The translations under genes and the position numbers were made by a program. Of a stretch of DNA of 64,000 bases, positions 1 to 64,000 are shown piece by piece. Location: the NCBI GenBank assembly GCA_017550655.1, contig JAFZOK010000018.1, forward strand, positions 62,001-126,000, written 5' to 3'. The DNA is from Bacteroidales bacterium. GTDB taxonomy: Bacteria > Bacteroidota > Bacteroidia > Bacteroidales > UBA932. The stretch's first letter is position 1; each line of letters opens with the position of its first letter. A model generated the notes under the pieces. It was not told where the DNA came from and made no database searches. It worked only from the letters and a program-made list of their open reading frames with translations.

Positions 1-1807
1 CCAGAGCGTCTTTGACGTTGGCTATCTGGGCTCTAAGGTCATTTGCCTTTTCTTCGGTAGTTTCGTCTTTTTGTTTTATGATCTGCTTTACCAGAGGGTT
101 TTCCACGTTGAGCTTGATGGTGTAAGAATCAGGCATTTCCCCGTAGAAGTTAAGGCCTCCGCCCAGGGCGCTCATCTCCTTGTAACGCCTCATGAACTCG
201 TTCTGGGTAAGAAGCATAGGGGCGGCCTTTTCTCCCATATTCTCTGCCTGGAGGGTATATCTGCCTTCCTCAGGAAGAACGGCAGCGAAAGCATATTCGA
301 GATCCAGCTCCTCGCCTTCCTTGAGGGTTGGTTTCTGGGTGTCTTCCTTCTTGATGAGGTTATCTATGCTGTCTGAATCCACGCGGGCGAACTTGCTGTC
401 CTTGATCTTGGTTTCCAGCAGGTTGACAAAGTGGGCATCCAGCTGGCTGTCGAAGAGAAGAACCTGGTAGCCCTTGTTCTTGGCCGCCTCGATCCACTGG
501 TACTGGTCGGTCTTGTCTGTAGCGTAGAGATAGACTATTTTCTTGTCCTTGTCTTTCTGCTCTTTTTCGATGAGTTTTCCAAAGTCCTCATAGTTAAGGT
601 ATTTATCGTCTGTAGTCTTCATAAGGGCGAACTTCATTGCCCTTTCGCAGAATTTCTCGTCGGTGAGCATACCATACTCTATGAAGAGTTTGAGGTTATC
701 CCACTTGCTCTCGAATTCCTCTTTCTTTTCCCTGGAGATTTCTTCCAGGCGGTCTGCCACCTTCTTTGTGATGTAGGTGGAAATCTTCTTGACATTGGCA
801 TCCTCCTGGAGGTAGCTTCTGGAAACGTTCAGAGGAATGTCCGGCGAGTCGATTACTCCGTAGAGCAGGGTAAGGAACTCAGGAACTATGTTCTCCACCT
901 GGTCTGTTACGAACATCTGGTTGCAGTAGAGCTGGATACGGTCTTTGGAGATATCCATACGGTCCTTGATCTTAGGGAAATAGAGGATTCCGGTAAGGTT
1001 GAAAGGATAGTCCACGTTAAGGTGGATCCAGAACAGAGGGTCTTCCTTCATAGGGTAGAGCTTGCGGTAGAAATCCAGATACTGCTCGTCCGTGATTTCA
1101 CTCGGAGTCTTTGCCCAAAGAGGCTCGGAATCGTTGATTATCTTGTCCTTGTCCGTATCAACGTACTTGCCGTCTTTCCATTCGGTTTCCTTGCCAAAGG
1201 CAATCTTGACAGGCATGAACTTGCAGTATTTGTTAAGGAGTTCCTCAACTTTCTGTTTGGTGGCGAATTCCTTGCTGTCATCGTCCAGATAGAGGGTAAC
1301 GGTTGTTCCGCGGTCTTCTCTCTTGCACTCGTCCATAGTGAACTCAGGGCTACCGTCGCAGCTCCACTTAACCCCCTTGCTGCCTTCCTTGTAGCTCAGC
1401 GATTCGATTTCCACCTTCTTTGAAACCATAAACGCGGAGTAGAATCCCAGGCCGAAATGGCCTATGATATTGTCCAGCTGGTCCTTGTATTTTTCCAGGA
1501 ACTCTCCGGCGGAAGAGAAGGCTATCTGGTTGATGTACTTGTCTATTTCCTCGGCCGTCATACCGATACCGCGGTCAGTGATGGAAAGAGTGTGCTTCTT
1601 TTCGTTGGCCTCGATGTGGATGGTATCGTCTCCGATTTCGCCTTTGAAATCTCCCTTGCCGGCAACGGCCTTGAGTTTCTGGGTTGCATCCACTGCGTTG
1701 GCTACCAGTTCCCTGAGGAATATCTCGTGATCTGAATACAGGAATTTTTTAATGACCGGGAATATGTTCTCCGTGGTTACCCCGATCTGTCCTTTTGTCT
1801 TTGCCAT
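1..1807 (-). CDS. htpG: Molecular chaperone HtpG (Hsp90), 3' end beyond the window
   Basis: Cytosolic ATP-dependent chaperone of the Hsp90 family. Read on the minus strand from the ATG at 1805-1807, the frame stays open to base 1, giving about 602 residues; family members are usually 610-690, so only the C-terminal dimerisation end is missing. The start MAKTKGQIGVTTENIFPVI is typical of the Bacteroidota form. The GHKL ATPase motifs are visible in order: NAVDAT, DRGIGM, GHFGLGFYSAF and RGTTVTLYL. The middle domain carries FWIHLNVDYPF and the conserved LPLNVSR-like segment (IPLNVSRSYLQ). The gene lies downstream of the sigma/GIN operon but behind that operon's terminator, so it probably has its own promoter in the AT-rich stretch 1808-1842. 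Identification is secure. Confidence 0.97.
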   Translation of the reverse strand, partial: MAKTKGQIGVTTENIFPVIKKFLYSDHEIFLRELVANAVDATQKLKAVAGKGDFKGEIGDDTIHIEANEKKHTLSITDRGIGMTAEEIDKYINQIAFSSAGEFLEKYKDQLDNIIGHFGLGFYSAFMVSKKVEIESLSYKEGSKGVKWSCDGSPEFTMDECKREDRGTTVTLYLDDDSKEFATKQKVEELLNKYCKFMPVKIAFGKETEWKDGKYVDTDKDKIINDSEPLWAKTPSEITDEQYLDFYRKLYPMKEDPLFWIHLNVDYPFNLTGILYFPKIKDRMDISKDRIQLYCNQMFVTDQVENIVPEFLTLLYGVIDSPDIPLNVSRSYLQEDANVKKISTYITKKVADRLEEISREKKEEFESKWDNLKLFIEYGMLTDEKFCERAMKFALMKTTDDKYLNYEDFGKLIEKEQKDKDKKIVYLYATDKTDQYQWIEAAKNKGYQVLLFDSQLDAHFVNLLETKIKDSKFARVDSDSIDNLIKKEDTQKPTLKEGEELDLEYAFAAVLPEEGRYTLQAENMGEKAAPMLLTQNEFMRRYKEMSALGGGLNFYGEMPDSYTIKLNVENPLVKQIIKQKDETTEEKANDLRAQIANVKDAL

Positions 1808-1842
1808 ATTATTGAATTTTATAAGTTCTTGTAATAAAAATA

Positions 1843-1878
1843 CTCCCGATGGTGTTTCAATCTTTGTACCATCGGGAG
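1843..1878 (-). terminator. Rho-independent terminator of the sigma/GIN operon
   Basis: A perfect 11-bp inverted repeat (CTCCCGATGGT at 1843-1853, ACCATCGGGAG at 1868-1878) with a 14-nt loop. On the minus strand it is followed by TATTTTTATTA, a T-rich tail, so it ends transcription coming from the GIN-domain gene before htpG. Confidence 0.8.
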
Positions 1879-1882
1879 AGAG

Positions 1883-1897
1883 GTGACAAATTGTCAC
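1883..1897. promoter_or_regulatory. 15-bp palindrome, possible operator
   Basis: GTGACAA-A-TTGTCAC is a perfect inverted repeat of 7-bp arms around one base. It sits between the stop of the GIN-domain gene and the terminator, upstream of htpG. It could be a protein-binding site or a small RNA-level hairpin. Nothing in the sequence tells which. Confidence 0.35.
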
Positions 1898-1919
1898 TTA
1901 TGGAGAACTTTGTTTTGGC

Positions 1920-2822
1920 CTATTTGCGTGATACTGAGGCCCCGCGGCTTCTTTCAAGGATTACTTTGTCCGGGTCTCCGATGTAGATGAGATTTGAGGC
2001 TCCGCTTACTTCTCCGTTGATTGCCTTGTTTACGCCGATTAAAGTCTTTGAGGCTCCGCTCAGATCCACAGTGGCGGTCTTGGTAATGAAACCTTCTCCC
2101 TCGAAGATAGAGGCTCCGCTGCAGTCCAGGACGGTTGCGTCCGCCACTCCCTTGATATTGACTTTAGACGCTCCGCTGAGGTCTGCATTGAGTTTAGAAA
2201 CGCTTACTGAAAGGAAGAGCTTGACTGCTCCGCTGGCGTCGATAACAATGCTGTTGCTGCCTCCGGCGGTAACAAGTTCCGAAGCTCCGCTGGCGTCGAT
2301 GGACAGCTTTTCGGCGCTGAGTTTGGCAAGGCGTACTTTAGATGCTCCGCTAATGTCTATGCGGCATTGCTTCTCGCTGAAGTTGTCTTTGGTAGAGAGT
2401 TTTGCAGCTCCGCTAAGGTCTATGTACCTGAGGCCGGAGAGGCCGACAGTCACCTTAACCGGGCCCTTGAGCCTTTTGCTGCTGGATGGCCACCTGTTTC
2501 CGCCAAAGCTGTAGCCTTCTTCGATCCTGAGATTCAGGATACCGTTTTTTTCTCTTACGATGATGTGCTCCATAGTCTTGGCGGGAGCGGAAACGGTAAC
2601 AATGCCACTGTTGCTGGCTGTTACGGTAATGTCAAATACGCTGCCGGCGTCTATTCCCGTGAGTTCATTGAATCTGAAGGACTTTGTAGACAGATTCTCG
2701 CTTTGGGAGTCAGAGGATTTTCCTCCCACCACAATGACCTTGCTGCTGCCGCTCTGGGCATAAGCCGTGCCGGCAAAGAGGATTGCTGTGGCAAAAACAA
2801 TTGTTTTAATTATGTTTTTCAT
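1920..2822 (-). CDS. Secreted GIN-domain (DUF2807) protein with SGAS repeats
   Basis: 300 residues with a signal peptide (MKNIIKTIVFATAILFAGTAYAQ), so exported to the periplasm or surface. From about residue 130 to 290 it is a run of short beta-helix-like repeats carrying (D/V)xSGA(S/A) about every 20 residues. This is the pattern of the GIN domain, called 'putative auto-transporter adhesin head' in Bacteroidota. On the plus strand the repeat appears as eight or more copies of a GCTCCGCT core. It is the last gene of an operon behind the ECF sigma and anti-sigma-like genes (26-bp gap) and is followed by a strong terminator. Molecular function is not established; adhesion or envelope maintenance is inference from the family name and context. 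Confidence 0.85.
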   Translation of the reverse strand: MKNIIKTIVFATAILFAGTAYAQSGSSKVIVVGGKSSDSQSENLSTKSFRFNELTGIDAGSVFDITVTASNSGIVTVSAPAKTMEHIIVREKNGILNLRIEEGYSFGGNRWPSSSKRLKGPVKVTVGLSGLRYIDLSGAAKLSTKDNFSEKQCRIDISGASKVRLAKLSAEKLSIDASGASELVTAGGSNSIVIDASGAVKLFLSVSVSKLNADLSGASKVNIKGVADATVLDCSGASIFEGEGFITKTATVDLSGASKTLIGVNKAINGEVSGASNLIYIGDPDKVILERSRGASVSRK

Positions 2823-2848
2823 ATTAGTATAGTTTGATTTTCAGTTGA

Positions 2849-3373
2849 TTATTCAGTTTCAGAATTCATCGCGATGAAAGTCTGGATTCTCTTGAGGCCT
2901 TCCATCTTCTGGTTGTAGTATTCCTTAATTATCTGCTGCTTTTCCTTCTTGGAGAGGTTCTCCGGGAGTTGGAGAGCCATCAGCCCGTCTTCATCGGAGA
3001 GGATGGAGGAAATGGAATAGTTCAGATCCTCAAGGTCCGGATCCGAGAGATTGCCTCCTTCTTCAAGCAGCTGGTTGCCAAGGGCCTGGAGGCTGGTGAC
3101 ATAACCGCTCTCCATTTGCCTCAGCGATGCCTCTGAGTTGTCTTTTCCCAGGAACAGCACCAGGGCGAGTATGCATAGTGCGGGGGCAATTGCCCAGGCG
3201 GCTCTGCGTCCTGCGGTATTGTCGCCGAGCCAAGCCTTAACCCTCCGGATGAAAGATGGCTTTGCCTCGAGCTTCTTAAGGAACCTTTCCCTGTGGCCTT
3301 CAGGCAACTGTATTTCCTCCATATCCATTCTGCTTTGCTCAAAGAGCTCTTCCAGTTTGTCCTTTGTTGTCAT
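2849..3373 (-). CDS. Single-pass membrane protein, probable anti-sigma factor
   Basis: 174 residues. The N-terminal 60 residues are charged and cytoplasmic (MTTKDKLEELFEQSRMDMEEI...). One transmembrane helix follows (AAWAIAPALCILALVLFL, about residues 58-76). The C-terminal half is helical and acidic and would be periplasmic. Its ATG overlaps the stop of the ECF sigma gene (ATGA at 3370-3373), which indicates translational coupling. That position and topology are those of anti-sigma factors or of the small accessory membrane protein of Bacteroidota sigma operons. I see no zinc-binding HxxxCxxC motif, so it is not a classical ZAS anti-sigma. The role as sigma regulator is inference. Confidence 0.6.
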   Translation of the reverse strand: MTTKDKLEELFEQSRMDMEEIQLPEGHRERFLKKLEAKPSFIRRVKAWLGDNTAGRRAAWAIAPALCILALVLFLGKDNSEASLRQMESGYVTSLQALGNQLLEEGGNLSDPDLEDLNYSISSILSDEDGLMALQLPENLSKKEKQQIIKEYYNQKMEGLKRIQTFIAMNSETE

Positions 3374-3879
3374 AATGATATTCCCTCCTTTTTGAGACTG
3401 ACGGAAAGCATCTGCCGCCCTCTCATATATTTGCTCCTTATGGAGTTTTCGTTCAACGATGTTATTTGCGCTATCTCCTGATAGTCATATCCTTCTATAA
3501 GTTTCAGAGACACTATCTGGCGGCAGCTGGAAGGAAGGCGGCCTATGAGGCTGACGATCTTTTTGATCAGGCTGCTTCCGCCTGTGCTTTCCTCGGCGAT
3601 TCCGTCTTCTTCGTCACCCGAGTATTGCATTTCCTTCCTTACCGACTCTTCCGTCTGCCTTCTTCTGAGGATATCCAGGGACTTGTTCACGCAGCTTCTT
3701 GAAAGGTAGGCTCCAAGGTTGTCAATCTTTTCAATGTCCTTTGAACACACCTTGAGAATAGTGTCCTGCATAACGTCTTCCGCCTCCTGGGAGTTGCCCA
3801 GTATGCGGTACGCGGCAATGTACAGCTTGCGGGAGTACTCGTCGTAGATATTCTCGATTATGCCGGTATTTGTCCTCAT
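3370..3879 (-). CDS. ECF-type RNA polymerase sigma factor (sigma-70 family)
   Basis: 169 residues, the usual length. Region 2 is seen at about 10-75 (YDEYSRKLYIAAYRILGN, then SQEAEDVMQDTILKVC and LGAYLSRSCVNKSLDILRRR). Region 4 is at about 110-160 (LPSSCRQIVSLKLIEGYDYQEIA, then LNENSIRSKYMRGRQML). It directs core polymerase to a small regulon. It is first in a three-gene operon with a membrane anti-sigma-like protein and a GIN-domain protein. It is divergent from the P5C dehydrogenase gene, with only about 100 bp between them and a palindrome in that gap. Signal and regulon are unknown. Confidence 0.9.
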   Translation of the reverse strand: MRTNTGIIENIYDEYSRKLYIAAYRILGNSQEAEDVMQDTILKVCSKDIEKIDNLGAYLSRSCVNKSLDILRRRQTEESVRKEMQYSGDEEDGIAEESTGGSSLIKKIVSLIGRLPSSCRQIVSLKLIEGYDYQEIAQITSLNENSIRSKYMRGRQMLSVSLKKEGISL

Positions 3880-3899
3880 TCCACTATTAAGACGTATGC

Positions 3900-3942
3900 T
3901 AATGCCTGATGTTGCAATTTAGGCATTAAAAAAGTAAATTTG
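3900..3942 (+). promoter_or_regulatory. Promoter of the P5C dehydrogenase gene with inverted repeat over the -33 box
   Basis: TTG at 3912-3914 and TAAATTTG at 3935-3942 are spaced 20 bp apart and match the Bacteroidota -33/-7 consensus. Eight-bp arms TAATGCCT (3900-3907) and AGGCATTA (3921-3928) flank the -33 element, as an operator would. A TTG codon at 3940, in frame with the gene, is part of the -7 box and therefore not the start codon. Confidence 0.7.
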
Positions 3943-3981
3943 TATGATTTGTTTACGAATAATCAATCAAAAGACATTTAT

Positions 3982-5607
3982 ATGAACAATTCTATTTTCA
4001 GTTTTCCGGTGCCTGCAAACGAGCCTGTAAAAGGTTATCTGGCCGGCAGCCCGGAGCGTATCGCTATTGACGCGGAACTTAAAAGACAGAGAAAAACCGT
4101 AATAGAGATTCCTCTCATCATCGGCGGAAAGGAAATCAAGACCGGAAATATGGGAGAAGTGGTTGAACCTCACAACCACAAGCACGTGCTGGCAAGATAT
4201 CACAAGGCCGGCGAAAAAGAGGTGCAGATGGCCGTTGACGCTGCAATGAAAGCCCACAAGGCTTGGGGAGAAACTCCTTGGACCACAAGGGCCGCCATAC
4301 TTCTCAAGGCAGCAGACCTCATTGCCGGAAAGTACAGGGCTCTTATCAATGCAGCTTGTATGCTCGGCCAGAGCAAGAACATGTTCCAGGCGGAGATTGA
4401 CTCAGCCTGCGAGCTGATAGACTTCCTCCGCTACAACGCCGCTTATGCTTCAGAGATCTACGCCATGCAGCCAAAGTGCGCTTCAGGTCAGATCAACTCA
4501 ATGGAATACAGGCCTCTGGAGGGATTCATCCTGGCCGTTACCCCGTTCAACTTCACATCCATCGCATCCAACCTGAACATGACTCCGGTTCTGATGGGTA
4601 ATACCACGGTCTGGAAGCCAAGTACAACCGCCCTTCTTTCCAACTACTATGTAATGAAGGTGTTTATGGAAGCCGGACTTCCTGCAGGAGTTGTTAACTT
4701 CCTCCCTGGCCCTGGCGCGGTTATCGGAAAGGTTGCCTGCGCAAGCCCGGATCTCGGCGGTATCCACTTTACCGGTTCAAGCGCAACGTTCTACGGATTG
4801 TGGAAGACTGTAGGAATGAACATAGACAAGTACAAGACATTCCCTCGCCTGGTTGGAGAGACTGGCGGAAAGGACTTCATTTTCGTACACCAGAGTGCAG
4901 ATCCTGAGGTTGTTGCCAACGCCGCCTTCTGCGGATCGTTTGAGTTTGCCGGCCAGAAGTGCTCTGCAGCCAGCCGTATGTACTGCCCTAAGAGCCTGTG
5001 GCCTAAGGTGCTTAAAGGCCTGAAGGACAGATGCTCCAAGGTTAAGGTAGGGGATGTGCTCAATCCTGAGAACTTTGTGAATGCGGTTATCGACGAGCCT
5101 TCTTTCGACAACATAGCAAAGGCAATCAACTACGCAAAGAGAAGCAAGGATGCCGAGGTGGTAATCGGCGGCCAGTGCGACAAGAGTGTGGGCTACTTCA
5201 TCCAGCCAACCGTCATCGTTGCCAAGAAGCCTCACTTCAAGACAATGGAAGAAGAGCTCTTCGGACCTGTTCTGACCGTGTATGTATATGAGGACAAGGA
5301 GCTTGACAAGGCTCTTGAGCTCTGCGACACAACATCTCCTTACGGCTTGACCGGTTCTGTATTTGGACAGGACAGGATGGCTTGCGAGTATATCTGCGAC
5401 AAGCTGCGCTACTGTGCCGGAAACTTCTATATCAACGACAAGCCTACCGGAGCAGTCGTAGGACTTCAGCCGTTCGGAGGAAGCCGCGCCAGCGGAACCA
5501 ACGACAAGGCCGGAAGTTCCTTCAACCTTATGAGATGGGTGACTTCCAGGGCGATAAAGGAGACTCTGGTTCCTCCTACATCGTGGAAATACTCTTATAT
5601 GAAATAA
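3982..5607 (+). CDS. pruA: L-glutamate gamma-semialdehyde dehydrogenase (1-pyrroline-5-carboxylate dehydrogenase)
   Basis: Oxidises glutamate-5-semialdehyde to glutamate with NAD+, the last step of proline and ornithine breakdown. 541 residues from the ATG at 3982, matching the stand-alone P5CDH length. The frame also opens 42 bases upstream at a TTG, but that lies inside the promoter -7 box. The aldehyde dehydrogenase fold is clear: TPFNFTSIASN in the Rossmann part, FTGSSAT, the catalytic Glu in LVGETGGKDF and the catalytic Cys327 in AGQKCSAASR. The C-terminal FGGSRASGTNDKAGS is typical of P5CDH. A dipeptidase follows 18 bp downstream, so the two are probably co-transcribed for peptide and amino-acid use. 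Confidence 0.95.
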   Translation: MNNSIFSFPVPANEPVKGYLAGSPERIAIDAELKRQRKTVIEIPLIIGGKEIKTGNMGEVVEPHNHKHVLARYHKAGEKEVQMAVDAAMKAHKAWGETPWTTRAAILLKAADLIAGKYRALINAACMLGQSKNMFQAEIDSACELIDFLRYNAAYASEIYAMQPKCASGQINSMEYRPLEGFILAVTPFNFTSIASNLNMTPVLMGNTTVWKPSTTALLSNYYVMKVFMEAGLPAGVVNFLPGPGAVIGKVACASPDLGGIHFTGSSATFYGLWKTVGMNIDKYKTFPRLVGETGGKDFIFVHQSADPEVVANAAFCGSFEFAGQKCSAASRMYCPKSLWPKVLKGLKDRCSKVKVGDVLNPENFVNAVIDEPSFDNIAKAINYAKRSKDAEVVIGGQCDKSVGYFIQPTVIVAKKPHFKTMEEELFGPVLTVYVYEDKELDKALELCDTTSPYGLTGSVFGQDRMACEYICDKLRYCAGNFYINDKPTGAVVGLQPFGGSRASGTNDKAGSSFNLMRWVTSRAIKETLVPPTSWKYSYMK

Positions 5608-5625
5608 CCTGAAATTCAAGATAAA

Positions 5626-6756
5626 ATGGCAAAATCCGTACATCAGCTCCATATGGAGGCAATGGTTGTTGATACCCATTGCGACACTCCGCTCAGAATA
5701 GATGAGGAGCACGCAGACCTCGGCGTCAGAAGCAACGAGGGACACAACGATTTCATCAGGATGAAAGAGGGTGGCCTGGACCTTATGTTCTACGCGATCT
5801 TCACCCGCGTAAGACTGACTCCGGACCAGTCCACCGTACAGGCAGTCAGGCTGATAGGCGAGACCAAGGATATGATTGCCGCCAACCGCGACAAGGTTGC
5901 CCTGGCTTATTCGGTACGCCACGCCCGCGAGATCAAGAAGAGCGGCCGCGGCGCCATAATGCTCGGTATGGAGAACGGTTCTCCGATACAGAATGACCTG
6001 GCCCTCCTGCACGAGTTCTACCGTATGGGAGTAAGGTACATAACCCTTTGCCATTGCGCCCATAACCAGCTCTGCGACAGCTGCGCTCCTAAGGAGGCAC
6101 ACTGGCATGGCCTTTCCCCGTTCGGAAAGAAGGTTGTTGCCGAGATGAACCGCCTGGGAATGATAGTTGACGTAAGTCACCTCTCAGACGAATCATTCTA
6201 CGATTGCCTCAAGTATTCCAAGGCTCCTATCGTTGCCACACACTCTTGCTGCAGAGCGCTTTGCAAGCACCCGAGGAATATGACGGACAAGATGATCAAG
6301 GACCTCGCCAAGGCCGGCGGAGTAATCCAGATCAACTTCTATCCGGCTTTTCTCAGCGATGCCTACGGCACTGACGAGTATTTCGAGGCGGCAGACAATT
6401 ACGATGCTGCAATGAAGGCATACTGGAGAAGCGGCAAGAAGGGCAAGAAGGAAATCGCCGAGTTCAAGAAGCATACGGCCTACATAAAGAAGAATTTCCC
6501 TTCTCCTTCATACAAGCTTCTGGTTGACCATATCGAGCACGTAATCGACCTTGTAGGAATAGATTACGTAGGCCTTGGTTCAGACTACGACGGTATCGAG
6601 ATGCCTCCAATCGGCCTTGAGGACGTAAGCAAGTTCGAGGTTATTACCCGTGAGCTCCGCCATCGTGGATACTCAGATGAGGACATAAAGAAAGTTCTCG
6701 GCGAGAACTTCCTCCGTGCCTTCACCCAGGTAGAAGATATGGCTTTGACCTTGTAA
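5626..6756 (+). CDS. Membrane-dipeptidase family (M19) dipeptidase
   Basis: 376-residue zinc dipeptidase of the renal dipeptidase family. Metal-binding and active-site elements are visible: His18-x-Asp20 in VVDTHCDTPL, the bridging Glu in MLGMENG, the His in VDVSHLSDESF and the His in VATHSCCRA. The late VGLGSDYDGI contains the family's conserved Asp. No signal peptide is seen, so it acts in the cytoplasm on imported dipeptides. It follows the P5C dehydrogenase gene by 18 bp, and its stop abuts the stop of the convergent serine hydrolase gene. Substrate range cannot be read from sequence. Confidence 0.92.
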   Translation: MAKSVHQLHMEAMVVDTHCDTPLRIDEEHADLGVRSNEGHNDFIRMKEGGLDLMFYAIFTRVRLTPDQSTVQAVRLIGETKDMIAANRDKVALAYSVRHAREIKKSGRGAIMLGMENGSPIQNDLALLHEFYRMGVRYITLCHCAHNQLCDSCAPKEAHWHGLSPFGKKVVAEMNRLGMIVDVSHLSDESFYDCLKYSKAPIVATHSCCRALCKHPRNMTDKMIKDLAKAGGVIQINFYPAFLSDAYGTDEYFEAADNYDAAMKAYWRSGKKGKKEIAEFKKHTAYIKKNFPSPSYKLLVDHIEHVIDLVGIDYVGLGSDYDGIEMPPIGLEDVSKFEVITRELRHRGYSDEDIKKVLGENFLRAFTQVEDMALTL

Positions 6757-8037
6757 TTACTGCTGATTCTCAGTGGTTTTAGATTCCATCAGTCCAGCGT
6801 CTTTCAAGATGCTGTCTATCTTGCGGACAATATCCCAACGGTCCTTGTCGTTGCGGTTCTCGAATATGAGAACGGTAAGGTCTGCGTCAGGGAAGTAGCC
6901 CTCGTAGATCTGGAATCCGCCGTTGTCTCCGGTATGGTAAACCTTCTTAGGATAGCCAGGCTGCTGCTCCAGGAACCAGCCGTAGCCGTAGAAGGTGTTG
7001 TCGCGGTTCTGGTAGGTGGAGAACTTGCTGCCGGATACGTTGTTTACGTATGACCAGGCCTCTTCCTTTGCCCTGACAGGGATTATCTTGTTGTCTCTCA
7101 TAGCCTTGATCCACTCTGCAAACTCGTGGGTGGAAGTGTAGAGGCCGCCGTCTGCCTTGGTGGCGAAGAAGGTCTCCTCTCCATAGTCGCACTCCTGGAA
7201 TTTGTTGTGAGGAACATCAGCGTTTTCTGGTTTCTCGGCTTTAGCCACAACGGCTCCAGCCGGCTTGTCTGAATCCACGCTGGCGGCATCTTCTGCATCC
7301 TCGTAGATGTAACCGTGCGCCATATTCGGAATCTTAGGCTCGTTCTCCTCTGAGAAATAGAGGGTTGTGAACATTCTGGCAGGAGTGAAGATATTCTCTT
7401 TCATATACTCGTCAAATCCCTTGCCGCTGAGTTTTTCTATGAACAGATAGAGCAGCTGGAAAGTAGGGTTTATGTACTGGTACTCTGTACCCGGCGCAAA
7501 ATTGAGTTCCTTAAGGCCCTTCATATACTCGATTGACTGCATATCCGTGCATTTGAGCATGAATTCGCGGTCTGTCCTCGGGCGGGTATCAGGAATACCT
7601 GAGGCATGGCTCATCAGATGGGCTGTAGTAATGTCTGTGAACGGAGCCTTTTTCTTTGGAAGATAAGGTGTTACAAGAGGGGATACATCGTAGATGCTCT
7701 TGTGGATGTCCAGTTTTCCTTCCTCTGCCAGTTTGAGGATGGCGACAGCCGTAAATTGCTTTGAACAGGAAGCAATGTTGAAGAAGGTGTTGCCGTCTAT
7801 CTTGTAGCGGCGGGCGAGGTCAGAGTGGCCGTAGCCCTTGTCGAAGATGATGGAATCTCCCTTCATGATGAGAACGGCTCCGCCCGGCTCGGCGAACATA
7901 GTGTCGATAGGGGCGTACCTGTCTACGAACAGGGAGTCAACTTTCTGCATTGCAACGGCAACTGGATCTGCCGGTTTCTTTTCTGTACAGGCAATCATGG
8001 CTGAGATTGTTAATGTCAGGATAATTAAGCGTTTCAT
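6757..8037 (-). CDS. Serine hydrolase of the beta-lactamase / class C penicillin-binding family, lipoprotein
   Basis: 426 residues. The N-terminus MKRLIILTLTISAMIAC is a lipoprotein signal with Cys17 as acylation site. The three serine-hydrolase motifs are present: SxxK as SCSK in NIASCSKQFTAV, YxN as Tyr-Ile-Asn in EYQYINPTF, and the KTG equivalent as HTG in VYHTGDNGGF. The family includes esterases, D-amino-acid peptidases and class C beta-lactamases. This one has an inserted linker rich in Ala/Asp (around residues 245-280) before the last third. Third in line after pyrD and cinA with a 19-bp gap, so probably co-transcribed. Substrate unknown; true beta-lactamase activity is not implied. 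Confidence 0.85.
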   Translation of the reverse strand: MKRLIILTLTISAMIACTEKKPADPVAVAMQKVDSLFVDRYAPIDTMFAEPGGAVLIMKGDSIIFDKGYGHSDLARRYKIDGNTFFNIASCSKQFTAVAILKLAEEGKLDIHKSIYDVSPLVTPYLPKKKAPFTDITTAHLMSHASGIPDTRPRTDREFMLKCTDMQSIEYMKGLKELNFAPGTEYQYINPTFQLLYLFIEKLSGKGFDEYMKENIFTPARMFTTLYFSEENEPKIPNMAHGYIYEDAEDAASVDSDKPAGAVVAKAEKPENADVPHNKFQECDYGEETFFATKADGGLYTSTHEFAEWIKAMRDNKIIPVRAKEEAWSYVNNVSGSKFSTYQNRDNTFYGYGWFLEQQPGYPKKVYHTGDNGGFQIYEGYFPDADLTVLIFENRNDKDRWDIVRKIDSILKDAGLMESKTTENQQ

Positions 8038-8056
8038 ATCTATATGTTATTGTGTT

Positions 8057-9328
8057 TCAGATCTTTCCTGCAAGAAGGCTTTTCCGGAAGAGATCCAGTG
8101 CGGAAGCTGCAAATCTCTCAATGTTAATCTTGCGTGTGCTTTTGGAAACGATAGTTGCCGTAACGGTTCCCTTTGGACCGCTTGCGGCCATCCAGAGAGT
8201 CCCGACCGGTTTCCCCGGAGTTGCTCCTGTCGGGCCGGCAATGCCGGATGTGGAAATGGAATAGGTGGTGCCCAGTTTCTTTCTCACTCCCTCAGCCATT
8301 TCCTTAACGCACTCTCTGCTTACCACTCCATACTTTTTGACAGTGTTTGGGCTGACACCCAATGTGTTTATTTTCACTGAGTTGTCATAGCTGACAACAC
8401 TGCCCCAGAAATACCGGCTGGAGCCCGGAATTTCAGTCAGAAGATGGGCCAGATAACCGCCTGTGCAGGATTCCGCAGTGCTGATGGTGGCGTCTCTTTC
8501 CAGCAGCAATTCTCCCGCTACTGTCTGAGGATTGGTCTCTCCCTCTCCGTAAACCGCATCGCCGAGAATTGCCTTAAGTGAAGAAGCGTATTTGTCCAGT
8601 TCTTCCTTTCCCTCTTTTTCCCCGATGCCGTAAATCGACAGGCGCAGCCTGACTCCCAAAATAGGGTTTGGCAGGTAGGCAAGGTGCAGGTTGGCCGGCA
8701 GGGAATCCTCCCAGCTTTCTATTTTTTTGCTTAGAACCGACTCCGCGATACCGAAGGTGCAGATAGTTCTGTGGAATATCTTGTCTAGCCTGTAATGGGC
8801 TTGTATTGCGCGAATTACGTCTTCAGTGGCGAATTCGGTTTCAAATGGGACACCAGGCATGGAGAAGAGCAGGTTGTCTTTTCCGAACCTCTCTTTTGGG
8901 AAGTGGAACTGCATGATAGGGGCGGTTCCGATCCTGTTGGGAATGACAGTGCAGTTTTCCGGAACATAAGCCTGCTGACGGTTTATGTCCAGCATCTGTA
9001 TTCCCCTGGCCTGCAATATGTTCTTTATTATATTGTACTGTTTCTGGCTACGGACCCACTTGCCGCTGAGGCTGAGAGTCATAAGGACATTCTTGGTGAT
9101 GTCGTCCTTGGTCGGCCCCAGGCCGCCGGTGGTTATGACGATTTCGCTGTGTCTGAGGCACCGCTTGAGGGTTCCAAGGATGTCGCTTTTGGAATCCGAG
9201 CAGGATGCCATATGTATAACCTTGATACCTATCTTGTTAAGAGCTCTGGCCAGGAAGGCGGAATTGGTGTCCGTAATCTGGCCGATGAGAATTTCGTCTC
9301 CGATTGTGAGAATTGTTGCCGTTATCAT
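8057..9328 (-). CDS. cinA: CinA-family protein (competence/damage-inducible, nicotinamide-nucleotide amidase)
   Basis: 423 residues, full length for two-domain CinA. The N-terminal MoCF-like domain starts ITATILTIGDEILIGQITDTN and contains TTGGLGPTKDDITK. The C-terminal amidase domain (from about residue 255) carries AESCTGGYLAHLLTEIPGSS and STSGIAGPTGATPGKPVGT. Known members deamidate NMN to recycle pyridine nucleotides and hydrolyse ADP-ribose. It starts 2 bp after the pyrD stop, so the two are co-transcribed. Confidence 0.95.
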   Translation of the reverse strand: MITATILTIGDEILIGQITDTNSAFLARALNKIGIKVIHMASCSDSKSDILGTLKRCLRHSEIVITTGGLGPTKDDITKNVLMTLSLSGKWVRSQKQYNIIKNILQARGIQMLDINRQQAYVPENCTVIPNRIGTAPIMQFHFPKERFGKDNLLFSMPGVPFETEFATEDVIRAIQAHYRLDKIFHRTICTFGIAESVLSKKIESWEDSLPANLHLAYLPNPILGVRLRLSIYGIGEKEGKEELDKYASSLKAILGDAVYGEGETNPQTVAGELLLERDATISTAESCTGGYLAHLLTEIPGSSRYFWGSVVSYDNSVKINTLGVSPNTVKKYGVVSRECVKEMAEGVRKKLGTTYSISTSGIAGPTGATPGKPVGTLWMAASGPKGTVTATIVSKSTRKINIERFAASALDLFRKSLLAGKI

Positions 9329-9330
9329 CT

Positions 9331-10395
9331 CTATGCGTTTTGTGAGGCCTGCAACTTTCTTTCTTCTAGCGTTTTGACTATATACTTGTTGATCTTTTTC
9401 ACAAACTTAGGCCCGTTGTAAATCCATCCGGTATATATCTGGATAAGGGAGGCTCCGCTGTCAAGAAGATCAAGGGCCTGCTTAGGAGTCATAATACCTC
9501 CGCTGGCTATAATCGGCAGATGCCCGTTGGTCTTGTGGCGGATGTATTTGACAAGTTCCAATGTCCTGTCATATAACGGTTTGCCGCTGAGCCCGCCGTT
9601 CCCGGCCTTTTCTATGGAGGCCTTGGAACTCTTGAGATTCTCTCTCTTGGCGGTAGTGTTTGCGGCGATAATGCCGTCCAGGCCGGATATAAGGACAAGA
9701 TTGATGACATCGTCCAGATACTCGCGCTCCACATCCGGAGATATCTTCAGCAGGATAGGGCGGTAGTCGTCATACATTATCCTCAGTTCCAGAAGCTTGT
9801 CTATGATAGGGGTAATGTTCTCCAGGCTCTGGTTGCTGGCGGCGTCCTTGACATTGGGGCAGGAGACGTTCAGTACAAAGTAGTCTACATAGTCATACAT
9901 GTACTCGAAGCACAGCTCGTAATCCTTGTAGGCATCTGCCATAGAGGTTTCCCGTCCCTTGGTAATGCTGCAGCCGACAGGGCAGGAGTTGCGGTGTTTC
10001 TGAATGTAGGAAATGGCATGCTTTACACCCTTGTTGTTGATGCCCATTCTATTTATAATCGCCTGATCCTTAGGCAGGCGAAAGCATCTTGGCTTTGGGT
10101 TTCCATCCTGCGGCTGAGGGGTCAGGGAACCGATTTCCACAAAACCGAATCCAAAGTTCGCTATGGCGTTGAAGGCATCTCCGTTCTTGTCGAAGCCGGC
10201 AGCAAGGCCCACCGGATTGCGGAACTTCACTCCAAATACATCCCTTTCCAGAACAGGATTCCTGTAATTGTAGAATAGCCTTATGATATTGGGAACAAGC
10301 GGAATCTTGTCCAGCAGCCTGAGAGTGGAGACTGCAAAGTCGTGGATCTTTTCCGGTTGCCAGAGAAACAGTATGCTTCTTATCAGCTTATACAT
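9331..10395 (-). CDS. pyrD: Dihydroorotate dehydrogenase, class-2 length but with Cys at the catalytic base position
   Basis: Oxidises dihydroorotate to orotate with FMN in pyrimidine synthesis. 354 residues. The N-terminal extension (MYKLIRSILFLWQPEKIHDFAV) is the membrane-associating helical part of quinone-linked class 2 enzymes. FMN and substrate motifs are visible: NPVGLAAGFDKNGDAF, NRMGINNKG, IAANTTAKRE, GGLSGKPLYDRTLE, IIASGGIMTPKQA. The active-site loop reads NVSCPNV, where class 2 enzymes usually read N(I/V)SSPNT, so the base would be Cys as in class 1 enzymes. First gene of the pyrD-cinA-hydrolase operon. Confidence 0.95.
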   Translation of the reverse strand: MYKLIRSILFLWQPEKIHDFAVSTLRLLDKIPLVPNIIRLFYNYRNPVLERDVFGVKFRNPVGLAAGFDKNGDAFNAIANFGFGFVEIGSLTPQPQDGNPKPRCFRLPKDQAIINRMGINNKGVKHAISYIQKHRNSCPVGCSITKGRETSMADAYKDYELCFEYMYDYVDYFVLNVSCPNVKDAASNQSLENITPIIDKLLELRIMYDDYRPILLKISPDVEREYLDDVINLVLISGLDGIIAANTTAKRENLKSSKASIEKAGNGGLSGKPLYDRTLELVKYIRHKTNGHLPIIASGGIMTPKQALDLLDSGASLIQIYTGWIYNGPKFVKKINKYIVKTLEERKLQASQNA

Positions 10396-10417
10396 ATACC
10401 TTGTTATATATATAAGA

Positions 10418-10425
10418 CAAATTTA
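10418..10425 (-). promoter_or_regulatory. -7 box of the pyrD promoter
   Basis: TAAATTTG on the minus strand, 22 bp ahead of the pyrD start, matches the Bacteroidota TAnnTTTG box. No well-spaced -33 TTG was found, so this is a moderate call. Confidence 0.5.
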
Positions 10426-10432
10426 GCAAAAT

Positions 10433-11104
10433 CTATTTCTCAAAAGACTCAAAGGTTCCGTCTGAATACAGAAGTATGACTTTTACAGGTTCGGAAGGCC
10501 TCGACGGGGCCGTTTTTTGCCTGGTAGGGGCCGGATTTTCTTCAATTTTTGGATTCTCAGCGGGTTCAGATGCCGTTATTTTGGGCTTAACTTCTTCTGC
10601 TGCAGGCTTTTGCATAGCATTTACCCTTCTTTCCAGTTCTCCGTCTTCCAGAGCAGGATATGGGTGATATGCCGGTTTTTCTTCTTCCGGAGGCAAATCT
10701 CCCTCCGTTTCTTCCGGAAAGTCTTCCTGGGGGAGGTCTGAGAAACCAAAGAGATTGCCGTTTTCATACTGAGGTTCTTCGTCAGTGTCTAACTGACTCA
10801 AAATAGGGTTAGGGGAAGCATCCTCTACTTTTGCGTCTGTTTGACGGAGTATATTTGCGTCATTAAGACGCTCTCCCTTAAAATTCAGATCCGGATTTTT
10901 ATAAGGCCGCCCCTCTCCCCTGAGAAGCCACTCGATGTTCAAATTCGGCAATTTTGTCATAATTGCCAAAATGAAGTCGTAACTCGGGTTGTTTCTCCCG
11001 GAAAGAAGGTTGCTCAAAGTTGACCTCTGGATCATCAAAAGAGCAGCCAATTGGGCCGCCGATAATTTTTCCAGGTTGAGGATGGTCTGTAATCTCTCTT
11101 TCAT
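10433..11104 (-). CDS. XRE-family helix-turn-helix regulator with long acidic/proline-rich tail
   Basis: 223 residues. Residues 1-70 form a Cro/CI-type HTH (LSAAQLAALLMIQRSTLSNL followed by LSGRNNPSYDFILAIMTKLP and NIEWLLRGEG). The rest (75-223) is low-complexity, rich in Pro, Glu and Lys, and ends in the hydrophobic VKVILLYSDGTFESFEK. The HTH resembles the Bacteroidota regulators that end the DNA-binding part with 'WLL.GEG'. The gene has its own promoter with an 18-bp palindrome over the -33 box, so autoregulation is likely. It lies just upstream of pyrD on the same strand but pyrD has its own -7 box. Target genes are unknown. Confidence 0.85.
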   Translation of the reverse strand: MKERLQTILNLEKLSAAQLAALLMIQRSTLSNLLSGRNNPSYDFILAIMTKLPNLNIEWLLRGEGRPYKNPDLNFKGERLNDANILRQTDAKVEDASPNPILSQLDTDEEPQYENGNLFGFSDLPQEDFPEETEGDLPPEEEKPAYHPYPALEDGELERRVNAMQKPAAEEVKPKITASEPAENPKIEENPAPTRQKTAPSRPSEPVKVILLYSDGTFESFEK

Positions 11105-11126
11105 ATATGAAAACTGATATCTTTAA

Positions 11127-11163
11127 CAAATATAGACATAGTTATCCAAATTTGCAAATTTGG
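11127..11163 (-). promoter_or_regulatory. Promoter of the XRE regulator with an 18-bp perfect palindrome
   Basis: Minus-strand -7 box TATATTTG at 11127-11134 and -33 TTTG at 11155-11158 are 20 bp apart. The palindrome CCAAATTTGCAAATTTGG (11146-11163) covers the -33 box. Its two half-sites and position are those of a dimeric repressor operator, probably bound by the regulator itself. Confidence 0.7.
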
Positions 11164-11187
11164 ACTGATTTTTCTCTCAAGTTCACA

Positions 11188-11211
11188 AAAACTGCAGAAT
11201 TGCGCAGTTTT
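11188..11211. repeat. Hairpin AAAACTGC/GCAGTTTT
   Basis: Eight-bp inverted repeat with an 8-nt loop in the long gene-free stretch between the XRE gene and queA. On either strand it ends in T residues, so it may be a weak terminator. No gene runs into it, so its role is unclear. Confidence 0.4.
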
Positions 11212-11244
11212 ATAGAATAGGCCTCCAAAGGCTATAGAATAGGC
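11211..11244. repeat. Two direct copies of TATAGAATAGGC in a gene-free region
   Basis: The 12-mer occurs at 11211-11222 and 11233-11244, a 22-bp period of about two helical turns. The whole gap 11164-11614 is AT-rich and holds no convincing gene; these repeats and another near queA are the only structure seen. Confidence 0.5.
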
Positions 11245-11518
11245 ATACGCAAAAAGTTCAGATATTAAAGATGCAATTTAGATAACAAAGTATAAAATGC
11301 AATATATCAAATAGATATGCTAAAATTTCATATATAAATCATGCCCTATTACGCATTTTGGCCTGCTGATGCCCCGTTTTTACCTCAGTTTTAATAGAGA
11401 TAGTATATTATAAATCGCTGAAAATATGTAAATTAAAAAATCAAAAATTTTATCATTACAAAAAGTTATACTCTGCAGATAATCGGCATATCCCGGTTGC
11501 GCAATCTGAAAGTTCAAT

Positions 11519-11563
11519 GTTGTGAATTGTGAATTCTTTATGTTCAGAGTTGTGAAATGTGAA
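11519..11563. repeat. Two near-identical 15-mers upstream of queA
   Basis: GTTGTGAATTGTGAA (11519-11533) recurs as GTTGTGAAATGTGAA (11549-11563), 30 bp apart, about three helical turns. They lie 50-100 bp upstream of the queA -7 box and could be an activator site or only AT-rich chance. Confidence 0.35.
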
Positions 11564-11614
11564 AAACTGAAAATCCCCTGTTTTAAGAGATTTCTTCTTT
11601 CGTGGGCAATTATG

Positions 11615-11622
11615 TATCTTTG
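11615..11622 (+). promoter_or_regulatory. -7 box of the queA promoter
   Basis: TATCTTTG followed by C is a textbook Bacteroidota -7 box. It overlaps an in-frame ATG at 11612, which therefore lies at or ahead of the transcription start and cannot be the initiation codon. Confidence 0.75.
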
Positions 11623-11638
11623 CGCAAAACAAAGCGAA

Positions 11639-12856
11639 TTGAAGCCTGAAATCAAAATATCGGATTACACCTATCCCCTCCCCCAGGAGCGGATTGCCAA
11701 GTACCCTCTTCCTGTCAGAGACCAGTCAAAGCTTCTGGTCTTCTCCAATGGCAGAATTGAGGATGATATTTTCCGGAATCTTGCAAGTCGCATTTCCGGA
11801 AAATCCTTTATGGTTTTCAACAACACAAAGGTGGTTCCGGCAAGGCTGTTTTTCCGGAAAACTACCGGTGCGCTGATAGAAATCCTGTGCCTTAACCCCA
11901 TTTTTCCGTCTGAATATGTGGCAAATTTTGCCCGTCAGGGCTTTTGCGACTGGAGTGTTGTCATAGGAAATGCCAGAAAATGGAAGGGCGGACAGGTGCG
12001 TTTTTTCTCCGAAAACGGCTTGGAAAACCTGAATTTCCGTGCGGAATTGCTGGAAAAAGGAGAAGGAAAGACCTCTAAAGTCCGTTTTCTGTGGGATGGA
12101 GAGGCTACTTTTTCCGAAGTTCTGGAAAAGTGCGGCCAGGTGCCTATTCCCCCTTATCTGAACCGTCAGACAGAAGAGATAGACAAGTCTCGCTATCAGA
12201 CGATTTACGCTCATTTTGAGGGCTCTGTAGCCGCTCCTACTGCCGGTCTGCACTTTACGGACAGGGTTCTGGAGGATCTGGACGCAAAGGGTGTGGTAAG
12301 GGAAAATGTGTGCCTGCATGTAGGCGCGGGAACCTTCGTTCCGGTAAAGAGCGAGCTGATTTCCTCCCACAAGATGCATTGCGAGCCGTTTTCTGTCACA
12401 AAATCCTTCCTGGAAGACCTTCTTAAGGCTGTCGGGGGCGGAAACGTGGTTGCGGTGGGAACCACTTCCACCCGCTGCCTGGAGTCATTATATTATATAG
12501 GTGTGCAGTGCCTGGAGAATCCGGACTCCCCGCTCTCGGAGGTGGGCCAGTGGGATCCGTACGAAAGAGACTACCCTTACTCTACTGAGGAGGCTCTTGG
12601 AGCCATAATCAGTTATCTGGAGGCCAGAAAACTGCAGACTCTGGTGGCCGGAACCTCAATCATTATAGTTCCGGGATTCCGATATCGCATTGTAAATATG
12701 CTGGTTACGAATTTCCACCAGCCTCAGAGCACCCTTCTGCTTCTTATATCCGCCTTCATCGGCGAAGATTGGCGCAAATTATACACTCACGCCCTAGAAA
12801 CAGGTTACCGGTTCCTCAGTTACGGAGACAGTTCTCTTCTTCAGAGAAAGGAATAA
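11639..12856 (+). CDS. queA: S-adenosylmethionine:tRNA ribosyltransferase-isomerase
   Basis: Transfers and isomerises the ribosyl part of SAM onto 7-aminomethyl-7-deazaguanine in tRNA, making epoxyqueuosine. I place the start at TTG 11639 (MKPEIKISDYTYPLPQERIAKYPL), because the family begins at this 'DY.LP...IA..P' motif and in-frame ATGs upstream (11522, 11540, 11612) lie in or before the promoter. Conserved elements: NNTKVVPARLF, VAAPTAGLHFT, LHVGAGTFVPV, VGTTSTRCLES and LVTNFHQPQSTLLLLISAF. At 405 residues it is longer than the roughly 350 of E. coli QueA, with insertions in the middle. The next gene follows after 35 bp with its own -7 box. Confidence 0.93.
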   Translation: MKPEIKISDYTYPLPQERIAKYPLPVRDQSKLLVFSNGRIEDDIFRNLASRISGKSFMVFNNTKVVPARLFFRKTTGALIEILCLNPIFPSEYVANFARQGFCDWSVVIGNARKWKGGQVRFFSENGLENLNFRAELLEKGEGKTSKVRFLWDGEATFSEVLEKCGQVPIPPYLNRQTEEIDKSRYQTIYAHFEGSVAAPTAGLHFTDRVLEDLDAKGVVRENVCLHVGAGTFVPVKSELISSHKMHCEPFSVTKSFLEDLLKAVGGGNVVAVGTTSTRCLESLYYIGVQCLENPDSPLSEVGQWDPYERDYPYSTEEALGAIISYLEARKLQTLVAGTSIIIVPGFRYRIVNMLVTNFHQPQSTLLLLISAFIGEDWRKLYTHALETGYRFLSYGDSSLLQRKE

Positions 12857-12865
12857 AACTTTTTG

Positions 12866-12873
12866 TAAATTTG
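12866..12873 (+). promoter_or_regulatory. -7 box ahead of the acyltransferase gene
   Basis: TAAATTTG lies 18 bp ahead of the chosen ATG at 12892 and just after the queA stop. No clear -33 TTG. It argues against any start upstream of 12892. Confidence 0.5.
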
Positions 12874-12891
12874 TGTCCGACTCAAAACGCT

Positions 12892-14091
12892 ATGTCCGCT
12901 CTTGACAGCATATTCGATGGCATAAGGCCTTATTACGACAGCGAGATACCTGCCTCCATATCCCGTATGCGGACATTCGAGTATCTGGACGATATCTCTG
13001 ATTTTCTGCAGATTGAGGGTGGCGGCAATACAATGCGCAGCGCTTTGGACAAGTGCCGGACTGTGGATGATTTCCAGGACAAGATAATGGCTATGGTGAT
13101 GGACCACGTGCTAAGCCGCACCAGTGCCGGAGTGGAGTATTCCGGACTGGACTATTTTGAGGAAGGCAAGAAGCATCTTATTCTGGCAAACCACAGGGAC
13201 ATTGTCCTGGATTCCGCCATAATCCAGCTGATTTTTCACCGCAAGGGCATCACTACCACAGAGATAGCCGTTGGAGACAATCTGATTACCTCACAGTTTA
13301 TAGAGGATGTGGCCCGCAGCAACAAGATGATAAAGGTCACAAGAAGCACTTCCCCCCGGGAGGTTTACAATTCTTCCCTGCTGCTTTCCAGGTACATACG
13401 CCATCAGATAACCACGGAAGCCAGTTCTATCTGGATTGCCCAGCGCAACGGCCGCACAAAAGACGGTTACGACCTAACCGAGCAGGGGCTTCTGAAAATG
13501 GTCCAGATGAGCGGAGAGGGGGATTTTGTAGAGGACATGGACTGCCTGCAGATTGTACCGACAGCCATTTCTTACGAGTTTGAACCTTGCGATGCTCTGA
13601 AAACCAGAGAGATATTCGTTTCCAGAAGACATCCGTACGTAAAGGCCGAAGGAGAAGACCTGAACAGCATCATAACAGGCATGAAATCCTGGAAGGGAAG
13701 GATAATGATCTGCTTTACAGAGCCAATCCTGCGGTCTGAGATAGAGTCCTGCGCATCTTTTGCAAAGAACGAGAGATTCGTCGAGCTTGGCAAGATTATA
13801 GACCGCCAGATACATTCCGAGTATCATCTCTGGCCGAACAATTATGCCGCCGAGGATATCCTCAGGGAAAGAGCCGGAGGAGAGCCTGCTTTCCGGGGAA
13901 AATACGGCAAGGCGGGTATGGATACCTTCAGAATCCACATGCAGGAGCAGTTGGATGCCCTTATCGCCGAGCTCCTAAAAGAGGACGATCTTGGTCCAGT
14001 GGATGAAAAAGAATGGCGTAAAGAGCTGGAAGACATATTCCTGCACATTTACGCCAATCCCGTTAAGGCTTGCCTTCAGGCAAAAGTCTAG
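12892..14091 (+). CDS. Glycerol-phosphate / 1-acylglycerol-phosphate acyltransferase family protein
   Basis: 399 residues from the ATG at 12892, placed after a -7 box; the open frame extends back into queA but that part is not credible as protein. The acyltransferase block I motif is seen as NHRDIVLD (HxxxxD) around residue 100, after KKHLILA. Block III is probably the WIAQRNGRTKDGYD segment. This is the larger PlsC-related form found in Bacteroidota, which acylates glycerol phosphate or lysophosphatidate at the inner membrane in phospholipid synthesis; which acyl acceptor is used cannot be told. Its stop overlaps that of the convergent lipoprotein gene (CTAG at 14088-14091). Confidence 0.8.
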   Translation: MSALDSIFDGIRPYYDSEIPASISRMRTFEYLDDISDFLQIEGGGNTMRSALDKCRTVDDFQDKIMAMVMDHVLSRTSAGVEYSGLDYFEEGKKHLILANHRDIVLDSAIIQLIFHRKGITTTEIAVGDNLITSQFIEDVARSNKMIKVTRSTSPREVYNSSLLLSRYIRHQITTEASSIWIAQRNGRTKDGYDLTEQGLLKMVQMSGEGDFVEDMDCLQIVPTAISYEFEPCDALKTREIFVSRRHPYVKAEGEDLNSIITGMKSWKGRIMICFTEPILRSEIESCASFAKNERFVELGKIIDRQIHSEYHLWPNNYAAEDILRERAGGEPAFRGKYGKAGMDTFRIHMQEQLDALIAELLKEDDLGPVDEKEWRKELEDIFLHIYANPVKACLQAKV

Positions 14092-14846
14092 TATTTGTCC
14101 TCTATCTGGTCTTCCCGGGTTTCGATGTATTCTACGAATCTCTTTCTAAGGGATTCCGGTAGACTCTGGTCTGCCTTTACCTTCTTCTCTATTTCCCACA
14201 TCCGGTCTTCAACTCTCTTTGCCGCCTTTTTATCGCGGTTTTTCAGATGATTTTCGTACTGGGCGAGCATCCCGTAAATCCCGTATTGTTCACAAAGGGA
14301 GTTTAGGGTTGGCTTTTCTTTATTCTCGGCTTGTGAGGCTTCTTGCTTTTTGGCTTCAGTTTCCTCAGCGACAGCAGGTTTCTGGCTCTGAAGCTTGTTG
14401 AAGGCCATTGTCAGGTTTTCTGCCTTGGCCAGGATGGCTTCAGCTTCCTTGCGGGTGAATTCCCTTGCGGATTTGAAGACAACTGTCTTGGCTGTGCTGT
14501 CACCTGAATTGAGAACGGGTATGATGTTGGCCATATCCTGAGCCATAAGGGAGAGGTCTTCCCTGACCTTGACTCCTTTTTCATCTACAGGAACAATTTC
14601 TATCTCCAGTGAGTCTATGGCTTCTTCAGAAACCTTTTTTACGGGTACAGTCGCCTGAATGCTCCATTTGGACTGGTCTTCCGGATTCTGTGCAAGAAAC
14701 ACGTTAACATCGTCGTTCAGTGTGAAATCGGAGAACGCGTTTCCAATGAATTCAACAACGGATTTGTCAAAAAGAGCGTCCTGGGGCGCGGATGAGCAGG
14801 CCTGAAGAGCAGCTGTCACCGCCAAAATGATAAATAATCGCTTCAT
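14088..14846 (-). CDS. Lipoprotein of unknown function
   Basis: 252 residues with a lipoprotein signal (MKRLFIILAVTAALQAC, Cys17). Residues 20-150 are mixed alpha/beta. A Glu/Lys/Ala-rich linker runs at about 155-185. The C-terminal 60 residues are charged and helical (RDKKAAKRVEDRMWEIEKKVKAD). No family recognised. It is followed on the same strand side by nothing; upstream lies exonuclease III with a 15-bp gap, so the two may share a transcript (exonuclease gene downstream is not the case: xth lies upstream in reading order). Confidence 0.7.
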   Translation of the reverse strand: MKRLFIILAVTAALQACSSAPQDALFDKSVVEFIGNAFSDFTLNDDVNVFLAQNPEDQSKWSIQATVPVKKVSEEAIDSLEIEIVPVDEKGVKVREDLSLMAQDMANIIPVLNSGDSTAKTVVFKSAREFTRKEAEAILAKAENLTMAFNKLQSQKPAVAEETEAKKQEASQAENKEKPTLNSLCEQYGIYGMLAQYENHLKNRDKKAAKRVEDRMWEIEKKVKADQSLPESLRKRFVEYIETREDQIEDKY

Positions 14847-14861
14847 AGGTATTAAATAATG

Positions 14862-15617
14862 TTAAATTTCAATATCAAGTTCTACTGGACAATGGTCGCT
14901 GCCAAAGATTTCAGTATGGATCTTAGCGTCCTTTAGCTTGGAATCCAAGCGTTTGGAGGTAAGGAAATAGTCGATTCTCCAGCCAGTGTTCCTCTGGCGT
15001 GCCTGGAACCGGTAGCTCCACCAGGAATAGACACCCTCAAGATCAGGGTTGAAATGCCTCCAGGTGTCTGTAAACCCCGCCCCGAGAAGGTCTGACATCT
15101 TCTGCCTTTCCTCGTCCGTAAAGCCGGCGTTGCGGCGGTTTGTCTTGGGGTTCTTGAGGTCTATCTCCTTGTGAGCCACATTCATGTCTCCGCAGACGAT
15201 AACTGGTTTCTTCTTGTCCAGGCCCGTCAGATAAGCTCTGAATGCGTCTTCCCATTCCATCCTGTAGGCAAGCCTTTTAAGTTCTTCCTGGGAGTTTGGG
15301 GTATAGACACACACAAAGAAGAAGAACGGGAATTCCAGGGTGATTACACGGCCTTCCCTGTCGTGCTCCTCAATGCCGATTCCATAAGTAACATTCTGCG
15401 GAGCTTTCCTGGTCCATACGGCGGTTCCGGAATAGCCTTTCTTCTGGGCATAGTTCCAAAAAGACTGATATCCATCAAATTCCAGATCCAGTTGCCCTTG
15501 CTGCATCTTGGTTTCCTGAAGGCAGAATATGTCCGCGTCCAGGGTCTTGAATGTTTCCGAAAAGCCTTTATCCAGGCAGGCTCTCAGGCCGTTTACGTTC
15601 CAGGAGACGAGTTTCAT
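14862..15617 (-). CDS. xth: Exodeoxyribonuclease III / AP endonuclease
   Basis: DNA-repair nuclease that cuts at abasic sites and degrades 3' ends. 251 residues from the ATG at 15615-15617 (MKLVSWNVNGLRACLDKGF), which is the universal family start; ten extra upstream residues in frame are not needed. Catalytic motifs in order: LQETK, YSGTAVWTRK, VCGDMNVAHKEIDL, WRIDYFLTS and GSDHCPVELD. It is upstream of the minus-strand lipoprotein gene by 15 bp and divergent from the phospholipase gene. Confidence 0.96.
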   Translation of the reverse strand: MKLVSWNVNGLRACLDKGFSETFKTLDADIFCLQETKMQQGQLDLEFDGYQSFWNYAQKKGYSGTAVWTRKAPQNVTYGIGIEEHDREGRVITLEFPFFFFVCVYTPNSQEELKRLAYRMEWEDAFRAYLTGLDKKKPVIVCGDMNVAHKEIDLKNPKTNRRNAGFTDEERQKMSDLLGAGFTDTWRHFNPDLEGVYSWWSYRFQARQRNTGWRIDYFLTSKRLDSKLKDAKIHTEIFGSDHCPVELDIEI

Positions 15618-15625
15618 CGCTATTG

Positions 15626-15655
15626 TTGTTTTTACAAAGAAAATCAATAAATTTG
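15626..15655 (+). promoter_or_regulatory. Promoter of the phospholipase A gene
   Basis: TTG at 15626-15628 and TAAATTTG at 15648-15655 are 19 bp apart and match the Bacteroidota consensus. The coding start is at 15681. Confidence 0.65.
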
Positions 15656-15680
15656 AATATTCAATGATTATTCGGGCACT

Positions 15681-16511
15681 ATGAAAAAATTACTGGTCCT
15701 TTTGTGCATGCTTTATGCTACAGAGACTGTTTTTGCCCAGGAGGGCGGAATTGCGGCCTTTCCTGATGACAGTTACTACGAACAGACTCAAAAACAGAGA
15801 TTTCCGGTTTTCGGATTTTTCAAGGAGACATATTTCATTACGGGAATTCCGACCAACACTTCTGCGGTGGACAAGCATAATGCGGACATCCGTTTCCAGC
15901 TTAGCCTTGCTCTGAGGATTGCCAGGGCCGGAAATGTGGATATTCTTGGAACCTATACGGAAAACGGCGTATGGAACGTGTATGACAAGTCCAGTCCGCT
16001 TGTTGAGAATGCCTTTAACCCAGGATTGTGCGCTTATTGGTTTGCAGATCCAAAGTGGGATTTCATGTTCGGAATCAGCCACCAGTCAAACGGTTACATT
16101 AATAATGACTCCAGAAGCATCAATACGGCATACGCAGGGGCAATTTATTCTCCGGTAGAGCATCTGAAACTGGGTGCTAAAGTCTGGTATGGCTACTACG
16201 AGCATATTCCTGGGCTTCCGCACTATTTCAAGAGAAGGGGATTCGGCGAGGTCTGGGCTACATACCGGGCATTTGACAACCGCCTGAATATTACTGCTTT
16301 GGTTAATCCTTCCAACACATTCAAGAACTACAATCTTGAATTCAACCTGTCTTACAGGCTGAGCGAGAAGGGCACTTTCCTGCCGTCCATCTTTGCACAG
16401 TACAGGCAAGGATACTGCGAGACGCTCAAGAACTTCAACACATACGAAGCCCACTTCAGGGTTGGCTTCGCCCTTGAACTCAAACATGGATATAATTCTT
16501 CAATTCGCTGA
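15681..16511 (+). CDS. pldA: Outer-membrane phospholipase A (OMPLA/PldA family)
   Basis: 276 residues with a signal peptide (MKKLLVLLCMLYATETVFAQ). The centre reads FGISHQSNG...SRSINTAY. His134, Ser136 and Asn148 have exactly the spacing (+2, +14) of the His-Ser-Asn triad of E. coli OMPLA, where the motif is also HxSNG...SRSxN. The rest alternates as beta strands, ending in RVGFALEL, as in an outer-membrane barrel of about 12 strands. It would hydrolyse phospholipids that reach the outer leaflet. Calcium dependence and dimerisation are family knowledge. A small lipoprotein follows after 28 bp. Confidence 0.88.
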   Translation: MKKLLVLLCMLYATETVFAQEGGIAAFPDDSYYEQTQKQRFPVFGFFKETYFITGIPTNTSAVDKHNADIRFQLSLALRIARAGNVDILGTYTENGVWNVYDKSSPLVENAFNPGLCAYWFADPKWDFMFGISHQSNGYINNDSRSINTAYAGAIYSPVEHLKLGAKVWYGYYEHIPGLPHYFKRRGFGEVWATYRAFDNRLNITALVNPSNTFKNYNLEFNLSYRLSEKGTFLPSIFAQYRQGYCETLKNFNTYEAHFRVGFALELKHGYNSSIR

Positions 16512-16539
16512 TTTTAAATATATTGTAAAAAAAATACCT

Positions 16540-16938
16540 ATGAAAAAGATTCTGACAATCGCATTGGGAATGCTGGCAGTTGCAGTTATTTCCTGCAAAA
16601 ACAATGAAAACAAGGACGCGGATCCGGCTCTGTTTGACGAGGAGATTGCCGTGGAGGAAGGCCAGGAGGTTTGGAAATCTTTCGGAGGAACCTATTTCTT
16701 CTGGGGAGACGGAGAGCAGCTGACGGTTGATTTCCCTCTTCCGCAGGATGGCGGTTGCATAAAGCTATGCTACAAAGGCGAGGAGTATGAGGCTACGGCA
16801 GATGAGAATACCGGAAAGATAGTGGCTAAGGACAGCCTTGGACACGTGGTCTTCAAGGGCTACTTCTATGACGGAGGCAACACCGTAAAGGGCTTGTTCA
16901 AGGGAGAGCCTATTGAGCTTGGGGGAAGTGGGGATTAA
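16540..16938 (+). CDS. Small lipoprotein of unknown function
   Basis: 132 residues from the ATG at 16540, chosen because MKKILTIALGMLAVAVISCKNN is a clear lipoprotein signal with Cys19; the frame extends upstream into the previous gene but without plausible coding. The mature part looks like a small beta protein (GGTYFFWGDGEQLTVDFPLP, GHVVFKGYFYDGGNTVKGLF). No family recognised. It lies between the phospholipase and the S46 peptidase on one strand, 18 bp before the latter. Confidence 0.7.
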   Translation: MKKILTIALGMLAVAVISCKNNENKDADPALFDEEIAVEEGQEVWKSFGGTYFFWGDGEQLTVDFPLPQDGGCIKLCYKGEEYEATADENTGKIVAKDSLGHVVFKGYFYDGGNTVKGLFKGEPIELGGSGD

Positions 16939-16956
16939 TTAGATAATTATCGCGAT

Positions 16957-19023
16957 ATGAAAAAAATACTGATTGCCATGCTGGCGGTCCTGCTGGCCGT
17001 GCCTGCGCAGGCAGACGAGGGAATGTGGCTTCCCGTACTTATTAACCAGAGAATCAAGGATATGCGTGCCAAGGGCTTCCGCCTGAAGGCCGAGGACGTG
17101 TACAGCGTGAACAAGGCTTGCCTGAAGGATGCCGTTGTGCTGTTCGGATCCGGATGTACCGGAGAACTGGTTTCCGGAGAGGGCCTGCTGTTTACCAACC
17201 ACCATTGCGGCTACGGGCAGATCCAGAAGCATTCCAGCGTGGAGCACGATTACCTGAAAGACGGTTTCTGGGCAATGAGCCGGGATCAGGAACTTCCGAA
17301 TCCGGGGCTTACCGTTAGTTTCCTGGAGTATATGGAGGAGGTCACCGATGCTGTCTTGAATGGTTATGAAGAGGGAATGACAGAAAAGCAGAGGGATTCC
17401 GTCATAAAGGTCAATTCCCAGAAACTTGTCGCAGAGGCGGTTAAGGATGGGAAGGGCCTCAGGGCCAATGTGGAGGCGCTGTTTTACGGCAACCAGTATT
17501 TCCTGTTCGTGTTCCGCACATTCAAGGACGTTCGTCTCGTTGGGGCTCCGCCTTCCTCAATCGGAAAGTTCGGCGGTGATACCGACAACTGGATGTGGCC
17601 AAGGCATACCGGAGACTTCTCCATATTCCGCATTTATGCCGACAAGGACAACAATCCGGCAGACTATTCTCCGGACAACGTGCCTTACCATCCGAAGAAA
17701 TTCTTCAAGATCTCCACAAAGGGTGTCAAAGAAGGGGACTTTACCTTCGTGTACGGCTGCCCGGGCTCAACTAAGGAGTATGTGACAGCCGATGAGGTGG
17801 AATACACCGGCTCCGTGTCTGACCCTAAGAAGATAGCCCTCAGGACTCAGCGCCTGGACATTATGAAGAAGTACATGGCTCAGAGCCAGGCAGTAAGGAT
17901 CCAGTATTCTTCCAAGGCCGCAAATGTTTCCAACGCCTGGAAGAAGTGGCAGGGAGAGGAGAAGGGAATCCGCAGGATGAAGACAGTGGACAAGAAGAAG
18001 GAGTATCAGGCCAGGTTCAAGGAATGGGCCAAGGGAACCCGTTACGACGGGCTTGTGGAAAAGCTGGAGGCCCTATACCAGAAGAGAAATCCGTATTTCC
18101 TTGCATACGAGTATTATAACGAGACTGTAAGGAGTATCGAGCTTCTCCAGATTGCTTCCACAGTCATGATGGTTTTGAAGAACAAAGATGCCAAGGATGC
18201 TGTGGTGGAGCAATTCTTCAAGGATTACTACCAGCCAATAGACGAAGAGATCTTCGTGGCTATGCTCAAGGCGTTTGACTCTGAGATGAGCGGGGAGTTC
18301 AAGCCGGAGTATTTCAAGGAGAAACTGAAATCCTACGGCAGCGTGGAGGCCTGGCAGAAAGACCTTTACGCAAAATCCCTGTTTACAGACAAGGAGAAAG
18401 TGCTGGCCTTGACCAAAGATGATTCTGAGGCTATCAAGAAGGATCCTGCATACGAATTGTACTATGAATTCTATAAATGGTATTATAACGGCCTCAGGCC
18501 TGTAATCAACGATGTAAACGGCCAGATAAGGCTTGCTTACCGCGACTATATGCAGGGGCAGATGGATTTCGAGCCTGACAAGCAATTCTACCCGGATGCC
18601 AACCTTACCCTGAGAATCGCCTACGGAAATGTCAAGGGTTACAGCCCTGCAGACGGAGTGTACTATTCTCCTGTTTCCACCCTTAAGGGTATCATAGAAA
18701 AGGATAATCCGAATATCTTTGACTACAATATTCCTCAGAAACTCAGGGATGTATATGCTGAAGGCGGACACGACTACCAGCCTGTGTGCTTCCTTGCCAC
18801 CAACCACACTACTGGCGGAAATTCAGGCAGTCCTGTAATAAATGCAGACGGAAACCTGATTGGAATCAACTTCGACCGCGTATGGGAGGGAACAATGAGC
18901 GACATAGTCTATGACCCTTCCGTTTGCCGCAACATTTCCCTGGATATCAGATATCTGCTGTTCAACATCGAGCAGATTGGCCATGCCGGATACCTGTTCG
19001 ACGAGATGGTGTTTGCCGATTAG
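16957..19023 (+). CDS. S46-family dipeptidyl-peptidase, DPP11-like (Asp/Glu-specific)
   Basis: 688 residues with a signal peptide (to PAQA, about residue 20), so periplasmic. The chymotrypsin-like triad is visible: TNHHCGY (His82-His83), FGGDTDNWMWPRHTGDFS with the Asp, and GGNSGSPV with Ser623. The specificity residue of S46 enzymes follows 18 residues after the Ser: here Arg641 (NFDRVWEG). In Porphyromonas gingivalis DPP11 the same positions are Ser655 and Arg673 (also 18 apart), while DPP7 has Gly. That argues for release of dipeptides with acidic penultimate residues. Such dipeptides feed the amino-acid fermentation encoded nearby. Confidence 0.9.
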   Translation: MKKILIAMLAVLLAVPAQADEGMWLPVLINQRIKDMRAKGFRLKAEDVYSVNKACLKDAVVLFGSGCTGELVSGEGLLFTNHHCGYGQIQKHSSVEHDYLKDGFWAMSRDQELPNPGLTVSFLEYMEEVTDAVLNGYEEGMTEKQRDSVIKVNSQKLVAEAVKDGKGLRANVEALFYGNQYFLFVFRTFKDVRLVGAPPSSIGKFGGDTDNWMWPRHTGDFSIFRIYADKDNNPADYSPDNVPYHPKKFFKISTKGVKEGDFTFVYGCPGSTKEYVTADEVEYTGSVSDPKKIALRTQRLDIMKKYMAQSQAVRIQYSSKAANVSNAWKKWQGEEKGIRRMKTVDKKKEYQARFKEWAKGTRYDGLVEKLEALYQKRNPYFLAYEYYNETVRSIELLQIASTVMMVLKNKDAKDAVVEQFFKDYYQPIDEEIFVAMLKAFDSEMSGEFKPEYFKEKLKSYGSVEAWQKDLYAKSLFTDKEKVLALTKDDSEAIKKDPAYELYYEFYKWYYNGLRPVINDVNGQIRLAYRDYMQGQMDFEPDKQFYPDANLTLRIAYGNVKGYSPADGVYYSPVSTLKGIIEKDNPNIFDYNIPQKLRDVYAEGGHDYQPVCFLATNHTTGGNSGSPVINADGNLIGINFDRVWEGTMSDIVYDPSVCRNISLDIRYLLFNIEQIGHAGYLFDEMVFAD

Positions 19024-19027
19024 ACTG

Positions 19028-20104
19028 ATGAAGAGGTTGATACTGGCACTGGTTTCAGGTTTTTTCCTGGCTGCTCCCGCTTTCTCCCAGAGCGGGGAGG
19101 GGAGCGGCGTTTCAAAAATCATATCGCTGAAGAACAAGCTGGTCAATTACCTGGAATCTATTGAACTTAAAGGCGTAGACACCAATTATGTGGGCGTGCC
19201 CGAAAAGAAATGGGCAATATTTACCAACGCTTATCTGTCCCAGTTTGACTTTGACCTCAGGAGTAATGTCAGGTCTGAAGAAATAGCCGGAACTGAAGGC
19301 AAGAAGTTAGGCCGTGTAACGGTTGACCTTTGTTCCAGGGTGGAGGAGCAGGTTTCCGTGGGGCTGTACTTTATGGGATACGGCCTGAGCTATTCCCAGG
19401 ATTTGAGCAAGGGTTACCAGAAAGACTGGTCCTTTACGATGTATTCTTCCCCCGTGGGCGGCGAGTTCCGCTATCATACAACCAACAAGATACACGGAAA
19501 ACTTGCAGTCAAGAATCTGGGACTCAAATTCGATGTGATGGAAGGGGAGGCCAAGATGGAGAATTTCCTGCTCAACGCCTATTACGTGTTCAATCCCAAG
19601 AAGTTTTCCTACTCCTCAGCGATGAGCTTTTCCAAAATCCAGAAGAAAAGCGCAGGGAGCGTATTGGGAGGGATTACCCTGAACCAGACCAGGATTACGG
19701 CATATGATCCTGTACTCATAGGATTGATGGGTGGAGTAAACAAGATATTTCTTCGCCGTTTTTCCATCGGGGCCGGATATGCCTACAACTGGGTTCCGGT
19801 CAGGGGGTTGACTCTTCATTTTTCCGGAATACCTATGCTGCTTGTCACAACCAAGTCTGCAACCAGAAACACAGAGGAGGACTGGAGCGAAAGCCAGAAG
19901 GAGACACAGGAGAATCTCTTTGGGAGCAAGACACACATATCCTACAACTATATGTTCAGGACTTCAGCCAGTTATGCCTTTAACGACAAGTTCCTGGCCG
20001 GTTTCTCGGGTTTCTACAATTTCTTCAAGGTTGGAGACCATTCGTCCTACTATGCCAGTAACGAAGACTGGAGCATCCGCTTCTTCTTCGCCTACAGGTT
20101 CTAG
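19028..20104 (+). CDS. DUF4421-like outer-membrane protein
   Basis: 358 residues from the ATG at 19028 (MKRLILALVSGFFLAAPAFSQ, a signal peptide), 4 bp after the peptidase stop. The motif GVDTNYVGVPEKKWAIFTNAY near residue 50 recalls the N-terminus of DUF4421 proteins. The remainder is alternating amphipathic strands (VSVGLYFMGYGLSYSQDL, FSIGAGYAYNWVP) and the last residues are WSIRFFFAYRF, with terminal Phe as in BAM-inserted barrels. Function unknown. Its stop overlaps that of the convergent gene (CTAG). Confidence 0.75.
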   Translation: MKRLILALVSGFFLAAPAFSQSGEGSGVSKIISLKNKLVNYLESIELKGVDTNYVGVPEKKWAIFTNAYLSQFDFDLRSNVRSEEIAGTEGKKLGRVTVDLCSRVEEQVSVGLYFMGYGLSYSQDLSKGYQKDWSFTMYSSPVGGEFRYHTTNKIHGKLAVKNLGLKFDVMEGEAKMENFLLNAYYVFNPKKFSYSSAMSFSKIQKKSAGSVLGGITLNQTRITAYDPVLIGLMGGVNKIFLRRFSIGAGYAYNWVPVRGLTLHFSGIPMLLVTTKSATRNTEEDWSESQKETQENLFGSKTHISYNYMFRTSASYAFNDKFLAGFSGFYNFFKVGDHSSYYASNEDWSIRFFFAYRF

Positions 20105-21513
20105 CGGCGGCGCTTGAACGGATTTCTTGAAAGCAGATAGTTCACTCCGAAAACAACGCTTGTATTGGCCTCATATACAGGTATGAGCTGAGGTGTCATA
20201 TTGTAGTAGTGGCTGTCCGTTCCCAGAAACGCGCTGAATTTCTTGGCATACACATTCACCATTCCTCCTATTTCCCATCCGTAGGTAGTGTAGGCGGTGT
20301 TAACGGAAAGGCTCAGCCATTTGAGCGGTGTCACATTAAGGGAAACGCGGGTTTCCGTATAGCGGTTCAGGGTGCTGTTGCGCCAGGTGCCCAGAACGCC
20401 TACAGACATTTTCCTGTAGAAAGGCATCTTGAATTCCGCTCCCAGACTGGCGTTCCAGGTCAAGCCCTGGGTTGTCCAGTTTTTCTTCTTCGGCATGAAT
20501 TCGTACATGCTCTTGAACTTGTTTACCACGCTGTTGAGAACGTGCCCGATGCTTCCTTCAGCATCCAGATTAATCTCGTCAAGGGAAAGGATATAGGTTT
20601 CTCCGTCGTTATATGCGTTAACCTTGTTTCTCCAGAGGATTCCGCCAAAATCAGTGAGAGAGGCGGATATGTTGATGTAGTCGTTGACCTTGAATCTGGC
20701 TCCCAGATCTATGGCTCCTCCGAATCCTCCCAGACCCACCGGACTCCAGTTCAACCCGTTCATATCCTGCTTGTCGTATCCTCCGAGAGCGCCTTCCTCA
20801 ACTCTGTTTTTGATGCCGCCGCCGGAAGCTGTAAGGGAACCGGTTGTCTTGATGGACCACTGGTCTCCGTTGAGATTGGCCATCATATTGTCCACATTCA
20901 TATAAATCTTGTTGGTGCCAAGCAGGAACTTCACCCTTGCTCCCAGTTCAAGCTTTCCGAGTCTGAATGCCGTTCCTGATGCAAGTTCAAAATAGGATTG
21001 GGTAAAGGCCGATACGTGTGAAAGGTCATAGACAAAGTCATCTTCTTCCTTTCCCTTGAGGAAACTGAACAGGTTGTAAGGGAGTTTGGCTACAGTGTTG
21101 TTTCTCCAGTTGAGCTCAAATGTCTGGAAGATATCCCTTCCCTTATATTTGGTCCAGAAACCTGTGGAGGCGATATTGTGGTTCTCATAGACATTGAGCC
21201 TGTTTATCGGGCGTACCCTGGAAAGGAATTCCGACTTGTCCACGCTCTTGTGCATAAAGGTCACCAGGTTTCCGTCGTGAGGATAGAAGAAAGTAGATAC
21301 TCCCACATTGCTGTTCGATCCGGCGCTGATGCTTGAAACCAGCCCTCCAATGAAATTTTTTTCTGTGGTGAAGGCGGGATTCAAATGGTAAGAATAGGTG
21401 TAGTTGTCTATAAAATAGGCACTCTGCAGATCCTGTCCCTGGAGAGCGGGGGAGAATGCTGTCCCTAAAAGAACAACCAGGAAAAACTTTATATATGAAG
21501 CGTTGGATTTCAT
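20101..21513 (-). CDS. DUF5723-like outer-membrane barrel protein
   Basis: 470 residues with a signal peptide (cleavage near ALQGQ, about residue 26). The early motif FIDNYTYSYHLNPAFTTEKNFIG is typical of DUF5723 proteins, a Bacteroidota family distantly like the PorV/FadL group. Repeated amphipathic strands fill the rest (FGGAIDLGARFKVNDYINI, SASLTDFGGILW). The C-terminus FGVNYLLSRNPFKRRR lacks the terminal aromatic residue because of a short basic tail. It follows a lipoprotein gene by 10 bp on the same strand. Function unknown. Confidence 0.75.
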   Translation of the reverse strand: MKSNASYIKFFLVVLLGTAFSPALQGQDLQSAYFIDNYTYSYHLNPAFTTEKNFIGGLVSSISAGSNSNVGVSTFFYPHDGNLVTFMHKSVDKSEFLSRVRPINRLNVYENHNIASTGFWTKYKGRDIFQTFELNWRNNTVAKLPYNLFSFLKGKEEDDFVYDLSHVSAFTQSYFELASGTAFRLGKLELGARVKFLLGTNKIYMNVDNMMANLNGDQWSIKTTGSLTASGGGIKNRVEEGALGGYDKQDMNGLNWSPVGLGGFGGAIDLGARFKVNDYINISASLTDFGGILWRNKVNAYNDGETYILSLDEINLDAEGSIGHVLNSVVNKFKSMYEFMPKKKNWTTQGLTWNASLGAEFKMPFYRKMSVGVLGTWRNSTLNRYTETRVSLNVTPLKWLSLSVNTAYTTYGWEIGGMVNVYAKKFSAFLGTDSHYYNMTPQLIPVYEANTSVVFGVNYLLSRNPFKRRR

Positions 21514-21523
21514 TTTTTAAGCA

Positions 21524-22204
21524 TTATTCGTCTGAATTGTTCTTTTTCTTGATTCTGAAGGTAATGCCTTCCGGAAGCTGAAGCCTTACGTCTTTTAGGG
21601 CAAGTCCGACGCCACCGCTCACTGCCATCGCTGAAGATGGCATCTGCTTTACTTTCAAAATGATATTAAAACCGTCGAAACCGAATCCGTCTGCTGTAAG
21701 ATTTGAGGAAATGTTGATTACAGCATCCCCGTATGCGGGATTTTCTTCTGTTCCGGCAGGGATACTGGCATCTACGATGGCACTTATTCCCTCTACAGGA
21801 TTGCGGTTCTCGTCAAGCACGTGGCTGGAAAGTTCAAAAGCGAAAGGAAGGGAGTTTTTGACCCTGATGTAGAATTTTATATGCGGAATCTTGAAATGGA
21901 CCAGGCTTACGAAAAAAGAAAGGCCGTGGATCTCGTAGTGCCCCAGTTCAAAGTCTGTCAGGGTTTCCCCTTGAGAATCAAACAGATAATCACCCTCTTC
22001 GTTTTCGTTGAAATAAGTCTTTGCGTCCTTGCTGAGGAGGTCGCCGATTTTGATGGTGGGAAAACTTCCTATCGGGACAAGCAATTGCTGTCCGGCATTG
22101 ATCTCATAGTCGATATCCTTGAGATCGTAATCCTTTTCCACATGACAGGAAAAGGACAGAGCCATAACGCTCAGCAAGAGCAGGAATAAGAATAGCCGTT
22201 TCAT
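21524..22204 (-). CDS. Lipoprotein of unknown function paired with the DUF5723-like gene
   Basis: 226 residues, lipoprotein signal MKRLFLFLLLLSVMALSFSC (Cys20). The mature part is beta-rich with GSFPTIKIGDLL near its start and ends in a basic tail (FRIKKKNNSDE). It is first in a two-gene operon with the outer-membrane barrel (10-bp gap), so a partner role at the outer membrane is plausible. No family recognised. Confidence 0.7.
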   Translation of the reverse strand: MKRLFLFLLLLSVMALSFSCHVEKDYDLKDIDYEINAGQQLLVPIGSFPTIKIGDLLSKDAKTYFNENEEGDYLFDSQGETLTDFELGHYEIHGLSFFVSLVHFKIPHIKFYIRVKNSLPFAFELSSHVLDENRNPVEGISAIVDASIPAGTEENPAYGDAVINISSNLTADGFGFDGFNIILKVKQMPSSAMAVSGGVGLALKDVRLQLPEGITFRIKKKNNSDE

Positions 22205-22211
22205 TTCAAGA

Positions 22212-22257
22212 CAAAAATAGTGATAATTTGAAATAAAGTGTCAAAAAAGTATCTTTG
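22212..22257. promoter_or_regulatory. Overlapping divergent promoters
   Basis: Plus strand: TTTG at 22227-22230 and TATCTTTG at 22250-22257, 19 bp apart, for the gene at 22283. Minus strand: TATTTTTG at 22212-22219 with TTTG at 22242-22245, 22 bp apart, for the lipoprotein at 22204. The two promoters interleave, so their transcription is probably linked. Confidence 0.65.
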
Positions 22258-22282
22258 CACCCAAATTCAAACTGTAGAAAAA

Positions 22283-23197
22283 ATGAAAAGAAACACCATC
22301 ATCGCTTTTGCCCTTCTTGCATCAGCCTTGCTGACTTCCGTAAGCCTGAAGGCACAGGAGCAGGAAGAGGGATTCGACCGCAATCACGTTTTCGACCTCT
22401 ATGTGGGTGACATCTATTACACCCCTAAGAACAAGGATGTGAAGACCAGTTCAAAGGTTTTGGATGTCATTGCCTCCGTAGCCACCAAGGAATTCAGTGA
22501 AGATCACGACGGATATGCAGATGCCGTATCGGCGGAAATCGTCAAGGGCTTGACCAGGGCTTTCCGTTTCAAGGTTATTGACAGAGCTTTCAATCCGGAT
22601 GCGGACAACCCTGAATATGCTCTTACCATCGACGGAAACATCGCCAGCATCAACACAACCGCAAAAATGATTACGGAAGAGCACAAAGGCAAGGATGGAA
22701 AAGTCAAGAAGACAACATCCCAGGTATATAGGGCCATAATCCTCTTTACCTTGAGCCTCAAGGACCTGAACGGCACTATAATCAACAGCAACACTTTCAG
22801 CATTGAGAGCAACGAGTATTCTTCTTCCTGGTTTGCTACACGCCAGAACGCTCTCGACAAGGCCCTTTCATATATTTCCAACAGCGTTGCAAGATATTAT
22901 GACGAGGTTTATCCTCTCTATGCAGATATTATAGAGGTCGGTGCAGACCGCAACAACAAGCAGAAGGAGGTTTACATAGACCTGGGCTCCTCTCACGGAG
23001 TTTATGTTGACCTGACCTTCGGAGTCTATCAGCTTACTCACGTAAACGGAAGGGAAAGCAAGCACTACCTCGGAAGAATAAGAGTCAAGGAAATCCAGGG
23101 CACGGACGTAAGCTACTGCAAGGTTGTAAGCGGCGGAAAGGATATCAAGAAATGCATCGACAACGGAGAAGAACTCCTTATAATTTCCAGACACTGA
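22283..23197 (+). CDS. Secreted protein with CsgG/FlgT-like features, unknown function
   Basis: 304 residues from the ATG at 22283 (MKRNTIIAFALLASALLTSVSLKAQ, a signal peptide); in-frame sequence upstream overlaps the -7 box. The middle (DAVSAEIVKGLTRAFRFKVIDR) resembles the 'compute a set, act at a low-numbered residue' fold of CsgG-like periplasmic proteins. The C-terminal third (EVYIDLGSSHGVYVDLTFGVYQL) has the 'v.lG...GV..G..f.vy' pattern of FlgT C-terminal-like domains. These are impressions from pattern, not proof. It is followed after 17 bp by a FadL-like barrel. Confidence 0.6.
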   Translation: MKRNTIIAFALLASALLTSVSLKAQEQEEGFDRNHVFDLYVGDIYYTPKNKDVKTSSKVLDVIASVATKEFSEDHDGYADAVSAEIVKGLTRAFRFKVIDRAFNPDADNPEYALTIDGNIASINTTAKMITEEHKGKDGKVKKTTSQVYRAIILFTLSLKDLNGTIINSNTFSIESNEYSSSWFATRQNALDKALSYISNSVARYYDEVYPLYADIIEVGADRNNKQKEVYIDLGSSHGVYVDLTFGVYQLTHVNGRESKHYLGRIRVKEIQGTDVSYCKVVSGGKDIKKCIDNGEELLIISRH

Positions 23198-23214
23198 TCC
23201 ATTTGAAGTTACCT

Positions 23215-24567
23215 ATGAAAAGAATTTTACTTTTTGCAGCGGTCCTTTTGGCCGTTGCACCGGTATCATTTGCCGGAGATTACCTTACAAACACAAACCA
23301 GAGTGTAAGATTCCTGAGAAATCCTGCCCGTACCGGGGCCATTGGAATCGATGGAGTTTACTATAATCCTGCCGGGGTGTCTTTTATGACGGGTGGATGG
23401 CATATCCAGTTCAACTGGCAGAGCCCTCACCAGAAAAGAGACGTTTATTCCAATTACGGACCGCTTTACGGCGCCAACTATCTGAATCCGGGCATCGCAG
23501 AGGCTGACGGATCTTTCAGCCGCAGGTTCAGGGGCAAGGTGGATGTACTGATTCAGCCATCCCTTTTTGCCGCCTACAATATGGGTTACTGGTCCTTCCA
23601 GTTTGGATTCGGAGTTATCGGAGGAGGCGGAGAGTGCAAGTTCAAGCAAGGAATAGGGGCCTTTGAAGCCCTTGTCGGCCAGATGGGAATGACCAAGATG
23701 GGAGCTGCTTTTGGAGGTTACAGTCTTAACCAGTGGGTTGAAGGAAAGTCGTTCTATTATGGAGTCACGGTGGGGGCGGCCCGCAAGATCGGCGACAAGT
23801 TTAGCGTCAGCCTGGGACTTAGGGGAATTATCGCTTCCAATCATTTCAAGGGAGGAGTTGATAATATTACTTTCCGCACTATTGCCGGAGATATAATCCC
23901 TGCAGACAATACCTATCTTCTTGACTGCAAGCAGAGCGGATTCGGCATTGCTCCTATCATAGGAGTGGATTTCCGCCCCAACCAGTATCTGAATCTCGCC
24001 CTGAGATATGAGTTCAGAACCCACCTGGAAGTGGAGAGCAAGGCTAAGAACAACGATGCCTTCAATGCTCTTGCTGCAGGCCTTCCGACATTCTCCAAAT
24101 ATCTGGACAAGGCAAAGCACAATGCCGACATGCCTTCTATGCTGGCATTCGGAGCGGAGGTCAGCCCGATTTCTTCCCTGAGGATAGATGCCGGATACAA
24201 CCATTACTTTGACCTCGATACCAAGCAGTGGAACACTGATTTGCTGAAGGATACGGATGAGTTGACTTTCGGTGTGGAATACGATGTCACCAAGATGGTG
24301 GAGGTCAGCGCCGGAATCCAGCATACATTCTACAACCAGAAGGAAGAAAACTATTCCGATATGAATTTCAACCTCAGCTGCACTTCTGTCGGATTCGGAG
24401 TGGGTGTAAAGGTTTCAGACCACGTAACTGTCAACGCATCATACTTCCATTCTTTCTATCAGGACCATACTAAGGACCATACCAAGATGCCTAATCCCAG
24501 TCCGGGCTATTCCACTTACAGCCGCACCAACAGCGTGTTTGGGCTTGGGGTTGATTTCACTTTCTAA
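23215..24567 (+). CDS. OmpP1/FadL/TodX-family outer-membrane transporter
   Basis: 450 residues from the ATG at 23215 with a signal peptide ending SFAGD. The N-terminal RFLRNPARTGAIGIDGVYYNPAG is the hallmark of the family (hatch residues 'A....D.s..y.NPA'). Strong alternating strands follow, and the protein ends GLGVDFTF with a terminal Phe. Relatives carry long-chain fatty acids or other hydrophobic compounds across the outer membrane. It follows the secreted CsgG-like protein by 17 bp. Confidence 0.88.
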   Translation: MKRILLFAAVLLAVAPVSFAGDYLTNTNQSVRFLRNPARTGAIGIDGVYYNPAGVSFMTGGWHIQFNWQSPHQKRDVYSNYGPLYGANYLNPGIAEADGSFSRRFRGKVDVLIQPSLFAAYNMGYWSFQFGFGVIGGGGECKFKQGIGAFEALVGQMGMTKMGAAFGGYSLNQWVEGKSFYYGVTVGAARKIGDKFSVSLGLRGIIASNHFKGGVDNITFRTIAGDIIPADNTYLLDCKQSGFGIAPIIGVDFRPNQYLNLALRYEFRTHLEVESKAKNNDAFNALAAGLPTFSKYLDKAKHNADMPSMLAFGAEVSPISSLRIDAGYNHYFDLDTKQWNTDLLKDTDELTFGVEYDVTKMVEVSAGIQHTFYNQKEENYSDMNFNLSCTSVGFGVGVKVSDHVTVNASYFHSFYQDHTKDHTKMPNPSPGYSTYSRTNSVFGLGVDFTF

Positions 24568-24610
24568 ACAAAAAGTTTAGCCGCGCGTAGTTTCTGTGGG
24601 CAGAAAAGAT

Positions 24611-24618
24611 TATCTTTG
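24611..24618 (+). promoter_or_regulatory. -7 box of the Dcu transporter promoter
   Basis: TATCTTTG 23 bp ahead of the start at 24641. A -33 element is not obvious. Confidence 0.5.
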
Positions 24619-24640
24619 AGGTAACATATATTTCAGCGAT

Positions 24641-26026
24641 ATGAGTACCATAATGATAATCGAACTGCTCATAGTGCTTGCGGCACTGTATGTCGGTTCC
24701 CGTTATGGCAGTCTTGCCCTGGGCGCGATCTCAGGAATAGGCCTGGCCATTCTGGTCTTTGGCTTCGGGATGAAGCCGGGAACTCCCCCGACAGACGTAA
24801 TCTACATAATCATTGCAGCCGTAACCTGCGCCGGAACGCTCCAGGCTTCGGGAGGTATGGACTGGATGATACAGATTGCGGAAAAGATGCTTAGAAAGCA
24901 TCCCGGAAACATTACTTTCCTGGCCCCTATAACCACATTCTTCCTTACCGTTCTGGTAGGAACCGGGCACGTGGTCTATACCCTGATGCCAATCATCTGC
25001 GATATAGCCCTGAAGAAGAACATCCGTCCTGAAAGGCCTTGCGGAGTGGCTTCCATTGCCTCCCAGGTTGGTATAACCTGCTCTCCGATTGCGGCCGCCG
25101 TAGTAGCCTTCGTGACCATTTCCAACGCCAACGGCTTTATGGTGTCTATTCCGCAGGTGCTGATGATCACGATCCCGGCCTGCCTTTGCGGCTTGATCTG
25201 CGCTTCACTGTATTCGTATCGCAGAGGAAAAGACCTTGACAAGGACGCTGATTTCCTGCGCAGAAAGTCAGATCCCGAAACATATAAGTATATGTACGGC
25301 AACAGCGCCACCACGCTGGACAAGAAGATAAGCAAGAGCGCCAAGGCTTCCGTTTACGTGTTCCTGGGAGCTCTGCTGGTAATTGTGTTCTTCGCCTTCT
25401 GCCAGATGATCCACGTGGACAAGAACGGGGAGAGCATAACTCTGGCCCAGCACATGGGCATTCCAAAGATGAACATTATCATCCAGATCATAATGCTCAC
25501 GGCCGCTGCCGCAAACATAATGTTCTGCAGGGCGGAACCTAAGAAGGCAGTTGGCGGAGCGGTATGGCAGAGCGGTATGGTGGCAGTTGTGGCTATCTAC
25601 GGAATCGCCTGGCTGGCAGATACTTATTTCAGCAATTATCTGGACCAGATGAAGGTTATGCTTGCAGACCTTGTTTCCAACTACCCTTGGTCTATCGCCT
25701 TCGTGTTCTTCCTGGTCAGTGTACTTATCAACTCCCAGGGAGCCGTGGTTGTGGCCATGCTTCCTCTGGCATACGAGCTTGGAATCGCCGGCCCTGTGCT
25801 TCTGGGTATCCTTCCGAGCGTTTACGGATATTTCTTCATCCCTAACTATCCTTCCGATATCGCCACCGTCAACTTCGACCGGAGCGGCACCACTGTTATT
25901 GGAAAATATCTGCTCAACCATAGCTTCATGATACCTGGCCTAATTTCCGTATCAGTTTCAACTATAATTGGTTATCTGCTTACCACAACGGTATTTTCCG
26001 GGTATTTTGCAGGTTTCGTGCAATAA
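24641..26026 (+). CDS. Anaerobic C4-dicarboxylate transporter, DcuA/DcuB family
   Basis: 461 residues, strongly hydrophobic with about 10-12 membrane helices. It exchanges fumarate, malate or aspartate against succinate in the inner membrane during anaerobic growth. Family motifs: RYGSLALGAISGIGLAILVF, TFFLTVLVGTGHVVYTLMPI, VGITCSPIAAAVVAF and FFIPNYPSDIATVNFDRSGTT near the end. The NYPSD..A..FD.SGTT block is specific to DcuA/B. The product is followed by GDPD and a lipoprotein gene with 10- and 11-bp gaps, probably one transcript. Whether it is DcuA or DcuB cannot be said. Confidence 0.93.
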   Translation: MSTIMIIELLIVLAALYVGSRYGSLALGAISGIGLAILVFGFGMKPGTPPTDVIYIIIAAVTCAGTLQASGGMDWMIQIAEKMLRKHPGNITFLAPITTFFLTVLVGTGHVVYTLMPIICDIALKKNIRPERPCGVASIASQVGITCSPIAAAVVAFVTISNANGFMVSIPQVLMITIPACLCGLICASLYSYRRGKDLDKDADFLRRKSDPETYKYMYGNSATTLDKKISKSAKASVYVFLGALLVIVFFAFCQMIHVDKNGESITLAQHMGIPKMNIIIQIIMLTAAAANIMFCRAEPKKAVGGAVWQSGMVAVVAIYGIAWLADTYFSNYLDQMKVMLADLVSNYPWSIAFVFFLVSVLINSQGAVVVAMLPLAYELGIAGPVLLGILPSVYGYFFIPNYPSDIATVNFDRSGTTVIGKYLLNHSFMIPGLISVSVSTIIGYLLTTTVFSGYFAGFVQ

Positions 26027-26036
26027 AACAGGCTTT

Positions 26037-26828
26037 ATGAGAAAACTGATACTTCTTTTTGCAGCCATTCTGGCCCAGACTGCGGTCCTTTCGGCCCAGC
26101 CTAAGGTCATAGCCCACAGGGGGCACTGGAACGTAAACGAGACCGGAAAAGGCAACACCGCCTCTCCGCAGAACTCACTGGCATCATACAAAGCAGCGAA
26201 CGGTATAGGGGCCTGGGGCTCAGAGTTTGACGTTAACCTTACATCGGATGAAAAGCTTGTGGTCTGCCACGGCCCAAAGATAGTTTCCCTGGCGGATGTC
26301 CAGAAGGAAACCTTTAAAACAGTCCGCAACGAGTGCCTTTCCAACGGAGAGAGGGTTCCTTCCCTCAAGGCACTTCTGAAGCTTATCAAAAAGTGCAAAA
26401 TCCGTCCGATTCTGGAAATCAAGGAAGATTATCGCGATAAAGAGGGCTATCTTCTAACCTTCGATAAGGTTGCTGCCGCTTTGAAGAGGCACCATATAGA
26501 CATGTCCAATATCACGATTATCTCCTTCAGCCTTGAAGTCTGCAAGGCTGCAGCAAAAAAGTACCCGGATACAATGGTTCAGTATCTTGGCGGAGAGAAG
26601 TCTCCGGAGGAACTCTATGCCCTGGGTATCAAGGGGCTGGACTATCACTATTCAGTGTTTGACAAGCATCCCGACTGGGTTAAGAAGGCCCACGATCTTG
26701 GTATGGAGGTAAACGTCTGGACAGTGGACAAGGAGCAGGACATAAGGCGAATGCTTGCCCTTGGAGTTGACCAGATAACCACCAACTATCCTGTTCTTAC
26801 ACAGAAGATTATAGAAGAATTAAAGTAA
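26037..26828 (+). CDS. Secreted glycerophosphodiester phosphodiesterase
   Basis: 263 residues from the ATG at 26037, with a signal peptide (MRKLILLFAAILAQTAVLSAQ). It hydrolyses glycerophosphodiesters to glycerol-3-phosphate and an alcohol. Motifs: VIAHRGHWN, SPQNSLASYKAA (the usual PEN is PQN here, as in many Bacteroidota relatives), GSEFDVNLT with metal-binding Glu and Asp, LVVCHG, RPILEIKED and the C-terminal VNVWTVDKEQDIRRML...GVDQITTNYP. The loss of the Glu in PEN may change metal binding. It would act on glycerophosphodiesters such as those left by the phospholipase A at 15.7 kb, which is inference. Confidence 0.88.
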   Translation: MRKLILLFAAILAQTAVLSAQPKVIAHRGHWNVNETGKGNTASPQNSLASYKAANGIGAWGSEFDVNLTSDEKLVVCHGPKIVSLADVQKETFKTVRNECLSNGERVPSLKALLKLIKKCKIRPILEIKEDYRDKEGYLLTFDKVAAALKRHHIDMSNITIISFSLEVCKAAAKKYPDTMVQYLGGEKSPEELYALGIKGLDYHYSVFDKHPDWVKKAHDLGMEVNVWTVDKEQDIRRMLALGVDQITTNYPVLTQKIIEELK

Positions 26829-26839
26829 AATAACAAGCT

Positions 26840-27625
26840 ATGAAGAAAATACTGTATCTAATCGCGTTTGCGGGATGCGCCGCAATGCTTTTCTCCTATT
26901 GCAAGAACAACACTCCAAACACGGAGGGAACAAATCAGGACACAGAATCTGCAATAAAGGCTGCCGCACCAGACACTCTTGATGTGATGAATCTTTATGC
27001 TACTGCAGATAATCTGACAATTACGCCTCCCGGGCTTATCAGGGATGCCAAGGATGCGCTTAGTGGAGAGGCTATTGAGATTGATGTTACCAAGGCCTGG
27101 AGGAAGCTGAGCATCGTGGTTCCGGGGCAGGAAACCTCCGATGTCCCTGATATGAAGGCTATTTTAAAGGCAATCGCCGAGGTCTATCCTATGCCGATGC
27201 TGCTGGCTTGTGTAAACGGCAATACCAAAGGAACCATCGTTGAAGATGAAGCCAATCATTTCATTTCCTATGTGGAGGATTTTTATGAAAATGCGGACTA
27301 CAAAGATAACTGCCGTCTCAAAGCCTGGCAGTTCTTTGAGGATGAAACCTGGGCCATCGGCCTTGCATACCACAGGCTCTGGGACGGAGACGATGGAATA
27401 GGGGTATATCAGAACCTGATGTTCTGGAAGTATGACCCTAAGGGAGACAAGGTTCTCAGGCCGCTCAACGGCGATGAGTATTTTCTTCCTGAGTACACTC
27501 CACAGAGAGGGTTGGTAGTCTTCCACGCAAATGGCGACAATATTGATTTTGACGGCGGTGCGGACCCTGACCTCTTCTGGAAGTGGACTGGCCACTGGTT
27601 CGAATCCTCCGCTCCTCAGCAATAG
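26840..27625 (+). CDS. Lipoprotein of unknown function
   Basis: 261 residues, lipoprotein signal MKKILYLIAFAGCAAMLFSYC (Cys21). Mature part has no repeats; it contains a central DAKDALSGEAIEIDVTKAWRK and a Trp/Asp-rich end (WKWTGHWFESSAPQQ). No family recognised. Last gene before a strong bidirectional terminator. Confidence 0.65.
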   Translation: MKKILYLIAFAGCAAMLFSYCKNNTPNTEGTNQDTESAIKAAAPDTLDVMNLYATADNLTITPPGLIRDAKDALSGEAIEIDVTKAWRKLSIVVPGQETSDVPDMKAILKAIAEVYPMPMLLACVNGNTKGTIVEDEANHFISYVEDFYENADYKDNCRLKAWQFFEDETWAIGLAYHRLWDGDDGIGVYQNLMFWKYDPKGDKVLRPLNGDEYFLPEYTPQRGLVVFHANGDNIDFDGGADPDLFWKWTGHWFESSAPQQ

Positions 27626-27630
27626 AATAC

Positions 27631-27739
27631 CCTGCCGCTTAATCGGCTGATAATTAGAGAACTAAATAAACATACCCCCGGCGTCTTGCTAGGGGTATGT
27701 TTGCGTAATAGGCTGGTTATATGCCAGTTAAACGGCAGG
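27631..27739. repeat. Imperfect 24-bp inverted repeat enclosing a terminator
   Basis: Arms at 27631-27654 and 27716-27739 match at 18 of 24 positions by my alignment; both outer ends are CCTGCCG/CGGCAGG. They enclose the terminator hairpin at 27668-27702 and end 1 bp before the hbd stop. This could be an extended terminator or the remains of a small palindromic element. Confidence 0.5.
27668..27702. terminator. Bidirectional terminator between the lipoprotein gene and hbd
   Basis: Perfect 11-bp stem AAACATACCCC (27668-27678) / GGGGTATGTTT (27692-27702) with a 13-nt loop. The stem ends in T or A runs on both strands, so it can end the two convergent transcripts. Confidence 0.8.
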
Positions 27740-27740
27740 A

Positions 27741-28586
27741 CTACTTCGTATAATCGTAGAAGCCCTTTCCGGTCTTGCGTCCGAGAAGGCCTGCGCGTAC
27801 CATCTTCCTGAGAAGAGGATGTGGACGGTACTTGCTGTCTCCGAACTCGTTGTAGAGAACTTCCATGATTGCAAGGCAAACATCCAGACCGATGAGGTCT
27901 CCCAGAGCCAGAGGGCCCATAGGATGGTTTGCGCCCATCATCATTGCGGCGTCAATCTCCTCCTTGGTTGCAATGCCGTCTGCCAGGATTCCAACTCCCT
28001 CGTTTACAAGAGGAATGAGGATTCTGTTAACAACAAAGCCAGGAGCCTCGTTAACTGAAACCGGGCACTTTCCGATAGCCTTTGCTATCTCCACAACCTT
28101 GTCGTGAACCTCAGGGGAGGTGAGCTGACCCTTGATAACCTCAACCAGCTTCATAAGAGGAACCGGGTTGAAGAAGTGCATACCAATCACGTTCTGAGGA
28201 CGTGAGGTGAATGCTGCTATGGCTGTGATACTCAGCGATGAAGTATTGGAAGCCAGGATGGCCTCAGGCTTGCAGACCTTGTCCAGAGTCTCCCAGATTT
28301 CCTTCTTTACAGCCATATCCTCGGCTACAACCTCTATTACGAGGTCTGCGTCCTTGAGGTCCTCATAATTGAAGGTGTCTTTGATTCTGGCGATAATCTC
28401 GTCTTTTACACTTGCCTCCATCTTTCCCTTCTCAACACTTCTGTTGAGGAATTTCTCGATGGCTTTGTGCGCTCTTGCAAGAGATGCCTCGCTGCGTCCC
28501 TTAAGGAGTACGTCGTGACCTGCGGTAGCGAATGCCTGTGCTATGCCGTGGCCCATTGTTCCGTTTCCAACAACTGCAACTAACAT
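27741..28586 (-). CDS. hbd: 3-hydroxybutyryl-CoA dehydrogenase
   Basis: Reduces acetoacetyl-CoA to 3-hydroxybutyryl-CoA with NAD(P)H. 281 residues, normal length. The nucleotide-binding loop is [16 protein letters not shown] near the N-terminus (the second Gly of the usual GxGxxG is retained; N replaces A). Active-site parts: [26 protein letters not shown] with the catalytic His, and [11 protein letters not shown]. It lies downstream of crt on the minus strand (39-bp gap), divergent from the lysine operon. In the lysine pathway it is not needed to make crotonyl-CoA, so it gives a separate route from acetoacetyl-CoA. Confidence 0.95.
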
Positions 28587-28625
28587 TGTACTAAAGTTTT
28601 AAATTGTTAATGGTTATAATGTGTG

Positions 28626-29405
28626 TTATTTGTTTTTCCACTGTGCCGGCCTCTTCTCGAAGAATGCTTTCATTCCTTCCTTCTGGTCCCCGGTGGAGAA
28701 GCAGAGGGCGAAGAGATCGTTCTCGATGGCGATGGCCGTGTCTATGTCTGTCTGCATTCCGCGGTTGATAGCCTCCTTGCTGAGTCTTACGGCAATAGGG
28801 GCGTTCTTGGCTATGGTCTTTGCCAGAGCCAGGGCCTCGTCCATAAGCTGCTCAGGTTCTACAACCCTGTTTACCAGGCCGATTCTGAAAGCCTCGTCTG
28901 CCGTGATGGCCTTTGCGGAGTAAATGAGCTCCTTTGCCCTGCCTTCGCCGACTATTCTAGGAAGCCTCTGGGTTCCCGAGAAGCCCGGAGTGATGCCCAG
29001 TCCAACCTCAGGCTGGCCGATTTTGGCCTTGGATGAGGCGATGCGGATATCGCAGGAAAGAGCCAGCTCGCAGCCTCCGCCGAGAGCGAAGCCGTTGATG
29101 GCTGCAATAACAGGTTTTCCGAGAAGTTCAATCTTGCGGAAGACTTTTGAACCCTGAACTCCGAAATCCTTGCCCTGGGCGGCGTTCATGGTGCTCATCT
29201 GGGAGATGTCCGCCCCGGCCACGAAGGCCCGGCCTTCACCTGTCAGTATTACAACATTGGTCTGAGGATCGTTTTCAATCTCCGAGAACACCTGGTCCAG
29301 TTCTGCAAGGACTTGTGAATTAAGGGCGTTCATGCTCTGGGGATTATTGATCTTTACGATGCGGATGTTTCCTTCCTGCTGAAGGATGAGGTTTTTGAAT
29401 TCCAT
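28626..29405 (-). CDS. crt: Enoyl-CoA hydratase / crotonase family protein
   Basis: 259 residues. Interconverts 3-hydroxybutyryl-CoA and crotonyl-CoA. Crotonase motifs: GRAFVAGADISQM for the oxyanion hole, INGFALGGGCELALSCDIRIAS, and KIGQPEVGLGITPGFSGTQRL with the second catalytic Glu. The C-terminus (FFEKRPAQWKNK) is the usual one for short-chain crotonases. It forms a pair with hbd and shares a 185-bp divergent promoter region with the lysine operon. A minus-strand box TATCTTCG at 29457-29464 is a likely -7 element. Confidence 0.95.
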   Translation of the reverse strand: MEFKNLILQQEGNIRIVKINNPQSMNALNSQVLAELDQVFSEIENDPQTNVVILTGEGRAFVAGADISQMSTMNAAQGKDFGVQGSKVFRKIELLGKPVIAAINGFALGGGCELALSCDIRIASSKAKIGQPEVGLGITPGFSGTQRLPRIVGEGRAKELIYSAKAITADEAFRIGLVNRVVEPEQLMDEALALAKTIAKNAPIAVRLSKEAINRGMQTDIDTAIAIENDLFALCFSTGDQKEGMKAFFEKRPAQWKNK

Positions 29406-29524
29406 ATTGAGAAATGTTTATATTTTCCAGTTCAGGACATCCCGTCCTGCATCTTGCGAAGATACTTAAAATTTTGCGAAATAAAAATATAACATCGTTG
29501 TTATTTTTTTACGGGAATTTTCAT

Positions 29525-29532
29525 TATATTTG
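29525..29532 (+). promoter_or_regulatory. -7 box of the lysine fermentation operon
   Basis: TATATTTG 58 bp ahead of atoD. A TTG lies at 29498-29500, 24 bp upstream, longer than the usual 19-21. A divergent box for crt lies at 29457-29464 (TATCTTCG on the minus strand). No cobalamin or lysine riboswitch is recognisable in the gap. Confidence 0.55.
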
Positions 29533-29590
29533 CTTGGTTTACGAAGTAAAAATCAAATAGCAAAACAAATAATATTCAAATCGTTTTCTT

Positions 29591-30265
29591 ATGGATAAAA
29601 GAATTTCATTACAGGAAGCCGTTTCTATGATTAAGGACGGTATGACAATTATGGTGGGAGGTTTCCTCTCCGCCGGTTCTCCTCTGGACATCCTCGACGC
29701 CCTTGCAAAGAGCGATGTGAAGGATCTGACCCTCATCTCCAACGATACTGCATATCAGGGAATTGGAGTAGGCAATCTGATTGGTGCCCACAAGATCAAG
29801 AAACTCTATGTTTCCCATATCGGAACAAATCCTGACACGGCTGCTCAGATGAATGCCGGCGAGCTGGAAATCGAATTCTGCCCTCAGGGAACCCTGGCAG
29901 AGAGAATCCGCTGCGGTGGAGCAGGCCTTGGCGGCGTGCTGACAACCACCGGAATGGGAACCGTTATCGCAGAAGGAAAGCCAACCGTAGAGGTTGACGG
30001 CAAGACTTATCTGCTCGAGAAGCCTCTCAGGGCTGATGTTGCCCTTATCGGCGCTACCGTTGCAGACGAAAGAGGAAACTGCATCTATGTGGGAACTTCC
30101 CAGAACTTCAACCCTCTGATGGCAGCTGCTGCAGACGTGGTAATCGTTGAGGCAGAGAAGATTGTGCCTGCAGGAGAAATCAAGCCTGAGGCAGTTATCA
30201 CTCCTCACGTATTCGTTTCCCACATCTACCAGTCTACCAACAACCTTCAGAAAGTTAGAGAATAG
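29591..30265 (+). CDS. atoD: Butyrate/acetate-acetoacetate CoA-transferase, subunit A
   Basis: 224 residues, alpha subunit of a class I CoA-transferase that moves CoA from butyryl-CoA to acetoacetate, releasing butyrate. The CoA-transferase signature [15 protein letters not shown] is at residues 16-31, and [31 protein letters not shown] matches the later family block. First gene of the long operon. Its partner, subunit B, is 8.5 kb downstream rather than adjacent, which is unusual. One base separates its stop from the kal start. Confidence 0.94.
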
Positions 30266-30266
30266 T

Positions 30267-30656
30267 ATGGCAGTAAAATCATTGATCAGAGTAAGAATGG
30301 GCGGAGAAGACGCCCATTATGGCGGAGGCCTTGTTGACGGAGCCCACATGCTGAAACTCTTCGGCGATGTGGCTACAGAGCTTCTGATTATCAACGATGG
30401 AGACGAGGGCCTGTTCAAGGCTTATGACAATGTTGAGTTCATCGCCCCTGTATTTGCCGGAGACTATATCGAGGCCACAGGAGAGATAACCCACGTTGGA
30501 AACACTTCCAGAAAAATGGTCTTCGAAGCCCGCAAGGTGATTGTTCCAAGACCTGACGTGTCAGATTCTGCAGCTGACGTGCTGGAGGAGCCAATAGTAG
30601 TCTGCAGGGCCAGCGGAACTTGCGTAGTTCCTGCCAAGTGCCAGAGAAAGAAATAG
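30267..30656 (+). CDS. kal: 3-aminobutyryl-CoA ammonia-lyase
   Basis: 129 residues from the ATG at 30267, which follows the atoD stop by one base; upstream in-frame sequence overlaps atoD and is not used. Removes ammonia from L-3-aminobutyryl-CoA to give crotonyl-CoA in lysine fermentation. The hot-dog-fold signs are [34 protein letters not shown] and [15 protein letters not shown]. Length and the GGEDAHY motif match the Kal family. Neighbours kce and kdd confirm the pathway. Confidence 0.93.
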
Positions 30657-30663
30657 TTGCGAT

Positions 30664-31497
30664 ATGGATAAACTTATAATCACAGCCGCTATCTGCGGTG
30701 CTGAGGTTACCAAGAAGCAGAATCCGGCCGTTCCTTACACCGTTGAGGAAATCGTGCGCGAGGCAAAGAGCGCAGTGGATGCGGGAGCCGCTATCGTCCA
30801 CCTTCACGTAAGGTTCGACGACGGTACCCCAACCCAGTCCAGAGACCGCTTCCAGGAGTGCGAGGAGGCTATCCTGAAGGTTTGCCCGGATGTAATCCTG
30901 ATTCCTTCCACAGGAGGAGCAGTAGGCATGACACCGGACGAGAGGCTACAGAGCACGGACACCGATCCGCTGCCTGAGATGGCCACCCTGGATTGCGGAA
31001 CCTGCAACTTCGGAGACGAGATTTTCGACAATACTATGCCTACCATGAGGGCATTCGGAAAGCGTATGATTGAGCGCGGCATCAAGCCTGAGTACGAGTG
31101 CTTTGAGATGGGTCACCTGGATACCATCCTGACTATGGCCCGCAAGGGCGAGGTCCCGGGTGCTCCTATGCAGTTCAATTTCGTGCTTGGCGTTCCTGGA
31201 TGTACTCCTGCTACGGTTGCCAACCTTTGCTGGCTGGTTAACGGAATTCCGGCTGGCAGCACCTGGACCGTTACCGGAGTCGGCCGCCACGCATTCCCTA
31301 TGGCCGCAGCCGCTATCGCAATGGGCGGTAACGTAAGAGTAGGCTTTGAGGATAACCTTTACCTGTCAAGAGGCGTTCTGGCTCCGTCCAACGGCGCCCT
31401 GGTGGAGAAGGTAGTCCGCCTTGCCAACGAGCTCGGAAGGCCAATTGCCAACAGCCACGAGGCCCGCGAGATACTGGGTCTTGCACCACGCAAATAA
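30664..31497 (+). CDS. kce: 3-keto-5-aminohexanoate cleavage enzyme
   Basis: 277 residues. Condenses 3-keto-5-aminohexanoate with acetyl-CoA and splits it to 3-aminobutyryl-CoA and acetoacetate (BKACE family, TIM barrel). Zinc ligands are visible: His46 and His48 in IVHLHVR and Glu229 in VRVGFEDN, in line with the characterised enzyme. Other motifs: CPDVILIPSTGGAVGM and YECFEMGH. Seven bases separate it from kal. Confidence 0.95.
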   Translation: MDKLIITAAICGAEVTKKQNPAVPYTVEEIVREAKSAVDAGAAIVHLHVRFDDGTPTQSRDRFQECEEAILKVCPDVILIPSTGGAVGMTPDERLQSTDTDPLPEMATLDCGTCNFGDEIFDNTMPTMRAFGKRMIERGIKPEYECFEMGHLDTILTMARKGEVPGAPMQFNFVLGVPGCTPATVANLCWLVNGIPAGSTWTVTGVGRHAFPMAAAAIAMGGNVRVGFEDNLYLSRGVLAPSNGALVEKVVRLANELGRPIANSHEAREILGLAPRK

Positions 31498-31536
31498 TCA
31501 AATCGTTGAACAACAATAAATTACAAAAGAAACAAT

Positions 31537-32610
31537 ATGCAAAAACATGGAAATCGCTACGGTACCCACCGTGTAATTGAGCCGATTGGCGTTCTGCCTC
31601 AGCCGGCAAACAAACTGGACAACAATATGGACGAGATCTACGATAACGAGATTCTCATCGATGTTCAGACACTTAACATAGACTCAGCTTCATTCACTGA
31701 TATCCACAATTATGCAAAGTCCCAGGCCAAGAATCCTAACGACGAGGCCGAGGTAATGGAGGAAATCAAGAAGGAGATGCTCCTTAACGTAGAGCTTCAG
31801 GGCAAGCACCGCAACCGCCGTACAGGTTCCGGAGGTATGCTTCTGGGAACTGTTGAGAAGATCGGAGACGCTCTCAAGGGCAAGATCGACCTCAAGGAAG
31901 GCGACCGCATCGCTACTCTGGTATCCCTGTCACTGACTCCTCTGCGCATTGACGAGATCCTCAACATCAAGGCAGATGTTGACCAGGTTGACATCAAGGG
32001 AAAGGCTATTCTCTTCGAGAGCGGGATCTATGCAAAGATTCCTGACGATATGCCTGAGAAACTGGCTCTCAGCGCCCTGGACGTTGCAGGAGCACCTGCA
32101 CAGACTGCAAAGCTCTGCCAGAGCGGACAGACTGTAGTTATCCTGGGTGCCGGCGGAAAGAGCGGAATGCTCTGCTGCTATGAGGCAAAGAAGAGGGTAG
32201 GCGTTACCGGTAAGGTTATCGGTCTGGCAAACAGCCCTAGGTCTACCAACCGTATCAAGGATCTCGGCTTCTGCGATGTTGTGGAGAGCGTTTCAGGAAT
32301 GACTCCTGTACAGGTTAACGAGCTGGTCAGCAAGCTGACAAACGGCAAGATGGCAGACGTTACCATCAACTGCGTTAACGTTCCGGACCAGGAGATGACT
32401 TCTGTTCTCTGCACAAAGGACGACGGTATCGTTTACTTCTTCTCTATGGCAACCAGCTTCACCAAGGCAGCATTGGGAGCAGAGGGAATCGGTGCAGACG
32501 TGAACATGATTATCGGTAACGGTTACACCAAGGGACACGCCGAGATTACTCTCCAGGAACTCCGCGAGTGCCCTAAACTGAGAAAGATTTTTGAGGAACT
32601 TTACGCTTAA
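31537..32610 (+). CDS. kdd: L-erythro-3,5-diaminohexanoate dehydrogenase
   Basis: 357 residues. Oxidatively deaminates 3,5-diaminohexanoate to 3-keto-5-aminohexanoate with NAD+. The N-terminal GNRYGTHRVIEPIGVLPQPA is the family signature. The dinucleotide-binding loop is VVILGAGGKSGMLCCYEA. The family is a divergent medium-chain dehydrogenase. Sits between kce and kamA, the usual neighbours. Confidence 0.95.
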   Translation: MQKHGNRYGTHRVIEPIGVLPQPANKLDNNMDEIYDNEILIDVQTLNIDSASFTDIHNYAKSQAKNPNDEAEVMEEIKKEMLLNVELQGKHRNRRTGSGGMLLGTVEKIGDALKGKIDLKEGDRIATLVSLSLTPLRIDEILNIKADVDQVDIKGKAILFESGIYAKIPDDMPEKLALSALDVAGAPAQTAKLCQSGQTVVILGAGGKSGMLCCYEAKKRVGVTGKVIGLANSPRSTNRIKDLGFCDVVESVSGMTPVQVNELVSKLTNGKMADVTINCVNVPDQEMTSVLCTKDDGIVYFFSMATSFTKAALGAEGIGADVNMIIGNGYTKGHAEITLQELRECPKLRKIFEELYA

Positions 32611-32621
32611 TAACTGGTTTT

Positions 32622-33956
32622 ATGGCAGTTTCAAGAAGAAAACAGCTCTTTCCTGAAGTTACCGACGCCCAGTGGAACGACTGGAAATGGCAGGTAAGAA
32701 ACAGGATCGAGACCCTGGATAAGCTGAAAAAATACATCAAGCTTTCCAAGGAAGAGGAGGAGGGCATCCGCAAGTCTCTGAAGACTATCAGAATGGCCAT
32801 TACTCCTTATTATCTGAGCCTTATTGATCCGAACAACCCTGAAGATCCTGTAAGGAAGCAGTGCATCCCGACCGTCAACGAGACCCATCGTGCCGAGGCG
32901 GACCTTCTGGACCCTCTGCACGAGGATACGGATTCTCCTGTTCCGGGGCTTACTCACCGTTATCCGGACAGAGTGCTTCTGCTTATAACGGACATGTGCT
33001 CAATGTATTGCCGCCACTGCACCAGAAGAAGGTTCGCAGGCCAGACAGACGCCGCAACCTCTATGGACAATGTAGAGAAGGCAATAGAGTACATCAGGAA
33101 CACTCCTCAGGTAAGGGACGTGCTCCTTTCAGGCGGAGACGCCCTGATGGTTCCGGACGAGAGGCTCGAGTACATTATCAGCAAGCTCCGCACTATCAAG
33201 CACGTGGAGATCATAAGGATTGGTACCCGTACTCCTGTGGTTTGCCCTCAGAGAATCACTCCTGAGCTTTGCAACATGCTCAAGAAGTACCATCCAATCT
33301 GGCTCAACACCCACTTCAACCATCCTCAGGAAGTTACTCCGGAGAGCTCCGCAGCCTGCGCAAGGCTGGCTGACGCCGGCGTTCCTCTTGGAAACCAGAG
33401 TGTTCTGCTGCGCGGTATCAACGACTGCGTCAACATCATGAAGAAGCTGGTTCACGAGCTGGTGAAGATGAGGGTAAGGCCTTACTACATTTACCAGTGC
33501 GACCTCTCTATGGGTATTGAGCATTTCCGTACCCCTGTTTCAAAAGGTATAGAAATCATCGAGGGACTGAGGGGACATACCAGCGGCTATGCTGTTCCAA
33601 CCTTCGTGGTTGACGCTCCGGGCGGAGGCGGCAAGACTCCGGTAATGCCTAACTACGTTATTTCCCAGGCTCCGGGAAAAGTTGTCCTGAGAAACTACGA
33701 GGGCGTTATCACAACTTACTCCGAGCCTGAGGATTACAAGCCATCCAAGTGCAACTGCAAGTATTGCAAGGAGAACAAGGAATGCGACGGTGTCGTATCT
33801 CTCCTGGAAGGAAAGCAGATGACAATCCAGCCGGCTCACCTTGCAAGGGAAGACAGGGCTGTCAAGTACCGCGCAAAGCTTGCCGCTGCGGCAAAGAAAG
33901 CCAAGAAGGCTCCAGCAAAGAAGCCTGCAGCAAAGCCTGTTGCAAAGAAGAAGTAA
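32622..33956 (+). CDS. kamA: L-lysine 2,3-aminomutase with an Ala/Lys-rich tail
   Basis: Radical-SAM, PLP-dependent enzyme turning L-lysine into L-beta-lysine, the first pathway step. 444 residues. The [4Fe-4S]-SAM motif is Cys126-x3-Cys130-x2-Cys133 (MCSMYCRHCTRRRFAG). The PLP lysine is Lys338 in APGGGGKTPVMPNYV. Late cysteines in CNCKYCKENKEC are the family's zinc site. After about residue 415 there is a tail of almost only Ala, Lys and Pro (KKAKKAPAKKPAAKPVAKKK), which I do not expect in the clostridial enzyme. Codon choice does not change in the tail, so it is not an obvious fusion. Confidence 0.97.
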   Translation: MAVSRRKQLFPEVTDAQWNDWKWQVRNRIETLDKLKKYIKLSKEEEEGIRKSLKTIRMAITPYYLSLIDPNNPEDPVRKQCIPTVNETHRAEADLLDPLHEDTDSPVPGLTHRYPDRVLLLITDMCSMYCRHCTRRRFAGQTDAATSMDNVEKAIEYIRNTPQVRDVLLSGGDALMVPDERLEYIISKLRTIKHVEIIRIGTRTPVVCPQRITPELCNMLKKYHPIWLNTHFNHPQEVTPESSAACARLADAGVPLGNQSVLLRGINDCVNIMKKLVHELVKMRVRPYYIYQCDLSMGIEHFRTPVSKGIEIIEGLRGHTSGYAVPTFVVDAPGGGGKTPVMPNYVISQAPGKVVLRNYEGVITTYSEPEDYKPSKCNCKYCKENKECDGVVSLLEGKQMTIQPAHLAREDRAVKYRAKLAAAAKKAKKAPAKKPAAKPVAKKK

Positions 33957-33966
33957 CTGATGCGCA

Positions 33967-34983
33967 ATGTCTTTCATCGGTCAGATACAAAACCTCAAAA
34001 GCCTCTCGATAGTAGGGCTGGAGAAGAACACCGGAAAGACAGTGTGTTTGAATTATATCCTGGAAAGGTTACCGTCATCCTTTCACGTGGCGGTAACCTC
34101 TATCGGGATAGACGGGGAGAGCAAGGATCAGGTGACCGGAACGGCCAAGCCTGAGATAATACTCAAGGAAGGTACCATTTTTTCCACTTCAGAAGTGTTT
34201 TACGCCCGCAGGCAGCTGCTCAGCGATCTTCTGGAGATAACTTCCGAGAGGAGTTCATTGGGCAGGATAGTCACTGCCCGCGTGGTGAGAGGGGGAAAGG
34301 TGATGCTGAGCGGACCTTCGTCTGCCCAGTCCCTGTCCCGATGGGTTCAGAGCGTGGAGAAATTCACGCCGGACCTTACGATTGTGGACGGGGCGCTTTC
34401 GAGGCTAAGCAGCGCTTCTCCCATAATCAGCGAAAGTCTGATACTTACGACGGGTGCAGCCTATTCGCCTGATTTGGAGACCCTTGTAAGAAGGACACAG
34501 TTCATTGTGGAATTGGTGCGGCTGGATGTGGCAGAGGAAAAGTATCGCTCTGCATTTGACGGCAGGGAAAAGGGTGTGTGGGGAATGGACAAGGAGGGGA
34601 ATGTAATAGATTTCCAGGTGGAATCCTCCCTTGCCATAGACAAGATTAAGGATGATTTGACGGGAAGGTGCGAGGCGGTTTTCGTAGCGGGAGCTTTGAC
34701 GGACAGGTTCCTGGGCCTGATTTCAGACTCGAAGAGAGTCGGGGAAATCGAGCTGGTGGTGAGCGATTTCACCAAGATATTCGTCAGCGAGCAGAACTGG
34801 AGGATTATCCTCAGGAAAGGAGGTAAACTCAAGGTGCTCAGACGCAGCAAGCTGATAGCCGTATGCGTCAATCCGGTTTCTCCACGGGGAATCGTGCTGG
34901 ATTCGGATTTGCTTTGCAGGAAAATGTATGAGGCCGTTGGAGTGCCTGTATATGATATAGTTAAGAACGGAGAAAACATTTAG
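33967..34983 (+). CDS. kamB: KamB, lysine 5,6-aminomutase reactivase subunit
   Basis: 338 residues. The N-terminus has a P-loop-like GLEKNTGKT (residues 17-25, Lys24). The remainder is alpha/beta without further motif I can name. It lies between kamA and the MutS-like kamC, the place of KamB in lysine-fermenting bacteria. With KamC it is thought to restore the B12-dependent KamDE after cofactor damage; the division of work is known only from family annotation. Stop and next start are 2 bp apart. Confidence 0.85.
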   Translation: MSFIGQIQNLKSLSIVGLEKNTGKTVCLNYILERLPSSFHVAVTSIGIDGESKDQVTGTAKPEIILKEGTIFSTSEVFYARRQLLSDLLEITSERSSLGRIVTARVVRGGKVMLSGPSSAQSLSRWVQSVEKFTPDLTIVDGALSRLSSASPIISESLILTTGAAYSPDLETLVRRTQFIVELVRLDVAEEKYRSAFDGREKGVWGMDKEGNVIDFQVESSLAIDKIKDDLTGRCEAVFVAGALTDRFLGLISDSKRVGEIELVVSDFTKIFVSEQNWRIILRKGGKLKVLRRSKLIAVCVNPVSPRGIVLDSDLLCRKMYEAVGVPVYDIVKNGENI

Positions 34984-34985
34984 CG

Positions 34986-36386
34986 ATGTTACTTAGAGAA
35001 TGTCTTGATATTCCTTGCGGGTTGAGGTTCATGGTTGATGAACTTCAGCTGCAGTCGTCTTACGGCCGCAGCCGCCTCCTGCAGTCTCCGTTCATGACAG
35101 ACAGAGGGGAAATTGAAAAGACTCTCGGAAGGCTGGAAGACTGTTTCCGCACACTGTATGTGGACGGTGACGGAAAGGCTTCATCCGCACTGGCATCCCT
35201 GAAGCACAGGCTTATGTGCCTCAGAGACATAAGCGGAACCCTGGACCGCCTGTCAAGGGATTTGGTTCTTGACGACGTGGACCTGTTCGAAGTCAAGTAC
35301 CTGGCGCTTCTGGCCGGAAACGTGGCCAAGGATGTCAAGGCTCTCGGCCTGGCGGTGGATATTCCGGACCTTTCTCAGGTGGTTTCCATACTGGATCCGG
35401 AGGGTATGAAGATAGAGAGCTTCTATGTGTATGACATTTATTCCAAGGAACTTGGAAGGATAAGGGCGGATATAAGGAAGCTTCAGGGACTTTCTCCGGA
35501 ACTCAAACTTACATCGCCGAGGCTTCTGGAACTCCTGGAAAAGGAGAGGCTTGTGGAAAGGGACATAAGGGAGAACCTCTCTCATCTCCTGAAGAACCAT
35601 CTCTCCGAGATCAAGGCCGGTATGGACGCTATGGGAGACTTGGATGTTCTTCTTGCCAAAGCCCTGCAGATGAAGATGATGGGGCTTTGCATACCGAAGG
35701 TCTCCGATGACTGTGGAACCTCTTACGCGGGAATGTTCCATCCTTATATAGTCCACGTCTACCAGAACCAGGCTGCAGTAGGGGGAAAGAAGCGGGTTTT
35801 CATGCCAGTGGATCTGCAGTTCGGCCTGGAGAGCGTTACAATAATCGGGGCGAATATGGGCGGAAAGAGCGTTGTCCTGAAGATGACCGCCCTGAACCAG
35901 CTCCTCTTCCAGTTCGGGTTTGGAGTGGCTGCAAAGAGTGCTGTAATAGACATTAAGGAAGATATAAGAGTTTGCATCGGCGACGACCAGGACCTTGCCT
36001 CCGGCCTGAGTTCCTTTGCGGGAGAAGTCAAGGCGATTGACAATGTCCTCAAGGGAATGCGGACAGGAAACCGGATGCTTGCCCTGATAGACGAGCCTGC
36101 CAGGACAACCAACCCGATAGAGGGTACGGCATTGGTTACGGCACTTTTGAACATATTGAAAGACAAGAAGATATCCGTTCTTATGACAACCCATTACAAT
36201 GTGCCGGGAGATTTCTTCCGCCGCCTGAAGGTGAGGGGTCTGACAGACGGAAAGATGGATTACACGCTGATAGAGACATCCGAGGGAGAGATTCCGCACG
36301 AGGCCATAAACGTGGCCCGCAGCCTGGATATCGACCCTGTGTGGCTCGGCGAAGCGGAAAAGATATTGAATGAAAGTAAAGATTAA
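34986..36386 (+). CDS. kamC: KamC, MutS-like ATPase of the lysine 5,6-aminomutase reactivase
   Basis: 466 residues. The C-terminal half is a MutS-type ABC ATPase: Walker A is GANMGGKS (residues 288-295), Walker B is LALIDEPARTTNP, and the switch is LMTTHYNVPG. The N-terminal half is the helical MutS core without a mismatch-binding domain. It therefore acts as a remodelling ATPase and not in mismatch repair. Codes directly after kamB and before kamD, which supports the reactivase role for KamDE. Confidence 0.88.
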   Translation: MLLRECLDIPCGLRFMVDELQLQSSYGRSRLLQSPFMTDRGEIEKTLGRLEDCFRTLYVDGDGKASSALASLKHRLMCLRDISGTLDRLSRDLVLDDVDLFEVKYLALLAGNVAKDVKALGLAVDIPDLSQVVSILDPEGMKIESFYVYDIYSKELGRIRADIRKLQGLSPELKLTSPRLLELLEKERLVERDIRENLSHLLKNHLSEIKAGMDAMGDLDVLLAKALQMKMMGLCIPKVSDDCGTSYAGMFHPYIVHVYQNQAAVGGKKRVFMPVDLQFGLESVTIIGANMGGKSVVLKMTALNQLLFQFGFGVAAKSAVIDIKEDIRVCIGDDQDLASGLSSFAGEVKAIDNVLKGMRTGNRMLALIDEPARTTNPIEGTALVTALLNILKDKKISVLMTTHYNVPGDFFRRLKVRGLTDGKMDYTLIETSEGEIPHEAINVARSLDIDPVWLGEAEKILNESKD

Positions 36387-36416
36387 TATAAGTACTTCAC
36401 GACAAACTGACTGAAT

Positions 36417-37976
36417 ATGCAGAGTAAAGTAGGTTTAGATTTTGAAAAAGTCGCTTTGGCCAAATCCCTGGCAGAGAAGGTTGCGGTCGAGGTTCAGACT
36501 TTTGTGGAGCGCTATACTACCGTAGCTACGGAAAGGACCATCGCCCGCGCCCTGGGCATAGACGGCGTGGACGAGAGTGCCGTCCCGCTTCCTAACGTTC
36601 TGGTAGAGCAGCTCAAGGAGAAGGGAGTGCTGTCGCAGGGAGTGATGTTCTACATCGCCAATGCGATGATAGCCACCGGCCTGACTCCTCAGCAGATTGC
36701 TGAAAAAATTGCAAACGAGGGCTTCGATATTACAAAGGAAGCCCGCATAACCGATCCGAAGGTGCTTCAGGCTGCACTCCAGCCTGTGATCGATTCAACC
36801 ATCGAGAGGATAAGAAATCACCGCCTTCGCAGAGAAAAATACGTTGCGGAATATGGTGAGGATCGCGCGCGCCCGTACATATATGTAATCGTGGCCACGG
36901 GTAACATCTACGAGGATGTGGTCCAGGCCCAGGCTGCAGCAAGGCAGGGTGCCGATATCATAGCCGTTATCCGTACAACCGGACAGAGCCTTCTGGACTA
37001 TGTGCCTTATGGAGCAACTACAGAGGGATTCGGCGGAACCTTCGCCACCCAGGAGAACTTCCGCATTATGCGCAAGGCCCTGGACGAGGTAGGTGAGGAA
37101 CTTCACCGCTATATCCGCCTTTGCAACTACTGCTCAGGACTTTGCATGCCTGAAATCGCCATTATGGGAGCTCTGGAAGGCCTGGATGTGATGCTCAACG
37201 ATGCCCTATACGGAATCCTTTTCCGCGACATCAACATGCAGCGCACCCTGATCGACCAGTATTTCTCCAGGATAATCAACGGCTTCGCAGGCGTTATAAT
37301 AAACACCGGCGAGGACAACTACTTGACCACTGCAGATGCTATCGAGGCCGCACATACCGTGCTGGCTTCAGACCTCATAAACGAGCAGCTGGCTCTATTT
37401 GCCGGACTGCCTGAAGAGCAGATGGGATTGGGCCACGCGTTCGAGATGGATCCTATGCACAAGAACGGATTTCTTCTGGAACTGGCTCAGGCACAGATGA
37501 CTAGGGAAATATTCCCTAAGGCTCCGCTGAAGTATATGCCACCTACAAAGTTCATGACAGGCAACATTTTCAGAGGCCATATCCAGGATGCCCTGTTCAA
37601 CATCGTGGGCATCTGGACACATCAGGGCCTTCAGCTTCTTGGTATGCCGACCGAGGCAATCCACACTCCGTTCATGAGCGACCGTTTCCTCTCCATCGAG
37701 AACGCCAACTACATTTTCAACAACCTCCACGATATCGGTGAGGAAGTTGAGTTCAAGGAGGGAGGAATCATCCGCACCCGCGCAAAGGAAGTGCTTGACA
37801 ACGCGATTGCACTGCTTAAGGAAATGACCACGGAAGGTCTTTTCAACACCCTGGAACAGGGCAAGTTCGGCGATGTGAAGCGTCCTAAGAACGGCGGTAA
37901 GGGACTTGACGGCGTAACCGAGAAGGGAGCCAATTACATGAATCCGTTTGTTGAACTGATGAAAGGGAGGAAATAG
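36417..37976 (+). CDS. kamD: Lysine 5,6-aminomutase alpha subunit
   Basis: 519 residues. TIM-barrel subunit of the adenosylcobalamin/PLP enzyme that turns beta-lysine into 3,5-diaminohexanoate. Recognisable by MQSKVGLDFEKVALAKSLAEKVA at the start, PYIYVIVATGNIYEDVVQAQAAARQGADIIAVIRTTGQSLLDYVPYG and GHAFEMDPMHKNGFLLELAQAQM. Length is the family standard. The beta subunit starts 2 bp later, so the two are made together. Confidence 0.97.
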   Translation: MQSKVGLDFEKVALAKSLAEKVAVEVQTFVERYTTVATERTIARALGIDGVDESAVPLPNVLVEQLKEKGVLSQGVMFYIANAMIATGLTPQQIAEKIANEGFDITKEARITDPKVLQAALQPVIDSTIERIRNHRLRREKYVAEYGEDRARPYIYVIVATGNIYEDVVQAQAAARQGADIIAVIRTTGQSLLDYVPYGATTEGFGGTFATQENFRIMRKALDEVGEELHRYIRLCNYCSGLCMPEIAIMGALEGLDVMLNDALYGILFRDINMQRTLIDQYFSRIINGFAGVIINTGEDNYLTTADAIEAAHTVLASDLINEQLALFAGLPEEQMGLGHAFEMDPMHKNGFLLELAQAQMTREIFPKAPLKYMPPTKFMTGNIFRGHIQDALFNIVGIWTHQGLQLLGMPTEAIHTPFMSDRFLSIENANYIFNNLHDIGEEVEFKEGGIIRTRAKEVLDNAIALLKEMTTEGLFNTLEQGKFGDVKRPKNGGKGLDGVTEKGANYMNPFVELMKGRK

Positions 37977-37978
37977 AT

Positions 37979-38767
37979 ATGAGTGAAGGTCTATATTCAA
38001 TGGAGGCCAAGAATTACGACAAGACTCTTGACCTGAAGAAAGTAAAGCCGTACGGAGATACGATGAACGACGGCAAGGTGCAGTTGAGTTTCACCCTCCC
38101 CGTTCCGGCAGGTCCGGAAGCCATCGAGGCCGCAAAGCAGCTGCTGAAGAAGATGGGATTCGAGAATCCTCTGGTAGTGTTCTCCCAGGAGTTGACTCCG
38201 GGGTTCACCTTCTTCAACTGCTACGGAAGCAGCACCATGACAGTTAATTACGCAGATATCTACGTGCCAAAGGTTGAATCCAAGACCATGAGCATGGAGG
38301 CTTGCGACGAATACATAAGCGAGAAGATCGGCCGTCCTCTGGTTGTGGTTGGAGCCAGCACCGGAACCGACGCGCATACGGTAGGTATCGACGCTATTAT
38401 GAATATGAAGGGATATGCCGGACACTACGGCCTGGAGCGTTACAAGATGATCGAGGCTTACAACCTCGGAAGCCAGGTTCCTAACGAGGAGTTCCTGGCC
38501 AGGGCCATTGAGCTCAAGGCTGACGCTCTCCTTGTAAGCCAGACTGTTACGCAGAAGGATGTGCATATCCAGAACCTGACCAACCTCATCGAGCTTATGG
38601 ATGCGGAAGGCCTCAGGGACAAAATGATTGTGGTTTGCGGCGGAGCCCGTATCAGCCACGAGCTGGCAAAGGAGCTGGGCTATGACGCAGGCTTCGGCAC
38701 CAACACCTATGCGGATGATGTGGCAAGCTTCATCGCCGAGGAATTCGTTAAAAGGAACAATAAGTAA
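37979..38767 (+). CDS. kamE: Lysine 5,6-aminomutase beta subunit
   Basis: 262 residues. Carries both cofactors: the B12-binding DxHxxG is Asp131-Ala-His133-Thr-Val-Gly136, and the PLP lysine is Lys144 (IMNMKGYAGHYG). Both numbers are those of the characterised clostridial enzyme. The N-terminal dimerisation part has the conserved KPYGDTMNDGKVQLSFTLP. The ATG at 37979 is used since the family starts M-S-(S/E)-G-L-Y-S. Confidence 0.97.
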   Translation: MSEGLYSMEAKNYDKTLDLKKVKPYGDTMNDGKVQLSFTLPVPAGPEAIEAAKQLLKKMGFENPLVVFSQELTPGFTFFNCYGSSTMTVNYADIYVPKVESKTMSMEACDEYISEKIGRPLVVVGASTGTDAHTVGIDAIMNMKGYAGHYGLERYKMIEAYNLGSQVPNEEFLARAIELKADALLVSQTVTQKDVHIQNLTNLIELMDAEGLRDKMIVVCGGARISHELAKELGYDAGFGTNTYADDVASFIAEEFVKRNNK

Positions 38768-38798
38768 CTAACAATATTAATTCATTAAATATACGATT

Positions 38799-39464
38799 AT
38801 GGATAAACAGCAAATTAGAGAGTTTATTGCCAAGCGTGCTGCCCTTGAAGTTAAGGACGGTGACGTTGTGAATCTGGGTATCGGTCTTCCGACCCTTATT
38901 CCTAACTATCTCCCTGAGGGAGTGACTGTGACAATCCAGTCTGAGAACGGATGCCTCGGAATGGCAGCAGATCCTGCACTTTCCGGCGGAACGAGAGATC
39001 CTCACTGGATCGATGCCGGCGGCGGATACATCTCACACGAGGCAGGTGCCGCATCTTTCGATTCTGCCACCAGCTTCGGCATGGTTCGCGGAGGCCACAT
39101 CAACGTAACCTTCCTGGGTGCCCTGGAAGTTGACGAGAAGGGAGACCTTGCAAACTGGATCATCCCTGGTAAGAGAGCTCCTGGAATGGGTGGTGCCATG
39201 GACCTTCTGGTAGGTGCCAACAGAGTTATCCTTACTATGGAGCACACTGCAAAGGGCAACCCTAAGATCCTGAAAAAGTGCCGCTTGCCTCTGACAGCAG
39301 CAGGTCAGGTAAATATGATCATCACCGAGATGGGAGTGATGAACATCACCCCAGAGGGAATCGTTCTCAGCGAAATCAACCCTGAGTTCACCCCTGAGCA
39401 GGTTCAGGCCGCTACCGAGGCTACACTCATCATTTCACCGGATTTGAAGAAGATAGAACTTTAG
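38799..39464 (+). CDS. atoA: Butyrate/acetate-acetoacetate CoA-transferase, subunit B
   Basis: 221 residues, beta subunit. The catalytic Glu lies in the SENGCLGM motif near residue 52 (family pattern SENG..G). LGIGLPTLIPNYLP and GGAMDLLVGANRVI match the family. It pairs with AtoD, encoded eight genes upstream at the operon front. Together they would release butyrate and reload CoA on acetoacetate made by Kce. Confidence 0.94.
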   Translation: MDKQQIREFIAKRAALEVKDGDVVNLGIGLPTLIPNYLPEGVTVTIQSENGCLGMAADPALSGGTRDPHWIDAGGGYISHEAGAASFDSATSFGMVRGGHINVTFLGALEVDEKGDLANWIIPGKRAPGMGGAMDLLVGANRVILTMEHTAKGNPKILKKCRLPLTAAGQVNMIITEMGVMNITPEGIVLSEINPEFTPEQVQAATEATLIISPDLKKIEL

Positions 39465-39476
39465 AATTTTAACAAT

Positions 39477-40619
39477 ATGGATTTCGAACTTACTAAATCC
39501 CAGAAACTCTTCCAGCAGATGATCAGGGAGTTCGCCGAGAAAGAGGTGAAGCCTATCGCTGCAGAAGTGGACGAGGAAGAGAAATTCCCTACGGAGAATA
39601 TCAAGAAGCTCGGCAAGTTGGGCGTCCTTGGTATTCCTACGCCAAAGAATTATGGCGGCGCAGGTGGAGACCACGTAATGTACACCATTGCAGTTGAGGA
39701 ACTTTCAAGAGTTTGCGCAACTACTGGCGTTATCGTTTCCGCCCACACTTCACTTTGCGAGGACGCAATCCTCGACAACGGAACCGAGGAGCAGAAGCAG
39801 AAGTACATCCCTAAGCTCGCAAGCGGCGAGTGGATCGGAGCTTTCGGTCTTACCGAGCCTAACGCCGGAACAGACGCTTCCGCACAGCAGACAATGGCTG
39901 TTGCAGACGGAGACGACTACATCCTCAACGGAACCAAGATATTCATCACTAACGCAGGCGAGGCTGATGTATACGTAATTGCCACTATGACAGACAAGTC
40001 CAAGGGCAACAAGGGTATCACCACCTTCATCGTCGAGGCTACAACTCCTGGCTTCTCCATCGGAAAGAAGGAGCACAAGATGGGTATCAGGGGCAGCGCT
40101 ACCTGCGAGCTCATTTTCGAGAACTGCAGGGTTCCTAAGGCAAATATGCTCGGCCCTCTGGGTGGCGGATTCGCTGTTGCGATGAAGACTCTGGACGGCG
40201 GCCGTATCGGTATCGCAGCTCAGGCTCTGGGTATCGCTCAGGGAGCTATGGACGAGACCGTCAAGTACTGCAAGGAAAGGAAGCAGTTCGGCAAATCGCT
40301 GAGCCAGTTCCAGAACACCCAGTTCCAGCTTGCAGACCTGCAGACCAGAATCGAGGCAGCAAGATACCTCGTAAGGGCAGCAGCCTGGAAGAAGGATCAC
40401 GGAATGCCTTTCAGCGCAGATGCCGCTATGGCAAAACTCTTTGCGGCCGAGACAGCTATGGATATGACAACCAAGGCAGTCCAGTTCCACGGAGGTTACG
40501 GTTACACAAGGGAATATCCTGTCGAGAGAATGATGAGAGACGCCAAGATCACAGAGATCTACGAGGGTACCTCAGAAGTTCAGAGAATGGTTATTGCCGC
40601 CAAATTGTTCAAGAAGTAA
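39477..40619 (+). CDS. bcd: Butyryl-CoA dehydrogenase (short-chain acyl-CoA dehydrogenase)
   Basis: 380 residues. FAD enzyme that reduces crotonyl-CoA to butyryl-CoA with electrons from EtfAB. Motifs: IGAFGLTEPNAGTDAS, ILNGTKIFITNAGEADVYV, KMGIRGSATCELIFENCRVP, QFHGGYGYTREYPVERMMRDAK and the catalytic Glu in ITEIYEGTSEVQ. Directly followed by etfB and etfA, the arrangement of clostridial Bcd/Etf complexes. Confidence 0.95.
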   Translation: MDFELTKSQKLFQQMIREFAEKEVKPIAAEVDEEEKFPTENIKKLGKLGVLGIPTPKNYGGAGGDHVMYTIAVEELSRVCATTGVIVSAHTSLCEDAILDNGTEEQKQKYIPKLASGEWIGAFGLTEPNAGTDASAQQTMAVADGDDYILNGTKIFITNAGEADVYVIATMTDKSKGNKGITTFIVEATTPGFSIGKKEHKMGIRGSATCELIFENCRVPKANMLGPLGGGFAVAMKTLDGGRIGIAAQALGIAQGAMDETVKYCKERKQFGKSLSQFQNTQFQLADLQTRIEAARYLVRAAAWKKDHGMPFSADAAMAKLFAAETAMDMTTKAVQFHGGYGYTREYPVERMMRDAKITEIYEGTSEVQRMVIAAKLFKK

Positions 40620-40631
40620 AAAAGTCTGATT

Positions 40632-41414
40632 ATGAATATAGTAGTTTGTGTAAAACAAGTTCCGGACACTACCGTTGTAAAGATTGATCCGGTAAAGCAC
40701 ACTCTCATAAGAGATGGCGTTCCTTCCATTATGAATCCTGACGACAAGGGCGGTCTCGAGCTTGCCCTTCAGCTCAAGGAGAAGTGCGGTGCTAACGTAA
40801 CTGTAATTACTATGGGTCCTCCTCAGGCAGACCTGGTTCTCAGGGAAGCTTTCGCAATGGGGGCAGACAGGGCTATCCTTCTTACCAGCAGGGCTTTTGC
40901 AGGTGCAGACACTCTTGCAACCTCCAACGCTCTTGCAGGCGCTCTGAAGGCTATTCCTTACGACCTTATCATCACCGGCCGCCAGGCCATCGATGGAGAT
41001 ACCGCTCAGGTAGGTCCTGAAATGGCTGAGCATCTGGCTCTTCCACAGGTATCCTATGTTGTTGACTGCGAGTACAAGGGCGGCAACAACTTCAGGGTAA
41101 AGAAGGAGACAGAGGACGGCTACGAGATTCTGGATGTCGAGGGTCCTGCGGTATTCACCGTTCTGGCATCCGGCTACAAGGCCAGATACATGAGCGTAGG
41201 AGGCATCGTTGATGCTTTTGACCGCCAGGTAGAGATCTGGACAGAGGCTAACCTCGACATTGATCCTGGAAAACTCGGACTCAAGGGTTCTCCAACCAAG
41301 GTTATGAAGGCATTCACCAAGGCCACCAAGGCAGCAGGCCAGGTTTATGAGGTAGACGCAGAGCAGGCCGTAGATGTCATCATCACCAAGATGAAAGAAA
41401 AGTTTATTATCTAA
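40632..41414 (+). CDS. etfB: Electron transfer flavoprotein beta subunit
   Basis: 260 residues. Binds FAD/NADH-side cofactor and pairs with EtfA. The start MNIVVCVKQVPDTTVVKIDP and the segments TLIRDGVPSIMNPDDKGGLELAL and LIITGRQAIDGDTAQVGPEMAEHL are typical of the group that works with Bcd. That group includes flavin-bifurcating Etfs of clostridia. Whether this one bifurcates cannot be proven by eye. Confidence 0.95.
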   Translation: MNIVVCVKQVPDTTVVKIDPVKHTLIRDGVPSIMNPDDKGGLELALQLKEKCGANVTVITMGPPQADLVLREAFAMGADRAILLTSRAFAGADTLATSNALAGALKAIPYDLIITGRQAIDGDTAQVGPEMAEHLALPQVSYVVDCEYKGGNNFRVKKETEDGYEILDVEGPAVFTVLASGYKARYMSVGGIVDAFDRQVEIWTEANLDIDPGKLGLKGSPTKVMKAFTKATKAAGQVYEVDAEQAVDVIITKMKEKFII

Positions 41415-41433
41415 TTGCCTAATACTGAAAGAA

Positions 41434-42441
41434 ATGAATAAAGCAGATTATAAAGACGTTTACGTTTTCGCCGAACAAAGAGACGGCAAGATCCAGTCTG
41501 TTGCTCTTGAACTTTTGGGAAAGGCAAGAGTGCTTGCAGACGCTCTCGGAGAGAAGGTTGTGGCTTTCTTTCCTGGATACAAGAACACTGAAAGCGCAAA
41601 GGAACTGATTGCATGGGGTGCAGACAAGGTTGTGGTTATGGATGCTCCTGAGCTTGAGCACTATCTTACCGAGCAGTACTCGCAGGCCATGAGCCAGGCT
41701 ATCGACCACTACAAGCCTAGCATCGTGCTTCTGGGTGCAACCACCATCGGAAGAGACCTCGGTCCAAGGCTGGCTTCCAGACTTGCTACCGGTCTTACCG
41801 CAGACTGCACCGGTCTGGATATCTCCGAGGAAAGAGAGCTCCTTATGACCCGTCCTGCATTCGGCGGTAACCTTATGGCTACCATTATGTGTACCGAGCA
41901 CAGGCCTCAGATGTCTACCGTACGTCCGGGTGTTATGCAGAAGGGCACCAAGGATGAGAACCGCCAGGGTGAGATAGAAGCCTTCAACCCTACATTCGAC
42001 CACGCCAAGTTCAAGGTAAAGCTCGTAGAGAGCGTTAAGGAGAACAAGGGTAAGGTTGATATCACCGAGGCCAAGATCCTCGTTTCCGGAGGCCGTGGAG
42101 TTGGAAATCCTGAGGGATTTGCAAAGCTCCAGGCTCTGGCGGACGTTATCGGAGCCCAGGTTTCTTCATCCCGTGCAATGGTTGACGCCGGCGTAATGCC
42201 TCACGAGGTTCAGGTTGGCCAGACCGGAAAGACAGTAAGGCCAGCCCTCTACATGGCTTGCGGTATCAGCGGCGCCATCCAGCACCTTGCAGGTATGGAG
42301 GAGAGTGATTTCATCATCGCGATCAACAAGGACAAGTTTGCTCCTATCTTCAATGTCGCCGATGTAGGTATAGTAGGTGATGTCCACAAAATCATCCCTA
42401 TGCTTACCGAAAAGCTCTCCAAGATGGTTGTGAAGAAGTAA
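41434..42441 (+). CDS. etfA: Electron transfer flavoprotein alpha subunit
   Basis: 335 residues. The C-terminal FAD-binding domain is clear: LVSGGRGVGNPEGFAKL, SSRAMVDAGVMPHEVQVGQTGKTVRP, YMACGISGAIQHLAGM and IINKD-like AINKDKFAPIF..ADVGIVGD. Last gene of the lysine operon, followed by a strong terminator 30 bp on. No extra N-terminal ferredoxin domain is present. Confidence 0.96.
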   Translation: MNKADYKDVYVFAEQRDGKIQSVALELLGKARVLADALGEKVVAFFPGYKNTESAKELIAWGADKVVVMDAPELEHYLTEQYSQAMSQAIDHYKPSIVLLGATTIGRDLGPRLASRLATGLTADCTGLDISEERELLMTRPAFGGNLMATIMCTEHRPQMSTVRPGVMQKGTKDENRQGEIEAFNPTFDHAKFKVKLVESVKENKGKVDITEAKILVSGGRGVGNPEGFAKLQALADVIGAQVSSSRAMVDAGVMPHEVQVGQTGKTVRPALYMACGISGAIQHLAGMEESDFIIAINKDKFAPIFNVADVGIVGDVHKIIPMLTEKLSKMVVKK

Positions 42442-42470
42442 CGGTTACCTTCACTTCAACACTCAAGCAA

Positions 42471-42494
42471 AAAGCCTCCCGATCGGGAGGCTTT
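42471..42494. terminator. Terminator of the lysine operon
   Basis: Perfect palindrome of 10-bp arms AAAGCCTCCC / GGGAGGCTTT with a GATC loop, followed by TCTTGTT. It can serve both the plus-strand operon and the convergent minus-strand genes. Confidence 0.85.
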
Positions 42495-42521
42495 CTTGTT
42501 ATCCGCAATCAAATAGGAATT

Positions 42522-43172
42522 TTATTCTTTTACCCAGAGATAGGTTCCTTCCCTGCACTCCTTTACCAGGCGTAGCATATATTGCTCTTCGATAGCTACG
42601 CATCCTGCAGTTGTCTGGTCGTCAAGATAATCGCAGTGGATAAATATTGCAAATCCCTTGCCCCAGACCACAGGATTGGTGTTGAAGTCTATCGCCATTG
42701 CATATTTATAGGATATCTTGAACTTATACAGATATTCGCTTCTTTTCATTTCCCTACTTCCCGGTTCCAGATCCACCCAGGTGTTGTAATCTTCTTTTTC
42801 TCCTGACCAATAGGATGTCCTCTGTATTTGCCTGTAGGTCATTCCAGCTCCCGGATCCGGCGCATTTCCAAATGAGTACAGCACCTTGAACAGTCCGATA
42901 GGGGTTGTTCCGTCTCCATCATGCCTGTCTGCACTAAGCCCGTTCTTCCCGTAATGGCAAGGCACTTCAAATGCCATTTTCCACCCGGAAGCATCATCAC
43001 AGCCACAGTCCTCACCATCCGTCCTGTTCCACAGACTCAGCTTGTGGTCCTGCACCAGAATTACCTGTTTAACCTCTTTCGGCAGGGTAGATAGTTCCTT
43101 TACCCTTTCATTATCCGTGTCTTTGCAAAAAGCCATAGAAACAAAGCAAATTATAGCGATAATCAGTCTCAT
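42522..43172 (-). CDS. L,D-transpeptidase (YkuD-like) domain protein, secreted
   Basis: 216 residues with a short N-terminal hydrophobic signal (MRLIIAIICFVSMAFC; Cys16 could be lipidated). The fold is recognised from DGTTPIGLFKVLY and the catalytic block FIHCDYLDDQTTAGCVAI, the family pattern of His, then [ST]xGC with the catalytic Cys. The usual H in 'HGC' is replaced by A (TAGCV). Family members cross-link peptidoglycan or attach lipoproteins in the periplasm. It follows the SecD-head lipoprotein by 31 bp, in a run that begins with the AbiE pair. Confidence 0.8.
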   Translation of the reverse strand: MRLIIAIICFVSMAFCKDTDNERVKELSTLPKEVKQVILVQDHKLSLWNRTDGEDCGCDDASGWKMAFEVPCHYGKNGLSADRHDGDGTTPIGLFKVLYSFGNAPDPGAGMTYRQIQRTSYWSGEKEDYNTWVDLEPGSREMKRSEYLYKFKISYKYAMAIDFNTNPVVWGKGFAIFIHCDYLDDQTTAGCVAIEEQYMLRLVKECREGTYLWVKE

Positions 43173-43203
43173 GTTTCAAAGTTAATAAATATCCCAATAC
43201 TTT

Positions 43204-44253
43204 CTATTGGACTTTTGGCTCTATTACTTTCTCTTCCAGAATAATCGCTGAGGCAGGTAGCTGCCCGCCCTTCAGGATATCGGCGAGGTCCGTAGCTTCT
43301 TCCAGTGAGAAACCGCCGGATATTTGAGTCATTCCGCCATCAATCCTTTCTAATACGGTCGGGTATGAGTTTACTCGCCCGTCTATTACGATTGCTATGC
43401 CCTTTCCGATACTCTCCTCTGTCATTTTCGCCCAGATTTTAGTTCCGGCATCATTCATTTTTATTTTGACTCCATTATATGCATAATTTCTATTGTAGTA
43501 GGCATTTACCTCTGCAATGTAGCTTCCGTCCAGAGGAGCCTTGCCGTCATCGGTACCTTTGATGGCGATGAGTTCAATGAAGCGGTTATCATAGTCGGCT
43601 GGGTTACGGCTCCACATAGGAATCAGATTGGCCGGTAAGGCAGCCTTAACCTGTGGCATATTCAGGTATTTGTTGACCAGGGCTGTATCTGAGAGATTTA
43701 CTGAACCTATGCAGGCTCTAGCAAATGGAGATTCCAAATTAAGCAGCTTAATAAGAGGCTTTTCTGTTTTTTCCCCTTGGGAAAGCAAAAGATTTTGCAG
43801 AACCTCATCTGCCGAACGTAGATAGACTGTAACCTCTGAACAGTTGAATGTCGGCCAGAATTCCAGCTTCCCTGTCTTTAGGAGAATTCTCTCGACACGT
43901 TCAAGGTCTTTCACCTTAGGCATCTCTATCTGAATCTTTCCCAAACTGTCCAGTTCTTTGATATTGACGTTTGTAACACCAAAGCCTTCAATACGGCTTC
44001 GGATGGCAGCAATGAATTCGGAAACCGTTTCAGACCTCTTAGATCTCGCATCTCTCTTTGCTTCGTCAGAAGCCTGATCCTCATCAACCTCATCAAGCTG
44101 TATCTGCATTACGATCCTTAAACCGCCTTCCTTAACTATATCCCAATCCTTTTGCTTGTTAGATGATGTGCAAGAAATAAGGAATAAGAAATAAGAAAAA
44201 GAAAACAGCAATGCCAAAACTGCACGTGCTTTTATTCTACCTGTGTTTTTCAT
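43204..44253 (-). CDS. Orphan SecD periplasmic-head lipoprotein
   Basis: 349 residues. A signal ends in LFLISC (about residues 12-28), so the protein is a lipoprotein. The rest looks like the periplasmic P1 region of SecD: an N-terminal part with VEGF-type IRSRIEGFGVTNVNIKEL and IQIEMPKVKDLERVERILLKTGKLEFWP, and a C-terminal part with TKIWAKMTEESIGKGIAIVIDGRVNSYP and QISGGFSLEEATDLADILKGGQLPASAIILEEKVIEP. In SecD these are followed by six transmembrane helices. Here the protein ends, so no membrane channel domain exists. Real SecDF must be encoded elsewhere. A role in protein export help is possible but unproven. Confidence 0.85.
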   Translation of the reverse strand: MKNTGRIKARAVLALLFSFSYFLFLISCTSSNKQKDWDIVKEGGLRIVMQIQLDEVDEDQASDEAKRDARSKRSETVSEFIAAIRSRIEGFGVTNVNIKELDSLGKIQIEMPKVKDLERVERILLKTGKLEFWPTFNCSEVTVYLRSADEVLQNLLLSQGEKTEKPLIKLLNLESPFARACIGSVNLSDTALVNKYLNMPQVKAALPANLIPMWSRNPADYDNRFIELIAIKGTDDGKAPLDGSYIAEVNAYYNRNYAYNGVKIKMNDAGTKIWAKMTEESIGKGIAIVIDGRVNSYPTVLERIDGGMTQISGGFSLEEATDLADILKGGQLPASAIILEEKVIEPKVQ

Positions 44254-44278
44254 TAGACTATGATGTTACAATTCAAAA

Positions 44279-45061
44279 TTAAATCCCTTCCACGAATTCT
44301 CCAAAACGCAGAATTTTGTTACTTCCGGCTGGGTTAAAAAGAAGATGCTTGAAATCTTCGGCTTTTCTTGAGATATCCACTTTCTCCAATAATGCCTTGA
44401 CTCTGCTTTTTAGCTCTTCTTTGTCTGAAACTCCTGATCTTGCTTTCAGAAAGCCGTAATCCGGTTCTGTCTGGGAGAGGAGGAACATAGAGTCGTAGAA
44501 ATCTCTTCCTTTTGCTCTGGTTAGCAGAGCGGAAAGCTTCATGGCGCATAGAACCGGCTTGGGAGGAATCTGAAGAGGGAAGAAAAAGCCGCATCCTTTT
44601 ACATCAGCGATGACCGGTGCGTACGGCACTCCTTGATTCTGGGCTTCAACTTTTATCAGAAACTTTTCTTCGCGATGACCGGTAAGGTTCATTTCAAACA
44701 AAAGCCCCGGAAAATAAATGTTGCGTCTGAATGCCGTCAACTTTGAGTTGTCTTTATCTCTTGGTTCTACATTGAAGTCATTCGCCCTCAGGAATGCCAA
44801 AACATCGTTGGTCATCGCCATAAACTCTTCTTTATCCATGTTCTTGCAGTCAAAGTCCAGATCCTCTGAGAATCTGTCTATTCCCAGAATAAGTCTTAGG
44901 TTTGTGCCGCCGATGAAACAGAGTTTCTGTGCATATTCCGATGATGACAAAAAGTCAAGGATCATTAGCTGAATGTATTCCTTCAGCATATACTTGTTAA
45001 AGGCAACATTGTTGCGTATCGAGGCAGGAAAAAAGCCTCTTATAATCTCCATATCAATCAT
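44279..45061 (-). CDS. AbiEii/AbiGii-family nucleotidyltransferase toxin
   Basis: 260 residues. The nucleotidyltransferase core is seen as FIGGTNLRLILGIDRFSEDLDFDC, the family motif GG(T/A)xL..xxxxxR.S.DhDh. Further conserved parts are ADVKGCGFFFP and LSALLTRAKGRDFYD. Type IV toxin of AbiE systems that blocks growth, thought to nucleotidylate a target, in phage-defence. Its start overlaps the antitoxin stop (ATGA at 45058-45061). The next gene follows after 25 bp without a visible terminator. Confidence 0.88.
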   Translation of the reverse strand: MIDMEIIRGFFPASIRNNVAFNKYMLKEYIQLMILDFLSSSEYAQKLCFIGGTNLRLILGIDRFSEDLDFDCKNMDKEEFMAMTNDVLAFLRANDFNVEPRDKDNSKLTAFRRNIYFPGLLFEMNLTGHREEKFLIKVEAQNQGVPYAPVIADVKGCGFFFPLQIPPKPVLCAMKLSALLTRAKGRDFYDSMFLLSQTEPDYGFLKARSGVSDKEELKSRVKALLEKVDISRKAEDFKHLLFNPAGSNKILRFGEFVEGI

Positions 45062-45684
45062 AATCCGTAAACTTTTGAAAGTGTTATTACCCTGGATTCC
45101 AGCGCCTTGTTATCAAATTTTCCAAGATATTCGTTTAGTCTGCCTGTATTAAGATCCTCCCTCATAAAATCCTCGTCAAGCCTCAGTTCCGCCATATCTT
45201 CTTCCGTCTTGTACATCGGATAAAGATACAGCAAATCCAGAAGGGCTTTTTCCGGAGTGGCAAAGGGAATTGATCTTCCATCGCTCATTTTCTTCAGTTC
45301 AAAGCCGAAGAATAGGGAAGGCTTTATGCTCTGGTAGGTATATTCCCCGAAATCATTGCTGAACGATATTGTCTTAAGCGTTGACACGCTGTTGACGCTT
45401 ACCACTCCTTCCGGAATCATCCCATAAAAAGACAATGCCGTGTGAAGGCTGATATAAGACGGCTTATAAATCCTTCCGGCAATATACCTTGCAAAATCTG
45501 GAATCTGAAGGCATTCTGAGAATGCATACCATCCTCTTCTCAATCGGATAAGAAGCTTCTGCCTGCACCACCTGGTGAAGTTGTTGGCTTCAAAATCATT
45601 CCGCCACACCTTAACCTGACTGATGCTGAAACAGCCATACTTTATAAACCGCTCCCTAAAAGCCAAGTAGGATATATTTGCCAT
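45058..45684 (-). CDS. AbiEi-like antitoxin / transcriptional repressor
   Basis: 208 residues. The N-terminal winged-helix part (FSISQVKVWRNDFEANNFTRWCRQKLLIRLRRGWYAF) and PSYISLHTALSFYGMIPEG are typical of the AbiEi antitoxin domain. It neutralises the toxin and represses the pair. FATPEKALLDLLYL is a further family hallmark. Translational coupling with the toxin and a perfect promoter directly upstream support autoregulation. Confidence 0.85.
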   Translation of the reverse strand: MANISYLAFRERFIKYGCFSISQVKVWRNDFEANNFTRWCRQKLLIRLRRGWYAFSECLQIPDFARYIAGRIYKPSYISLHTALSFYGMIPEGVVSVNSVSTLKTISFSNDFGEYTYQSIKPSLFFGFELKKMSDGRSIPFATPEKALLDLLYLYPMYKTEEDMAELRLDEDFMREDLNTGRLNEYLGKFDNKALESRVITLSKVYGL

Positions 45685-45704
45685 ATTATATTTCTAAAAC
45701 TCTG

Positions 45705-45735
45705 CAAATATAGTGAATTTCGGAAATAAAACAAA
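45705..45735 (-). promoter_or_regulatory. Promoter of the AbiE pair
   Basis: Minus-strand TATATTTG at 45705-45712 and TTTG at 45732-45735 are 19 bp apart. The antitoxin start is 20 bp beyond the -7 box, so the leader is very short. Confidence 0.7.
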
Positions 45736-45856
45736 ATCTAAGTCTAAATCAAAAAACAAAACGAGCTAGTTACAAATGAACCAAAGTGAACTTGATACTC
45801 CATTCAGCCTTTAACAATTTTGTAACCTATAAAGAAATCAATCAAATATTCACAAT

Positions 45857-46030
45857 ATGAGAACAATCAAGCAATGCTCCGATCCACGATTCAGCGGATC
45901 CGGGTTTACTATCAGGGAAGCCTACGAGGCCCCAGAGTCAGAAATAATTCAAATAAAAATGGACTCATCGATCTTACAAGCAAGTGGTGGAGGTAGCGGT
46001 GAAGATTGGAATCAAGGTGGAGGAGACTAA
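45857..46030 (+). CDS. 57-residue peptide ending in a Gly/Asp/Trp-rich tail
   Basis: ATG 45857 to TAA 46028-46030. The peptide starts MRTIKQCSDPRFSGSGFTIR and ends ILQASGGGSGEDWNQGGGD. No signal peptide or transmembrane segment. The short acidic tail with W and Gly resembles the C-terminus of the following fimbrillin-like protein (DDWGDGGDIGG). It lies 34 bp ahead of that gene on the same strand. Similar short peptides ending in Gly/Asp/Trp motifs sit near fimbrillin genes in Bacteroidales as far as I recall; their function is not known. Length and codon use make it a likely real gene, though too short to be certain. Confidence 0.6.
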   Translation: MRTIKQCSDPRFSGSGFTIREAYEAPESEIIQIKMDSSILQASGGGSGEDWNQGGGD

Positions 46031-46064
46031 CAATTATTAATCATTTCATTTAATAGATATAGGT

Positions 46065-47024
46065 ATGTTTAACAAATCCTATTATTCACTGACCCTTATG
46101 CTTTTATTGTTCTTGCTGTCCTCATGCAGTAAAGACAATAAGATAGTATCAGAAATAGATCAACCGGATTTGGATCAGGTTAAGGTTGATGAGGATGTAA
46201 AAACAGTCTCATTTAATGTTTCTAATTATATCGTAGATGGAGCATTAACAAAAACGGATATTGATGGTAATAATTTCGTTTGGACATCAGGAGATACTGT
46301 AGGTATTTATCCCAACACGGGAGCTCAGGTATATTTTGCTGTAAATGCTGGACAATCTGCGTCAAGTGCTAGTTTTGATGGCGGAGGATGGGGTTTTAAG
46401 ACTTCTGCCACTTATTATGGCTATTATCCTTTTATTGGTAATATTTATCTCGACAGAACCAAGATCCCAGTGTCATACTCTGGTCAAAAGCAGGTAGGTC
46501 AGAGTACAACCAGTCATATGGGGCCATATGATTATATGTACACTCTGCCTACTTCTGCCTCTTCAGGAAGCTTGAATTTCACCTTTAAGCATCTAAATTC
46601 TATTGTTTATTTCATAGCTACTCTTCCTGCCGGAACTTATACAAAGATGGCAATTACAGCTCCTTCAGAGCTATTTACGTCAAAAGGTTATTTCAATCTC
46701 ATGTCAAGCAGTCCAGTCATTGTTCCAACCGATTACACTAATCAGATAACAATAGACCTTGAGAACATTACCCTTACGGCGCAAACAACTTTTAATGTGT
46801 ATTTCATGTGTGCTCCTGTTAATTTGAACGGTATAGAAGTAACAGTTAGTGCACTTAACAGTGAAAGAAAGGAATACCAGTGCAAGAAGACCCCTTCAAG
46901 AGCCTATGTAGCAGGCACTATTTATTATCTTACCTGTAGCTCATTCTCAGAAGTTCCACAGTCCATGGGCCTTATCATTGATGATTGGGGTGATGGTGGA
47001 GACATCGGAGGCACAGCCGATTAA
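46065..47024 (+). CDS. Fimbrillin-family lipoprotein
   Basis: 319 residues, lipoprotein signal ending LLSSC (Cys20 or so). The mature protein has the fimbrillin (FimA/Mfa-like) pattern: VSFNVSNYIVDGALTKTDIDGNNFVWTSGDTVGIYP, then YYGYYPF, LNFTFKHLNSIVYFIATLP and the C-terminal YYLTCSSF...LIIDDWGDGGDIGG. Such proteins are exported as lipoproteins and form surface fibres or caps. Second coding unit of a locus with a small peptide and a huge fimbrillin/peptidase fusion. Base composition is AT-richer than the metabolic genes around it. Confidence 0.85.
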   Translation: MFNKSYYSLTLMLLLFLLSSCSKDNKIVSEIDQPDLDQVKVDEDVKTVSFNVSNYIVDGALTKTDIDGNNFVWTSGDTVGIYPNTGAQVYFAVNAGQSASSASFDGGGWGFKTSATYYGYYPFIGNIYLDRTKIPVSYSGQKQVGQSTTSHMGPYDYMYTLPTSASSGSLNFTFKHLNSIVYFIATLPAGTYTKMAITAPSELFTSKGYFNLMSSSPVIVPTDYTNQITIDLENITLTAQTTFNVYFMCAPVNLNGIEVTVSALNSERKEYQCKKTPSRAYVAGTIYYLTCSSFSEVPQSMGLIIDDWGDGGDIGGTAD

Positions 47025-47079
47025 AGTGTGACAGATCTCAAAACAGAATAAATAAGAATACAAATAATAAAAACGAACT

Positions 47080-50000
47080 ATGAAGATTTTCAAGTTGTTG
47101 ACATTAGCGGCACTTTCTGCCGTTATGCTATCTTCATGCGCCAAGGATGACCATAACATCCCACAGGCAATAGATGAAGGTCTAATTCCGCTTAATATCA
47201 GCGGATCAATAAAACAGGTTCCTACAAAAGCTACAGCTACTGGCTTTGTAGACAAGGATGCTGTCGGCCTCTTTGCCGTTAACTACGAGAGTAACAACAC
47301 AGTTGCCGGAGTTCTTAAAAACAGTGGCAATCAGGCAGATAACGTCCGTTATAACTTCGACGAGACAAACCACAAGTGGGTTCCGGTCCGTCCAGTCTAC
47401 TACAAGAACATCAACACTCACGTTGATCTTTATCTTTATTATCCTTTCCAGAGTTCTGTTACAGACGTAAATGCAGCAAACTTTGAGGTTCAGAAAGACC
47501 AGAGTACAGCTGCCACTGCAACGGCTCTTTCCGGTTACGAGGCTTCTGACTGGATGTGGGGTAAGGGAACAGATATTACTCCTACAGAGTCCAGTGTCAG
47601 CATTGCAATGAGCCACCGCCTTTCTGCAGTTCAGGTTACCCTTCAAGAAGGAACTGGCTTTGCTGAAGGTGAGTTTGAAGCCATTTCAAAGAGCGTTATC
47701 CTTACCAACACAACCAGAAAAGCCACTCTGGATTACTCTACCGGTACTCCAACTGCTCTTGGCAATCCTCAGAAAGATGGTATTGTAATGTGCCCTCAGT
47801 CCGGTGAGAATACTTCTTTCCGTGCCATTGTAATTCCGCAGACAGTTACAGCTAACACTCAGTTGTTTGCCATTACCTTGGATGGAGTTTCTTATTCTTT
47901 CAAACAGTCAAATGATGTGACCTATCAGCAGGGCAAGCAGCTTAATGTTACCATTACCCTGAACAAGAAGACTCCAACTGGAACATACGAGCTTCAGCTT
48001 GCAGATTCCCAGATTGTAGATTGGGTAGAAGACCTCAACTCCCATGGGGGAGAAGCTCGCCAGTATTATGTAGTTAACCTTACCACAGCCGGTACATTGG
48101 AAAGCGTTCTTGCCGCTGCCAACAAGAATCCGGATAAAATCCGCAATCTCAAGATTACCGGTAAAGTAAATGCCGATGATTACTACTATATGCGTGACCA
48201 CATGGCAATTCTTGAAGCCGTTAATATGAAAGAAACAGAGTATCAGGGAGATTCCCCTCTAATTCCAGGTGCAGCGTTTCAAGGTAAATCTACTCTAACA
48301 AACTATGTTTTTCCTGATAATATACAAAGTATTGGTAATGATGCTTTTGAGAATACTAAACTTAGTGGCGCTTTGATAATCCCTAATAATGTGGTATCTA
48401 TATATGATAGGGCATTCAATAATACATTAATAATCAGTGTTCAATTCTCTTCAGGATTAAAAACAATAGGTTCTTCTGCTTTTGCTGGATGTACGTCCTT
48501 ATCAGGCTCTTTGCTCTTACCAGAATCATTAGTCAGTATCGGTGACGACGCTTTTTCTAACTGCCGATTTACAGGCCGACTAGAATTGCCTTCTAATCTT
48601 GAAGACATTGGAAGAGGTGCATTTTATGCAAGCGGAACGTATACTGGAGGTCTTAAAATTCCTGATAAGATTAAGATTATTAGAAGAGGAGCATTTCAGT
48701 ATTCTCATTTTTCCGGAACATTAGATTTGAATAATGTGACTACATTTGAAGAAGATTTTATGTCTGGAGCCTTTTGGGAAGGTCATTTTATTGGAGATTT
48801 GATTATTCCTGAAGGTGTTGTATCTATACCGGGTTGGTTCTTTTCAGATAATCGATTCAGTTCAGTACATTTTCCTTCGACTTTAAGAGTAATTAAAGAA
48901 TCTGCATTTTCAAGCAATTCTTTTTCAGAACCATTAGTTTTCAATGAAGGATTATTGTCAATTGAGCAAAATGCTTTTAGTGGTTGTGGCTATATCACTT
49001 CTTTAGAGTTTCCATCTACTATGCAAAGCCTTGGAAATTCTGTTTTCTTTGGATGCTCAAATATCTCGTCTATTACTAGCAAAGCAATAGAGCCTCCTAC
49101 TGTCCAAAATGAGACATTTAATGGCGTAGCAAAAAACAACTTCACAGTAGAAGTTCCTGCATCTTCAATTAAGCGTTATCAAGCCGAAAATGGATGGAGC
49201 GATTTTAAAAGAATTGGAGCTCATTATGACTTCTCATTAAGTAGGAGGCTAATTCGAGCCTTGGATGAAGAGTTCTCAAAGACATTTGTACTTAGAGTTC
49301 CTACGGGAATGACGTGGGGTATTGATGAAAAGCCAGATTGGGTAACAATTACTCCTGCTTCTGGAATAGGAAAAACTGATGTAACTATAACAGTTGCAGA
49401 AATGCAGAGTTCTGAAGTAGGCACATTTGAGGTTAACGAGGGTACAGTTAATAGTCCTAGTTATATGAATTATTCAGGAAGAAGCGGGAGTATTGTGTTC
49501 AAGTTGGATGATAAAGACTATACATATTCTGTTGATGTAGAGCAGTATCATTCCAACTATACCGATGGAATAGTAGAAACTTTACAAACAGCAACTACCG
49601 GCCCTGGTATAGACATAGTGTTTGTTGGAGACGGCTATGATGCTAAGGATATTGCCAAAGGAGTGTTTCATGATAATGCGGTTGCTGGCTATGGACATTT
49701 CTTTGATGTGGAGCCGTATAAGACCTATAAAGAGTACTTTAATGTATATGCTGTGACAGCAATGTCAGATGAGACAGGAATCGGTACCGTAAATACAATT
49801 GTGGATACGAAGTTTGTCAGCACTTTTACTCAAAACAGAATTCTGCTAGAGAAACAAAACGATGTATTCCAATGGGCAAAGAAAGCAAATGCCAGTATGG
49901 ACCTTACAAAGAGCCTTGTGATCCTATTGCAGAATACAAGCACATACGAAGGAATAACGTATATGTATGGGGATGGTTCAGCTATAGCATGTTGCCCTGT

Positions 50001-50583
50001 TAGTGCGCAGGCTTATCCTTATGATTTTAGAGGAATTATTCAGCATGAAGCTGGCGGTCACGGATTTGGGAAGTTGGGAGATGAATATATCTATGCTAAC
50101 GCATTCATTCAGAACTGTGGCGGACCACATGATCATCCGCAATCCGATGGTGATACCAAAAGTTCTTATGGGCAGTTCAAAGCATTGGGGTGGTATAAGA
50201 ACTTATCAATGCTGGCAGATGCTCATAAGGTATCTTGGGCACATCTTATTTACAATAATAAGTATTCAGACTATGTAGATATGTATGAAGGTGGATATAT
50301 GCATAGTAGGGGTATTTATCGTTCTGAGGCAACAAGTTGTATGAACAATAATATTCCTTATTTCTCTGCTATTAGCCGTCAGGCTATTGTTGAGAGGATT
50401 AAGGAGTATGCCGGAGAGCAATTTACACTAGAGAGTTTCTATGCCCTTGATAAAGATGATTTTGGACCTACGTCAAAGGCTTCATCAGGTGTTCTTGGTT
50501 GGTCATTCGGCGTTGATCCTAAGTTTAATAGAGCAACAGGCCAGGGTCCTGTTTATATGGGTATGCATCCAAATGTTAAATAA
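47080..50583 (+). CDS. Multi-domain surface lipoprotein: fimbrillin + leucine-rich repeats + BACON-like + M64 peptidase
   Basis: 1167 residues, lipoprotein signal MKIFKLLTLAALSAVMLSSC (Cys20). Domains by eye: 1-300 fimbrillin-like (VGLFAVNY, DWMWGKGTDITP, ISHRLSAVQVTL-like); about 385-700 BspA-type leucine-rich repeats (YVFPDNIQSIGNDAFENT, LLLPESLVSIGDDAFSNC and others); about 720-835 a BACON-like Ig fold (PDWVTITPASGIGKTDVTITV); 835-1167 a peptidase M64 domain. The zinc motif is His989-Glu990-x3-His994 within QHEAGGHGFGKLGDEY, and GIDIVFVGDGYDAKD begins the domain. M64 includes the IgA peptidase of Clostridium. Target unknown. Confidence 0.88.
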   Translation: MKIFKLLTLAALSAVMLSSCAKDDHNIPQAIDEGLIPLNISGSIKQVPTKATATGFVDKDAVGLFAVNYESNNTVAGVLKNSGNQADNVRYNFDETNHKWVPVRPVYYKNINTHVDLYLYYPFQSSVTDVNAANFEVQKDQSTAATATALSGYEASDWMWGKGTDITPTESSVSIAMSHRLSAVQVTLQEGTGFAEGEFEAISKSVILTNTTRKATLDYSTGTPTALGNPQKDGIVMCPQSGENTSFRAIVIPQTVTANTQLFAITLDGVSYSFKQSNDVTYQQGKQLNVTITLNKKTPTGTYELQLADSQIVDWVEDLNSHGGEARQYYVVNLTTAGTLESVLAAANKNPDKIRNLKITGKVNADDYYYMRDHMAILEAVNMKETEYQGDSPLIPGAAFQGKSTLTNYVFPDNIQSIGNDAFENTKLSGALIIPNNVVSIYDRAFNNTLIISVQFSSGLKTIGSSAFAGCTSLSGSLLLPESLVSIGDDAFSNCRFTGRLELPSNLEDIGRGAFYASGTYTGGLKIPDKIKIIRRGAFQYSHFSGTLDLNNVTTFEEDFMSGAFWEGHFIGDLIIPEGVVSIPGWFFSDNRFSSVHFPSTLRVIKESAFSSNSFSEPLVFNEGLLSIEQNAFSGCGYITSLEFPSTMQSLGNSVFFGCSNISSITSKAIEPPTVQNETFNGVAKNNFTVEVPASSIKRYQAENGWSDFKRIGAHYDFSLSRRLIRALDEEFSKTFVLRVPTGMTWGIDEKPDWVTITPASGIGKTDVTITVAEMQSSEVGTFEVNEGTVNSPSYMNYSGRSGSIVFKLDDKDYTYSVDVEQYHSNYTDGIVETLQTATTGPGIDIVFVGDGYDAKDIAKGVFHDNAVAGYGHFFDVEPYKTYKEYFNVYAVTAMSDETGIGTVNTIVDTKFVSTFTQNRILLEKQNDVFQWAKKANASMDLTKSLVILLQNTSTYEGITYMYGDGSAIACCPVSAQAYPYDFRGIIQHEAGGHGFGKLGDEYIYANAFIQNCGGPHDHPQSDGDTKSSYGQFKALGWYKNLSMLADAHKVSWAHLIYNNKYSDYVDMYEGGYMHSRGIYRSEATSCMNNNIPYFSAISRQAIVERIKEYAGEQFTLESFYALDKDDFGPTSKASSGVLGWSFGVDPKFNRATGQGPVYMGMHPNVK

Positions 50584-50600
50584 AGAAATGAGAAAACGAT

Positions 50601-51476
50601 ATGAAAAAGTTTATCTATATAGTTCTAGCATTAATCTTTGCTGTATCCTGCAGTAAAAGCGAGGCTCCAGTAAGCAATCAGATGGAGTTTATGTTCTCCA
50701 TCGGTAATGGCGCTACCAAGGTAACCACAACAGGAAAAACAGCTGTATTTGACTTAGGTGATGCTGTAAGCTTATATGCCGTTGAATGGGATGGAACTGA
50801 GCAGATGCCGCTCCAAGTATCCGGAAACTATCTCAATAACGAGAAGATAAGCTACAATGGAACAAACTGGACTAGCCTCAGGACTCTTTATTGGAGCGAT
50901 AATCCTTGCGATTTCTATGCTCTCTACCCTTATCAGGCAAGCTTTTCTTCAATAGAGAAGCAGCCGTTTTCAGTGGCTTTGGATCAGAATACAGGAGACG
51001 GCTATGATAAGTCTGACCTTATGTATGCCTATGCCGAGAATAAATCCCGAACAGATGGTCCCGTTGCTATGAACTTTAACCACATTATGTCTAAGGTTGT
51101 GGTTAATTTGGTTAAGGGTACGAATTTCGAGGGAGAAATACCAAGTGATGCTGTGGCTCACGTTTACAGCACGATAACGGACTGCTATGTTAATATGACT
51201 TCAGGTTCCATAGAAAAGGACGTTTTTGCCAACAAAAACACCATTACTATGAAGAAGATAAGTAATGATAAGTTTGAGGCAATAGTGGTACCTCAGAACC
51301 TCGAAAAGAGGACTCCTTTGATTGAAATTTCAATGGGAGGTATTGCTTACCTTCTGGAAACATCGCTGAGCTTTAGGGCAGGATATCAGCATACAATCAC
51401 ATTAACCCTCAATACCTCTCCAGACCAGGAGATGATAGAGATATCTATTGATCCGGGTATTAATCCTTGGAACTAA
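50601..51476 (+). CDS. Fimbrillin-family lipoprotein, last of the surface operon
   Basis: 291 residues, lipoprotein signal MKKFIYIVLALIFAVSC (Cys17). Fimbrillin features: VFDLGDAVSLYAVEWDG, ISYNGTNWTSLRTLYWSDNPCDFYALYPY, DLMYAYAENKSRTDGPVAMNFNHIMSKVVVNLVKG and the final HTITLTLNT...ISIDPGINPWN. It follows the M64 fusion by 17 bp. Probably a surface fibre or anchor subunit for the locus. Confidence 0.85.
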   Translation: MKKFIYIVLALIFAVSCSKSEAPVSNQMEFMFSIGNGATKVTTTGKTAVFDLGDAVSLYAVEWDGTEQMPLQVSGNYLNNEKISYNGTNWTSLRTLYWSDNPCDFYALYPYQASFSSIEKQPFSVALDQNTGDGYDKSDLMYAYAENKSRTDGPVAMNFNHIMSKVVVNLVKGTNFEGEIPSDAVAHVYSTITDCYVNMTSGSIEKDVFANKNTITMKKISNDKFEAIVVPQNLEKRTPLIEISMGGIAYLLETSLSFRAGYQHTITLTLNTSPDQEMIEISIDPGINPWN

Positions 51477-51503
51477 GGCAGAATTAAAAACTTATTATTA
51501 ACT

Positions 51504-51809
51504 ATGAAATCTTTTTATCCATTTACCCTCACTGTAAAGAAAGGGGGGAACGATAGCATCAGAAAGTTGTATGCTCAACCAAACCAATGCAGATCCTGGA
51601 TGGCTAATCTAGACCCAAAACAAATCATAATTCATCTCGGTAATGAATCTATAATTAATCCAACTTCTGGATTGTTGAAAAGATTCTCATTAAATAAACG
51701 AAAAATATCAAACTGGCTGATTTGTAACGGTTATCAGTTGGATGATCAGTTGACCTTTTTAGTCGTTGAGGACTCATTGGGATACACGCATTTTTTACTT
51801 TGTAAATGA
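51504..51809 (+). CDS. Small orphan protein of 101 residues
   Basis: No recognised family. Starts MKSFYPFTLTVKKGG and contains PKQIIIHLGNESIINP and LNKRKISNWLICNGYQLDDQ, then ends YTHFLLCK. Cytoplasmic by composition, with no signal sequence. It follows the last fimbrillin-like gene by 27 bp on the same strand, so it may be part of that transcript. The amino-acid mix is ordinary, which supports it being real. Confidence 0.6.
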   Translation: MKSFYPFTLTVKKGGNDSIRKLYAQPNQCRSWMANLDPKQIIIHLGNESIINPTSGLLKRFSLNKRKISNWLICNGYQLDDQLTFLVVEDSLGYTHFLLCK

Positions 51810-51918
51810 CAATACCAATCAGATTTAAAGTAATTGATTGGGCCGTTTTTAGCGTTCATTATTCATTTCGCAATTTTGAAAACTGCGGAAAAGGTTGTAA
51901 CTATGTAGCTCGGGAATC

Positions 51919-52584
51919 GTGAACATGAAATCAGATAATAAAGAATTAAAGAAGGCCGCAGAGGCTAAAGATGTCAAAGAAAGCAAGGACGGAAAAGCTG
52001 GGAAGGCTGGGAAGGCTGGGATGGAGATACCTGAGCTTAGCTTTCTGTTGAAATCGGTGGAGAAGGTGTATGGGAGAAGGGTGGCAACAACTACGGATTT
52101 TGAATCGCTGAGTGTTGTCATTGAGCATGAGATAGGGGAACACCTGTCTGCATCAACACTGAAGAGACTGTGGGGATATGTAGGGGACAGGAGGATTCCT
52201 CGCCTGGATACGCTGGATATACTGGCCAAGTATTGCGGAAAGAAGGACTTTAAGGGATTTTGCGAATGGATGGTGGAAGAAAGCGGGGTGGATTCTCAGT
52301 TCTTTACTGTACGGTATATCCGTGCCGCAGATCTTTCTTCGGGAGATAGTCTTTCGCTGGGATGGGCACCGGACCGCCTGGTTAGGGTGGAGTATCTAGG
52401 CCAGGGGAGGTTCCGGGTGCTGTCGAGTGCAAATTCTAAACTTAAAGTGGGGGATGAGTTTGAAGCAGATGGCTTTATGCTGGGTTGTCCGCTATATATC
52501 ACCGCCATTTATCGGGAAGGCAAGGTTCTGCCTGCATACGTTGCCGGAAGGGTGCACGGGCTGTCTGTGCTGGAAAAATGCTGA
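51919..52584 (+). CDS. Bacteroidales-type putative DNA-binding regulator
   Basis: 221 residues. The N-terminus holds a low-complexity KDGKAGKAGKAG run (a 9-bp DNA repeat). Residues 35-120 form a helical domain with LSASTLKRLWGYVGD and DILAKYCGKKDFKGFCEWM, which looks like a helix-turn-helix. Residues 130-221 are a beta-rich domain with SLGWAPDRLVRVEYLGQGRFRVL, KVGDEFEADGFMLGCPLYI. I recall similar sequences widely in Bacteroidales but know no function. It stands upstream of the LRR lipoprotein, kinase and barrel gene on the same strand, which suggests a regulator of that cluster; this is inference. Confidence 0.65.
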   Translation: MNMKSDNKELKKAAEAKDVKESKDGKAGKAGKAGMEIPELSFLLKSVEKVYGRRVATTTDFESLSVVIEHEIGEHLSASTLKRLWGYVGDRRIPRLDTLDILAKYCGKKDFKGFCEWMVEESGVDSQFFTVRYIRAADLSSGDSLSLGWAPDRLVRVEYLGQGRFRVLSSANSKLKVGDEFEADGFMLGCPLYITAIYREGKVLPAYVAGRVHGLSVLEKC

Positions 52585-52603
52585 TGAATCATCAAAATTA
52601 TGA

Positions 52604-52680
52604 GATTTTGGAATATTTCGGCTATTTAAATTTGGGGATTTTGGAATATTTGCGCTGTTTAAATTGTGGGATTTTGGAAT
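52604..52680. repeat. 33-bp tandem repeat, 2.3 copies
   Basis: Units begin at 52604, 52637 and 52670 with GATTTTGGAAT(ATTT). The first unit contains TAAATTTG at 52627-52634, a perfect -7 box for the LRR lipoprotein gene 66 bp on. The period is 33 bp (11 codons), so an open frame runs across it, but the codons make only an 11-residue repeat. Confidence 0.6.
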
Positions 52681-52699
52681 AAGACCCACAAATCTTTAG

Positions 52700-54253
52700 A
52701 TGAATTCTGTAAGAAATATTCATCGAGAATTAGTAATTATGTGTAGGGCTCTGAGGTTTTCCGCTGTTTGGGTTGCTGTTGCCGTTATCTCTTTGTTGAC
52801 GGCAATGGTGGCTGGCTGTGCCGGAGATCCGGGCCTGGAGGGGCTGAAAATGCCGGAATTTGTAAGCGTATCGGCGCAGGCGGACGAGAACTCTCTGTTA
52901 TTGACCTGCTCGTATAAAGGCCGCGGGGTAGGTACCTGCGGATTTGTGGTAACACGGGATGGAGAGCTGGTGAAAAGGCAGGAAGCAAGCACAAGGAGCG
53001 ATGGAGCCTTTTCATTGACTGTAAAGGAGCTGGAGTATGATACCGATTACACTTACTATGCCTGGATATCAAACGGCTCGGCAGAAATTCACTCGAATAC
53101 AGGTAATGCACGCACGGAGAAGAAGAAGATTTCCAAGCCTGAAATCGTGAGCGTATCCTTTGAGGCGGACGAGAATATTCTGACGCTTCGCTGCTCATAT
53201 AAGGGAACTGGGGTGGATGGCTGCGGATTCTATTTCAACGGGTCGGATAAGATGGCGGCAGACGTAAGGTCTGACGAGGCCTTCTCCTTGACATTGAGGA
53301 ACCTTGAGTACGACAAAGAATATGATTACCAGGCTTATGTAACAAGCGGGCAAACGGAGGTCAAGTCGTCTTTAGGGAAAGCCCGTACGGGCAAGATGGC
53401 TTCCATTCCTATTCCTGATGCGGCTTTCAAGGCCTATATTCTGGGCAAATTTGACGTGGACAAGAACGGCAAACTGGGAATGGAAGAGGCGGAAAAGATA
53501 ACCAGGCTGGAAATCAATACGTTTGACTTGAAGGTAAAATCGCTTGAAGGCATAGAGTACTTTACAAATCTGGAATACCTCAAGGCTGTGGGATACGATG
53601 ATAGCCGGAGGGGAGAAGTGACTTCTCTTGACCTTAGCGGGAACAAGAAGCTCAATACACTGTACTGCAGTTTCAACAAGCTGGAATTTATGGATTTGGG
53701 CAACAGCAGTTCTCTAAAATATGTGGACTGCAGTTCAAATATGCTGTTGAATGTGAATATGGCCGACCACCGTCCGGATTTCAGCCAGCTTACAGGACTG
53801 GAGCATCTGGACTGTCACTCAAATGAAGGACTGGTTGTATTTTTAATGTACAATACGGCCCTCAAATATCTGGATTGCAGCAATACGGTAGGCTTTGACT
53901 ATGTAGGGTACTGCGTTTCTCTGGAATACCTTGACTGTAGCCGCTGTTCGGGTATGATGGCTGGCTTTATTCTGACAGGGCTGAAGAAGCTGGCCACGCT
54001 TAAGTGCAACGATATAAATATCAGCGAATTAGATGTAAGCGACTGCACTGCCTTGACAGAGCTTGAGTGCTATCAGAATAATATCGGGGAACTGGATGTA
54101 AGTGCCCAGAACAAGCTGAATTTGAGAATCTGGCCTCAAAACGGCACTTTATCCAGGCTTTGGATAGGAAGCGGGGAGTATCATTATTATAATTCCTCCG
54201 GGGCGGCGGTAAATCCTGCCGATTACGGAACTGAGGTAATTGTAAAAGAATAG
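52700..54253 (+). CDS. Lipoprotein with two Ig-like repeats, EF-hand-like motif and leucine-rich repeats
   Basis: 517 residues from ATG 52700 (an ATG at 52739 is possible). Lipobox TAMVAGC with Cys40 (or Cys27). Residues about 50-140 and 143-225 are tandem copies of one domain (both begin FVSVS(A/F)xADEN and contain CSYKG.GV..CGF). About 250 is an EF-hand-like DVDKNGKLGMEEAEK. About 265-500 are leucine-rich repeats of the form LEYLDCS(R/N), each with a conserved Cys. The end is a short beta tail. This is a surface-exposed or periplasmic sensor/binding protein by composition. Its stop is 4 bp from the kinase start. Confidence 0.8.
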   Translation: MNSVRNIHRELVIMCRALRFSAVWVAVAVISLLTAMVAGCAGDPGLEGLKMPEFVSVSAQADENSLLLTCSYKGRGVGTCGFVVTRDGELVKRQEASTRSDGAFSLTVKELEYDTDYTYYAWISNGSAEIHSNTGNARTEKKKISKPEIVSVSFEADENILTLRCSYKGTGVDGCGFYFNGSDKMAADVRSDEAFSLTLRNLEYDKEYDYQAYVTSGQTEVKSSLGKARTGKMASIPIPDAAFKAYILGKFDVDKNGKLGMEEAEKITRLEINTFDLKVKSLEGIEYFTNLEYLKAVGYDDSRRGEVTSLDLSGNKKLNTLYCSFNKLEFMDLGNSSSLKYVDCSSNMLLNVNMADHRPDFSQLTGLEHLDCHSNEGLVVFLMYNTALKYLDCSNTVGFDYVGYCVSLEYLDCSRCSGMMAGFILTGLKKLATLKCNDINISELDVSDCTALTELECYQNNIGELDVSAQNKLNLRIWPQNGTLSRLWIGSGEYHYYNSSGAAVNPADYGTEVIVKE

Positions 54254-54257
54254 AATT

Positions 54258-55334
54258 ATGGTGGACGAATCCGGCTTTTTCTTTGAGTCCTCAGCAAAAG
54301 AGACATGGGGAGTGGGAACACCCGAGAGAATCGGGGGCTCTCTTACCGGATGGTCCGAAATATGGCGAGTGGAAAGGGACGGGAAGTTCCGGGTACTCAA
54401 ATCGCTGAAGCCGGATTACGTGAGGCTTCCTCTGTACGAGGGGTTGCTTAAGAAAGAGTTTGACATAGGATCGTCTTTGAAGCATCCGAATATATGCCAG
54501 ACATACGAGTTTGCCGAGAATCCGGCCCTTGGAAACTGCATAGAGATGGAATGGGTGGATGGCAGGAATCTTGATGCGGTTAAGGATGAAAGCCGGAAGG
54601 ATCCGCACCTGGCACGAAAACTCATCCTTGAAATCTGCGATGCGCTGATATGCGTACATTCCAGACAGATGGTCCATCAGGACCTGAAGCCGTCCAACAT
54701 TCTGGTGACTTATAACGGCAACAATGTGAAAATCATAGACTTTGGCCTCTCCATAGAAGACTCTCAGACAGAGCTTAAGATATCGGGAGGAACAAAGGCT
54801 TATGCCGCTCCGGAACTCCTTGAGGGCAAGAAGGCAGATGTACGCAGCGATATATATTCTCTTGGGAAAGTTATTGAACAGATTTCTCCGCGATACAGAC
54901 GGATTGTCAGGCGTTGCTGCAGGCAGAATCCTTCAGAGAGGTATCTGTCCGTGGCCGACGTCAAAAAGGCCATCCTCAAAAGAGACTCGGGGCTGCCTTG
55001 GGTTCTGCCGGCGGCAATTGCAGCGGCGGCAGCAGCCGTGGTGGCGGTATTGCTCCTTGTGAACCGCGGGGGAGGGGATGAGTCTTCCGCCAGTACTGTG
55101 GATGCTGTAACGAGGCAAGACTATGCCGTCTCCTATACTCGGGTTTCCGATGCGGATATCGGTGAAAAACAAGACCTTACAAGGCCAGAAATACCGGCGG
55201 AATCCACGGTGAAGGAAAAGCCAAAGCAGGTAGAGCCTGCCAAAAAGATTGAAGTGATTGAAGACGAGACAGACCTCGACGATCTGTTTGATTCCGTAAC
55301 GGAACTCTTTGAGGAAAAGGAGGGCGGCAAATGA
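54258..55334 (+). CDS. Transmembrane serine/threonine protein kinase
   Basis: 358 residues. All catalytic features are present: Lys48 (VLKSLK), Glu67 in the C-helix, HQD with Asp142, Lys144 and Asn147 (VHQDLKPSNIL), Asp161 in IDFGLS, APE at 184-186 and Asp198 (SDIYSLG). The Gly-rich loop is degenerate (GGSLTGWSEIW). One transmembrane helix lies at about 248-268 (PWVLPAAIAAAAAAVVAVLLLV), and an acidic/Lys-rich 90-residue tail follows outside. It therefore resembles Pkn-type receptor kinases, without PASTA or beta-propeller sensor. Upstream LRR lipoprotein and downstream barrel protein (ATGATG overlap) suggest a shared system. Confidence 0.9.
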   Translation: MVDESGFFFESSAKETWGVGTPERIGGSLTGWSEIWRVERDGKFRVLKSLKPDYVRLPLYEGLLKKEFDIGSSLKHPNICQTYEFAENPALGNCIEMEWVDGRNLDAVKDESRKDPHLARKLILEICDALICVHSRQMVHQDLKPSNILVTYNGNNVKIIDFGLSIEDSQTELKISGGTKAYAAPELLEGKKADVRSDIYSLGKVIEQISPRYRRIVRRCCRQNPSERYLSVADVKKAILKRDSGLPWVLPAAIAAAAAAVVAVLLLVNRGGGDESSASTVDAVTRQDYAVSYTRVSDADIGEKQDLTRPEIPAESTVKEKPKQVEPAKKIEVIEDETDLDDLFDSVTELFEEKEGGK

Positions 55335-56215
55335 TGCGGACGGGAAGATATGTTCTGGCAATGTGCCTTGTAATGCTTTGCAGCTCAGCCTTTAGCCAGA
55401 GGCGTGATGCCAGGGACAAGGCTCTCGACAGGTATGATGTGGTTTGCAACCGTCTCATTGAGCTCCGCGATGCTCTTCGTAGAGGAGAAACAATATCCGC
55501 TCAGGAACTGTCTGCCCTGAGGGCTGAGGTGAGTAGCATACGTTCCAACCTGCAAAGGAGTCCGGAGGGTTTGACTCCTGAGCAGACAATAAGGTTCAAC
55601 CGTATCCGCCGCCGCTACAACTACGGCTATGAACTGAAGGAACTGTCCATGATAAAGGCGATACCGGTTACATATAGGGCAAAAGACATCCGGATGTCCG
55701 GACGTTATCCTTATATGGAACAGCCGTATTATGATATCGGGAAGACTGGCTTTCTGGCACTTGCACAGGTATCTCCAGTTCCGGACATGGCATTTGGACT
55801 ATGCTTGGGTATGCTGCGGAGCGGTAAGGGAGCCTATGTATCCGTAGTAAGCAACTTTAAGTCAAGAAGCGCAAGCATTGATTGCCTCAGCGACGGAACC
55901 TCATCCGGAAACCCGGTTTGGGTGTCCGGACGTCAGGATAAGACCAGACTGGCAATTACGGCAGGTGGCATATTCCGCGTTGCAGACAACGTAAACCTCT
56001 TGGCCGGAGCAGGTTATGGTACAAGAAAACTCCTCTGGGAGAATACCGGAGGAGATTGGATGCGGGTTACAGACCGCTCTTATTCGGGCATTGCGGCAGA
56101 GGCCGGAGCCCTATTTACACTAGGAAGGCGAGAGTCTTTCTGCCTAAGTGCAAAGGCAGGGACTATCGCCTTCAAGTATCTGGATTTTACAGTCGGTATA
56201 GGATACCGGTTCTGA
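55331..56215 (+). CDS. Outer-membrane barrel protein with N-terminal coiled coil, linked to the kinase
   Basis: 294 residues. Signal peptide to SSAFSQ (about residue 24). Residues 25-95 are charged helices, probably coiled coil (RDARDKALDRYDVVCNRLIELRDALRRGE). The rest has beta strands and ends FTVGIGYRF with terminal Phe. The start overlaps the kinase stop by 4 bases, so the two are translationally coupled. No known family. It ends 1 bp before the stop of the convergent hydrogenase subunit. Confidence 0.75.
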   Translation: MMRTGRYVLAMCLVMLCSSAFSQRRDARDKALDRYDVVCNRLIELRDALRRGETISAQELSALRAEVSSIRSNLQRSPEGLTPEQTIRFNRIRRRYNYGYELKELSMIKAIPVTYRAKDIRMSGRYPYMEQPYYDIGKTGFLALAQVSPVPDMAFGLCLGMLRSGKGAYVSVVSNFKSRSASIDCLSDGTSSGNPVWVSGRQDKTRLAITAGGIFRVADNVNLLAGAGYGTRKLLWENTGGDWMRVTDRSYSGIAAEAGALFTLGRRESFCLSAKAGTIAFKYLDFTVGIGYRF

Positions 56216-56216
56216 T

Positions 56217-56693
56217 CTAGTCCTGAGAGAAATCCTTGATAATCTTCTTGATATCAGCAGGGTTGAGGTGGCCGTAAACCTTCTCTCCAACCATTGCAAC
56301 AGGAGCAAGGCCGCATGCGCCGACGCATCTGAGGCAGTCCAGGGAGAAGCGGCCGTCTTCTGTGGTTTCTCCAACATCGATGCCCAGAGTTCTCTTGAAC
56401 TCTTCCAGGATCTTCTCTGCACCCCTTACATAGCAGGCGGTACCAAGGCAAACGGAAACAGGATGCTTGCCTTTTGGAACCATAGTGAAGAAAGTGTAGA
56501 AGGTAACCACACCGTAAACCCTGCTAACAGGGATGTGGAGTTTCTCGGCGATGATGGCCTGAACCTCCATAGGAAGGTAGCCCACAGTATGCTGGGACTC
56601 GTGAAGTATGTTGATAAGCTCTCCCGGCTTGTTTCCGAATTTATCGCAGATAGCCCTAATCTTTTCAACGACAGAGTTGCACAATTTTTCCAT
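56217..56693 (-). CDS. hydC: [FeFe] hydrogenase small subunit HydC (NuoE-like)
   Basis: 158 residues. Thioredoxin-like [2Fe-2S] protein of the NuoE type. Cluster cysteines are in VCLGTACYVRG and CLRCVGACGLAPV. It is the last gene of a three-gene operon with the HydB-like and HydA-like subunits, which together make a trimeric NAD(H)- and ferredoxin-linked hydrogenase. Confidence 0.93.
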   Translation of the reverse strand: MEKLCNSVVEKIRAICDKFGNKPGELINILHESQHTVGYLPMEVQAIIAEKLHIPVSRVYGVVTFYTFFTMVPKGKHPVSVCLGTACYVRGAEKILEEFKRTLGIDVGETTEDGRFSLDCLRCVGACGLAPVAMVGEKVYGHLNPADIKKIIKDFSQD

Positions 56694-56710
56694 ATCTATT
56701 CTGTTTTAGG

Positions 56711-58474
56711 CTAGTACTTGATTGTTTTGTCTGAGTAATGGGTGTGGAGAAGGGCGTGTGCCTTTTCGCTGAGAGGCTTGCCGAAATACTTCTCGTACAT
56801 CTCTATAATGCTCTTGTTCTCGTGGCTCTTTCTGAGAGGCATGTTCTTGTCTTCCTCGTAGATTGCCTTCTGGCGGGCCTTGATAACCTCCAAGTCTCCG
56901 TGATGGAGTGGCTGTCCGCCGCCACCGATGCAGCCGCCCGGGCACGCCATGATCTCTATTACGTGGTACTTGCACTTGCCGGCCCTTATCTCTTCCATAA
57001 GCTTGCGGGCGTTACCCAGGCCGTAGGCAATGGCAACGTTGAGGGCAAAGCCGTCGAAATCGATAGTAGCCGTCCTGAGGCTGTCGATACCCCTGACTTC
57101 GGTGAAGTCTATCTTAGGAAGAGGTTTGCCTGTGTGGAGCTCGTAAGCGGTCCTGAGGGCTGCCTCAAGCACGCCGCCGGTAGATCCGAAGATGGCTGCT
57201 GCGCCGGTGCTTTCTCCAAGAGGATTGTCGAACTCCATGTGAGGAAGAGTCTCGAAGTTGATGTTGGCTCTGCGGATGAGAGTAGCAAGCTCCCTGGTGG
57301 TGATGGAATAATCCACATCCGGATTGCCGTTAGTGGAGAATTCCGGTCTCTGGCACTCGAATTTCTTTGCAAGACAAGGCATTACGGAAACAACAACCAG
57401 TTTCTCGCGTGGAATGTTCATCTTCTCTGCCCAGTAGTTCTTGGCGATGGCTCCGAACATCTGCTGAGGAGAGCGGGCCGTTGAAGGATACTTGAGAAGA
57501 TCCGGGAAGTTGTGCTCGTAGAAGTTAACCCAGGCAGGGCAGCAGGAAGTCATCAGAGGAATTGGAACGCTCTTGTCTCCCTTCAGGAACTTGGTAAGCC
57601 TTTCCAGAAGCTCGCTGCCTTCCTCCATAATGGTGGCGTCTGCAGAGAAATCGGTATCGAATACATAATCGAATCCAAGATCCTTCAGAGCTGCAACCAG
57701 CTTGCCGGTCACGATGCTGCCCGGAGCGTTGCCGAACTCCTCGCCGAGGGCAACCCTTACTGCAGGGGCGGTCTGGACGATAACGGTCTTCTCAGGGTTC
57801 TCCAGGTCGTCTATAAGCTGGTCTGTATAAGTCCTTTCCGTAAGTGCGCCCACCGGGCAGACAGCAACGCACTGGCCGCAGTAAGTACAGTCCGTATCCT
57901 TGAGGTTACGGTTGAATGACGGGGCGATGGTGGTGTTGAAACCTCTTCCCACAGCTCCGAGAGCGCCAACGGTCTGATAGACGTTGCACATTGTCTCGCA
58001 TCTGCGGCAATAGATGCACTTGTCCATATTCCTGACTATGGAGGCTGTCATCTCTTTCTTTCTCAGCGACAGCTCTCCTGCAAACGGAGTCTCGTTAATT
58101 GCAAGATGCTGGGTAACAGCCTGAAGCTCGCATTTGCCGCTCTTTGGGCAGGTAAGGCACTCGTTAGGATGGTCGCTGAGCATAAGCTCAATGACAGTCT
58201 TGCGGGCCCTGATTACCCTGATGGAACTGGTCTTAACCTCCATGCCTTCCGTGCAGGCGGTGCTGCAGGCAGGGGCCAGGTTTCTTCTTCCCTTCACTTC
58301 CACAACGCAGACGCGGCAGGAAGCCGGATGGTTGTCCGCGCAGGTTCCCTTGAGGTTCATGTGGCAGAGAGTAGGGATTACAATTCCTATGCTCTTGGCC
58401 GCATCGAGAATCGTGGTGCCCTCAGGCACAACGACTTTATGATTATCTATTATCAGTGATATATTCTGTTTCAT
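56711..58474 (-). CDS. hydA: [FeFe] hydrogenase catalytic subunit HydA
   Basis: 587 residues from the ATG at 58472-58474 (MKQNISLIIDNHKVVVPEG). N-terminal plant-type [2Fe-2S] ferredoxin, His-Cys cluster site and two [4Fe-4S] motifs (CIYCRRCETMC, CTYCGQCVAVCPVGAL). The H-cluster motifs are exact: TSCCPAW, MPCLAKKFE and EIMACPGGCIGGGGQP. It reduces protons to H2. In trimeric bifurcating enzymes it accepts electrons from reduced ferredoxin and NADH. Here it is the second gene of hydB-hydA-hydC. Confidence 0.97.
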   Translation of the reverse strand: MKQNISLIIDNHKVVVPEGTTILDAAKSIGIVIPTLCHMNLKGTCADNHPASCRVCVVEVKGRRNLAPACSTACTEGMEVKTSSIRVIRARKTVIELMLSDHPNECLTCPKSGKCELQAVTQHLAINETPFAGELSLRKKEMTASIVRNMDKCIYCRRCETMCNVYQTVGALGAVGRGFNTTIAPSFNRNLKDTDCTYCGQCVAVCPVGALTERTYTDQLIDDLENPEKTVIVQTAPAVRVALGEEFGNAPGSIVTGKLVAALKDLGFDYVFDTDFSADATIMEEGSELLERLTKFLKGDKSVPIPLMTSCCPAWVNFYEHNFPDLLKYPSTARSPQQMFGAIAKNYWAEKMNIPREKLVVVSVMPCLAKKFECQRPEFSTNGNPDVDYSITTRELATLIRRANINFETLPHMEFDNPLGESTGAAAIFGSTGGVLEAALRTAYELHTGKPLPKIDFTEVRGIDSLRTATIDFDGFALNVAIAYGLGNARKLMEEIRAGKCKYHVIEIMACPGGCIGGGGQPLHHGDLEVIKARQKAIYEEDKNMPLRKSHENKSIIEMYEKYFGKPLSEKAHALLHTHYSDKTIKY

Positions 58475-58485
58475 AACTGGCGGTT

Positions 58486-60393
58486 TTAGACAACTGATAC
58501 TGCTTTGAACTTGCATCGTGACATGCACATTCCGCACTTGATGCACTTGGAGAAGATGATTGCGTGAGGCTTTCTAGGAACGCCCTCGATTGCTCCGGCA
58601 GGGCAGCCCATTGCGCAGGCGTGGCAGCCGATACACTTCTCAGGATTGATTACGTAGGTGAGCAGGGCCTTGCACTGCTTAGCGCGGCACTTCTTGTCCC
58701 TTACGTGCTCCACATACTCGTCCCAGAAATTGCTCAGGGTGGATAGAACAGGGTTAGGGGAAGTCTGTCCGAGTCCGCAAAGCGCTGTGTCCTTGATTAC
58801 TCCGGCAAGAGTCTTGAGTTTGTCAAGATCCTGCATTGTTCCGTTTCCGGCTATGATCTTGTCCAGGATTTCCAGCATCCTCTTGTTGCCGATGCGGCAT
58901 GGAGTGCATTTTCCGCAGGACTCTCCAACGATGAAGTCAAGGTAGAAACGGGCTACGGAAACCATACAGTTATCCTCGTCCATAACGATCATACCTCCGG
59001 AACCCATCATACTGCCGGCGGCGGTAAGAGTGTCGAAATCGATAGGGGTATCCAGGTGCTTTTCCGTCAGGCATCCTCCTGAAGGTCCTCCGGTCTGAAC
59101 TGCCTTGAACTGCTTGCCACCCTTGATTCCGCCTCCGATATCGAAGATTACCTCTCTAAGTGTGGTTCCCATAGGGACTTCGATCAGACCTACGTTGTTG
59201 ATCTTTCCTGCAAGGGCGAACACCTTGGTTCCCTTGGAACGGTCGCTTCCGATAGATGCGAACCAGTCCGCTCCCTTGTTGATAATAATAGGAATGTTGG
59301 CGAAGGTCTCGACATTGTTCACGTTGGTTGGCTTGCCGTTATAACCGCTTTCTGCAGGGAAAGGCGGCTTGAGGGTAGGCTCTCCTCTCTTGCCTTCCAT
59401 AGAGTGAATCAGAGCGGTCTCCTCTCCGCAAACAAATGCTCCGGCGCCGTATCTGATGTTGATGTCGAAAGAGAATGAGGTTCCCAGAATCTTCTTTCCG
59501 AGAAGTCCAAGTTCCCTTGCCTGCTTGATGGCAATCTTAAGACGTTCTACAGCAAGAGGATACTCGGCCCTGATGTATACCAGGCCGTGGTTGGCTCCAA
59601 TTGCATAACCGCAGATTGCCATAGCCTCCACGATCGAGTTAGGGTCTCCCTCCATGATGGAGCGGTCCATGAATGCTCCAGGGTCTCCCTCGTCGGCGTT
59701 GCAGACAACGTATTTTTCCTTTGACTGGTTCTTGGAAGCAATCTCCCACTTGAGGCCGGTAGGGAATCCTCCGCCGCCTCTTCCCCTGAGGCCGGACTTC
59801 TTGATTTCGTCAATCACGGCTTTAGGGCTGCGGTTCAGCAGACAGTCTGCAAGCGCAAAGTATCCATCGCGAGCAATATACTCCACAATATCCTCAGGAT
59901 CAATGAGTCCGCAGTTCCTAAGCGCAATTCTTACCTGCTTGCGGTAGAAGTCCATGTGCTTGGAATCGGAGACTGTGGTCTTGCGCTTGGGATCCACATA
60001 CAGCAGCCTGTTGACTCTCTTTCCGCCAATGATATGCGTGGTGAAAATCTCTTCCGTATCTTCAGGCTTAACCTTTGTATAGAAGGTGTTGTCAGGTATT
60101 ATTTTTACGATCGGGCCTTTTTCGCAGAAACCGAAGCAGCCTGTAGTGATGACCTCAACCTTGCCTTCAAGATTGTTCTCAGCAATCAGTTTCTTGAAAT
60201 TGTCGGCGATAAGATGGCTTTGGGAAGCCTTGCATCCTGTACCTCCGCAGGTCAGGATCTGGATTTTGGGTGTTCCTTTTTTCAAGCCGCAGGTTGCAGA
60301 AGAGTCCTGATGGTCGCTCTGTTCGCGTGGCTTGAGGTGAACACTCGCTCTTTCACGGATTTTCTTCAAATCCTCAATAGACGATATTTTCAT
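58486..60393 (-). CDS. hydB: NADH-binding subunit HydB (NuoF-like) of the [FeFe] hydrogenase
   Basis: 635 residues. Domains: an N-terminal thioredoxin-like [2Fe-2S] part (CGGTGCKASQS...TGCFGFC), the NADH/FMN fold (GLRGRGGGGFPTGLKWE and YVVCNADEGDPGAF), the SCGKCTPCRIG [4Fe-4S] site and two C-terminal [4Fe-4S] motifs (CIGCHACAMGCPAGAI, CIKCGMCMSRCKFKAV). This is the layout of HydB in electron-bifurcating or confurcating hydrogenases. First gene of the operon. Confidence 0.96.
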   Translation of the reverse strand: MKISSIEDLKKIRERASVHLKPREQSDHQDSSATCGLKKGTPKIQILTCGGTGCKASQSHLIADNFKKLIAENNLEGKVEVITTGCFGFCEKGPIVKIIPDNTFYTKVKPEDTEEIFTTHIIGGKRVNRLLYVDPKRKTTVSDSKHMDFYRKQVRIALRNCGLIDPEDIVEYIARDGYFALADCLLNRSPKAVIDEIKKSGLRGRGGGGFPTGLKWEIASKNQSKEKYVVCNADEGDPGAFMDRSIMEGDPNSIVEAMAICGYAIGANHGLVYIRAEYPLAVERLKIAIKQARELGLLGKKILGTSFSFDINIRYGAGAFVCGEETALIHSMEGKRGEPTLKPPFPAESGYNGKPTNVNNVETFANIPIIINKGADWFASIGSDRSKGTKVFALAGKINNVGLIEVPMGTTLREVIFDIGGGIKGGKQFKAVQTGGPSGGCLTEKHLDTPIDFDTLTAAGSMMGSGGMIVMDEDNCMVSVARFYLDFIVGESCGKCTPCRIGNKRMLEILDKIIAGNGTMQDLDKLKTLAGVIKDTALCGLGQTSPNPVLSTLSNFWDEYVEHVRDKKCRAKQCKALLTYVINPEKCIGCHACAMGCPAGAIEGVPRKPHAIIFSKCIKCGMCMSRCKFKAVSVV

Positions 60394-60603
60394 AAAAAAT
60401 TGATAATGCTTACATTATTCTTTTCGGGGGCTAAAGGTAAGATATTTTTCTTCAATTCCGTAATATATTTGTCTTTAATTCCGATAAATTACAAGGATAT
60501 TACAATCGCTGACCTTCCAATCTGAAATAAAAGCGCGATAGGGTATTTCTGCCGGCTTTGCTAATTTTTTGTTACAAAGTGCTGATAATTTAGCCGCCTG
60601 AAT

Positions 60604-60632
60604 TTGGCGGTTCAGTTTCGTTTATACTTTTG
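60604..60632 (+). promoter_or_regulatory. Strong consensus promoter of the Ala/Glu-rich lipoprotein
   Basis: TTG at 60604-60606 and TACTTTTG at 60625-60632, 18 bp apart, then C. The gene start is at 60677. The divergent hydB gene begins at 60393; no clear minus-strand box was found for it in the 283-bp gap. Confidence 0.65.
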
Positions 60633-60676
60633 CACCACCAAAACGAGGCAATTGTTAACATTTAATATTTAAGATC

Positions 60677-60967
60677 ATGAAAAAGGTATTGTTTATCGCT
60701 GTTGCAGCTCTTGCATTCGTAGCTTGCAAGAATAACGCTCCTGCACAGGAGGCTGCTGCTGAGGCTACCGAGGCTGCTGCTGAGGTAACTGAGGTTGCTA
60801 CTGAAGTAACTGAGGCTGCTGATTCTACAGTTAACGCTGCTGCTGAGGCTGTTGAGGCTGAGGCTAACAAGGTAGAGGAAGCTGCTGCTGAGGTTAAGGA
60901 GACTGCAGAGGCTGTTAAGGGTGCAGTTGACGCTGTAAAGGACGCTGCCGAGACCATCAAGAAGTAA
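60677..60967 (+). CDS. Small Ala/Glu-rich helical lipoprotein
   Basis: 96 residues. Lipoprotein signal MKKVLFIAVAALAFVAC (Cys17). After that almost only Ala, Glu, Val, Thr and Lys in short repeats (AAEATEAAAEVTEV, ATEVTEA). Reads as one long amphipathic helix, like small abundant lipoproteins or LEA-like proteins. Strong promoter and terminator make it a single, well-expressed gene. No function known. Confidence 0.8.
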   Translation: MKKVLFIAVAALAFVACKNNAPAQEAAAEATEAAAEVTEVATEVTEAADSTVNAAAEAVEAEANKVEEAAAEVKETAEAVKGAVDAVKDAAETIKK

Positions 60968-60992
60968 TCATACTTTTTGACCTTACAGATTG

Positions 60993-61024
60993 ACGGATGG
61001 CTAAAATGGCCATCCGTTTTTTTT
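60993..61024 (+). terminator. Terminator of the small lipoprotein gene
   Basis: Stem ACGGATGGC (60993-61001) / GCCATCCGT (61009-61017) followed by eight T residues. Confidence 0.85.
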
Positions 61025-61043
61025 AGGCTTGATTTTTGCGGAG

Positions 61044-61075
61044 TTTGTATAGATGTTTTATTTTTTATACATTTG
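61044..61075 (+). promoter_or_regulatory. Promoter of the Lys/Asn-rich secreted protein
   Basis: TTTG at 61044-61047 and TACATTTG at 61068-61075, 20 bp apart; the gene starts at 61117. Confidence 0.65.
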
Positions 61076-61116
61076 ACACTGTAAACAACATTATTAACCC
61101 TTAAAACTTCATTATT

Positions 61117-61350
61117 ATGAAAAAGATCATTGCATTGATGTGCGCAGCACTGTTCCTGTTCGGCGGAACCTACGCTATGGCTTCTACCTCATTCTCAGAG
61201 CCTCAGACCTTTGAGAAGAAAAAGGACAAGACTAAGAAGGTTGAAAAGGCTGCTGACAAGAAGACCGAAAACAAGAACGACAAGAACAACAAGAACAACA
61301 AGAACGGCAGCAAGAACGACGAGAAAAAGTCTGATACCAGCAAGAAATAA
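61117..61350 (+). CDS. Small secreted Lys/Asn-rich protein
   Basis: 77 residues. Signal peptide MKKIIALMCAALFLFGGTYAMA, then a mature part of almost only Lys, Asn, Asp, Glu and Thr (KKDKTKKVEKAADKK, NKNDKNNKNNKNGSK). Highly charged and probably unstructured. It has its own promoter and terminator. No family recognised. Confidence 0.75.
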   Translation: MKKIIALMCAALFLFGGTYAMASTSFSEPQTFEKKKDKTKKVEKAADKKTENKNDKNNKNNKNGSKNDEKKSDTSKK

Positions 61351-61370
61351 TCTTGTTATACAGATAAAAG

Positions 61371-61404
61371 AAACGGGACGGATTAATTTCCGCCCCGTTT
61401 TTTT
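61371..61404 (+). terminator. Terminator after the small secreted protein gene
   Basis: AAACGGGACGG (61371-61381) pairs with CCGCCCCGTTT (61390-61400) with one mismatch, followed by a T run. It also lies just before the end of the minus-strand gene at 61421. Confidence 0.8.
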
Positions 61405-61420
61405 GTTTATGCTATGTATC

Positions 61421-62707
61421 CTAGAACAGTGCTGTAACCTTGTCTATAACTTCAGTTGAGCTGCAGTCAGGAGATAGAATCAGGTCTGCCTTGGCGTTTA
61501 CGTAGTTAAACTCTTTCTTGAAGCGTTTTTCACCGCCTCCGGTAACGTTAAGCATAATGGTCTGGTCCGGAGTTATCTGGCCTTCCTTCAGGGCTTTTAC
61601 GAGGCTGACAACGGCAACTCCTGCTGCAGGATGGATATCGCTGCCTTCAAGCTCTTCGAACATCTCGCAGGCATCGGTGAGCTCTCCGTTGGTCACTTTC
61701 TGGAAGTCTCCCTTTGTGGCCATAAGGGCGTCGAACAGGCCTCCCGGAACGGCGAACGGCGGCTTTCGGTTGCTGAGAACGGAAGCCTTGATCTGAAGGG
61801 CCTTGATTCTGCCCTCGTTCTCGTCCATTGGCAGGAGGTTGCGGCTGAGGGCCTTCCAGGCATCGTACATAGGTGTGAAAGGAACGTTCTGGGATGGGAT
61901 GAGCTTCATCAGGTTGTCTCCGAAACGGCCGTCTTCCAGCAGGCGGAGATTGGCCTCGTAGGCTGCGATTGTTCCCGTGCCGCTTCCTACAGCCTGGAAA
62001 TAGGCGTCCGGAATCCTTCCGATTACTTCAGCTGCAGAGAGAACGGTTGTGCTCATACCGTCTCTTCTGGCCACGTTCTTGGCTCCTCCTTCCTCCAGGA
62101 ACAGAGGTGAGGCGTTAAGTTTTGCGGCCAGTGCAATGGCGTCGAAATAGTCGCTTCCCTTTGGAGGACAAATCACTTTTACACAGTCGTTTAACCTATC
62201 CTTGAACCATAGTGCGTCCAGATTGTCTTCAGGAATTGCAATCACCAGAGGAATGTTGTTGTCCGAGCATACTTGGGAGAACGCTCTTGCGGTATTGCCT
62301 GCCGAGGCCACAACCAGAATTCTCTTGTTGTCTTCAGCCAGTCTTCCGCATACGGAATAGGCTTCCGTTTCCTTGAAGGAGCAGGTGCGCATAGTGGCGC
62401 CTTTTTCAGGCCACCATCCGCTGTAAGTTATGTAGAGGTTCTTCAGGCCCAGCTTTTTGGCCAGGGCCTCGCTGCGGTATGTTACCGGAGCGCAGGATCC
62501 TTTCAGGGCGCGGCTGACAGGGAGCCAGTCGGAGAACCTGTAGATTCCGTAGGACGGATCCTTGAACTCGATCTGCTTCTTGTCATAGATGGCCCTTACA
62601 AGGGAAGGGCGGGAATCCTCAGGGTCTGCCATAAGCCATCCCGTGTCTTTGAACACTCTGTGTGTCAGGCAGTTTTCCAGGCGGTAACTCGTGGGTTTGA
62701 TTTCCAT
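61421..62707 (-). CDS. Threonine-synthase-family PLP enzyme, probable cysteate synthase
   Basis: 428 residues. The PLP lysine is in ATMRTCSFKETEAYSVCGRL. Glycine-rich VVASAGNTARAFSQVC and VGSGTGTIAAYEANLRL are the phosphate-binding and fold motifs of the threonine synthase group. Ordinary threonine synthase reads SFKDRG at the lysine; here SFKETEA, as I recall for archaeal cysteate synthase, which makes cysteate from phosphoserine and sulfite. Cysteate is a precursor of sulfonolipids in some Bacteroidota. I favour cysteate synthase but threonine synthase is not excluded. It begins 5 bp after the end of the Hdr-like gene. Confidence 0.7.
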   Translation of the reverse strand: MEIKPTSYRLENCLTHRVFKDTGWLMADPEDSRPSLVRAIYDKKQIEFKDPSYGIYRFSDWLPVSRALKGSCAPVTYRSEALAKKLGLKNLYITYSGWWPEKGATMRTCSFKETEAYSVCGRLAEDNKRILVVASAGNTARAFSQVCSDNNIPLVIAIPEDNLDALWFKDRLNDCVKVICPPKGSDYFDAIALAAKLNASPLFLEEGGAKNVARRDGMSTTVLSAAEVIGRIPDAYFQAVGSGTGTIAAYEANLRLLEDGRFGDNLMKLIPSQNVPFTPMYDAWKALSRNLLPMDENEGRIKALQIKASVLSNRKPPFAVPGGLFDALMATKGDFQKVTNGELTDACEMFEELEGSDIHPAAGVAVVSLVKALKEGQITPDQTIMLNVTGGGEKRFKKEFNYVNAKADLILSPDCSSTEVIDKVTALF

Positions 62708-62712
62708 ATCAT

Positions 62713-64000
62713 TTAGTTTTTATCATTGTTTTCAATATTCTCGCAGACAATCTCGGCAAAATCCTTTACAGGCACTTCGGCCTTGCTCCTGATCGCCCTG
62801 TAGCACATAGGGCAGGCGGTGACAATCTCTTGAGGATTCTCCGCCATAAGGCTGGAAACGGAGCTCTCCGCGATCTTTGCCTTGTCTTTCTCGTCCAGAG
62901 TCAAGGTTCCAAGGCTGTAGCCGCAGCAAATGCTCTCGTCCCTTTCCTTTGAGGCTTTTTTCAGTTCGGCGATGGCTCTGAGGACATTTCTTGGCTCCTC
63001 GTAAATGCCGCAGCCCCTGCCCAGTTCGCAAGGGTCGTGATAAACAATCGCTGAAGAAGATTTTGAAACCTTCAGTTTTCCTTCCTTGATGAGACTGTCA
63101 ATGAACTGGGTATAGTGGATAACTTTAATGCCTTTCAACGAGTATTCTTCCTTGAAGATCTTAAGGCAGATAGGGCAGGATACAAGCAGGGTAGTACATC
63201 CGGAGTTCCTGATTATCTTGCTGTTGGCCTCAATGGTCTGACGTGCCGCATCGCCTCTTCCGGCAAGCATCAGAGGCCTTCCGCAGCAGATTCCCTCATT
63301 GCGGTCCATGAATTCATAATCCTGGCCGCTGGCCTTGAGGATGGTTTCCACGCTCTTTATGATTGTTGGTGTAAGATGGCTCATGCATCCGGCAAAATAG
63401 AGGATCTTACCGCCGGATTTTGGATTCTCGGAACTCTTCTCCGCATATTTGCCGAGATAAGAGTAGTCGCATTGTATCTTATTGTTCTGGGTTTCTCTGA
63501 TTGCCCTTCTTATGGCAGGGGAATTGACTCCCACCGGGCAAAGCGCATAGCATTTTCCGCACATCAGGCATTTTTCTGCTATTTCTCTGGTTTTCCTTTT
63601 GTTATGCCTGCGGAGGAAACGCATGAAATAAACGGACGAATATTTGAGATTCTTCTTCTGGACATTCATAGGGCAGGCGTCCAGACAGAGTCCGCAGCTT
63701 GAGCAGGCATAAATTTCCGCCTCGGCGAAGCCTTTTCTCGGATGGCGCACCTTCAGGCCGGCATTGCGGAAGAGAATCAGAAGAGGCTCGGTCAGAATGT
63801 GCATATAGCGGGAGAAAGGCATCGCTACAAAGAAGAGTCCCAGGCAGATGGAATAAGCCCACCAGGTAGGGAGGAAGTTCAGTTCGTTTCCGAAGAATGC
63901 CCTGAATACCCAGTTCAGAGGCCTGGTAAGGAATCCGCCGCCGCTAAGGTCTGCCGTAAATCCTTCCGCCAGAAGCCTCAAAGGGAAAATCAGCCACAGG
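62713..64000 (-). CDS. Membrane-linked iron-sulfur oxidoreductase (HdrD/GlpC-like), N-terminal end outside the window
   Basis: The frame is open to the right edge; about 429 residues are visible. The N-terminal part has hydrophobic helices (WWAYSICLGLFFVAMPF). Two [4Fe-4S] motifs follow (CSSCGLCLDACPMNV, CLMCGKCYALCPVGV). Two CCG domains of the heterodisulfide-reductase type come next (CCGRPLM, SCPICLKIF; CCGYSLGTL, CPMCYRAI). It passes electrons between a membrane quinone or carrier and an unknown disulfide or dehydrogenase. Partner unknown. The cysteate-synthase-like gene follows after 5 bp. Confidence 0.85.
   Translation of the reverse strand, partial: LWLIFPLRLLAEGFTADLSGGGFLTRPLNWVFRAFFGNELNFLPTWWAYSICLGLFFVAMPFSRYMHILTEPLLILFRNAGLKVRHPRKGFAEAEIYACSSCGLCLDACPMNVQKKNLKYSSVYFMRFLRRHNKRKTREIAEKCLMCGKCYALCPVGVNSPAIRRAIRETQNNKIQCDYSYLGKYAEKSSENPKSGGKILYFAGCMSHLTPTIIKSVETILKASGQDYEFMDRNEGICCGRPLMLAGRGDAARQTIEANSKIIRNSGCTTLLVSCPICLKIFKEEYSLKGIKVIHYTQFIDSLIKEGKLKVSKSSSAIVYHDPCELGRGCGIYEEPRNVLRAIAELKKASKERDESICCGYSLGTLTLDEKDKAKIAESSVSSLMAENPQEIVTACPMCYRAIRSKAEVPVKDFAEIVCENIENNDKN

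Follow-up and report, generated by a model that had tools for sequence, protein, structure and literature searches.

A 64,000-nucleotide stretch of a Bacteroidales genome (the window) carries adjacent genes for a predicted helix-turn-helix (HTH) regulator, a leucine-rich repeat (LRR) lipoprotein, a transmembrane Ser/Thr kinase and an outer-membrane barrel protein. On present evidence, these gene products probably form a trans-envelope signalling module in which the barrel and the lipoprotein sense the outside and the kinase controls its paired DNA-binding protein. A wider reading, less certain though quite possible, is that they represent a new class of modular Bacteroidales trans-envelope systems. 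Such systems would have a fixed core of an HTH-plus-beta regulator and a single-pass Ser/Thr kinase, to which exchangeable sensors in the outer membrane or periplasm (OmpX-like barrel, WG-repeat-like protein, DUF6591-type lipoprotein, LRR/EF-hand lipoprotein) connect either through a three-helix coupling domain common to them or by being fused directly. They would yield, among others, bacterial LRR receptor kinases, and would bring surface signals past two membranes without TonB, an anti-sigma factor or a histidine kinase.

The source genome is a 2.26-Mb draft in 42 contigs from a rumen-type Bacteroidales, with the four genes at 51919-56215 of the window. The nearest named record, L069, is a Bacteroidales MAG from water-buffalo omasum, whose regulator is 93% identical. 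Other names among the best 80 of 455 relatives are Cryptobacteroides, Cacconaster, Bacteroides and Prevotellaceae.

The four genes and their products

The open reading frames of all four genes were confirmed, all on the same strand (Table 1). The 4-nt gap between the lipoprotein and kinase genes and the 4-nt overlap between the kinase and barrel genes, both described in the original prediction, were also found in the sequence.

Table 1. Features of the window in and around the putative signalling module
Feature	Position	Strand	Description
Accessory surface protein	47080-50583	+	1167 aa; fimbrillin-like, BspA LRR, BACON-like and M64 peptidase domains
Accessory fimbrillin-like protein	50601-51476	+	With the preceding gene, pair spans 47080..51476
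Promoter-like element	51875..51905	+	TTTG-N19-TAACTATG; ahead of regulator gene; by eye, suggestive only
Regulator gene	51919..52584	+	Predicted HTH (repressor/XRE-type) domain, then small beta domain; constant partner of the kinase
Three 33-bp direct repeats, then about 48 nt resembling an L069 ORF	52595..52738	+	Similarity is to the L069 ORF 3970-5313, near its 3' end
Putative sensor lipoprotein	52739..54253	+	Lipobox, two Ig/fn3-like domains, EF-hand-like motif, leucine-rich repeats
Transmembrane Ser/Thr kinase	54258..55334	+	Catalytic domain about 28-236, cytoplasmic; TM 250-268; linker; C-terminal helix motif DLDDLFDSVTELFE
Outer-membrane protein	55331..56215	+	Signal peptide; three-helix periplasmic domain about 22-106; linker; OmpX/OmpA-like 8-strand barrel about 140-294

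The kinase matches the Pkinase model (E 4.8e-32) and contains the Lys, Glu, HxD, Asn and DFG elements of a Hanks-type Ser/Thr kinase. As claimed earlier, it is complete in catalytic residues (K48, E67, H140, D142, K144, N147, D161-F-G, D194 and R228), with one membrane helix and an outer tail. The glycine loop is atypical, and the HRD motif reads HQD in the window, with R in most closer relatives. The segment at 250-268 is the only strongly hydrophobic one (KD 2.69), and the outer tail comprises about 90 residues. A Pfam domain scan of the kinase gave no PASTA or propeller match, again in agreement with the original prediction. NF033483 matches the kinase domain at 116.9 bits against an NCBIfam cut-off of 450, which places the protein outside the PASTA kinases.

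The regulator gene begins with GTG, and an ATG is also present at 51925. Its product is predicted to consist of a repressor-type HTH and a small beta domain. The HTH fold match, with a five-helix repressor-like fold as the criterion, has weak E and Z values, and no confident fold match was obtained for the beta domain. Compared by sequence with solved structures, the regulator gave four matches (E 0.083-0.51), which are not credible. The Pfam domain scan found no known phosphorylation-dependent domain in it. No TM segment was found either, the highest 19-residue hydropathy being 0.84, so that the protein does not belong to the ToxR-like membrane-bound class. A mobile-element reading was rejected because the regulator has no match in phage and plasmid collections. 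The HTH part alone also turns up across Bacteroidota (L150-L168), on chains about 300-450 aa long that contain a hydrophobic segment; in other members of this set it is found on long chains that look NTPase-like by eye.

The lipoprotein ORF is listed from 52700, and its likely start is the ATG at 52739. This start is preferred because the preceding nucleotides (about 48) match part of a distinct 447-aa ORF of L069, close to its 3' end, and because the L069 lipoprotein begins (MCNALRFSAVW) at the corresponding place. With this start, the protein opens with a typical lipoprotein leader that ends in VAGC. The leucine-rich repeats proposed for it are borne out by an LRR_4 match (E 1.2e-11). Its duplicated Ig-like domains are sub-threshold in the window protein (fn3 E 0.06) and clear in a Bacteroides counterpart (fn3 8.9e-9). 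The proposed EF-hand-like motif, DVDKNGKLGMEEA, is recognizable by eye in the window, and of 29 proteins scanned, 12 have a Pfam EF-hand_1 match with E no higher than 0.01. The make-up of the lipoproteins varies.

The barrel protein has a hydrophobic leader and is predicted to form an 8-strand OmpX/OmpA-like barrel. Foldseek matched its AF2 model (pLDDT 87.3) to OmpX, Ail, OmpA and OprF (prob 1.00). The part formerly described as a coiled coil is instead a three-helix domain in the predicted structure.

Linkage across relatives and natural fusions

The 199 genomes of the family were searched with the kinase and, independently, with a regulator profile. Each full-length regulator match (36 in all) has its own partner among the 36 best kinase matches no more than 3.4 kb away, and no full-length regulator occurs within 5 kb of the kinase matches ranked 37-46. 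The original prediction held that kinase homologues in unrelated neighbourhoods would argue against a functional unit, and these pairs speak to the contrary. Regulator and kinase are on the same strand in 15 pairs, convergent in 12 and divergent in nine; the linkage has therefore outlived repeated rearrangement. The best 19 barrel-protein matches in these genomes (E up to 6.6e-65) are likewise all at regulator-kinase loci, by eye.

A regulator search in a second collection gave 455 relatives, the best 80 of which were used for locus counts. A kinase lies within 5 kb in 73 of the 80 loci and a barrel in 72; in the 48 loci that extend 4 kb or more to either side, the counts are 48 and 46. LRR or BspA/M64-type matches, which are partly repeat-based, occur within 5 kb in 57/80. 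Regulator, kinase and barrel are all present at 70 of these loci, most often arranged as regulator>, kinase<, barrel> (46), and the window layout of regulator>, kinase>, barrel> is found in five. Conservation of the four-gene order had been proposed as a test, and it proved not to be general: among the best 80, the order of the window is found in L069-L073 only, two of which have an extra ORF in between. Since the layouts differ while the linkage is kept, the operon is local and the association is not. The invariant core is the regulator plus the kinase, and the lipoprotein and barrel are usual but replaceable.

An inversion is visible between two close loci. The lipoprotein-regulator segment of L132 (1956-4333) is inverted with respect to that of L134 (7130-9459), with 84.7% identity inside and about 94-98% in the flanks. 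This pair and the many orientations had suggested an invertible, phase-variable kinase, which is not supported; no inverted repeats were seen at the L132/L134 junctions, one of which has N runs nearby in L132.

The three-helix domain was found in 73 of the best 80 loci and in 22 of 35 family loci, the other 13 having none detected. Five of the seven misses among the 80 (L077, L078, L081, L087 and L126) have less than 3 kb on one side. The domain is not confined to barrel proteins. At L041, L047-L049 and L118 it occurs in separate proteins close to the kinase, and those of L048 (E 5e-4) and L041 (0.019) show WG-repeat matches below threshold. Separate three-helix proteins are also found at L055-L057 and L062, where the kinases have no full barrel partner, and those of L056, L057 and L062 are lipoproteins by eye. 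In L056 and L057 the C-terminal part of DUF6591 (PF20234) coincides with the three-helix domain, above the Pfam cut-off. The window barrel protein gave no DUF6591 match at the Pfam gathering score, and a DUF6591 search in 41 genomes gave one match, below the cut-off.

In L052 and L117, the three-helix domain of the barrel protein is located at the C-terminus of the kinase, after the TM segment. A three-helix model built without these two loci recovered them at E 2.8e-4 and 3.9e-4 (single-domain E 0.0014 and 0.013); at E<1e-3, the three-helix model matches 95 of 4599 ORFs and none of 4599 reversed ORFs. L042 (8779-10194) and L139 (8548-10053) encode kinase-TM-LRR chains, with LRR_4 matches of 1.9e-6 and 2.4e-9 and sub-threshold EF-hand stretches. 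Neither a barrel nor a three-helix domain was found at these two loci. Both kinds of fusion place the three-helix domain and the LRRs on the periplasmic side with the kinase tail. They also name the domains that are expected to interact, which makes the module directly testable, and the L042 and L139 chains mean that LRR-receptor-kinase-like proteins occur in gut bacteria. L169 (5637-7100) joins the HTH part, a kinase-like domain and, by eye, a TM segment in one protein. Its catalytic Asp is replaced by N (HNNIKSEN, with HNN for HRD), and to judge from these residues it is probably a pseudokinase, the copy looking inactive. Together, the linkage and the kinase fusions with LRR and three-helix domains lend support to the proposed unit of lipoprotein, barrel, kinase and regulator.

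Many kinases in barrel-bearing loci end, after a linker, in a short amphipathic motif like that of the window kinase. With a cross-validated profile, this tail helix was detected in 58 of 71 kinases that have a barrel-profile match within 1.5 kb and in one of 22 others; this single exception, L087, has a contig end 1.7 kb away. With a less strict profile cut, the counts are 64/71 and 3/22 (Fisher p 2.6e-11). Six of the 22, from Bacteroides and Prevotellaceae (L129, L137, L138, L140, L148 and L146), have a barrel-profile match 1.6-2.2 kb away, and the tail motif is absent in five of them. L140 is the locus of the commensal Bacteroides sp. ET71. After relabelling of these six, the tail helix is found in 65/77 and 2/16 (p 5.7e-8). 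Contrasts on the kinase tree gave five independent pairs, of which on average 2.7 agree and 1.0 disagree (sign test, median p 0.625); a 5-kb barrel label gave six pairs, with 2.8 agreeing and 1.1 disagreeing (p 0.625). The association between tail helix and barrel can thus be explained by shared ancestry. For part of the family, the tail helix can be put forward as a candidate docking site.

Proposed signalling route, alternatives and known systems

In the proposed route, the LRR/EF-hand surface lipoprotein and the OmpX-like barrel would report an outside condition at the outer membrane. The three-helix periplasmic domain of the barrel protein, and perhaps the lipoprotein as well, would then engage the periplasmic tail of the single-pass kinase, in many lineages perhaps via its conserved C-terminal helix. 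The kinase is postulated to change the activity of its dedicated HTH partner, most likely by phosphorylation, and the latter would control transcription, plausibly that of the module itself and of surface genes close by, the fimbrillin/M64 pair for example. The linkage, the predicted folds and the fusions were observed; from them we infer a direction of signalling, docking of the tail, phosphorylation and DNA binding of the regulator, a ligand and targets.

The regulator and kinase could also be the working pair with the lipoprotein and barrel as its outputs, that is, as regulated surface proteins and not as inputs. The fimbrillin/M64 surface genes are likewise linked, the lipoprotein has a variable make-up, and most Bacteroides-type kinases lack the tail helix although a barrel is present. 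The LRR and three-helix domains are nevertheless fused to the periplasmic side of the kinase in L042, L139, L052 and L117, which favours a role as input or scaffold, and a pure output role appears rather unlikely. It is also conceivable that the kinase targets envelope proteins or others and that the HTH protein is a mere autoregulator of the locus. Bacterial Ser/Thr kinases commonly have many substrates, which fits this idea, as do the regulator without a known phosphorylation-dependent domain and its beta domain without an assigned function. The one-to-one pairing of regulator and kinase, kept over divergent kinases despite rearranged order, and the HTH-kinase-like fusion in L169 point instead to a dedicated partner, and autoregulation as the sole role of the HTH protein is considered unlikely.

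The PADLOC models for PD-T4-6 match the kinase (best 3.8e-35), as would be expected of an anti-phage defence kinase, of that or a similar type, with passenger envelope genes. Such an identity is very improbable, since the match is limited to the kinase domain, at the level of generic models such as Pkinase, while the regulator is unmatched in phage and plasmid collections and the relatives include fusions to surface domains. A chance or ancestral neighbourhood without a functional link would draw on the shared ancestry of the loci, but it is hard to reconcile with linkage kept through repeated changes of order and strand, with the fusions and with the 36/36 pairing, and can be given almost no weight.

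The preferred reading, a trans-envelope module, has partial counterparts among known systems. The PASTA kinases PknB and Stk1 have the same arrangement of N-terminal cytoplasmic catalytic domain, single TM segment and C-terminal outer part. The window kinase differs in that its outer part is a linker and short helix without PASTA (an LRR or three-helix domain in relatives), and in its pairing with an HTH protein and outer-membrane partners. ToxR-like membrane-tethered regulators likewise have an HTH output controlled across the inner membrane, and Bacteroidota relatives of the window HTH domain are found, by eye, on chains with a hydrophobic segment; the window HTH protein itself has none, membrane crossing being left to a separate kinase. 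Plant LRR receptor-like kinases combine an outside LRR, a TM segment and an inside Ser/Thr kinase in one chain, as do L042 and L139. This resemblance is one of architecture only, with inverted domain order, and in the window the LRR and kinase are separate proteins. The barrel protein shares its 8-strand fold with OmpX/Ail and OmpA, and has an N-terminal three-helix periplasmic domain in place of the C-terminal domain of OmpA.

What is known of how Bacteroidota relay outer-membrane events to transcription comes mostly from TonB/anti-sigma and hybrid two-component systems. In the SusCD/TonB-anti-sigma and hybrid two-component systems, too, an event at the outer membrane is passed to transcription, but the four genes of the window include none for a TonB receptor, an anti-sigma factor or a histidine kinase. 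If the proposed module is real, it would work on a different principle, with a Ser/Thr kinase as the route, a barrel and a lipoprotein as inputs and a DNA-binding protein as the dedicated partner. That the set is kept together in many relatives, in varied order and sometimes fused, suggests an uncharacterised form of surface-to-gene signalling. Searches of open-access literature, at the level of titles and abstract openings, gave no description of a fixed regulator-kinase core combined with exchangeable outer inputs. Taken singly, the parts are familiar (Hanks kinase, repressor-type HTH, OmpX-like barrel, LRR lipoprotein); as far as those titles and openings go, it is the combination that is new, which is not proof of absence in print.

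Accessory genes and upstream regions

A gene group around the 1167-aa fimbrillin/BspA LRR/BACON/M64 protein occupies 46065-51476 of the window. Relatives of its M64 domain (E up to 1.3e-82) and of the fimbrillin occur at the same 17 of the 80 module loci (best 80 of 455), including all six Bacteroides-named loci, which have one common layout. In the 199 genomes, the M64 domain at large is present in 147; close M64 matches (E up to 2.2e-95) are found in nine, two of which are module-linked by eye. Close fimbrillin matches (E below 1e-60) are found in three of 59 genomes, that of the window included. Because the M64 domain is widespread and only two of the nine closest matches are module-linked, these genes were rejected as part of the module core and kept as accessory. 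The pair may be a regulated output of the module. A 101-aa ORF without a Pfam match lies between the fimbrillin gene and the regulator (51504-51809).

The repeat region between the regulator and lipoprotein genes is probably outside the signalling module. In L069 the same 33-bp repeats precede the 447-aa ORF, which lies between regulator and lipoprotein (3847-5313, with the ORF at 3970-5313). From this comparison, the window seems to have lost the 447-aa gene, with only the short remnant left and the upstream repeats kept. The repeats were set aside as an operator of the regulator, as in L069 another ORF follows them. No copy of their 14-base core, with up to two substitutions allowed, was found in L070-L073. 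The promoter-like element ahead of the regulator gene resembles, with one mismatch, a Bacteroidota -33/-7 consensus (TTTG...TAnnTTTG), and similar text is also present 5' of the regulator gene in L069, L070 and L073.
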